A stretch of DNA of 28,815 nucleotides from a virus (IMGVR_UViG_3300045454_000128:1-28815); one strand, 5' to 3'. Numbered from the stretch's first letter, positions 1 to 28,815 are shown. Numbers and translations are program-made. Notes: generated by a model from the letters alone, not told the origin.

Positions 1-1833
1 CTACCCCATGCGCCGCTTCGTCACCTGCACCGCCAGCGGCGCCGCAGCGAGGTCCACCGTCGAGGCACTGACGTTCCTGGCCGTCACGCGCACGCTGTTG
101 TTCGACCACACATGGCAGTCCAGCACGAAGGCGATGCTGCTGGTGTCGAGCGACGCGTCGGCGAAGTCCCCCCGCCGCGCGCCCGGCACCGTGACATCGA
201 CGTTCGCCGTCGCGCCGGGGCCGAGGCTCGGCAGGTCCCAGCTGGTCTCCAGCGCCAGCGTCCGCGCCCCCGCCGGCAGCGAGGGGCAGCCGTAGAGCAC
301 CGCCGGCGCGTCCTCCGGCAGGCCGTAGAGCCGCAGCGCCTCGAGTTCGATCTGCCCGTCGAAGCCGATGATGCCGATCTGCGCGAAGGCGACACCCGCC
401 CCGAGCCGCACCGTCTGCCGCCGGTTCAGCGAGCTGTCCTGCATCACCGCGCCGGCCTGCCAGCTCTTCGACGCGGTGTCCCACTGCATCGTGGTGCCCG
501 ACGCCAGCACGTCCTGCGGCTGGTTCTCCCGCACGGTGCCGGCGCCGTCGAAGCAGCGGACGCAGAGCCGCCCGCCATCCGCGCCGCCGACCAGCCAGTG
601 GGCCAACGCGAACTCCTTCGCGTGGGTCGTCTGCACCACGAAGGCGACACCACGGTTGGCGTTCAACAGCAGTCCCCGCCCGGTCGCCGCGATGCCGTCC
701 AGCCCGTTCCAGGACAGCGCCGCCATGGTGGTCTCGGTGGTCGTCGAGGTCGCGATGATGGACGCCCCCTCCACGCCGATCTCGGTGTTGCTGTGGCGGA
801 AGGCGGCGGCGCGCAGGTTCGGGATGTTCGCCAGCAGCCGCGTCAGCCGCGACGCCGGCGCGCGGTGGCGGTTGTAGACCGCGTTGCCGGCGCGGGTCGC
901 CGTCGCGGTGTAGTCGATGCCGATGGTGTAGGTCTGCGCCCAGGCCACCTCGTACTCGCAGTCCGTCGCAGCCCCGGTGTGCCGCGCCGCGAGCGGCGAG
1001 CAGGCCTCCATGCGCATCCCCCGCGCGATGATCGCGGTGCCGCTGGTCTCGTTCAGGAAGGGGATGGCGACGTTCGGGTCGAGCTGGCGCAGCTCGAAGT
1101 TCGGCCCATCGAAGATGTGCCGGTTGTGGTTGTTGTAGGCCCCGGCCTGCCGGGAGAAGCGCACCCCGAAGCGGTCCAGGGTCGGATTGATCCCGGTCGC
1201 GCAAGCGAAGTGGCCGCCGTAGTAGCGGATCGAGGTGTTCCAGGCCGTCGCGGTGGCGCAGTGCGCGTCGAGCCCGTAGCGGTTGTTGAGGATCCGCCCG
1301 AGGATCAGCGTCGTGTCCTCGAAGCCGCGGCCGTCGCCGAGGGTGCGCAGCCCGATGGTGAAGCCCGAGACCAGGCGGAGGTCGAGCAGCGAGGAATCGA
1401 GGTTGCGGGCGAGGATGCCGATGTCCGCCTCGCTCGCCCAGTCCGACTGGATCTGCCGCGTGACCTGGAGGTTGAGGTATAGCTTCTCGCCATTGCGGGT
1501 GGTGCCGCCGTCGCCCAGCGTCAGCACCGTCGCCGGGGCGTTCGCGGCGCCGGTGTATTGGATCACCCCCTGCATGATCAGGCCGCGCGCGCCGCCGCCG
1601 AGCGTGACGCCGGCGTCGACGTTCCAGGTGCCGGGCGGGATGACGGCGAACTTCCCGTCCGCCGCGGCACGATCGAAGCAGGCCTGGATGGCGGCGCGGT
1701 CGTTGGCGGCGCCGTCGCCGAGGCCGCCGAAGTCGCGCGGCAGCACCGCCTCGCGGTCGCGGAGATACTTCGCCAGGTCCGTCTTCGAGATGTTCTGGCC
1801 GAGGACCATCAGGTCGTCGATGCGGGCGGCCAT
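1..1833 (-). CDS. Tail fibre/tailspike-like protein with N-terminal beta-helix region
   Basis: A complete 610-residue protein, probably the receptor-binding fibre or spike at the tail tip. Residues 1-30 form a short lead-in, followed by a segment (DFGGLGDGAANDRAAIQ, about 35-51) typical of the start of pectate-lyase-like right-handed beta-helix domains in phage spikes. The middle is rich in short beta-strand-like runs, Asn and Gly. The C-terminal 150 residues look like a separate beta-rich domain, possibly for binding or trimerisation. No catalytic residues can be assigned, so polysaccharide cleavage is not claimed. It starts at ATG with GGAG about 8 bases upstream, beside the stop codon of the tail-tip gene. 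It is the last late gene in view and the kind most likely to vary between relatives. The fibre role is confident; the receptor is unknown. Confidence 0.75.
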   Translation of the reverse strand: MAARIDDLMVLGQNISKTDLAKYLRDREAVLPRDFGGLGDGAANDRAAIQACFDRAAADGKFAVIPPGTWNVDAGVTLGGGARGLIMQGVIQYTGAANAPATVLTLGDGGTTRNGEKLYLNLQVTRQIQSDWASEADIGILARNLDSSLLDLRLVSGFTIGLRTLGDGRGFEDTTLILGRILNNRYGLDAHCATATAWNTSIRYYGGHFACATGINPTLDRFGVRFSRQAGAYNNHNRHIFDGPNFELRQLDPNVAIPFLNETSGTAIIARGMRMEACSPLAARHTGAATDCEYEVAWAQTYTIGIDYTATATRAGNAVYNRHRAPASRLTRLLANIPNLRAAAFRHSNTEIGVEGASIIATSTTTETTMAALSWNGLDGIAATGRGLLLNANRGVAFVVQTTHAKEFALAHWLVGGADGGRLCVRCFDGAGTVRENQPQDVLASGTTMQWDTASKSWQAGAVMQDSSLNRRQTVRLGAGVAFAQIGIIGFDGQIELEALRLYGLPEDAPAVLYGCPSLPAGARTLALETSWDLPSLGPGATANVDVTVPGARRGDFADASLDTSSIAFVLDCHVWSNNSVRVTARNVSASTVDLAAAPLAVQVTKRRMG

Positions 1834-1843
1834 GTCGCGGCTC

Positions 1844-3844
1844 CTACAGGGCGGTCGCGGTGACGGGCCCGGCGAGGGCCGAGACGTTGCCCTCGGCGGA
1901 GACGGCGCGGACCCAGTACCAGCGCGCCTGGCCGGCGGTCAGGCCGGTGCGATCCCAGGGCAGCGCGGTGGGTTCGGTCGCGAGCTTCACCGCCGCGGCG
2001 AGGCTGTTCGAGGTCGCCTCGAAAATCTGCAGCCGCAGAGCGTCCGCCGGGAAGCCGCCCGAGAGGCGCACGCCGCCGGTGATGCCAAGGGCGCCAGGCG
2101 CGGTGACGGCGCCGGGGATCGCCGCCTCCCGCCAGCCCGACACTGCCCCGCTGCGGGCCACTGCGCGCGCCCGGAAGGCGGTCGGCTCGGCGCTGGGGAT
2201 GGACGCCGCGGTCGCGCCGAGGGCGCCGCCGTAGCCCTGCCAGGTGGCCACGGAGGCGGGGCGGAACTCGAGCTCGTAGCCGGCCAGGTAGGCGCTGCCA
2301 ACCGCGGACCAGGAGACGCCGAGCGCGGCGAAGGCAGCGCCGGTGGGCGTGTCCATCGCAATCGAGGCCGGCGCGGCGATCACCCCCGGGTTCGGCAGCA
2401 CCACGGAGGGGCTGTCGCCGGCAGCGCGCTCGTCCACCGCCGGGTTCCAGTCCCACACCGCCGGGTCCTCCTCGGACAGTGTGAGGTCCACCCCGCCATC
2501 CGGTGACAGTCGCCAGCCCGTCACCCGCGCTGGGAAGGGCCCGACCCGGTCGAGGGCGACCGTCACCCCATCCCACGGCCGCAGCCGCAGCGCCGAGAGG
2601 TTGGCCGGGAAGGCCACCTCGCGCTGGCGGCGGATGCGCTCGAGCTCGGCCTTCATCAGCCGCTGCACCGTTGCGACCGACGTGGTCAGCGGGAACTCCA
2701 TGTCGCGGTAGATCTGCTCGCCGCCATCCTCGGCGACGTAGTTCGAGGCGAGCAGCGGCGGGGCGTCGGTGGGCTGCCAGTTCTTCGCCGGGTCGACGTA
2801 GACGGCCCTGACGCCGTTGAAGAGATCCCGCCGCGGCCGGCTGCCCTGGATGGTGACGTCCCCGCGCAGGTCGTCCGAGGTGAGCGTGGCGGAGGGCAGC
2901 GCCGGCCCACCGGCGTGGATGAAGAACCGCCCGCCCGAGACCACCAGCGCGCCGGCCATGGCGGCGACGAGCTTGCGGGTGATGGCGATCTTGCCCTCGC
3001 CGAGCGAGACGCGGCCGTTCACCGTGTAGCGCCGCTCGGTGACGCCGGCGCGGGTGCCGATCAGCTCGTCGCAGATGTTGGCGGCGGCGATCAGGGCGGG
3101 GATGTCGATGTCGTCCCAGGAGGCCTTCCAGCCGAAGGGCGCGGTCAGGTACCAGGCCAGGCAGAGGGCGGGATTGTCCGACCAGCCTGTCGCCCCGGTG
3201 CGCGGATCCAGGATGCTATCCGCGCCCTCGACGAGGGCGGCGATGTTGGGCGGGCCGGAGGGGAAGGCCTCGGCGGTGATCTTGAGGCGGACCGCAACAT
3301 AGGCGCGGCCGCGTCCGCGGTGCTCCGCGGTCCACTTGCCGCCGGTCTCGGCAATCAGATTGGCGTTCGCCGCCTGGTCGGGGTCGCCGAGGTGGCGGTC
3401 GATGCGCACCAGGCCAGCGAACTTCGCGTCGGTCGCGAGGGTGTCGCCGAGCCAGACGTCGCCGATGGCGCGGACGCGGTGCGCGGCTAGCACGACGACG
3501 GCGTAGAACCAGCCATCGGCGCGGCCGGCGTCGTCGGTGGCCGAGTGGATGAAGACGATCGGCCCGCCGACCTTGCAGCGGCCGAAGACGATCTGGTGTT
3601 CGGTGATCGGCTGACGGAAGGACTGCGTGCGGCCGGCCCCGGGCGCGGTGGGATCGTCGCCGGGGCGCAGCGTGGCCGAGGACGTCGGCGCGGTCGGTCG
3701 CTTGGCGGGGAAGACCGAGGCGCCGATGGTCGAGACCACGAAGGCCGCGCCGGCGCCGACGATCGCGCCGATGATGCCGCCGCCCATGGCGGCGGAAGCG
3801 ACGCCGCCGGCGACGACGGCGATGAGGGGAACGGCAGCGGGCAT
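1844..3844 (-). CDS. Tail tip attachment protein (lambda gpJ / host-specificity type)
   Basis: A 666-residue tail-tip protein of the gpJ/phage-tail family that closes the tail tube and links it to the receptor-binding fibre. The N-terminus (about 1-45) is a Gly/Ala-rich hydrophobic stretch like those before phage tail-tip domains. A central region (about 60-450) resembles the phage-tail hub domain, with 'VFGRCKVGGPIVFIHS' near its start. The last 190 residues look like two fibronectin-III-like repeats ('GYELEFRP', 'YWVRAVSAEGNVS'). I chose the ATG whose A is shared with the TGA of the preceding gene (TGATG), as at most junctions in this operon. The open frame extends nine codons further upstream, but that start would lie inside the preceding gene. 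It is shorter than lambda gpJ, as in many alphaproteobacterial phages. Confidence 0.85.
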   Translation of the reverse strand: MPAAVPLIAVVAGGVASAAMGGGIIGAIVGAGAAFVVSTIGASVFPAKRPTAPTSSATLRPGDDPTAPGAGRTQSFRQPITEHQIVFGRCKVGGPIVFIHSATDDAGRADGWFYAVVVLAAHRVRAIGDVWLGDTLATDAKFAGLVRIDRHLGDPDQAANANLIAETGGKWTAEHRGRGRAYVAVRLKITAEAFPSGPPNIAALVEGADSILDPRTGATGWSDNPALCLAWYLTAPFGWKASWDDIDIPALIAAANICDELIGTRAGVTERRYTVNGRVSLGEGKIAITRKLVAAMAGALVVSGGRFFIHAGGPALPSATLTSDDLRGDVTIQGSRPRRDLFNGVRAVYVDPAKNWQPTDAPPLLASNYVAEDGGEQIYRDMEFPLTTSVATVQRLMKAELERIRRQREVAFPANLSALRLRPWDGVTVALDRVGPFPARVTGWRLSPDGGVDLTLSEEDPAVWDWNPAVDERAAGDSPSVVLPNPGVIAAPASIAMDTPTGAAFAALGVSWSAVGSAYLAGYELEFRPASVATWQGYGGALGATAASIPSAEPTAFRARAVARSGAVSGWREAAIPGAVTAPGALGITGGVRLSGGFPADALRLQIFEATSNSLAAAVKLATEPTALPWDRTGLTAGQARWYWVRAVSAEGNVSALAGPVTATAL

Positions 3845-4197
3845 CAGCCGACCCTCCAGGCACAAGCGCAAATAGTGATCGGTGCGCGGATCAGGCCGCG
3901 CGGCCCGACGAAGGCGACGCGCCCGGCGTCGAGCACCACACCGAGGCGGTCGGGATCGGGCGCGAGGACGATGTCGCCCATGCGGGCCCGCAGCGGCGCC
4001 ACGCGCGGGAAGCCCGCGCTGTCGGCGGAGGCGACCAGGTCGTGCTGCACCCGAAAGGCAGGCCGCTCTCCCGTCACCGCCTCCACCGCCGCCAGGGCGA
4101 AGCGCCCACAGTTCCAGCGATGGGCGTCGAAGGCGCGCGTCTCGACCGCCGACAGCAGGGCTGCCAGCCGCACCGCCCAGTCCGGCCGCCGCGTCAC
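3844..4197 (-). CDS. DUF6950-like tail-tip protein (NlpC/P60-type fold remnant)
   Basis: A 117-residue protein in the place where lambda-like and GTA-like phages carry an NlpC/P60 peptidoglycan hydrolase beside gpJ. The motif 'WNCGRFALAAVEAVTG' (about 28-43) keeps the Cys-plus-helix signature of this group, and 'MGDIVLAPDPDRLGVVLDAGRVAFVG' matches the following core strands. In active NlpC/P60 enzymes the second core strand begins with a catalytic His; here the matching stretch reads 'RLGVVLDAG' with no His. That fits the DUF6950 family of small phage proteins and suggests a structural rather than hydrolytic role, which is inference. It overlaps the previous gene by ATGA and the next by TGATG. 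Confidence 0.7.
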   Translation of the reverse strand: MTRRPDWAVRLAALLSAVETRAFDAHRWNCGRFALAAVEAVTGERPAFRVQHDLVASADSAGFPRVAPLRARMGDIVLAPDPDRLGVVLDAGRVAFVGPRGLIRAPITICACAWRVG

Positions 4198-4769
4198 TGG
4201 GCGGGGAGCCGGATCTCCGCCTCCTGCAGGGCGGGGACGTATTCGAAGAAGCGGTCGCCGGGGTACTCGGCCTGCTGGTCGGCGTCGGTATAGCGGCGCA
4301 CCTCAGCGCGCTCGAGGTCGACGAGCCGGCTCTCGCAGGTGAGCGCGACCCGTGGCTCGGCGCCGTCTGTCACCTCCATCGTGTCCATGAGCCCAGCCCA
4401 GAGCGGGAACGGGTCGGCGACGAAGGCGCCCTCCGCGTCGAGCAGCGCGCCCCAGAGCCGGGCGGGGTGCAGCCGGAAGCTGCGCTCGGCCAGCGCGATG
4501 TCCACCACCTCCTGCGGCACCGGCGACAGCGCCAGCGTCAGCCGCACGGCGCGGAGCTCGACCGTTTCCTCAACCTCGCCAACGGCACCGATCGAGCCGA
4601 CGCCCTCGAACACCTTCCCCGCCCAGTTCAGCTGGCCGAGCCCCGTCCAGGCGCGGAAGGGGCCGGAGGCGAAGTCGAGCTCGACCAGCACGACGGGTGC
4701 GGCGACCGGAGAGGTGGCGGAGGAAGCCGCATGCGGCGATAGCCGTGGCGTACCGTTCGCGTCGGACAC
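4194..4769 (-). CDS. Tail-tip/baseplate protein, conserved in alphaproteobacterial prophages
   Basis: A 191-residue protein between two tail-tip genes. Recognisable features are 'VLVELDFASGPFRAWTG' near residue 25, a beta-rich middle, and 'CESRLVDLERAEVRRYTDADQQAEYPGD' near the C-terminus. I recognise this pattern from unnamed tail proteins encoded between tape measure and gpJ. Its place matches distal-tail or hub components such as lambda gpL or the DUF2163 proteins of gene transfer agents, but I cannot assign it to either. The start is GTG sharing its first base with the previous TAG stop (TAGTG). The same open frame extends about 90 codons upstream in low-complexity Arg-rich sequence, which is the antisense-like shadow of the preceding gene and not coding. 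Confidence 0.65.
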   Translation of the reverse strand: MSDANGTPRLSPHAASSATSPVAAPVVLVELDFASGPFRAWTGLGQLNWAGKVFEGVGSIGAVGEVEETVELRAVRLTLALSPVPQEVVDIALAERSFRLHPARLWGALLDAEGAFVADPFPLWAGLMDTMEVTDGAEPRVALTCESRLVDLERAEVRRYTDADQQAEYPGDRFFEYVPALQEAEIRLPAQ

Positions 4770-5455
4770 TACAAAGCTTCCTCGAGGCGGATGGTGATCG
4801 CCGTGAAGCGCCCAGGCCGTGTCGGGTTGGCAGCCTCGTCGTCGGAGACCAGGCGCATGGCGACGGTGGGCCTGGTCAGCACCAGCGGCTGGTTGATCAG
4901 CAGCGCCTCGCGCAGCGGCGGGGCGATCGGGATGGTCGCCGTGCCCGCGCCGGAGGCGGTGACGGGCTCGGTGGCGATGTAGAGCCGCCCCGCCAGGCCA
5001 ATCAGGTCGCCGGCGCCGACCGCGACGCCATTGGGCCACCAGCCCCCGGTCTGGATTGCGAGCGCCCCGCGCGGCGCGCCGGCCGCAAGCGCCGGATTGC
5101 CCGAGCCCACGACGAAGCCGGTGCCGTCCGTGAAGATGGTGGCGTCGGAGTAGGAGAACGGCCCGGTCGGTACGTCGCCCTGCACCCGCGGGTCGCCGGT
5201 GCGGAACTCGCGCCGCCAGTCCCAGACGCGGACGGTGTTCACCGAGCCGGCCAGCGCCGCGATCAGCCCTTCGAGCAGGCCGGCGCGCACGCGGTCGAGC
5301 GGGTCGAAGGTCGCCTGCGCCACCCAGCGCGCCCCCTCCCGCCGGAGCACCTGGGTGGCGCGGGTGACCGGCGAGACGAAGCGCGTGGTGTTGTGCTGCA
5401 GATAGAAGGTCAGCCGCGTCGGCCGCAGCGCCTCGGGCCAGGCGTATTCGGTCAT
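4769..5455 (-). CDS. Minor tail protein, unassigned family
   Basis: A 228-residue protein directly downstream of the tape measure and overlapping it by ATGA. The sequence is beta-rich. The N-terminus 'LTFYLQHNTTRFVSPVTRATQVLRREG' and the segment 'NTVRVWDWRREFRTGDPRVQG' resemble hypothetical minor tail proteins in alphaproteobacterial siphophages. Its place is that of distal tail proteins such as lambda gpM, DUF2460 or GTA gp12. No enzyme motif is visible. The role in the tail tip is inferred from synteny alone. The ATG at the overlap is the only start that fits the operon spacing. Confidence 0.6.
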   Translation of the reverse strand: MTEYAWPEALRPTRLTFYLQHNTTRFVSPVTRATQVLRREGARWVAQATFDPLDRVRAGLLEGLIAALAGSVNTVRVWDWRREFRTGDPRVQGDVPTGPFSYSDATIFTDGTGFVVGSGNPALAAGAPRGALAIQTGGWWPNGVAVGAGDLIGLAGRLYIATEPVTASGAGTATIPIAPPLREALLINQPLVLTRPTVAMRLVSDDEAANPTRPGRFTAITIRLEEAL

Positions 5456-7626
5456 CCGCGCACCGTCTCGTAGGCGCTGCCGCCGCGGCGGATCGCGTCC
5501 AGCGTCATCGCCGAGGCCTGCCGCGCGATCTGGCCAGCGAGCAGCCGCAGCCGTGCCTCGACGCCTGCGTCCGCGCCGCGCGCATCGATGTTGATGGTCT
5601 GCTGGATGACCGGGCCGCCGGGCGCCATGCCGTTCGGCAGCACGGTCCCGCCGCGGTCCGGCACGAACCACTCCGGGCCCCGCTCGCCGACGATGTAGGG
5701 CTGGCCAGCCGCGACCGGCCCGCCCTCCGCCCGGAACAGACCGCCGAGCCAGGAGCCGATGCCGTCGAACCAGCTGCCAGCACCGAGGCTGGTGAGACCC
5801 GCCGAGACGGCGTTGCCCAGCGGCTCGGTGATGGTGCGCCGCGCGATGATGCGGGTGATGTCCTGCAGCAGGCCCTGCATGACCTTTGACAGCTTGTCGC
5901 CGCGGACGATCGCGTCCTCGAAGGCCGAGGAGAACGCGAAGCCCAACTCGCGCGCTGCCTCCCGCGTCCCCTCGGTGCTGCGCTGGAGGCGGCGCTCGGC
6001 CTCCTCCAGATCCTCCAGCGCGCGCTGCGCCTCCCGCCCTATCGTCTCGTCCGGGATCGGCCGGCCGGCGCGCTCGGCGCGCTGCACCAGGTCGGACAGC
6101 CGCTCCAGCCCGCGCTGGTAGCGCTCGTAGGCGGTCTCGTTGTCCTGGATGAGGCGCTCGCGCTCGCGCAGCAGGTCGTTCAGCTGCCGCTCGGCGTCGC
6201 GTGCCTCCCGTGCGCCCTCGGTGCTGGCGCGGCGCACCGCGGCGACGCGAGGCTCCAGCCGGCGCAGCGCCTCATCTCGCTCCTGAAGTGCGAGGGTCTC
6301 GAGGCGGGTGCGCTCGGCGGCGGTGACGCCACCAGCGGCCTCGGCCTCACGCAACCGGCGGACCCGCTCTTCGTATTCCCGGTTGATCCGGAAGCGGTCG
6401 TCGAGGTCTCGGGTGAGCTCCTGGACGTCCTGCGTGGCGCGGCGCCGGCGGGCATCGGCGGCGGCCTGGCCGGCGCGCTCCTGCTCCTCCAGGCGGCGGT
6501 TCAGCGATTCCCGCTCGGCGGTGTCGATCTCGGCCAGCGTGGCGAAGTAGTCGCGGCGCAGTTCCTCCAGCCGCGCCCGGCTGTCGACGCCGGCCTGCTG
6601 CTCGGCGGTGCCGACCAGGCCGGGGCGGATGCTGCCGCGGCGCACCGGGGCGCGCAGGCTGTCGCGGCCGTCGCCCTCGCTCTCCAGCCGGCCGATCTGG
6701 GCCGAGAGCGCCTCGGCCTGGCGGCGCAGGCCGGCGAGGCGTTCCTCCTCGCTGCGCAGGCCGGCGCCCTGGCGGACGCTGTCCACAGCGCGCGCGGCGG
6801 CCGACAGTGCCCGGGCCAGCGCGTTGGACAGGCCGATGGCGCGGTCGAGCTGGCCCAGAAAATTCTCGGTCGCCGCCGTCAGCTGCCCGAAGGCGCGGCC
6901 GAGCGAGAGCGGGGCACGGTCGAGCTCGGCACCGAGGCGTTCGGTGGCGCGCAGCAGCGCCGGGAAGACCCGCTCGGCGGTGAGCTTGCCCTCGGAGCCA
7001 AGCTTGCGGAGCTCGCCGATCGAAACGCCGAGCTCGCGGGCCAGGCCCTCGGCCAGCAGCGGCATGGCCTCGAGGATCGAGCGCAGCTCGTCGCCCTGCA
7101 GGACGCCCGAGGCCAGCGCCTGGGCCAGCTGGAGGGTCGCGCTGCTGATCTCCTGCGTCGATGCGCCGGAGACGATGGCGACGCGCTGCAGGCCGCCGAC
7201 AAGGCGCACCACCTGATCGGAGGTGGCGCCGATCTCGCGGGCGGCGATCGAGAAGCGCTGGAAGGCGTCGACGCTCTCCGACACTGCGACGCCGGTGGAG
7301 AGCGCGTTGCGATACAGCGCCTCGTAGACTTGGCCGGCGCGCTCGACCAACCCGGTGGCGTTCTGCAGGCGCGAGAGGCCCTGGGTGAGCGCGTCGCCGG
7401 CCTGGACGAGGGCGCGGGCGGCCACCGCCACGCCGGCGAGCTGGATGCCGCGGGTGGCGACGTCCAGCAGTTCGAGGGACCGGGAGGCGCGCTCGGCGCC
7501 GCCCTTGATCTGGTCGAGGGAGCGCTGGCCGGTCTCGCCCACCTCACGCAGCCCGGCCTTGACCCGGGCAGCGTCGTCCAGCGAGAGGCGGACCGAGACG
7601 CGGCGGGTTGCATCAGATACCGTCAT
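5452..7626 (-). CDS. Tail tape measure protein
   Basis: A 724-residue tape measure, the scaffold that sets tail length and is ejected ahead of the DNA. Residues 60-260 match the tape-measure domain found in lambda-like tails ('GVLQGDELRSILEAMPLLAEGLA', 'KLTAERVFPALLRATERLG', in parts). Residues about 280-570 are Arg/Glu-rich and strongly coiled-coil. The C-terminus carries the typical 'EGGPVAAGQPYIVGERGPE' segment of lambda gpH-type proteins. At about 0.15 nm per residue the tail would be near 110 nm (inference from length only). The start is ATG; the frame is open to a TTG three codons earlier. An IS110 element lies about 15 bases upstream, so this gene is separated from the chaperone gene it normally follows. 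Confidence 0.9.
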   Translation of the reverse strand: MTVSDATRRVSVRLSLDDAARVKAGLREVGETGQRSLDQIKGGAERASRSLELLDVATRGIQLAGVAVAARALVQAGDALTQGLSRLQNATGLVERAGQVYEALYRNALSTGVAVSESVDAFQRFSIAAREIGATSDQVVRLVGGLQRVAIVSGASTQEISSATLQLAQALASGVLQGDELRSILEAMPLLAEGLARELGVSIGELRKLGSEGKLTAERVFPALLRATERLGAELDRAPLSLGRAFGQLTAATENFLGQLDRAIGLSNALARALSAAARAVDSVRQGAGLRSEEERLAGLRRQAEALSAQIGRLESEGDGRDSLRAPVRRGSIRPGLVGTAEQQAGVDSRARLEELRRDYFATLAEIDTAERESLNRRLEEQERAGQAAADARRRRATQDVQELTRDLDDRFRINREYEERVRRLREAEAAGGVTAAERTRLETLALQERDEALRRLEPRVAAVRRASTEGAREARDAERQLNDLLRERERLIQDNETAYERYQRGLERLSDLVQRAERAGRPIPDETIGREAQRALEDLEEAERRLQRSTEGTREAARELGFAFSSAFEDAIVRGDKLSKVMQGLLQDITRIIARRTITEPLGNAVSAGLTSLGAGSWFDGIGSWLGGLFRAEGGPVAAGQPYIVGERGPEWFVPDRGGTVLPNGMAPGGPVIQQTINIDARGADAGVEARLRLLAGQIARQASAMTLDAIRRGGSAYETVRG

Positions 7627-7684
7627 GCAATGCAAGGCCCTTCTGTGTGGCCCGCAGGGACGCGCGGCTGCGCTATTTGGATGG

Positions 7685-8860
7685 CTACGCCGCGCGCCCC
7701 TGCTCTGTGATCGGGACGAAAGGCCTGCGGTTCTTCGCGACGCTGTAGATGGCCATGAGCATCTTCCGCATCGCGGCGATGAGCGCGACCTTGTGAGGTT
7801 TGCCGCTGGCCTTCAGTCGATCGAAGAAATTCTGCAGCCATGGATCGCGTCGCACGGCGCCGAGCACCGGCATCCACAGCGCGCGCCGGAGCCGCGCGTT
7901 GCCGAGCGGCGCCAGCTTCGCCCGGCGTGCATTCTGCTTGCCCGACTGCTTCAGGCCGGGGACCACGCCAACATAGGCAGCAAATGCCGAGGCCGACTTG
8001 AAGCGCGCCGGATCGCCGACTGCGGCGATGATGCGTGCCGCTGTCTGTGGCCCTATGCTGTTCACCGTCAGAAGCAGCTTGCCGAGCTCGTGGCCGTCGA
8101 TGATGCGGGCGATGTCCCGGTCGATCTCAGCGAGGCGTTCGCGCCACAGGTCCAGATCCTGGCAGATGTGCCGCGCCTGCATCTCGTACGTCGCGCCATG
8201 GTGCTGGCCGATGGACCGCTTGGCGGCGTTGACGAGCTGCTCCGCGAGTTCGGCACCCACCAGGCGGGTCCGGGCATATCGGAGCCGGGCGATACGCCGC
8301 GGTGTGGCCGCGGCGAATGCGCGCGCTGTCGGGTAGTCTGCCAGGAGGCTCGTCGCCAGCCGGGTGTCGAGGCCATGGACGTAGCGGGTGAACTCCGGGA
8401 AGGTCAGGTCGACGAGCCGATGCAGCTGCAGGATGCGCGCTTCGAAATCCTGCTGGAGGCGATCTCGATGCCGAACGAGCTCCCGCAGGTTCTCGACGGC
8501 CTCGTCGTGAAGGTGCGATGGCGAGGGGCGCCGCTCGAAGCCAAAGCGCGCGAGGGCGGTGGCGTCGATCGCGTCCGTCTTGGTGCGCTCGAGTTTGGCG
8601 TCCTGGAAGCGCCGCGACACGAGCGGGTTCAGCAGGGCGACGTCGTGACCAGCCGCGGTGAGCACCGCGAACACGTTCTTCCAGTAGTGGCCAGTCGCCT
8701 CCATCACCACGAGCACCGGCGCCGGTCCCAGCAGGCGGAGGAGCGTGTCGTAGCCTTCCCGGTCCTCACTGAACGGCGCGGGCTTGCCGATGGGCGCGCC
8801 CTGCTCATCGAGGCGGGCGAGGACGTGGCGCTCTGATGCGATGTCGATGCCGGCGAACAT
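7685..8860 (-). CDS. IS110-family transposase (DEDD recombinase)
   Basis: A 391-residue recombinase. The N-terminal RuvC-like DEDD domain keeps its acidic residues: D6 in 'FAGIDIAS', E54 in 'VVMEATGHYW', and D96 and D99 in 'TKTDAIDATALA'. A coiled-coil region (about 120-230) follows. The C-terminal IS116/IS110/IS902 domain begins near 'LLTVNSIGPQTAARIIAAVG' and contains the Ser-rich 'FKSASAFAAYVGVVPG' and the conserved 'GNARLRRALW'. Length and motifs are intact, so it should be active. IS110 recombinases use an RNA encoded in the element to choose donor and target DNA. The ATG start with GGAGG upstream opens directly on the catalytic domain; the longer open frame upstream overlaps the presumed RNA region and was not used. 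Confidence 0.93.
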   Translation of the reverse strand: MFAGIDIASERHVLARLDEQGAPIGKPAPFSEDREGYDTLLRLLGPAPVLVVMEATGHYWKNVFAVLTAAGHDVALLNPLVSRRFQDAKLERTKTDAIDATALARFGFERRPSPSHLHDEAVENLRELVRHRDRLQQDFEARILQLHRLVDLTFPEFTRYVHGLDTRLATSLLADYPTARAFAAATPRRIARLRYARTRLVGAELAEQLVNAAKRSIGQHHGATYEMQARHICQDLDLWRERLAEIDRDIARIIDGHELGKLLLTVNSIGPQTAARIIAAVGDPARFKSASAFAAYVGVVPGLKQSGKQNARRAKLAPLGNARLRRALWMPVLGAVRRDPWLQNFFDRLKASGKPHKVALIAAMRKMLMAIYSVAKNRRPFVPITEQGRAA

Positions 8861-9099
8861 GGGGCCTCCTCGGTGTGGTGCAGGCCGGGAGCCTCGGAGC
8901 CGGCGTTCGAGCTCGCGCTTGTGCAAGCGAGGCTGCCGACTGGCTGATCGACACCTCGGGATACCGTTCGAGCCGAGAACGCCGGTCGAGGGCGCCAATC
9001 TGACGCCCGGGGAAGAGACCCCAAACCATGTGCGGCGACCCTCTCCCAGCGACCGCCGCGCCACCCTAGCCAAGGAGGGCGCACCGGCGGGGACACCAG
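8861..9099 (-). ncRNA. Candidate bridge-RNA region of the IS110 element
   Basis: This non-coding left end of the IS110 element lies just upstream of the transposase, where IS110-group elements encode the bridge RNA. It holds nested inverted repeats. CCGGCGTTC (8977-8985) pairs with GAACGCCGG (8900-8908) and closes about 68 bases. Inside are a stem CTCGG/CCGAG flanking an internal loop and a hairpin around GCTTG/CAAGC (8917-8928). Further upstream, GC-rich segments with unpaired T-rich loops are also present. A multi-loop fold of this kind is expected for target and donor loops, but I have not identified the guide sequences and the RNA ends are unknown. Confidence 0.5.
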
Positions 9100-9432
9100 T
9101 TACAAGCCATTCGGCTTTCCCTCCCCGTCACGGCGGGCGGCGCTGCCCTCGGCCATGCCGATGCGGATGGCGAGCAGCAGCTCGGCGGCGGCCCATCCGG
9201 ACGCACCGAGATCGCGCGCCGCGGCGAGCGCGCCGGCGGTGTCGAGCGTCAGGCCGGCCATGGTGACCTCGGCGCAGGCCGTGCCAGCGGCCCAGCAGGC
9301 GTGGCCCTCAAGGCTGGTGGGGGCGTGCGCGGCATAGGGGCAGGCATCGGCGCAATCGCGGCCGAGGGCAGCGCATCCGCGGCAGTATTCGGGCCCGCGG
9401 CCGAAGTGCCAGGCGGCGCGGGCCCTCAGCCG
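9100..9432 (-). CDS. Tail chaperone T-domain, made by -1 frameshift (gpGT-like)
   Basis: A frame of 110 codons without ATG, GTG or TTG near its beginning, entered by slipping -1 from the upstream chaperone gene; the fusion would be about 234 residues. The sequence starts 'RLRARAAWHFGRG' and is rich in Cys (CRGC, DCADAC, and C at 'HACWAAGTAC'), which may bind metal. The C-terminal half is Ala-rich and helical. In lambda and many siphophages the G-T fusion loads chaperone onto the tape measure and recruits tail tube subunits. The present TAA stop lies inside the IS110 element. The pre-insertion sequence probably ended four codons later, overlapping the tape-measure start. Confidence 0.7.
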   Translation of the reverse strand, partial: RLRARAAWHFGRGPEYCRGCAALGRDCADACPYAAHAPTSLEGHACWAAGTACAEVTMAGLTLDTAGALAAARDLGASGWAAAELLLAIRIGMAEGSAARRDGEGKPNGL

Positions 9433-9438
9433 TTTCCC
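9391..9438 (-). promoter_or_regulatory. Programmed -1 ribosomal frameshift signal
   Basis: The slippery heptamer GGGAAAC (9432-9438) lies in the phase G GGA AAC at the end of the chaperone frame, 3 bases before its TGA. Six bases after the heptamer begins a perfect 9-bp stem, GGGCCCGCG (9417-9425) with CGCGGGCCC (9391-9399), extendable by CCG/CGG with one bulged base. Heptamer phase, spacer and stem match the classical -1 frameshift signal, and the -1 frame is the one open downstream. Confidence 0.85.
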
Positions 9439-9803
9439 TCGGCGGCCACCGCGGCGACCGGCGCGGCGGCGCGATCCCAGAACGCGGCGGCGATGTCGTC
9501 GAGGTCCATCAGCCGCTCGACCGCCTCGGGCGAGAGCGGCAGCGGCTTGCCGGCGGTGTCGCCGACGCCCTCCCAGCCGGTGACGGCGTGGCGGGCAAGC
9601 GCCTTGACGAGGAAGGCGAAGGAGAGGCCGCGCGACATGTCGGGATCGAGATCCGGATCGGCGAGGCGGATCGCGGCGAGGCGGCGCGCGGCGGCGGCCT
9701 GCGCGGCGGCCATCACGGCCGTGGTCACCGGGCGGATCTCCACGCGGACGCCGCGCGGCAGGTCGAGCCAGTACGGCTCGGCCGGGAGGTCGAGGGTAAG
9801 CAT
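9426..9803 (-). CDS. Tail assembly chaperone (gpG-like)
   Basis: A 125-residue protein between the tail tube and tape-measure genes, the standard position for gpG. It opens with 'MLTLDLPAEPYWLDLPRGVRVEIRPVTTAVM', a beta-rich stretch typical of tail chaperones, then an Ala/Arg-rich helical part. It ends 'AAVAAEGNG' at the frameshift site. It should coat the tape measure during tail assembly and is not expected in the virion. Start ATG; the upstream tail tube gene is separated from it by the plus-strand HEPN gene, so the normal short junction has been opened by an insertion. Confidence 0.8.
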   Translation of the reverse strand: MLTLDLPAEPYWLDLPRGVRVEIRPVTTAVMAAAQAAAARRLAAIRLADPDLDPDMSRGLSFAFLVKALARHAVTGWEGVGDTAGKPLPLSPEAVERLMDLDDIAAAFWDRAAAPVAAVAAEGNG

Positions 9804-9960
9804 TGCGTGGTCCTATCGGGTGGAGGTGGGTTAGGCCGCATTCAGAGCAGGGCGACCGGGCTTAAGGGCCACTACGGCCGAACGATCACGGTCGGTACGC
9901 GCGCGCCCTTCTCATTTCCGGTAACTATCGAGCCATTGCTCGCGAATTGGAACAAGGCGA

Positions 9961-10680
9961 ATGGACGAGTATGTGAAGCTGGCGAAGCGCGCGGCCGACG
10001 CTTTCGTTGTGTTGAGTAAGATTCGGACGCTTGCCTTAAAGACTTGGCACGACATGGAGGAGACCCAAATCGAGGGGCCTCCCGCGGTGAAGGAGGCTCT
10101 CCAAGCCTATCTGGAGACCCTCGTGGCCCTGGTCCCCGAAGTGAAGGGCACCAGCAATCTGGGCCGCCACATCCACTTTAATTGCCGTGGCGATTATTGG
10201 GATATCGTCAATTTCGATATCCCGACCGTCGAAGCCGCCATTCAGAAGCTGCTCGCGACTCCGCCGCCGGAGAACGACAAGCGATTTGGCTTTGAGGATC
10301 TCCTGCATGCCAAGGTGCGCGATACCGCCCTGCCACTCTATCGCGACGGGCACATGAAGGAGGCGGTGGTGAGAGCCTATGAGGAGGTCTTCATCGAAAT
10401 ACGCCGCAGGACTGGTCGGCAAGAGGACGGCGCGAAGCTGGTGAATGAGGTGTTCAAGCCAGAAAAGCCGCTCCTGATCGTCAAGACGCTTGAGACAGAG
10501 AGTGGCTTGAGCAGGCAAAAGGGGTACATGGAGTTGCTGCGCGGCGCATACCAAGCTTTCCGGAACGTGCTCGCCCATCCAGACCCCGAGCTTCGCGTGT
10601 CAGCTCAGTCTGCTGCTCGACACCTGATCTTTGCTTCGATCCTGATGCGGGCTGTCGTCGAAGCGAAGAAAGCTACCTGA
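9961..10680 (+). CDS. TIGR02391/Ymh-type protein with HEPN RNxxxH motif (defence 'moron' candidate)
   Basis: A 239-residue protein on the strand opposite to all tail genes, between tail tube and chaperone. The C-terminal part (about 125-235) resembles the TIGR02391/Hypoth_Ymh domain: 'LYRDGHMKEAVVRAYEEVF', 'DGAKLVNEVFKPEKPLL', 'GYMELLRGAYQAFRNVLAH'. The last contains R201-N-V-L-A-H206, the RNxxxH signature of HEPN ribonucleases. The N-terminal 110 residues are not recognised and may sense or regulate. Base use is clearly less GC-rich than in the neighbours (for example ATAT-rich codons near 10200), a sign of recent transfer. Start ATG with AAGG about 5 bases upstream; about 150 bases before it are free for a promoter of its own. 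An abortive-infection or toxin role is inference from the family motif. Confidence 0.7.
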   Translation: MDEYVKLAKRAADAFVVLSKIRTLALKTWHDMEETQIEGPPAVKEALQAYLETLVALVPEVKGTSNLGRHIHFNCRGDYWDIVNFDIPTVEAAIQKLLATPPPENDKRFGFEDLLHAKVRDTALPLYRDGHMKEAVVRAYEEVFIEIRRRTGRQEDGAKLVNEVFKPEKPLLIVKTLETESGLSRQKGYMELLRGAYQAFRNVLAHPDPELRVSAQSAARHLIFASILMRAVVEAKKAT

Positions 10681-10699
10681 TCAGGAGGTCCGAGCATCA

Positions 10700-11656
10700 T
10701 CAGGCGTACTCCGTCCCCGCCTGCTGATTTTTCAGCACCGCCGTCATCATCCGCGTCGCCGTGGCGTTGAAGGCCGCGCGGAACTCGAAGCTCGCCTCGA
10801 CGCCGGCCGGTCCCTCGATCGGCGTCTTGGCGAGCGCCAGGTAGACCTCGTGCAGCGTGAAGGTGAGGCTGCGGTTGGCGTCGATGGTGAACGCAAAGGC
10901 GAACTCCGCCGCGGTGCCGTTCTGCGCCTGGGTCAGCAGCGTGGTGTCCGCGAAGCGCGCGGTGATCTGGCCGGTGGCACGCGCGATGCCGGGATCCGCG
11001 CCCTCGATCTTGCGGTCGGCGCGGATGGTGCGCACCGCCTCGACGCTGTTCGAGTAGGCGAGCCGCGCGCCGGTGACCTGCGCCAGCGCCGCGCCGCCAC
11101 GGGTGATCGAGCCCTGTGCCTTGTTGAAGGCGGTATAGGCCGCCGAGACCGGTGTGCCGCCGGAGGACGAGCCCGAGCGCGTCGAGCCCTGGGCGATCAG
11201 CTTGATCGTCGCGGTGGCCGGTCCGGTCGGGCTGAAGTCGATCTCCAGCGCGTCGGCGCGGACGCCGGCGCAGACGTCGTAGCTCGGCACGTCGGGATAG
11301 CCGACCTCGATAGCCTGCGAGGGCAGCGTCGCCGCGCCGGAACCGAAGGTGTGGGTGAAGTTCGGGTTGGTGCCGGTGGTGGTCGGCGCACCAAGCAGCA
11401 GGCGCAGCCAGTGGCCGATGTTGATCAGGTCCACCGGCACGATGACGTCGCCCTCGACCGTGACGGTGTCGAAGAACGGCGCGGCGGGATCGCGATTGCC
11501 GCCGAGGCCGATGACGTCGGCATCCAGCAGCGGCTGCTCGGCGCCGAGGTTGCAGGAGAGAAAGGGCACGCGCCGCCAGTTGCCGCCCGGCGCGATGCCG
11601 TAGGTGACCTCCGGGATCATGAGCAGGCGCGAGTTGGCGCCGATGGCACGGGGCAT
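10700..11656 (-). CDS. Major tail tube protein
   Basis: A 318-residue tail tube protein, the subunit that stacks to make the siphophage tail. The N-terminus 'MPRAIGANSRLLMIPEVTYG' is typical of tail tube proteins in alphaproteobacterial phages. Beta-rich repeats follow, including 'FFDTVTVEGDVIVPVDLINIGHWLRLLLGAP' (about 62-92, shown in part) and a Ser/Gly-rich loop 'GSTRSGSSSGGTPVS'. The C-terminus 'EASFEFRAAFNATATRMMTAVLKN' is typical of the family. The gene lies directly upstream of the chaperone genes except for the inserted HEPN gene, and downstream of the tail terminator. Start ATG. No truncation seen. Confidence 0.85.
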   Translation of the reverse strand: MPRAIGANSRLLMIPEVTYGIAPGGNWRRVPFLSCNLGAEQPLLDADVIGLGGNRDPAAPFFDTVTVEGDVIVPVDLINIGHWLRLLLGAPTTTGTNPNFTHTFGSGAATLPSQAIEVGYPDVPSYDVCAGVRADALEIDFSPTGPATATIKLIAQGSTRSGSSSGGTPVSAAYTAFNKAQGSITRGGAALAQVTGARLAYSNSVEAVRTIRADRKIEGADPGIARATGQITARFADTTLLTQAQNGTAAEFAFAFTIDANRSLTFTLHEVYLALAKTPIEGPAGVEASFEFRAAFNATATRMMTAVLKNQQAGTEYA

Positions 11657-11677
11657 GGAGCGTCTCCGGGAGCGGGA

Positions 11678-12106
11678 TCAGGCCAGCGGCGAGCCGGCGA
11701 CGGTGAAGGACAGCGTGACGGGAACGGAGGCGGCGCGGGCCGCAGCGGCGCCCTCGGTCTCGGCGTCGTCGAAGGAGGGCGCACCGGGCTGCGCCCACTC
11801 GACCGCCCCGCCGAGGGTGCGATCGCCGGCGATCGCGGCGGCGATGTCGACCAGCAGCGTGTCGAGCAGTGCCCCCGTCGCGGCGACCACCTCGACCTCG
11901 GCGCGGTGCTCGATCGCCCAGGCGAGCGGCGAGAGGATCGCGGTCTCCTCCAGCGTCTCGCCGTCGCGGATCACCACCAGCCCGCCAGCGGGCAGGCGCT
12001 GGGGCACGGTCTCGTTGCGGAGGACCTTCGGGGCGGGGTTCCGGGCGGCCAGGGCGGCGCCCAGACGCGCGGACAGGGCGGCCAGGGCCGTCTCGCGCAC
12101 ACTCAT
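11678..12106 (-). CDS. Tail terminator-like protein (gpU-type position)
   Basis: A 142-residue protein upstream of the tail tube gene. It starts 'MSVRETALAALSARL' and contains 'VLRNETVPQRLPAGGLVVIRDGE' (in part about 28-50) and a central helix 'LLDTLLVDIAAAIAGDRTLGG'. This pattern of N-terminal helix, RNE-x-x-P, and mixed fold is common to small tail terminator or minor tail proteins in this operon position, some of which are mislabelled as acyl-CoA transferases. It would cap the tail tube and join it to the head. ATG overlaps the preceding TGA (ATGA). The assignment rests on position and overall pattern. Confidence 0.6.
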   Translation of the reverse strand: MSVRETALAALSARLGAALAARNPAPKVLRNETVPQRLPAGGLVVIRDGETLEETAILSPLAWAIEHRAEVEVVAATGALLDTLLVDIAAAIAGDRTLGGAVEWAQPGAPSFDDAETEGAAAARAASVPVTLSFTVAGSPLA

Positions 12107-12825
12107 CCGGTCCTCCCGGCTTCGGCCTCCCAGGCCGCCACGAAGCGCCGCGGCAGGCGCCGCAGGGCGCGCAGCGACGCCCCGCGCACGTCGAGGCGCT
12201 TGGCCAGCTTCACCTGGGGCAGCAGCAGGAACATCGGCACCATCCCCTGTTCGAGCAGGCCGTGGGCCCAGGCCTCACGGCCCTTGCGGTTGGCGGTGCC
12301 GACCTCGGCGACGCCGCCGGCGATGAGGCGGGTGCGGCGGCGCCGCCCGGTCTGCGTCCCCTGGCGCAGTGGCAGGCACCAGACGAAGCCGCGCCCCGAG
12401 CGGAAGGGCCGGAGGAAGCCCTGGCCGGAGGCGACCATCTGCGCGGGCGTGACGCGCAGCCCCTTGTCGCCGCGGCCGCGCCAGCCGCGGGCGGCGTTGA
12501 AGCCGGTGGCGATCGCCAGAAACCGCCCACCGCCCTTCGGCCGGATCAGCGCCCCACGCTCGAAGGCGTCAATCACCAGCGGCGTCTTGCTCCAGACCAG
12601 GCCGGCGGCGCGCATCGACACGCCCGTGCGCGGGAAGACCTGCGAGCGCCAGGCATTGGCGATGCCGCGCGCCCTGCCGCCGAGCGAGCCGGTAACCTGC
12701 TGACGCAGCTCCCCCTTGAGCACGTCGGTTTCGGCTCGGACAGCACGAGAGGCGGCACGCTCGCCCGCGCGGACCTCGTCCGCGAGCGCCTTCCGGAGGT
12801 CACCGACAAGGGCGGTGAGCCGCAC
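12103..12825 (-). CDS. DUF6441-type phage protein (HK97 gp10/gpZ-like position)
   Basis: A 240-residue basic protein in the position of head-tail or tail-completion proteins (gpZ or HK97 gp10). The N-terminus is a helix rich in Ala, Arg and Glu. A middle segment 'GIANAWRSQVFPRTGVS' and 'PLVIDAFERGALIRPKGGGRFLAIAT' are characteristic of DUF6441 proteins, and the C-terminal part is Arg-rich. The function of this family is not established; assembly of the head-tail joint or tail completion is the usual inference. It begins with GTG about three bases after the TAG of the connector gene and overlaps the tail terminator start by ATGA. Confidence 0.65.
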   Translation of the reverse strand: MRLTALVGDLRKALADEVRAGERAASRAVRAETDVLKGELRQQVTGSLGGRARGIANAWRSQVFPRTGVSMRAAGLVWSKTPLVIDAFERGALIRPKGGGRFLAIATGFNAARGWRGRGDKGLRVTPAQMVASGQGFLRPFRSGRGFVWCLPLRQGTQTGRRRRTRLIAGGVAEVGTANRKGREAWAHGLLEQGMVPMFLLLPQVKLAKRLDVRGASLRALRRLPRRFVAAWEAEAGRTG

Positions 12826-12828
12826 TGC

Positions 12829-13137
12829 CTACCGCCGGCAGAGCATGCGCCAGGCGACCCCTGCGGCATCGCGCTCGGCGCTGTCCACCGTCAGCAGGTC
12901 CGCGCCGATCGCGAAGGTGTCGCCCGCCTCGACCGCCGCCAGCAGCGCGATGCTGACGGTCAGCACGTCCGTCGCGCGCAGCACCGCCGTGTCGAAGGCA
13001 TCCACCACCCGATCGGGGCTGGAGCGCAGCACACGGATCGCCAAGGGAGCGCCGCTGCCCGCCGCCCGGTAGGTCGCCTCGACCCCGAGGTTCGGGTCCG
13101 TGGCGAGCACCGCCAGCGCATCGTCGAACACGCCCAT
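12829..13137 (-). CDS. Head-tail connector protein, copy 2 (gpFII-like)
   Basis: A 102-residue protein beginning 'MGVFDDALAVLATDPNLGVEATY', with the core 'RVLRSSPDRVVDAFD' and ending 'VAWRMLCRR'. This is the pattern of lambda gpFII/Phage_attach-type connectors that sit at the head neck and receive the tail. It is about half identical over its whole length to the gene at 14072-14386, including the signature 'RSSPDRV.-AFD-AV--ATDVLTV' and the C-terminal 'AERDA-GVAWR--CRR'. The two copies are separated by the two lysis-like genes, so one is a duplication. Start ATG. Which copy serves the virion cannot be told from sequence. Confidence 0.75.
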   Translation of the reverse strand: MGVFDDALAVLATDPNLGVEATYRAAGSGAPLAIRVLRSSPDRVVDAFDTAVLRATDVLTVSIALLAAVEAGDTFAIGADLLTVDSAERDAAGVAWRMLCRR

Positions 13138-13143
13138 GGCGGC

Positions 13144-13419
13144 TCAGCCCAGCCCGAGCCAGGAGGCGAGCTTCGCGCCGACTGCTGCGCCGACGATGCC
13201 GCCGGCCGCGGCCGCGCCGGTGGCCGGGATGGCCGGCGATGCACCCGGCACCCCGCCCGCCGCCAGCGACAGCCGCGCCGTGAGGCCGGCCATCGCCTTG
13301 ACCAGCTCGGTCACGGTGCGGGTGAGCTCGCGCATGTCCTTGTCGCCCTCAGCCAGGCGTCGCTCGATCTCGGTCAGGCGGGTGACGATGGTGCCGAGTT
13401 CACGGTCGTGGTCCGTCAT
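13144..13419 (-). CDS. Small coiled-coil protein, possible XhlA-like holin accessory
   Basis: A 91-residue protein. Residues 1-55 form a charged amphipathic helix rich in Glu, Arg and Leu ('LGTIVTRLTEIERRLAEGD'), followed by a Pro/Gly linker and a C-terminal Ala/Gly-rich weakly hydrophobic segment ('GAAAAGGIVGAAVGAKLASW'). N-terminal coiled coil plus one C-terminal membrane segment is the plan of XhlA-type haemolysin accessory proteins, which act with holin and endolysin. Its overlap (ATGA) with the lysin-like gene supports a lysis role. The assignment is tentative because the hydrophobic segment is weak. Confidence 0.45.
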   Translation of the reverse strand: MTDHDRELGTIVTRLTEIERRLAEGDKDMRELTRTVTELVKAMAGLTARLSLAAGGVPGASPAIPATGAAAAGGIVGAAVGAKLASWLGLG

Positions 13420-14075
13420 CGCGCGACCTCCCGCTGCCGCTGCAGCCGCTGGTGGATGGTCCAGGCCGCGACGCCGAGCACCGCGACAGCGACACCCCAG
13501 GGGCCGAGCGCGCGCAGGACCGAAGCTAGGCCGTCGGCATGCGGCGCCAGCGTCGTAACGGCATCGACCACCGCCGCCGCCGTGACGCCGGCGACCACCG
13601 AGCCTGCCGCGGCGCGGACCGTCCCGCTGTGGGCGAGGCCGGGCTGAACCAGGCCGGCCATGCGCAGGCCCTCCGCGATCGTCTCCGGTGCGTAGGGCAT
13701 GCCGCCCAACTCATGGCGGATGATCGCCTCGACCAGCCCGCGCATCGTCGCCGCGTCGTGCAGGTCGATCGGGTCGTCGAGCCCAACGCCGAGCCGCGTG
13801 GCGACCGCCGCCTGGTAGGCGCGGGTGTCGTTCTCGCTGCTCGGGGCCCAGCGCGCGACGATGCCGCGGACGGTGCGCAGCCTGTGCCGGTCCCCGTAGC
13901 TCTGCAGCAGCAGTGCCAGCGCGCGGATGCCGTGCTGGTGCGAACGGAAGCGGCAGAAGCGTCCGTCCGAGGGCGGCGTCTCGAGGCCGAGCCACTTGTT
14001 CGCCGGGCTGTGCTCGATGTTGCCCGGGTTGCGGTTGCGATAGCCGCGGCTCTTGCGCGGATCAGGTCGGCTCAT
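13416..14075 (-). CDS. Lysozyme-like endolysin/structural P5-type protein with membrane tail
   Basis: A 219-residue protein. The N-terminal 120 residues carry 'GYRNRNPGNIEHSP', 'FCRFRSHQHGIRALALLL', 'TVRGIVARWAPSSENDT' and 'YQAAVATRLGV', the pattern of PRD1 P5-like or virion-type lytic enzymes with a lysozyme-like fold. The acidic residue in 'NPGNIE' is a candidate catalytic residue, not proven. Residues about 155-210 contain two hydrophobic stretches ('AAAGSVVAGVTAAAVVDAV' and 'GPWGVAVAVLGVAAWTI') followed by an Arg-rich end, so the enzyme seems tethered to the membrane. ATG overlaps the preceding TGA (ATGA); a longer open frame starts inside the upstream gene and was not used. The position between two connector genes is unusual. 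Confidence 0.65.
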   Translation of the reverse strand: MSRPDPRKSRGYRNRNPGNIEHSPANKWLGLETPPSDGRFCRFRSHQHGIRALALLLQSYGDRHRLRTVRGIVARWAPSSENDTRAYQAAVATRLGVGLDDPIDLHDAATMRGLVEAIIRHELGGMPYAPETIAEGLRMAGLVQPGLAHSGTVRAAAGSVVAGVTAAAVVDAVTTLAPHADGLASVLRALGPWGVAVAVLGVAAWTIHQRLQRQREVAR

Positions 14076-14386
14076 GGGTCTCTCCGGCAGTAGACGCGCC
14101 ACGCCACGCCGAGCGCGTCACGCTCGGCATGGGTGACGGTCAGGACGTCAGATCCGAGGGTGACGCTGTCCCCCGCGGCGAGGTCGGGAACATCGGCCAC
14201 CGCGACCGTCAGCACGTCGGTCGCCTGGATCACGGCGGCGTCGAACGCGCCCGCCACCCGGTCGGGCGACGACCGCACCACGCGCACGGCGACGGCTGGG
14301 CCTGCTCCGCCCTGGCGCCACTCCGCCGTCGTCGCAACGTGCGGATCGGCGAGAATGTCGCGGAGCGCCGCGGCGAAGACCTCCAC
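14072..14386 (-). CDS. Head-tail connector protein, copy 1 (gpFII-like)
   Basis: A 104-residue protein that starts at GTG one base after the capsid-gene stop ('VEVFAAALRDILADPHV'). It shares 'VVRSSPDRVAGAFDAAV', 'ATDVLTVAVAD' and 'AERDALGVAWRVYCRRDP' with the gene at 12829-13137, over the full length. The family is that of lambda gpFII/Phage_attach head-tail joining proteins. Being directly next to the capsid gene it is in the expected place and may be the ancestral copy. The reading frame is open for about 39 codons upstream, but that part lies within the capsid gene in another frame and is not coding. Downstream it overlaps the lysin gene by ATGA. Confidence 0.75.
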   Translation of the reverse strand: MEVFAAALRDILADPHVATTAEWRQGGAGPAVAVRVVRSSPDRVAGAFDAAVIQATDVLTVAVADVPDLAAGDSVTLGSDVLTVTHAERDALGVAWRVYCRRDP

Positions 14387-14387
14387 C

Positions 14388-15410
14388 TCAGTTCGAGGAG
14401 AAGATCCGCACCGCGAGGCGCGGGCGCTTGTTGATCGGCAGGATCGAGGCCTCGGTCTTGACGTCGATCCCCGAGCCGTCGCGCCGCGGCAGCTGGCGCG
14501 CATAGATCGGCAGGCCGACCGTGTTCACCGTCTCGATCAGGTTCGCCGGCGCGCCGTAGGTGACGAAGGTGTCGAGCGTGCCGAGCGGGAACGCGATCCC
14601 CTCGCCCGCCGGAACGAGCTTCTCGGTGCCGCCGGTCGAGAGCGTCACCGTGGCGTTGTACTCCTCGAACACCACGCCGGAGAACGGGAAGCGCCGGCGC
14701 GTATCCTCGCGCAGCGGCTGGGCACCCGTCGAGGCGTAGTACTTGTACGCCTCCTCGACCTTGGCATGGCCGATCAGACGGTCGAAGAACTCGGGGCTGA
14801 CCAGCGCGTGCACGCCGGTCATGGTCTCGCCCTTCAGCTCCTCCTCGACCAGGCGCAGCAGCGTCCGCACCTTCGCCTGCACGCTGGTCGTCGCGGTGCC
14901 GAGCAGGAAGTCCACCGCGAGCTGGGCCAGGCCGAACTCGGTGAAGTAGTTGTAGAGCGTCACCCCGGCACCGTCCTTGACGATGCCGCGCAGCGCGTTG
15001 ACCTCCATGTACTCGCGCGTCTGGGCGTGCTTCACGCGCATGCGGGTGAGCTTGCGCTCCATCACGGTCGCCAGCGGATCGGCCGCGTCGGCCACGCCGA
15101 AGCCGCGCACGCCCTGGATGTCCTGGGGGGTGATGACGTCGTCATGCGGGATCCAGGGCACGGTGAAGGAGCGCATGGAGCGGAGGTCGCGGTTGGCGAC
15201 CGTGGCGGGCCCGCCGAGCGGCACGGTGGGGAGCAGGTTCAGCACCCCCTCGGCCTGCTCGATGATCACCGAGCGCTGGGTGACGCCCTCGAAGCGGAAC
15301 AGGCCCATCTGCCCGAGCCTTGTGTAGACGTTGGGCAGGATGTTGATGGCCTGGGTCATCTCGGCGAGCGAGTAGCCGCCGGCGTCGAACGGATTGATGA
15401 TGGCGACCAT
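14388..15410 (-). CDS. Major capsid protein (lambda gpE-like)
   Basis: A 340-residue protein of the phage major capsid protein E family (HK97 fold) that builds the procapsid shell. Recognisable stretches are 'INILPNVYTRLGQMGLFRFEGV', 'VPWIPHDDVITPQDIQGVRGFG' and 'GVHALVSPEFFDRLIGH' (each given in part), and the C-terminal 'KTEASILPINKRPRLAVRIFSSN'. The start is ATG preceded by AGAGGAGG with good spacing. The upstream open frame of 13 codons is leader sequence. It follows the decoration protein gene by about 75 bases, which include the strong ribosome binding site expected for the most abundant phage protein. Confidence 0.92.
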   Translation of the reverse strand: MVAIINPFDAGGYSLAEMTQAINILPNVYTRLGQMGLFRFEGVTQRSVIIEQAEGVLNLLPTVPLGGPATVANRDLRSMRSFTVPWIPHDDVITPQDIQGVRGFGVADAADPLATVMERKLTRMRVKHAQTREYMEVNALRGIVKDGAGVTLYNYFTEFGLAQLAVDFLLGTATTSVQAKVRTLLRLVEEELKGETMTGVHALVSPEFFDRLIGHAKVEEAYKYYASTGAQPLREDTRRRFPFSGVVFEEYNATVTLSTGGTEKLVPAGEGIAFPLGTLDTFVTYGAPANLIETVNTVGLPIYARQLPRRDGSGIDVKTEASILPINKRPRLAVRIFSSN

Positions 15411-15486
15411 CGGTCGGCCTCCTCTGGGTAGAGACGAGAACGGCGCCACAAGGGCGCCGCTGGTGATCGGAGCGGAGCGGGTCGGA

Positions 15487-15876
15487 CTACGCGGTGTCGC
15501 GCGGGACGATGCCGGCGGCGCTGAGCTGGGCGTGCTTGGCGGCGATCTCGGCCGGCTGGTCGACCGAGGCGTCGAACACCAGGGCGGCCTTCGAGACGAT
15601 CGCCGGGCCGCGCGCGACCACCAGGCCGTTGCGGTTCCCCGCAGTGGCGTCCACCGCCTCGATCAGCACCGCGACCGCGGTCTCGGCACCCTCGTCGCCG
15701 GTCACCGTGGCGGCGGGCGAGAAGCGATGGATGCCGCTCGCCGTGATCTTCCCGAGCACGGCGCCGAGCGGATAGTTGGTGCCGCCCTTCAGCGTCACGA
15801 CCTCGCGGCTGTAGTTGCCGTTGAGCTCGTACTTCAGCAGGTCGCCGAGGGTCGGCGCCATCACCAGAACGGGCAT
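15487..15876 (-). CDS. Head decoration protein (lambda gpD-like)
   Basis: A 129-residue protein of the HDPD family. Lambda gpD trimers bind the expanded capsid and stabilise it against DNA pressure. Sequence signs are 'TLGDLLKYELNGNYSREVVTL', in part, early in the protein, 'LGAVLGKIT', 'VAVLIEAVDAT' and 'LVVARGPAIVSKAALVFD'. Length is close to other gpD proteins. It sits between protease-scaffold and major capsid as in lambda. Start ATG; the frame is open 26 codons further upstream but that part runs into the scaffold 3' end in another frame. Confidence 0.9.
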   Translation of the reverse strand: MPVLVMAPTLGDLLKYELNGNYSREVVTLKGGTNYPLGAVLGKITASGIHRFSPAATVTGDEGAETAVAVLIEAVDATAGNRNGLVVARGPAIVSKAALVFDASVDQPAEIAAKHAQLSAAGIVPRDTA

Positions 15877-15892
15877 GGGTTGGGTCTCCTGA

Positions 15893-16252
15893 TCAGCTGC
15901 GGGCTGCGGCGGCGCGCTCGCGCGCACGCCGGACGATCGGGCTTTCGTCGGCACTGCCGGGCTTCGGCGCAGCCGCGATCACCGCGCTGGCCTCGGCGCG
16001 CGCGGCGAGCGTGTCGAGCACGGAGCGGCGCAGCGCGTGGGCGGCGACGCCACGGCGGATCGCATCCGCGGCATCGACCGTGACGCCGAGCCGCGCCGCC
16101 TGCGCCGCCACCTCGGCGATCTCGGCGGCGTCGGCACGCGCGGCGTCATCCTGAGGCGCAGGCTCCGGCGATGCGGCCTCGCGCGTCTCCTGCGACGGCT
16201 CGTCCTGCGTCTCCGTCGCGGGGGCGACGTCGGGTTCGACCGGGTGGGTCAT
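15893..16252 (-). CDS. Internal-start scaffolding protein (Nu3-like)
   Basis: An inner start in the frame of the S49 gene: ATG at 16252 with an excellent Shine-Dalgarno sequence (AAGGAGAG, about 7 bases before it), out of place inside a coding region unless it is used. It would give 119 residues, 'MTHPVEPDVAP' onwards, acidic, Ala/Glu-rich and helical ('ADAAEIAEVAAQAARLGV'), ending with basic 'RRARERAAAARS', which fits a scaffold whose C-terminus touches the capsid subunit. In lambda, Nu3 is made from an internal start of C. A palindromic hairpin (16283-16306) lies about 20 bases upstream of the Shine-Dalgarno sequence and may keep the site open or shield it. Confidence 0.7.
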   Translation of the reverse strand: MTHPVEPDVAPATETQDEPSQETREAASPEPAPQDDAARADAAEIAEVAAQAARLGVTVDAADAIRRGVAAHALRRSVLDTLAARAEASAVIAAAPKPGSADESPIVRRARERAAAARS

Positions 16253-17155
16253 GATCACTCTCCTTGAAGGGCTCTGGCGGGTCCCATCGCGGCACGCCGC
16301 GATGGGGTCCCGCGTGGTGGCACTGCGACGACTCATCGGCGCCGCGAGTGTGGTGGTCATCTCCGCGAGCGTCGTCTCGACGGTGCCGATCCGATCGGCG
16401 AGGCCGAGCGCGACGCCAGCACGGCCGCGATAGATCGCCGCCTCGGTGGCGCGCACCGCCTCGGGCGTCAGGCTGCGATTGCGCGCAACCAGGCTGACGA
16501 GCTCGCTGTACAGCGCGTCGACGTCCGCCTGGATCGCCGTGCGCGCCGGATCCGACAGCGGCTCGTGCGGGTTGCCGTCGAGCTTGCGCGCGCCGGCGTG
16601 GATGAACGTCCAGGCGAGCCCGGCCTTGGCGTCCGAGCCGCTCTGGTCGACGTGCGCGGCGACCACGCCGATCGAGCCGACCTCGCCGGTCCGGGTGACG
16701 TAGATCCGCTCCGCCGCACTGGCGATCGCATAGGCCGCCGAGGTCGCGCTCTCGCTCGCCACCGCCCAGAGCGGCTTGCCCGCGGAGCCGCGCAGCGAGG
16801 CGAGCCGATCGACCAGATCGAACATCCCGGCGACCTCGCCGCCGGGGGAGTCGATCTCCATCACCACGCCGCGCACCGACGGATCGGCCAGCGCGGCCTC
16901 GACCGTCTCGCCGACCTCGCCATAGACGGACGCGCCGAACAGCTCGGTCAGCCAGTCGCCGCGTGCGACCAGCGGGCCGAGCACCGGCACCACGGCGATG
17001 CCGGCGTCGGTGACAGCATAGCCGCGGCCGCGCGTCGCACTCTCGCCGGGAGGAGCAAGCGTCACGCGACTCGCGGCTAGCAGCGTCTCGAGCGCGCGCG
17101 GCGCGATCGCCAGCGGCCGGCTGGCGAGCCGCAGCAGTGCAACCTCGATGCTCAT
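15893..17155 (-). CDS. S49-type head maturation protease fused to scaffold (lambda gpC/Nu3-like)
   Basis: A 420-residue protein of the S49 (SppA/ClpP-fold) family. The serine protease domain covers about 50-270: 'VPVLGPLVARGDW', 'MEIDSPGGEVAGMFDLVDR', nucleophile Ser about 139 in 'ESATSAAYAIAS', a likely catalytic Lys about 191 in 'HAGARKLDGNPHE', and 'RAGVALGLADRIGT'. The C-terminal 120 residues are acidic and helical, like a scaffold. Protease and scaffold being one frame with an inner start is the lambda C/Nu3 plan. Residues about 284-293 (DPIAACRDGT) are encoded by a palindromic repeat read in frame, which lies in the linker between the two parts. Start ATG, about 10 bases after the portal stop. 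Confidence 0.88.
   Translation of the reverse strand: MSIEVALLRLASRPLAIAPRALETLLAASRVTLAPPGESATRGRGYAVTDAGIAVVPVLGPLVARGDWLTELFGASVYGEVGETVEAALADPSVRGVVMEIDSPGGEVAGMFDLVDRLASLRGSAGKPLWAVASESATSAAYAIASAAERIYVTRTGEVGSIGVVAAHVDQSGSDAKAGLAWTFIHAGARKLDGNPHEPLSDPARTAIQADVDALYSELVSLVARNRSLTPEAVRATEAAIYRGRAGVALGLADRIGTVETTLAEMTTTLAAPMSRRSATTRDPIAACRDGTRQSPSRRVIMTHPVEPDVAPATETQDEPSQETREAASPEPAPQDDAARADAAEIAEVAAQAARLGVTVDAADAIRRGVAAHALRRSVLDTLAARAEASAVIAAAPKPGSADESPIVRRARERAAAARS
16283..16306. repeat. Palindromic repeat, copy 1 (inside S49 gene)
   Basis: Arms CCCATCGCGGC and GCCGCGATGGG are perfect over 11 bp with AC between, and near-complementary GGG/CCC bases continue outside. The same arms occur at 25234-25257. 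The copy is read in frame without breaking the protease and lies between protease and scaffold parts. It resembles REP or in-frame palindromic elements known elsewhere. Confidence 0.75.
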
Positions 17156-17164
17156 GCGTGATCC

Positions 17165-18631
17165 TCAGGCCGGCGGGGCGGTCGTTTCGTCTTCCGCAGG
17201 CGCCGGAGCCTCGCTCGGCGCATTCGGCGCGGCCCCGAACACCAGGCCGAGGCGCTGCTCGCGCGCACGGTCCGCGGCAATCTCCGCATCCACCTGCTCG
17301 GCGTCGTAGCCGCGCTCGGCGAGTGCCTGGGTGCGGCTCTTCAGACCCGCCTCGATCTGCTCGATCTCCGCTCGCGCGTCCTTCAGCGGATCCACCCAGT
17401 CCCAGCGCGGCGGCAGCCAGGCGCAGCCGAGATAGGTCCGCCGGTTCTCCTCGTAGTCCGGAAGCGCGAGCGCTCCCGAGAACACCGCCGTGTCCAGCCA
17501 CCGCTGCCAGACGCGCCGGCAGATCTGCCACACCATCACCGCGTGCTGATACGCCTCGATGCGCCGGCGGAACTCCAACAGCGCCAGCCGCGAGTTCGAG
17601 TAGTTCGCCTTCAGCATGTCGTTCGACAGGAACGCGTAGGGCACACCCAGCGCCGCCGAGACCTGCAAGAGCGTGCGGTACTGGAACGGCTCATAGGTCT
17701 GGCCGACGTCGGCCGGCGCCGAGGTCTGGATCTCCTCGCCGGGCTCCAACATCACCACCTGGCCCGGTTGCAGGTCCATGCGGCGCTCGCCGTCCGCACC
17801 GTCGCTCTCGGCGACGTCGAACGGCTCGGCCGGCGTCGGCGTGGTGATGAACAGCGCATGCATCGCCGCGACCTTCTTCCGGTCGAGCTCGGCGTCGTCG
17901 TACTGGTCGAGCAGGAACAGCTTCACGATCCCCGGGGCGAACCGGGAGATGCCGCGCAACTGGCCGGCATCGACCGGGTCGATCACGTGGATCACCTCCT
18001 CGGCCGGCACGCGCACGGTCTCGCCGGCGACGCCATGGTCCGTCACGTCGCCGGGATGCCGGCGCAGGAAGTGGTAGGCGACGCGGCGGCCGATGTGGTC
18101 GAACTCGATGCCCTGGCGGATGACGTTGCCATTGGCGGCGCGCTCGTTCCGGTGCAGCGGCAGCATCTCCGAGGGCAGCATCTGGATCTGCAACGGCACG
18201 GCGAGCCCGTCCTCGGGCCGGCGCGGGCGGAAGCGCAGGAACACCTCGCCGGCGATGAACACCTCGCGTGCGGCACGGCGCTGCTGGCCGTAGAAGTCGG
18301 TGAAGCCCTCGGCGTCGCTCTCGTCGGTCCAGTCCAGCCAGAGCCGCTGCATCGTGGCCTTGAGCGCAGAGTCGGCGATCAAGGACGACGGCTTGATGCC
18401 GGCCCCCACCACGTTGCCGGCCCAGGACTCGATGGCGTTTGCCGCATAGCCGTTGTTGCGCACCAGCCAGCGGGCGCGCGCGGTGATGTCCGCGCCGGCG
18501 GCGGCGATCAGGGTGTTGAGATGCGCGCGCGAGGGCTGGAAGTGACGCAGCCGGCGGCTCGCCTCGCCCGCCTCGAAGCCGCCGAGCAGAGCACCGACGC
18601 GCCGGCGCCAGCGGGAGAGCGTGCCGAGCAC
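17165..18631 (-). CDS. Portal protein (lambda gpB family)
   Basis: A 488-residue portal, the dodecameric ring through which DNA enters and leaves the head. Family features are 'HLNTLIAAAGADITARARWLVRNNGYA' (about 38-65, in part), 'IESWAGNVVGAGIKPSS', 'DFYGQQRRAAREVFIAGEVFLRF', 'VIDPVDAGQLRGISRFAP' and 'MLKANYSNSRLALLEFRR', all typical of lambda-family portals. The last 40 residues are disordered and Pro/Ala/Glu-rich. It starts with GTG, and the gpW-like gene ends 7 bases upstream, matching the lambda order W-B-C. Length is close to family norm. Confidence 0.93.
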   Translation of the reverse strand: MLGTLSRWRRRVGALLGGFEAGEASRRLRHFQPSRAHLNTLIAAAGADITARARWLVRNNGYAANAIESWAGNVVGAGIKPSSLIADSALKATMQRLWLDWTDESDAEGFTDFYGQQRRAAREVFIAGEVFLRFRPRRPEDGLAVPLQIQMLPSEMLPLHRNERAANGNVIRQGIEFDHIGRRVAYHFLRRHPGDVTDHGVAGETVRVPAEEVIHVIDPVDAGQLRGISRFAPGIVKLFLLDQYDDAELDRKKVAAMHALFITTPTPAEPFDVAESDGADGERRMDLQPGQVVMLEPGEEIQTSAPADVGQTYEPFQYRTLLQVSAALGVPYAFLSNDMLKANYSNSRLALLEFRRRIEAYQHAVMVWQICRRVWQRWLDTAVFSGALALPDYEENRRTYLGCAWLPPRWDWVDPLKDARAEIEQIEAGLKSRTQALAERGYDAEQVDAEIAADRAREQRLGLVFGAAPNAPSEAPAPAEDETTAPPA

Positions 18632-18637
18632 GGCGGC

Positions 18638-18850
18638 TCAGAGCCCCTTGCTCGCGGCGATGCGGACGATCCGCCGCCGCGCGCCGGCGGAAACGTCGGC
18701 GATGCGGCGCTCCAGGTCCGCGATCGCTGCCGCCATCTCCGCGTCGGTGGCGTAGGTGATGCGGCGGCCGTCGATGTCGACGACGCGCACGCCGCGCCAG
18801 CGCGCCTCGAGCAGCGCATCGCGCCGCGCCCTCATCTGCTCGATCGTCAC
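18638..18850 (-). CDS. gpW-like head-tail joining protein
   Basis: A 70-residue protein between large terminase and portal, the exact place of lambda gpW. It has an N-terminal helix ('MTIEQMRARRDALLEAR'), a beta hairpin ('VRVVDIDGRRITYATDAEM') and a second helix ('AAAIADLERRIADVSAG'), the gpW fold. gpW enters the portal after DNA packaging and lets the tail-joining proteins bind. Start is GTG; the terminase stop is 9 bases upstream. The assignment is firm by length, position and pattern. Confidence 0.85.
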   Translation of the reverse strand: MTIEQMRARRDALLEARWRGVRVVDIDGRRITYATDAEMAAAIADLERRIADVSAGARRRIVRIAASKGL

Positions 18851-18859
18851 GGCAGCACC

Positions 18860-20902
18860 TCAGCGCAGATAGGACGGGGTGAACACGCGTCGGCCGCGCA
18901 GCAGACGACGGCGCAGCACGCCGGCAGACGGTTGTGGCGGCTCGGTATCGTCCGGGCGCTCGGGTGCCACTGGTGCAGGCACGTCATCATCGCCGCCACT
19001 GGGGGTGACCTGCGCCTCGAGATCCCGCCAGGTCGCCTCGGTCCAGCGATCCGCGCCGGCAATCCAGGCCGCGGCGCGCGCATAGACGCGGCAGTCCAGG
19101 ACCTCGTTACGGTTGTACAGCTTCTGCCATTCCAGCCGAGCGAAGCCGCGCTTCGTGCGCACGCTCACCAACTGCTCGGCCACCAGCTGCTTCACCCATT
19201 CCGCTTCCATGCCGCGCGGCAGGTGGACGTAGCCGGCGGGGTAGAGTGCGCCCTCGGCGAGTTCCTCATCCGTCGGCCGGCTGAGCCGCAGGAAACGGTA
19301 GGTCTCGCTCTTGAACGTCGCCACCGCGACGGTCCAGAGCCGCGCGCCGCGGCGCAGCTTGCGCCCGCCCTCGGTCACATCGACGTAGCTCGGCCCGACG
19401 ATCGGCGCGGCGCGGTTGAACCCGTCCACGCCCTTCACCGGCACCACCTGGGCATGCCCGGCGCGGCGCGCCCAGGCATACACAGCCGGCGCCTCGTAGC
19501 CGGTGTCGATCGCCAGCTTCGCCAGCCCCAGCCGCGCCCCGTTCGCGTGCGGCCAGGTGCGGCCGAGCAGCGCGGTCAGGCTCGCCCAGGTGCCGGCATG
19601 CTCGGGCCCGCCATCGATGATGACGTGATCGACGAACCAGCTCTCCAACCCACGGCCCCAGGCCCAGATCGAGACCTCGATCCGGTCGCGCTGCACGTCG
19701 GCGCCGGCGGTGAGGAACAGCGCGCCACGTGGCACGATGCCGATCGGCCAGTCCTCGCGGCGCTCATACAGCCGCTGCCAGTCCGGCGCCTCGCCGCTCT
19801 CCTGCCAGGTCTCGCCCAGCACCGTGTTCTTGAACGTCTTGATCGCGCGGTCGTCGCCCTGCGCCGCCTCCCACGACCGGGCGATCTCGCTCCAGGCCAG
19901 CCACCCCACCGGCGAATAGAGCGCCGAGATATGGAAGCCGATCGTGTGGGGATCGGCGGATGCGGCCGTGGCGCGCCAGGCGCCCTCGGCCAGCATCGCG
20001 GTCTTGTGCTGCTCGCCGATCGGATGATCGCACGCCTCGCACAGATACGTGGCACCCTCCGGCTCGCCCTTCTGCCAGACCAGCCGCTCGAACCGCAGCC
20101 ACTGCATCGCGTTGCAGCGCGGGCACGGAACGAAAAAGCGGCGCTGGTCGGAGGCCAGGTACTCGCGCTCGATGCGCGACAGCCCGGCAATCGTTGGCGT
20201 CGAGACCAGGAAGGTCTTGCGGCGCCAGCCGAAGGTGCGTGCCCGCGCCTCGGCCAGCGCAATCGGATCGCCCTCGCCCTCGACGTCGCCCGGATAGGCG
20301 TCGATCTCGTCGAGGAACAGGAACCGCGCGCTCATCGAGCGCAGGCCCACCGCGCTGTTGGCACCGGTCATCACCAGCTGGCCGCCGGGGAACTCCTTCG
20401 AGAGCTGGCGGTTGCCGGAGTCCCGCGAGCGCGCCGGGGCGACCCGCTCGCGGATCGCCGGCGTCTCCTCGATCAACGGATCGATGCGCTGGTCGGAGAA
20501 GCGCTTGGCGAGCTCCGTGGTCGGCTGCACCGCCAGCATCGGCCCCGGCGCGTGGTGCACCACGTAGCCGATCCAGTTCGTCCCCACGGTGGTCGCACCC
20601 ACCTGCGCCCCCTTCATGAACACCACCCGCCGCCCCGGGTGCGACGGCGACAGCGCGTCCATCACCTCGCGCAGGTAGGGCGTGCGCGACGTCCGGTACG
20701 GGCCGGGCTCGGCGGAGTCGCGCGAGCCGAGCACGCGGTGCCGGTCGGCCCACTCCGAGACCAGCAGCGCCGGCTCGGGGGCGAGGCCATCGCGCCAGGC
20801 CTGGACGATCTCAAGGTCGCCGTCGAACCGGCCGATCTCCGTGAGAATCGGGACCCCAGCGCGCTCGCGCGCTGGGAACCCGTGGCGGTCCAGGCCGGTC
20901 AT
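18860..20902 (-). CDS. Terminase large subunit (GpA family)
   Basis: A 680-residue packaging motor and nuclease of the lambda gpA type. The ATPase domain shows a Walker A-like 'KGAQVGATT' (97-105) and Walker B 'FLFLDEIDAY' (about 194-203). A zinc-ribbon-like set C260, C263, C288, C291 ('CPRC', 'CEAC') follows. The nuclease part (about 400-600) has acidic candidates in 'TAGADVQRDRIEVSIWAWG' and 'LAIDTGYEAPAVY'. The C-terminal 60 residues are Pro/Asp-rich. GpA terminases usually cut at cos sites, so packaging is probably cos-type. The ATG overlaps the small-subunit stop by ATGA; the open frame further upstream is an out-of-frame shadow of that gene. Confidence 0.94.
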   Translation of the reverse strand: MTGLDRHGFPARERAGVPILTEIGRFDGDLEIVQAWRDGLAPEPALLVSEWADRHRVLGSRDSAEPGPYRTSRTPYLREVMDALSPSHPGRRVVFMKGAQVGATTVGTNWIGYVVHHAPGPMLAVQPTTELAKRFSDQRIDPLIEETPAIRERVAPARSRDSGNRQLSKEFPGGQLVMTGANSAVGLRSMSARFLFLDEIDAYPGDVEGEGDPIALAEARARTFGWRRKTFLVSTPTIAGLSRIEREYLASDQRRFFVPCPRCNAMQWLRFERLVWQKGEPEGATYLCEACDHPIGEQHKTAMLAEGAWRATAASADPHTIGFHISALYSPVGWLAWSEIARSWEAAQGDDRAIKTFKNTVLGETWQESGEAPDWQRLYERREDWPIGIVPRGALFLTAGADVQRDRIEVSIWAWGRGLESWFVDHVIIDGGPEHAGTWASLTALLGRTWPHANGARLGLAKLAIDTGYEAPAVYAWARRAGHAQVVPVKGVDGFNRAAPIVGPSYVDVTEGGRKLRRGARLWTVAVATFKSETYRFLRLSRPTDEELAEGALYPAGYVHLPRGMEAEWVKQLVAEQLVSVRTKRGFARLEWQKLYNRNEVLDCRVYARAAAWIAGADRWTEATWRDLEAQVTPSGGDDDVPAPVAPERPDDTEPPQPSAGVLRRRLLRGRRVFTPSYLR

Positions 20903-21471
20903 GCCACCGTGATCCGCACGTCGTTGCGCTCGGCGAGCAGCGTGCGCAGCCGCGCATCGAGCATCGTCTGCAGCCGGTGCGCATCGACGCCGAGCTCGGC
21001 CGCCATCTCGGCGGCGACCCGTGCCGGCCAACCCAGGATGGCGTCACGCTCCTCCTTCGCCAGCCGGTGCACCAGCAGCAGCGCGCGCGCCTTGTCGACC
21101 AGCAGGCCCTTGCGCTCCTCGAGGCGGAGCTTGCGCTCCTGCGCCTTCAGCATCTCGTTGGCGGTGCGCGCGGTGTGGTAGCTCGACCCGCTCGCCGGCG
21201 GGTCGAGCGCGGGCGCCCCGATCGGCAGTGGCTTCGCCGCCGGACGCGGCGGCGGGGGCGGTGGCGGCGTGGCGGTGATCGCGGCGGTCTTGCGCGCCGG
21301 ATCGGCCGTGCTGGCGAGCTGGGCGCGAACCTTCGCGACGTCCCAGCGCCCGTCCGGCTCCGGCGCGATGCGCCCCGACTGGACCGCCTTCTGCAGCGCG
21401 GTGTGGGAGATGCCGAGCCGGCGCGCCACCTCGCGCTGCGAGGCGACCAGCCCGGCCTCAGAGCCGATCAT
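20899..21471 (-). CDS. Terminase small subunit (Nu1-like)
   Basis: A 190-residue protein starting the late operon. Residues 8-50 form a winged helix-turn-helix ('SQREVARRLGISHTALQKAVQSGRI'; in part), the DNA-binding fold that recognises cos in lambda Nu1. A Pro/Ala linker (about 65-95) leads to a charged helical domain ('NEMLKAQERKLRLEERKGLLVD'; in part) for oligomer formation and binding to the large subunit. The gene opens next to a divergent small-gene cluster, with a pair of TGATCA boxes just upstream. Start ATG at 21471. Confidence 0.85.
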   Translation of the reverse strand: MIGSEAGLVASQREVARRLGISHTALQKAVQSGRIAPEPDGRWDVAKVRAQLASTADPARKTAAITATPPPPPPPRPAAKPLPIGAPALDPPASGSSYHTARTANEMLKAQERKLRLEERKGLLVDKARALLLVHRLAKEERDAILGWPARVAAEMAAELGVDAHRLQTMLDARLRTLLAERNDVRITVA

Positions 21472-21475
21472 GATG

Positions 21476-21495
21476 TGATCAAATCCGCCTGATCA
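21476..21495. promoter_or_regulatory. Paired TGATCA boxes between divergent transcription units
   Basis: Two identical palindromes TGATCA (21476-21481 and 21490-21495) are 8 bases apart, between the small terminase start (21471) and leader A (21497). Equal boxes at a fixed short spacing in a divergent intergenic region look like an operator. No binding protein is known; chance occurrence is possible. Confidence 0.35.
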
Positions 21496-21496
21496 T

Positions 21497-21594
21497 CGCA
21501 ATCTTCGGATCGTGCCTGCCGCTTGGCTCACGCGCGCCCCAGCGCGAATGGTCCTCACGTGCGCAGAACGATGCGCCGAGCAACACAGAGGACC
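21497..21594 (+). promoter_or_regulatory. Repeated leader, copy A
   Basis: CGCAAT (21497-21502), 20 bases, TTGGCT (21523-21528), 17 bases, GAATGGTC (21546-21553). It is followed by a perfect 7-bp inverted repeat GGTCCTC (21550-21556)/GAGGACC (21588-21594) whose 3' arm contains the Shine-Dalgarno sequence of the next gene. TTGGCT-N17-GAATGG has sigma70-like spacing. The same arrangement occurs at 21885 and 23636. Confidence 0.65.
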
Positions 21595-21597
21595 ACG

Positions 21598-21849
21598 ATG
21601 ATGAGCACCAGCAAGCCTGCCCCGCTCCGGATCATCTTCGACTCCCGCGAGTTCGAGCTTTCGCACGGCAGGGCGCCGCGCGGGCGCGGCTCCTGGGCCT
21701 TCTCGCGGTACCGGCGCCCCGACCCGCTGTCGAAGGATGTCCACTTCTCGCCCGGTGGCATGACGCTGGCCGAAGCGCGCAAGTGGTTCGTCGCCCGGCT
21801 GCGCGCGATCGGCGTCGAGGGCGAGCACGTGATCTACATCCTGCCCTGA
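21598..21849 (+). CDS. Small phage protein, unknown function (leader A gene)
   Basis: An 83-residue basic protein, 'MMSTSKPAPLRIIFDSREFELSHGR' onwards, ending 'LRAIGVEGEHVIYILP'. No domain is recognised. The N-terminal 'IIFDSREFELSHGRAPRGRGSWAF' (in part) suggests a small beta-sheet and the C-terminal part a helix-strand ('MTLAEARKWFVARLRAIG'). Similar small proteins occur among early or accessory genes of alphaproteobacterial phages. Start ATG at 21598 or 21601 after AGAGGACC; the frame is open back to TTG at 21523 but that part is the repeated leader, conserved at all codon positions, so I treat it as non-coding. It runs divergently from the terminase operon. Confidence 0.6.
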   Translation: MMSTSKPAPLRIIFDSREFELSHGRAPRGRGSWAFSRYRRPDPLSKDVHFSPGGMTLAEARKWFVARLRAIGVEGEHVIYILP

Positions 21850-21858
21850 CGCGGGTTC
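21845..21858 (+). repeat. 14-bp repeat across a stop codon, copy 1
   Basis: CCTGACGCGGGTTC spans the end and TGA stop of the small gene at 21598-21849. The identical 14 bases end the gene at 22228-22437 (22433-22446). This may be a trace of modular duplication or a shared 3' signal. Confidence 0.5.
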
Positions 21859-21884
21859 GAAGATGATCGGGCGCCGCCGCACAA

Positions 21885-21954
21885 CGCAATCGAATGACGC
21901 TCGCTTCTGCTTGGCTCACGCGGACGCCAGCGCGAATGGTCGTCGCGTGACGAC
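21885..21954 (+). promoter_or_regulatory. Repeated leader, copy B
   Basis: CGCAAT (21885-21890), 20 bases, TTGGCT (21911-21916), 17 bases, GAATGGTC (21934-21941), then hairpin GTCGTC (21939-21944)/GACGAC (21949-21954) with loop GCGT. The GGAG ribosome binding site follows within a few bases. An alternative pairing CGTGA (21946-21950)/TCACG (21963-21967) would enclose the ribosome binding site. Confidence 0.65.
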
Positions 21955-21967
21955 GATGGAGATCACG

Positions 21968-22213
21968 ATGACCCGGACCGAGAAGCAGGAAGCCCGCGAA
22001 GCCGCGAACCAGCAGCGGAGCCTGGAGGCCTTCATGGCGGCGAAGGCGGAGTTCGACGCCCTGGTGGCCGAGTTGCAGGCCATGAGCGCGGATCACTTCG
22101 GCGCCGACCCCGAGACGGCGGTCTGGGAGCACGCCGAGATGCTGAAGGACTGGAACACGCGCCTGCGCGACATGACCGACGCCTACCACCGCCGCGGCGA
22201 GTACGCGCAGTGA
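21968..22213 (+). CDS. Small acidic helical phage protein, unknown function (leader B gene)
   Basis: An 81-residue protein, almost wholly helical and charged: 'MTRTEKQEAREAANQQRSLE', then 'AFMAAKAEFDALVAELQAMSADHFG' (in part) and 'LKDWNTRLRDMTDAYHRRGEYAQ'. No family recognised; coiled-coil or antirepressor-like small proteins are possible but unsupported. Start ATG after GGAG (about 8 bases). Its stop is 15 bases before the next gene, with which it forms a two-gene operon behind leader B. Confidence 0.6.
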   Translation: MTRTEKQEAREAANQQRSLEAFMAAKAEFDALVAELQAMSADHFGADPETAVWEHAEMLKDWNTRLRDMTDAYHRRGEYAQ

Positions 22214-22227
22214 GCGGGGAGGAGACG

Positions 22228-22437
22228 ATGAACGCGACCTACACGATCGAGTTGCAGCGCACGCGCGACGGCTGGGTGTGGGGGATCGACCAGGAGGTCG
22301 ACTACGGTCCGGCCGCGCACATCCCCAGCCGCTACGAGGACGGCGAGACGGCCTTCCCCACCGCCGCCGAGGCCGCTGCCGACGCGGAACGACGCATCGC
22401 CGAGATCGAGGCCGGCAAGCACCGCCGCCTGACCTGA
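22228..22437 (+). CDS. Small phage protein, HicB/antitoxin-like fold possible, unknown function
   Basis: A 69-residue acidic protein. 'YTIELQRTRDGWVWGIDQEV' looks like the first beta-hairpin of a small alpha-beta fold seen in HicB-like and other small proteins, followed by 'AFPTAAEAAADAERRIAEIEAG', a typical following helix (in part). It lacks a HicA partner nearby, so I do not call it an antitoxin. Strong GGGGAGGAG ribosome site, ATG at 22228. Operon partner of the preceding gene. Confidence 0.55.
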   Translation: MNATYTIELQRTRDGWVWGIDQEVDYGPAAHIPSRYEDGETAFPTAAEAAADAERRIAEIEAGKHRRLT

Positions 22438-22446
22438 CGCGGGTTC
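22433..22446 (+). repeat. 14-bp repeat across a stop codon, copy 2
   Basis: Identical to 21845-21858 (CCTGACGCGGGTTC), again including the TGA stop of the upstream gene. Confidence 0.5.
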
Positions 22447-22495
22447 CGCCCGCACTGCCCCGACGGGCCTCTGGTCCGCGGGGCTCGGGGCCGTA

Positions 22496-22519
22496 GGGGG
22501 CGGCATGGGGCCGCTCCCC
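22496..22519 (+). promoter_or_regulatory. Hairpin in the leader of the DUF3489 gene
   Basis: GGGG...CGGC (22496-22504) pairs with GCCG...CCCC (22510-22519) across a small internal loop; an AGGAG ribosome site (about 22524) and the ATG at 22538 follow. It lacks the CGCAAT/TTGGCT/GAATGG boxes, but the hairpin-then-ribosome-site order is similar to leaders A to C. Confidence 0.3.
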
Positions 22520-22537
22520 GAACAGGAGCCCCGAACG

Positions 22538-23377
22538 ATGGAACTCTCCGATACCCAGTTGCTGGTGCTGAACGCCGCCGCTTCGCGCGAGGACAAGCTG
22601 GTGACGAAGCACAAGCGGCTGCCCGGCGCGTCGCTGCAGAAGGTGTGCGCCGCGCTGGTGAAGCGCGGCCTGCTCGCGGAACTCTCGGGCGTCTCGCGCG
22701 ATCCGGATGTGCTGAAGGCGAAGACGGAGCTCGGCATGACCGAGTACGCGATCACCCCGTCCGGGCTCGCCGCGATCGGCGTCGATGATGACTCTCCCTA
22801 CGGCGAGGAGTTGCCGAAGGACGTGCGCGCGGGCGTCGATCCGTTCCTGATCGAGGGTCCGGACAACAACCCGCCGGACGAGGCCGACACGGCGCCCACG
22901 GGCGCGGAGGACGCGGCGGAGGCCGCTACCCCCGCGGCGGAGGCGACGGCGCGCCCCACGGCCGCCACGGCGCCAACGCGGGGCAACCTGCGCGCCGCCG
23001 CCCAGGCGGTGCTCGATGCCTGGGACGACGAGGACAACCAGCGCTACGGCCTGACGGAGGCGATCGACGGACTGCGCGCCGCCCTCGCCAGCCCCACGCG
23101 CGCGGACCGCGAGCCTGGCGCGCCGCGGAAGCCCCGCGCGGGCACGAAGCAGGAGGCGGTGCTCGCCCTGCTGCGCCGTCCCGAGGGCGCGACGATCGCC
23201 CAGATCGTCGAGGCCACTCAATGGCAGTCACACACCGTGCGCGGCTTCCTCGCCGGGCTGAAGCGCAAGGGCATCACCGTCGAGGTGCTGGAGCGGGTGC
23301 GCCAGGTCGGCCCCAACAAGGAGGGCGCGAAGGGGTCGTTCTCGGTGTACCGACTGGCGACGGACGGAGCGCAGTGA
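22538..23377 (+). CDS. DUF3489 domain protein
   Basis: A 279-residue protein. Its C-terminal 75 residues match the DUF3489 pattern: 'GTKQEAVLALLRRPEGATI', 'VEATQWQSHTVRGFLAGLKRK', and 'FSVYRLA', which looks like a winged-helix DNA-binding fold. The N-terminal part ('LSDTQLLVLNAAASREDKLV', 'ASLQKVCAALVKRGLL') looks like another winged helix common to the same proteins. An acidic Ala/Pro-rich linker (about 105-160) lies between. It is probably a DNA-binding regulatory or accessory protein of phages and plasmids; no target is known. Start ATG with AGGAG upstream. It overlaps the next gene by one base (TGATG). Confidence 0.8.
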   Translation: MELSDTQLLVLNAAASREDKLVTKHKRLPGASLQKVCAALVKRGLLAELSGVSRDPDVLKAKTELGMTEYAITPSGLAAIGVDDDSPYGEELPKDVRAGVDPFLIEGPDNNPPDEADTAPTGAEDAAEAATPAAEATARPTAATAPTRGNLRAAAQAVLDAWDDEDNQRYGLTEAIDGLRAALASPTRADREPGAPRKPRAGTKQEAVLALLRRPEGATIAQIVEATQWQSHTVRGFLAGLKRKGITVEVLERVRQVGPNKEGAKGSFSVYRLATDGAQ

Positions 23378-23580
23378 TGAGCGACTTCATCCTGCGCATC
23401 CGCACCTCGGGGCCGGCGTTCCAGCACTGCCCGACCGCGGAAATCGCGCGCATCCTGCGCACCCTCGCCGACGAGCTCGACCAGCTCCGCTTCGCCGGCG
23501 CCTGGCCGCGCCCGCTGCACGACAGTGACGGCAACCGGGTCGGCCAGGCGGAGTTCGTGTTCACCCCGCCCGAGGCGTGA
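23377..23580 (+). CDS. Small conserved phage protein, unknown function
   Basis: A 67-residue protein, 'MSDFILRIRTSGPAFQHCPT', then the helix 'EIARILRTLADELDQLRF' and a strand 'GQAEFVFTPPEA'. This alpha-beta pattern occurs in many small phage and plasmid proteins encoded beside DUF3489, whose function is unknown to me. Its ATG overlaps the DUF3489 stop (TGATG), so the two are translationally coupled. A GC-rich hairpin 16 bases downstream probably ends the transcript. Confidence 0.6.
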   Translation: MSDFILRIRTSGPAFQHCPTAEIARILRTLADELDQLRFAGAWPRPLHDSDGNRVGQAEFVFTPPEA

Positions 23581-23595
23581 TCTCCGGCTCCCACG

Positions 23596-23617
23596 CCGCC
23601 GCCCACCCGGGCGGCGG
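23596..23617 (+). terminator. GC hairpin after the DUF3489 operon
   Basis: Perfect 9-bp stem CCGCCGCCC (23596-23604)/GGGCGGCGG (23609-23617) with loop ACCC, just after the stop at 23580. There is no T-run, so termination is uncertain. A second perfect hairpin, TGCGTTC (23621-23627)/GAACGCA (23633-23639), follows and overlaps leader C. Confidence 0.4.
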
Positions 23618-23635
23618 TGCTGCGTTCGGCAAGAA

Positions 23636-23722
23636 CGCAATGTTATGATCGCGCACTCAACTTGGCTGCGCGGCGCACCAGCGCGAATGGTCCGTCACGG
23701 CGGGGAATGGCCCTCGCCGTGA
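23636..23722 (+). promoter_or_regulatory. Repeated leader, copy C
   Basis: CGCAAT (23636-23641), 20 bases, TTGGCT (23662-23667), 17 bases, GAATGGTC (23685-23692), then a perfect 8-bp hairpin TCACGGCG (23695-23702)/CGCCGTGA (23715-23722), extended inside by GGG/CCC. The GGAGG ribosome site (23725-23729) and ATG (23734) follow immediately. A TATGAT hexamer (23644-23649) lies in the N20 spacer. Confidence 0.65.
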
Positions 23723-23733
23723 TGGAGGTCCAC

Positions 23734-23955
23734 ATGCCGCTGATCCGCCTGACCGACGCGACGTACAGGACCATCGCGAGCATCACCATCGGCACGTTCC
23801 GGTCCACCGGGCAGCGCCAGCCCGACGGCACCTGGCTGGTGCCGATCGAACAGCGTGTGTTCGACAACATCCAGGCGATGCGCCTGCCCGGGGAGACTGA
23901 CGAGGACGTGATCCAGCGCGCGATCCACATTTCGCTCGGCCGCCGCCCGTCCTGA
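23734..23955 (+). CDS. Small phage protein, unknown function (leader C gene)
   Basis: A 73-residue protein, 'MPLIRLTDATYRTIASITIG' to 'DEDVIQRAIHISLGRRPS'. The order strand, helix, strand, helix and the segment 'ETDEDVIQRAIHISLG' recall the dimer arms of ribbon-helix-helix or SeqA-like small DNA-binding proteins, where an 'RLTDATYRTI' strand-helix would touch DNA. This is a weak resemblance only. I chose the ATG after GGAGG; an in-frame ATG four codons upstream has no such site. It converges with the methyltransferase gene, 8 bases apart. Confidence 0.55.
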   Translation: MPLIRLTDATYRTIASITIGTFRSTGQRQPDGTWLVPIEQRVFDNIQAMRLPGETDEDVIQRAIHISLGRRPS

Positions 23956-23963
23956 TCGGGTGA

Positions 23964-25238
23964 TCACGCCGCCGCACGCACACCGCGCATGGCCGCGACG
24001 TCGGCGAACGCGCGATCCTCGCCCGCGAGCACGGCCGTCGCGCCCGTGAGACGCTGCCACCGCTCGATCGTCACGTCGCAGTAGCGCGGATCGATCTCCA
24101 TCGCGACGCAGACGCGGCCGGTGAGCTCGGCCGCGATCAGCGTCGTGCCGCTGCCGAGGAACGGATCGTACACCGCCTCGCCGGGTGCGCTGTTGTTCAC
24201 GATCGGTCGGCGCATGCAGTCGAGCGGCTTCTGCGTGCCGTGCACCGTCTCGGCGTCGTCCTCGGCGCCGACCATGGCGATCTGCCAGAGCGTGGTCTGG
24301 TCGCGCGCACCCTGCCAGTGCCCGGTCGCGCCCTGGCGCACCGCGTAGAGGCAAGGCTCATGCTGCCAGTGGTAGTCGCCACGGCCGAGCACCAGCCGCG
24401 GCTTGGCCCAGATGATCTGGCTGCGCACCGCGAAGCCAGCCGCCTCGAGGCTCTCGATCACGGTGCGCGCATGCACGCCCGCGTGCCACACATAGGCGAC
24501 GTCACCGGCGAACAGCGCCCAGGCCTCGCGCCAGTCGGCACGGTGGTCGTTCAGCACCTTGCCGACACGCATCGTCGCAGACACCCCTGCGGCGTTGCGC
24601 CATGCGGGGTCGTAGTTCACACCGAAGGGAGGGTCTGAAACGAGGAGATGCGGCTGCGCCCCGGCCAGCAGCCGCGCGACGTCGGCGGGATTGGTGGCGT
24701 CGCCGCAGAGCAGCCGGTGCCGGCCGAGCAACCACAGATCGCCGGGACGCGTCACCGGCTCGGCCGGCGGCTCCGGCGCGGGCTGGTCGGCCGCCTCGGC
24801 GGCGGCCGCATCGTCCAGCGCGATGCCGGTCTCGGCGAGCAGCCGATCCAGCGCCGCCTGGTCGAAGCCGAGCAGGCCGAGATCCACCGCGTCGGTGCGG
24901 AGCGCGCGCAGCTCCGCTGCGAGCAGGCTCTCGTCCCAGCCGGAGTTGAGCGCGATCTGGTTGTCGGCGAGACGATAGGCGCGCGCCTGCGCCTCGCTCA
25001 GATGGCCGAGCCGGATCGCCGGCACCGCGTCCAGGCCGAGCCGCCGGGCGGCCAGCACGCGGCCATGCCCGGCGATCAGCACACCGGCATCGTCGAGCAG
25101 CACCGGCACGTTGAAGCCGAACTCGGCAATCGAGGCGGCGATCTGCGTGATCTGCTCGTCCGGATGGGTGCGCGCGTTCGCCGCATAGGGCAGCACCCGA
25201 TCGAGCGGGATGCTCTCCACGCGCAGCTGGGAACCCAT
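23964..25238 (-). CDS. ParB-like domain plus DNA methyltransferase, copy 1 (DPPF)
   Basis: A 424-residue two-domain protein. Residues 1-140 are a ParB/Srx-like domain with 'PYAANARTHPDEQI', 'IAGHGRVLAARRLG' (ParB box II-like) and 'YRLADNQIALNSGWD'. Residues 165-424 form a beta-class amino-methyltransferase. The catalytic motif IV is DPPF (202-205), which usually marks N6-adenine methylation, and the S-adenosylmethionine motif I 'DPFLGSGTT' (358-366) comes after it. The two domains are joined by an acidic Ala/Pro linker. I start at the ATG within the palindromic repeat 25234-25257; the frame is open further upstream, but no convincing ribosome site is seen there. It lies 25 bases downstream of copy 2, in one operon. 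Confidence 0.88.
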   Translation of the reverse strand: MGSQLRVESIPLDRVLPYAANARTHPDEQITQIAASIAEFGFNVPVLLDDAGVLIAGHGRVLAARRLGLDAVPAIRLGHLSEAQARAYRLADNQIALNSGWDESLLAAELRALRTDAVDLGLLGFDQAALDRLLAETGIALDDAAAAEAADQPAPEPPAEPVTRPGDLWLLGRHRLLCGDATNPADVARLLAGAQPHLLVSDPPFGVNYDPAWRNAAGVSATMRVGKVLNDHRADWREAWALFAGDVAYVWHAGVHARTVIESLEAAGFAVRSQIIWAKPRLVLGRGDYHWQHEPCLYAVRQGATGHWQGARDQTTLWQIAMVGAEDDAETVHGTQKPLDCMRRPIVNNSAPGEAVYDPFLGSGTTLIAAELTGRVCVAMEIDPRYCDVTIERWQRLTGATAVLAGEDRAFADVAAMRGVRAAA

Positions 25239-25257
25239 CGCGGCTTGCCGCGATGGG
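25234..25257. repeat. Palindromic repeat, copy 2 (at methyltransferase start)
   Basis: CCCATCGCGGC-TT-GCCGCGATGGG, same 11-bp arms as 16283-16306, with flanks also alike (GGGA before, ACCC after). On the minus strand its last bases provide the ATG of methyltransferase copy 1 (25236-25238). Confidence 0.75.
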
Positions 25258-25263
25258 ACCCCG

Positions 25264-26736
25264 TCAGGCCACATCGGCGAGAGCCTCGGCGCGCTCGGCT
25301 GCCACCGCGTCGTAGCCGCGGCCATCGCCGGCGAGCATGACGGGAACGTCCGGATGCAGCATGCGAAAGCGGGCAAGCGCGAGATCGACGTACTGCGGCG
25401 CGAGCTCGATCGCGCGCACGCGGCGCCCGGTGCGCTGCCCCGCGAGGATCGTCGTCCCCGAGCCGGCGAACGGCTCGAACACCACCTCGCCCTCCTCCGT
25501 GTAGGTGCGCATCAGGAACTCCGGCAGCGCGACCGGGAACACCGCCGGGTGCTCGGTCTCGATCCCGCGCGCCTTGTGCCGGGTGATCCGCAGCACGCTG
25601 TCCGGCACACGGAACGGCTGGATCGGCCGCCCCTCGTGGGTGCAGCCGCTCATCGTCCCGTCGGCGCGGCGCAGCCCGGTCATGTGCAGCGGATCGCCCG
25701 CCCACTTGCAGGGCACGATCTTGTTCGCCTGCCGCGCCGTGCGGTTGAAGTGGAACACCAGCTCGAAGGCGGGCGCGAGCCGGCCGTTCCAGTCGCCCGG
25801 CAGGCCGGGCCCCTGGTCCCATGCGTAGAGCGCGAAGCGGCGCCAGCCCTGCGCGCGCATCCAGTCGAGCCAGCCGCGCCAGTACGGCACCCACTCGCCA
25901 TCGCGGTGGATCAGGCCGAGGTTCACCAGCACCTGGGCGTCGGGGCGCATGGCCAGATCGAGATGCACGAACACGCCCTGCATGAGCGCGTCCCAATCGG
26001 AGACGCCACCGGTGGTGTAGTCGCGCTGGCTGCCATAGGGCGGCGAGGTGAACAGCAGCGCGGCCCGATCCTCGGCCATCACGCGGGCGACGCGCGCCGC
26101 ATCCGTGCTGTCGCCGCACAGCAGCCGGTGTTCGCCGAGCAGCCAGAGATCGCCCGGCCGCGTCACCGCCTGCCGCGGTGCCTCCGGCTCGGCGTCCGCC
26201 GGGTCGTCCTCCGGCGCCTCGGTTGCCACCGGCTCGCCACTGGCAACCGCCGGGCTGGCAACCGCCGGGCTGGCAACCGCGCCGTTGCCAGGCTCGGTTG
26301 CCAGCGCATCCAGCCCGGCCAGCAGCCGCTCGATCTCCGCGGCCTCGAACCCCGTCAGCCCGAGGTCGAGCTCGCCCATCTGCTGCAACTGCGCGAGCTC
26401 CTCCGCGAGCAGCGCCTCGTCCCAGCCGGCATTCAGCGCGATGCGATTGTCCGCAAGCCGGTACGCCGCCTTCTGCGCCTCGGTCAGGCCCTGGCGCACG
26501 ATCGTCGGCACCGTCGCCAGACCGAGAGATTTGGCGGCTTCCAGCCGGCCATGCCCGGCGATCACCTCGCCGTGCTCGTCCACCAGGATCGGCGCGACGA
26601 AGCCGAACTCGACGATGCTCGCCGCGATCTGCGCCACCTGCTCGGGCGAATGCGTGCGCGCATTCGCGGCATAGGGCAGCAGCGATGCGACGGGGCGCGC
26701 CTCGACGGCGCTGGCCGACCAGGGGATCTGCACCAT
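25264..26736 (-). CDS. ParB-like domain plus DNA methyltransferase, copy 2 (SPPY)
   Basis: A 490-residue homologue of the neighbouring gene. Residues 1-140 are the ParB-like domain ('PYAANARTHSPEQVAQIAAS', 'IAGHGRLEAAKSLG'). Motif IV is TSPPY (230-234), the form more usual for N4-cytosine enzymes though also found in some adenine enzymes; motif I is 'EPFAGSGTT' (421-429). The linker holds a 15-bp tandem repeat giving PAVAS units (about 153-166). Both copies share the segment 'VTRPGDLWLLGxHRLLCGD' at the domain border, so they arose by duplication. Different motif IV suggests different target bases. Start ATG at 26736; the ribosome site is weak. The frame is open upstream into the TGGCAAC repeat region. 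Confidence 0.87.
   Translation of the reverse strand: MVQIPWSASAVEARPVASLLPYAANARTHSPEQVAQIAASIVEFGFVAPILVDEHGEVIAGHGRLEAAKSLGLATVPTIVRQGLTEAQKAAYRLADNRIALNAGWDEALLAEELAQLQQMGELDLGLTGFEAAEIERLLAGLDALATEPGNGAVASPAVASPAVASGEPVATEAPEDDPADAEPEAPRQAVTRPGDLWLLGEHRLLCGDSTDAARVARVMAEDRAALLFTSPPYGSQRDYTTGGVSDWDALMQGVFVHLDLAMRPDAQVLVNLGLIHRDGEWVPYWRGWLDWMRAQGWRRFALYAWDQGPGLPGDWNGRLAPAFELVFHFNRTARQANKIVPCKWAGDPLHMTGLRRADGTMSGCTHEGRPIQPFRVPDSVLRITRHKARGIETEHPAVFPVALPEFLMRTYTEEGEVVFEPFAGSGTTILAGQRTGRRVRAIELAPQYVDLALARFRMLHPDVPVMLAGDGRGYDAVAAERAEALADVA
26240..26280. repeat. 15-bp tandem repeat in the methyltransferase 2 linker
   Basis: CTGGCAACCGCCGGG repeated at 26240-26254 and 26255-26269, and partly at 26270-26280. 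Being a multiple of three it adds PAVAS units to the interdomain linker without a frameshift. GTTGCCA occurs again just beside it. Confidence 0.75.
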
Positions 26737-26776
26737 CGATGATCCGTGCTGTGGGGGAAGGTGCCCGGCTATCGGG

Positions 26777-26806
26777 CTGGCAACCTGGCAACTGGCAACT
26801 GGCAAC
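26777..26806. repeat. 7-bp CTGGCAA tandem repeat upstream of methyltransferase 2
   Basis: CTGGCAA occurs four times (26777, 26785, 26792, 26799), the last three in exact tandem, about 40-70 bases upstream of the methyltransferase 2 ATG. The same core TGGCAAC makes up the repeat in the gene's linker. Confidence 0.75.
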
Positions 26807-27190
26807 TTCGTTTTCGGGGCTGGCGCTAGGCCAGTCCGGCTCGCCCGCCCCCGGCATAAGAACGGCGCCCAAAGGAACCATGTTTTCTGCGGCTTTCCGA
26901 GCCGTCCGTTGCGCTACCGTCTCTCGCCGTTCGTTCCGTTCTCCGAAGTGTCCAAGGTTTCTGCGGCTCTCCGCCAGGGCGTCTCTGCCGCCCCACCGCG
27001 CGGGACGACGCTCACCCGAGTTCCGCACCCGATCCGCGCGCCACGGGCGCAACCACCAGCTTCCCAGCAGTGGGAACCAGGTGGCCCCCACTCCGCGCGC
27101 CAGTGGGCGCATCTCTCGACGCTGGCGAGAGTCTATCGCTTGCGGTTCCGCCGCCGCAATCCGGTTTCTGCGCCCTCGCAACTCCGCGGT
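26807..27190. other. Intergenic region without a convincing gene
   Basis: About 380 bases between the methyltransferases and the antitoxin. No frame has a good start and protein-like content. It holds TTTCTGCGGCT twice (26884-26894 and 26958-26968), a hairpin CGGCT/AGCCG near 26891-26905, and a perfect hairpin TTCCCA-GCAG-TGGGAA (27061-27076). It probably carries the divergent promoters of the methyltransferase and toxin-antitoxin operons. A small RNA cannot be excluded. Confidence 0.4.
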
Positions 27191-27196
27191 GGACAA

Positions 27197-27206
27197 TGTA
27201 TATACA
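27197..27206. promoter_or_regulatory. Palindromic operator/promoter of the toxin-antitoxin pair
   Basis: TGTATATACA, a perfect 10-bp palindrome, AT-rich in a GC-rich setting, 30 bases before the antitoxin ATG. Ribbon-helix-helix antitoxins of the TacA type bind such palindromes and repress their own operon. It also resembles a -10 region. Confidence 0.6.
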
Positions 27207-27235
27207 CAGCCGCCAACCCGTTGTCGGAGGCCGCG

Positions 27236-27559
27236 ATGCCAGCGTCTGCCAAGCGTACCACCAGGCCATCGGCACCCCGCGGAAGCCGCACGAGGACAAC
27301 TACGATTGGCGCGATCAACATCCGCGTGCGTCCCGACGAGCGAGCCCTGATCGATCAGGCGGCCGCCCTCGCGGGGAAGTCCCGGTCGGAGTTCATGCTG
27401 GAGGCGGCCCGTGAGGCTGCAACCACGACGATCCTCGATCGCACGCTGTTCCGCATGGACCCGAACGCGTTCAGCAAGTTCGCCGCGCTGCTCGATGCGC
27501 CGCCGCAGCCGAACGCCAGGCTGCGCAAGCTCATGAAGACCACGGCACCGTGGGCGTAG
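27236..27559 (+). CDS. tacA: DUF1778 antitoxin (TacA-like)
   Basis: A 107-residue protein. After a basic N-terminal tail (1-25), residues about 26-56 form a ribbon-helix-helix domain ('INIRVRPDERALIDQAAALAGKSRSEFMLE', in part), typical of DUF1778 antitoxins. The C-terminal part ('TLFRMDPNAFSKFAALLDAPP') is the segment that wraps and neutralises the GNAT toxin. It binds DNA as a dimer, probably at the TGTATATACA palindrome upstream. Start ATG after GGAGG. The toxin gene begins within its last codons. Confidence 0.88.
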   Translation: MPASAKRTTRPSAPRGSRTRTTTIGAINIRVRPDERALIDQAAALAGKSRSEFMLEAAREAATTTILDRTLFRMDPNAFSKFAALLDAPPQPNARLRKLMKTTAPWA

Positions 27560-28065
27560 CCGCCGGCGTGGGCAGGCTGAGCGCACCGGCCCCGCTCACC
27601 GACGAACACGACCTGTCGCTGTTCAGCAGCGGCGAGCCGCCGCTCGATGACTGGCTGCGCAGGCGTGCGCGTGCCAGCCAGGCATCGGGCGCCTCGCGCA
27701 GCTTCGTGGTGTGCCGGGATGGCTTCGTGGTTGGCTACCACTGCCTCGCCGCCGGCGCGGTGGCGGCCGTCGCGAGCCCTGGCCGCCGGCGTCGCAACGT
27801 CCTCGACCCGATCCCGATGGCGGTGCTGGGCCGGCTGGCGGTCGACCAGTCGCTGCACGGCCAAGGGATCGGACGGGCGCTGCTGCGCGATGCCGTGCTG
27901 CGAACGCTGCAAGCCGCCGAAGTGCTGGCCGTGCGCGGCATGCTGGTCCCGACGCTGAACCCGAAGGCGCAGGGCTTCTATCTCGCCTGCGGCTTCGTGC
28001 CGTCCCCGAGCGATCCGATGCTGCTGATGGCAACGCTTGCCGATCTGGCCGAGGCGGCGGGCTGA
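27550..28065 (+). CDS. tacT: GNAT-family toxin (TacT-like acetyltransferase)
   Basis: A 171-residue GCN5-related acetyltransferase. TacT-type toxins acetylate the amino group of aminoacyl-tRNAs and stop translation. The acetyl-CoA loop 'QGIGRALLRDAV' follows 'LGRLAVDQSLHG', both very typical. 'GSGEPPLDDWL'-like sequence near the start ('FSSGEPPLDDWLRRRA') is the TacT N-terminal signature, and the C-terminal 'AQGFYLACGFVPSPSDP' contains the expected catalytic-region Tyr. It starts at GTG inside the antitoxin gene (10-base overlap), giving coupled translation; a second GTG at 27568 is possible. Complete, hence probably active. Confidence 0.88.
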   Translation: MGVAAGVGRLSAPAPLTDEHDLSLFSSGEPPLDDWLRRRARASQASGASRSFVVCRDGFVVGYHCLAAGAVAAVASPGRRRRNVLDPIPMAVLGRLAVDQSLHGQGIGRALLRDAVLRTLQAAEVLAVRGMLVPTLNPKAQGFYLACGFVPSPSDPMLLMATLADLAEAAG

Positions 28066-28069
28066 CGGA

Positions 28070-28630
28070 TCACGCCGCTGCCGAGGCCCTGACGAGGCCG
28101 TAGTGCACCGCCAGCACGCCGAGGGCGGCGACCAGGATGCCCTGCGCATGGACGTGGTGCACCTGCCGGCCCGACCAGCCCTGCCGCGTCGCCCATTCGC
28201 GCAGCGAGCATTCCAGGCCGAGCACGTGCCAGAGGCAGCTTCCGCCCGGGCTGTCGGCGCCGCCGAACAGGGCGAGAGCGTTGGCGATCCGGGTGCGCGC
28301 ACCGGCCTGGCGTTCCGTCAGCGGATCGCCGCCACCGCGTGGCATGCGCAGCAGCTGGGTCGTGCGCATCCCGTCGAGCGCCGCGGTGCGGAACAGCGTG
28401 CGGAAGATGCACCCGGCCTCGTGCATCTCCGGCGTGATCGTGCCGTTTGCGAGCATCTGGCCGAGCGTGTCGACGACGCGGCGGTGCTGCACCGGCGTGC
28501 CCGTCTCGGGGTCGGCATCGCGGATCGGGTCGGAGACGCTGCCGTGCTGCAGCCGCCACTTCGTCGGCTTCGCCAGATCCTCGCGGGGCGTCGTGGTGCG
28601 CTTGGTCTTGCGCTTAGACCCTAATCTCAT
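28070..28630 (-). CDS. Unrecognised protein, possibly DUF6456-like; start altered by IS630
   Basis: A protein of up to 186 residues. The N-terminus is very basic ('[20 protein letters not shown]'). The middle is '[20 protein letters not shown]', and the C-terminus has '[20 protein letters not shown]' and '[14 protein letters not shown]'. This last pattern (Leu/Cys helix, Gly-Trp-x-x-R, helix ending HYGL) is like DUF6456 proteins of alphaproteobacteria, but I am not sure of the family. The first codons (ATG AGA TTA GGG) overlap the IS630 transposase stop, so the IS end supplies the present start and the original one may be lost. It converges with the toxin gene, 4 bases apart. Confidence 0.5.
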
Positions 28631-28815
28631 CTGTTTGGATCATATCCTGCTGCGGCGAACATGTTCTGGCATTCGCGTGGCGTGACGAGATCTAGGATGC
28701 GGCCGATGGCGGCCCAGAGGGTGTCGATGGTGCGTGCGGCTTCGCGGCGCAGCAGCGCCTTGATCTTGCTGAACAGGTTCTCGATCGGGTTGAAGTCGGG
28801 GGAGTAGGGCGGCAG
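28627..28815 (-). CDS. IS630-family transposase, C-terminal part (cut by window edge)
   Basis: The 62 C-terminal residues of a DDE transposase, read from the window edge: '[20 protein letters not shown]' and on to '[20 protein letters not shown]', ending 'AAGYDPNR'. '[13 protein letters not shown]' is the hallmark of IS630-type enzymes and includes the last catalytic acidic residue (E of PIEN). The remainder lies beyond the window. IS630 elements insert at TA; the TA in TTAGGG just past the stop may mark the element's end, which is inference. Confidence 0.9.

Follow-up and report, generated by a model that had tools for sequence, protein, structure and literature searches.

What is the short leader that recurs with fixed internal spacing before several small genes of one phage, and does it act as DNA, as RNA or as a joint between exchanged genes? 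The window, the whole 28,815-base virus record from IMG/VR that was analysed (IMGVR_UViG_3300045454_000128:1-28815), carries CGCAAT-N20-TTGGCT-N17-GAATGG without mismatch at 21497, 21885 and 23636, all on the + strand. A scan of the window returned no further site of this pattern at three or fewer mismatches. In dinucleotide shuffles of the window the pattern occurred 0.02 times on average and never three times; the three fixed-spacing copies of the original prediction are thus exact and far above chance. All three copies continue as GAATGGTC, which CAGCGC precedes in each.

Leader copies and their surroundings in the window

The first copy consists of a CGCAAT box at 21497-21502 and the core of the leader at 21523-21558 (TTGGCT, a variable spacer, then CAGCGCGAATGGTC), in which TTGGCT at 21523-21528 is the proposed -35 and AATGGT at 21547-21552 the proposed -10 element. 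Its hairpin spans 21550-21594 (arms 21550-21556 and 21588-21594, 7 bp), with the Shine-Dalgarno sequence inside the 3' arm, and the small gene of this copy (21601-21849) encodes 82 aa of no family. The second copy has its CGCAAT box at 21885-21890 and its core at 21911-21946, with TTGGCT at 21911-21916 and the proposed -10 AATGGT at 21935-21940. Its hairpin at 21939-21954 (arms 21939-21944 and 21949-21954, 6 bp) adjoins the Shine-Dalgarno GGAG at 21958-21961, and behind it lies a gene of phrog_14596 (21968-22213, profile E 2.4e-18), the family found most often behind the leader. A 69-aa small cassette gene (22228-22437), the gene of a DUF3489 protein (22538-23377, E 1.4e-23) and a small cassette gene of phrog_9027 (23377-23580, E 4.5e-10) come next. 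In the third copy, the CGCAAT box occupies 23636-23641 and the core 23662-23697, with TTGGCT at 23662-23667 and the proposed -10 AATGGT at 23686-23691. The hairpin at 23695-23722 (arms 23695-23702 and 23715-23722, 8 bp) is followed by the Shine-Dalgarno GGAGG at 23724-23728 and by a gene for 73 aa of no family (23734-23955). The predicted hairpins of 7, 6 and 8 bp, containing or abutting the ribosome site of a small gene, are therefore seen in the sequence.

All these features and genes lie on the + strand, and their neighbours on either side read the other way. The terminase small subunit gene (phrog_57, 20899-21471, -, E 1.2e-26) is divergent from the cassette, and a DNA methylase gene (23964-25376, -) is convergent with it. 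At the left edge of the cassette stands GATCATGATGTGATC (21463-21478), which is conserved in both orientations of the cassette and here overlaps the start codon of the terminase small subunit. Elsewhere, the window holds an IS110-family transposase gene (PF01548, PF02371; 7685-9073, -) within the tail gene module beside the tape measure gene, a Hypoth_Ymh gene (PF09509; 9961-10680, +) that is antisense to structural genes and may be cargo, and a TacA1-like antitoxin gene followed by a GNAT acetyltransferase gene (27236-28065, +), likely a toxin-antitoxin pair of the TacAT type.

A conserved core and where it occurs

Further copies in related genomes, for which the original prediction had proposed a search, were found in hundreds of IMG/VR contigs. 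Pattern scans of IMG/VR placed the full CGCAAT-N20-TTGGCT-N17-GAATGG in 35 stretches and CTTGGCT-N17-GAATGGTC in at least 120, although about one third of the latter are matches due to chance, in which CAGCGC is lacking and the flanks are unrelated. When we numbered the leader from the A of AGCGCGAATGG and aligned 106 non-redundant copies, conservation peaked from -18 to +24, with looser boxes upstream. Throughout the family the TTGGCT and CAGCGCGAATGGTCCGTCAC blocks were near invariant, and the spacer between them was variable in sequence and nearly fixed in length.

TTGGCT and GAATGG were in part selected by the search patterns, except in loci chosen by protein and in most of a set of 296 regions. 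To control for this bias, loci were gathered through the downstream protein family phrog_14596 instead of the motif. In 31 non-redundant loci chosen by this protein alone, -1 to +18 was near invariant, and TTGGCT stood 17 nt from GAATGG in 21 and 18 nt in eight. The exact core was present in 280 of the 296 regions upstream of phrog_14596 genes, a set that includes pattern-seeded loci. Judged from these alignments, the invariant core of the leader is TTGGCT-N10-CNCAGCGCGAATGGTCCGTCAC. The CGCAAT box, which the original prediction had read as an activator site, lies outside this core; it is not conserved family-wide, being often AGCAAT (the usual form in relatives), degenerate or absent, and is a loose feature of a subfamily. 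At -50 to -39 (window 21491-21502), AATCATAGCAAT read leftward resembles an extended -10 element, TGC-TATGAT, or TGC-TATAAT in some copies, and this resemblance is kept in both orientations of the cassette.

These comparisons leave little of two simpler explanations. Copies inside one phage could stem from a local duplication without function, or the repeat could be fortuitous; we regard either as negligible in the face of hundreds of divergent loci in which the core is conserved and the flanks have diverged. Nor do we give any real credence to a protein-coding N-terminus common to the downstream genes, an outcome that the original prediction had set against its own reading. Some single copies share a reading frame with the gene that they precede, but the ATG takes all three possible frames with respect to the core, no relationship links the downstream proteins, and the spacer, 17 or 18 nt long and free in its letters, tolerates a 1-nt insertion with both flanks kept. 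The three frames and the tolerated insertion exclude it.

The distribution of the core pointed to one host family. Scanning species genomes with CAGCGCGAATGGTCCRTCAC gave at least 119 loci, and among the matches listed nearly all were named Acetobacteraceae (the Roseomonas group, Roseococcus, Elioraea, Rubritepida, Caldovatus and others) or unclassified Rhodospirillales. TTGGCT-N11-CAGCGCGAAKSGTC had 88 sites in 41 of 299 sampled genomes of Acetobacteraceae, the host family, and none in 384 other sampled alphaproteobacteria (385 genomes of the class, of which only the centre genome was positive); its reversed control pattern had no match in the sampled genomes. The copy number of the leader ranged from one to three in phages and reached eight in host genomes. 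A search of 50,697 records of isolated phages gave no relative of the leader, and the only DNA likeness there was a short stretch of the DUF3489 region in Acidithiobacillus phage AcaML1, and no Rfam family scored above its gathering score for the leader.

A second class of copies, class B, lies 1.3-1.7 kb further downstream and reads GAATCG or GAAGCG. Class B copies often have a GC-rich, terminator-like hairpin on their 5' side, with a few bases between its end and TTGGCT, and an upstream stem of at least 6 bp was present in 18 of 29 copies of this class versus 22 of 201 in class A. In one class B example (L161, near 6220-6262), a few bases separate TTGGCT from the end of the terminator-like hairpin GCGCCGGG..CCCGGCGC-TTTATC. 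The window parallels class B leaders in a GC-rich 9-bp hairpin 5' of its third copy (23596-23617, +), which is terminator-like and without a clear T run.

Promoter-like elements and the hairpin zone

The reading that we favour, and hold to be somewhat probable, is that each copy serves a small, moron-like cassette of accessory genes in Acetobacteraceae prophages as its autonomous promoter and 5' leader. Host RNA polymerase would read TTGGCT as the -35 and AATSGT as the -10 element across a spacer of 18, with transcripts predicted to start near +17, at about 21558, 21946 and 23697 in the window; a conserved A is found near +17, 6-7 nt after the proposed -10. With a sigma70 matrix averaged over 103 non-redundant leaders, TTGGCT/AATSGT with spacer 18 was the best forward pair (score 4.83), a variant with the same TTGGCT reached 3.84, and all pairs elsewhere fell below 0. 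The predicted sigma70-type promoter thus survived as the best forward pair of the leader, with its hexamers and spacing shifted from TTGGCT and GAATGG to TTGGCT-N18-AATSGT. A strict consensus scan returned no sigma70 promoter in the leader (TTGGCT matches at 4/6 positions, AATGGT at 3/6). The proposed -10 varies mostly at its middle positions, and the A, A and last T stay. In the divergent orientation, moreover, about 55 bp separate the terminase start codon from TTGGCT, so that the cassette cannot be served by an operon promoter upstream and must have a promoter of its own within the leader.

Alphaproteobacterial sigma70 promoters retain the TTG of the -35 element (PMC8407463), and the leader resembles them in this TTG and in a spacing near 17-18. 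It departs from them in being conserved far beyond the hexamers and in a -10 T at -7 that most of them lack (PMC8407463). Both hexamers are weak, and conservation from -3 to +18 goes far beyond the needs of sigma70; we therefore infer that a dedicated DNA-binding regulator may cover this block. A hairpin near the 5' end of the mRNA may further tune stability or ribosome loading, and the upstream terminator-like hairpin would insulate class B copies.

The hairpins raise a different possibility. The core itself (-18 to +11) had no RNA structure (mean z 0.12), and the zone behind it was structured and more stable than shuffles, with a mean z of -1.96 for folds from +12. In this zone the stems matched their own arms in 56 of 113 cases, compared with no more than 49 in any of 200 arm swaps, and one stem pair was A-T in 39, G-C in 16 and C-G in three. 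This covariation in the untranslated zone bears out the earlier claim that hairpin sequence changes while pairing is kept. A promoter and an mRNA hairpin cannot, however, both hold for copies 1 and 2, whose 5' arms overlap the proposed -10 and start: starts at about 21558 and 21946 leave the arms at 21550-21556 and 21939-21944 outside the mRNA, and only in copy 3 is the hairpin essentially inside the predicted transcript. Hairpins that act as RNA in copies 1 and 2 would require transcription to begin upstream of the core.

An RNA leader of that kind would start upstream of TTGGCT and carry the whole core in the mRNA, where CCGUC would pair with GACGG of the Shine-Dalgarno GACGGAG until a protein or small RNA on UUGGCU...GAAUGG freed the ribosome site. 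Folding from +12 lowered Shine-Dalgarno access from 0.73 to 0.52. CCGTC/GACGG was found in 156 distinct leaders and CCATC/GATGG in nine; this stem spans the proposed start, and would thus require one further upstream, and its inclusion raises the structure signal. We nevertheless think an RNA leader rather unlikely. The covariation of this stem is weak, being confined to one pair, with 13 of 500 shuffles reaching its score, and CCATC also meets GACGG in four leaders. The core is unstructured, no forward promoter-like pair upstream of TTGGCT scored above 0 with the averaged matrix, and near-fixed spacing around a spacer of free sequence fits DNA better. A further stem proposed by RNAalifold, TTGGCT/AGCGCGA, was set aside, as all its pairs are invariant and give no evidence either way.

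Apparent cassette exchange, a candidate regulator and known systems

The core preceded 17 protein clusters, several of them single-member clusters that are possibly miscalled ORFs, and 210 of the 306 proteins belonged to the phrog_14596 group. At least ten of the 17 clusters are plausible unrelated small-gene families. On this genomic comparison the core is a portable 5' module of small accessory genes.

The cassette sits between DNA methylases and the terminase in either orientation, and the core sequence is kept whichever way it faces. At 150 loci the cassette ran with the terminase and at 88, the window among them, against terminase and methylases. The window cassette (21463-23987) is inverted relative to three relatives (L145, L008 and L028) with collinear flanks, and one break, at GATCATGATGTGATC, precedes the reference A by 61-75 bases. 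Orientation changed five times on the terminase tree and four times on the methylase tree, compared with 34 and 38 times on trees of the cassette genes, counts that are inflated by noise because the cassette proteins are short. From few flips on the flank trees and many on the cassette trees we conclude that each arrangement is a trait of its lineages, with apparent exchange of the cassette between the two. We rejected an invertible phase-variation switch: a search of the cassette ends gave no inverted repeats, the flank trees show only four or five flips, and orientation follows phage lineage.

Such exchange could mean that the core is kept mainly as a boundary sequence, at which homologous or site-specific recombination swaps cassettes among phages. 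The excess of flips on the cassette gene trees would agree with this, as would the comparison of the window with L018, in which copies are likewise 388 nt apart and the leaders are alike but the cassette genes differ. We consider a boundary role quite improbable, since the small cassette genes make for noisy trees, the ends lack an inverted repeat, and selection for recombination alone would not put the core 40-60 nt before start codons.

If the leader is the promoter that we favour, its regulator may travel with it. A DUF3489 gene lay within 2.5 kb behind the core on the same strand in 149 of 155 clusters, and two winged-helix-like domains were predicted in the protein with moderate confidence. 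This linkage and the predicted domains make DUF3489 the natural candidate, and the protein is plausibly the cassette's own regulator of the leader. Sequence and fold searches of the PDB with DUF3489 gave no significant match, the best being MarR-type and other winged-helix proteins, and a literature search on the family gave a single mention, in a remote-homology survey. It is a doubtful extension of this candidacy that the leader is the target of a cassette-borne DUF3489 regulator and forms a portable, self-contained platform for interchangeable small genes; that such a platform, in either orientation beside the terminase, would be intermediate between morons and integron-like cassette arrays is a suggestion just as tentative.

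The leader is real and conserved and is not described in the sources searched; it is of a known general kind, a phage regulatory leader of accessory genes. Cluster K mycobacteriophages carry start-associated sequences (SAS) and extended SAS (ESAS) upstream of the start codons of several unrelated genes, the SAS consensus being 13 bases at the start site and the ESAS 17-bp imperfect inverted repeats (PMC3203893). Like the leader, SAS are short conserved repeats directly upstream of unrelated phage genes, and about half have an inverted repeat that differs in sequence between subclusters (PMC3203893). The leader differs from SAS and ESAS in its 38-bp core, which lies 20-40 bp upstream of the ribosome site and has promoter-like spacing, in its one to three copies per phage, in another host phylum and in the lack of sequence likeness. 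An alignment of 42 leaders contained no GGGATAGGAGCCC-like SAS repeat at the start site. To our knowledge, the promoters of morons are unrelated to each other, whereas throughout this whole phage group many gene families have one near-invariant leader in common. The cassette recalls prophage morons with promoters of their own (PMC7067206) in that its accessory genes lie between late genes or run against them, would be transcribed independently and in some copies have a terminator-like hairpin on the 5' side. The leader also resembles the boundary sequences of phage modules in being a conserved stretch at the joints of exchanged cassettes, and is distinguished from them by being directional, always 5' of genes and with promoter-like elements (PMC3029335).

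With the leader as a single tag, the accessory-gene locus can be recognised in a large group of unstudied prophages, and whatever gene stands behind the core becomes a candidate for lysogenic conversion, defence or control. It is a test case for one near-invariant regulatory module that serves many unrelated genes, and also for whether the functionally uncharacterised DUF3489 family acts in phage regulation. If the leader is a promoter as proposed, it would be an uncharacterised phage gene switch that is directly testable.
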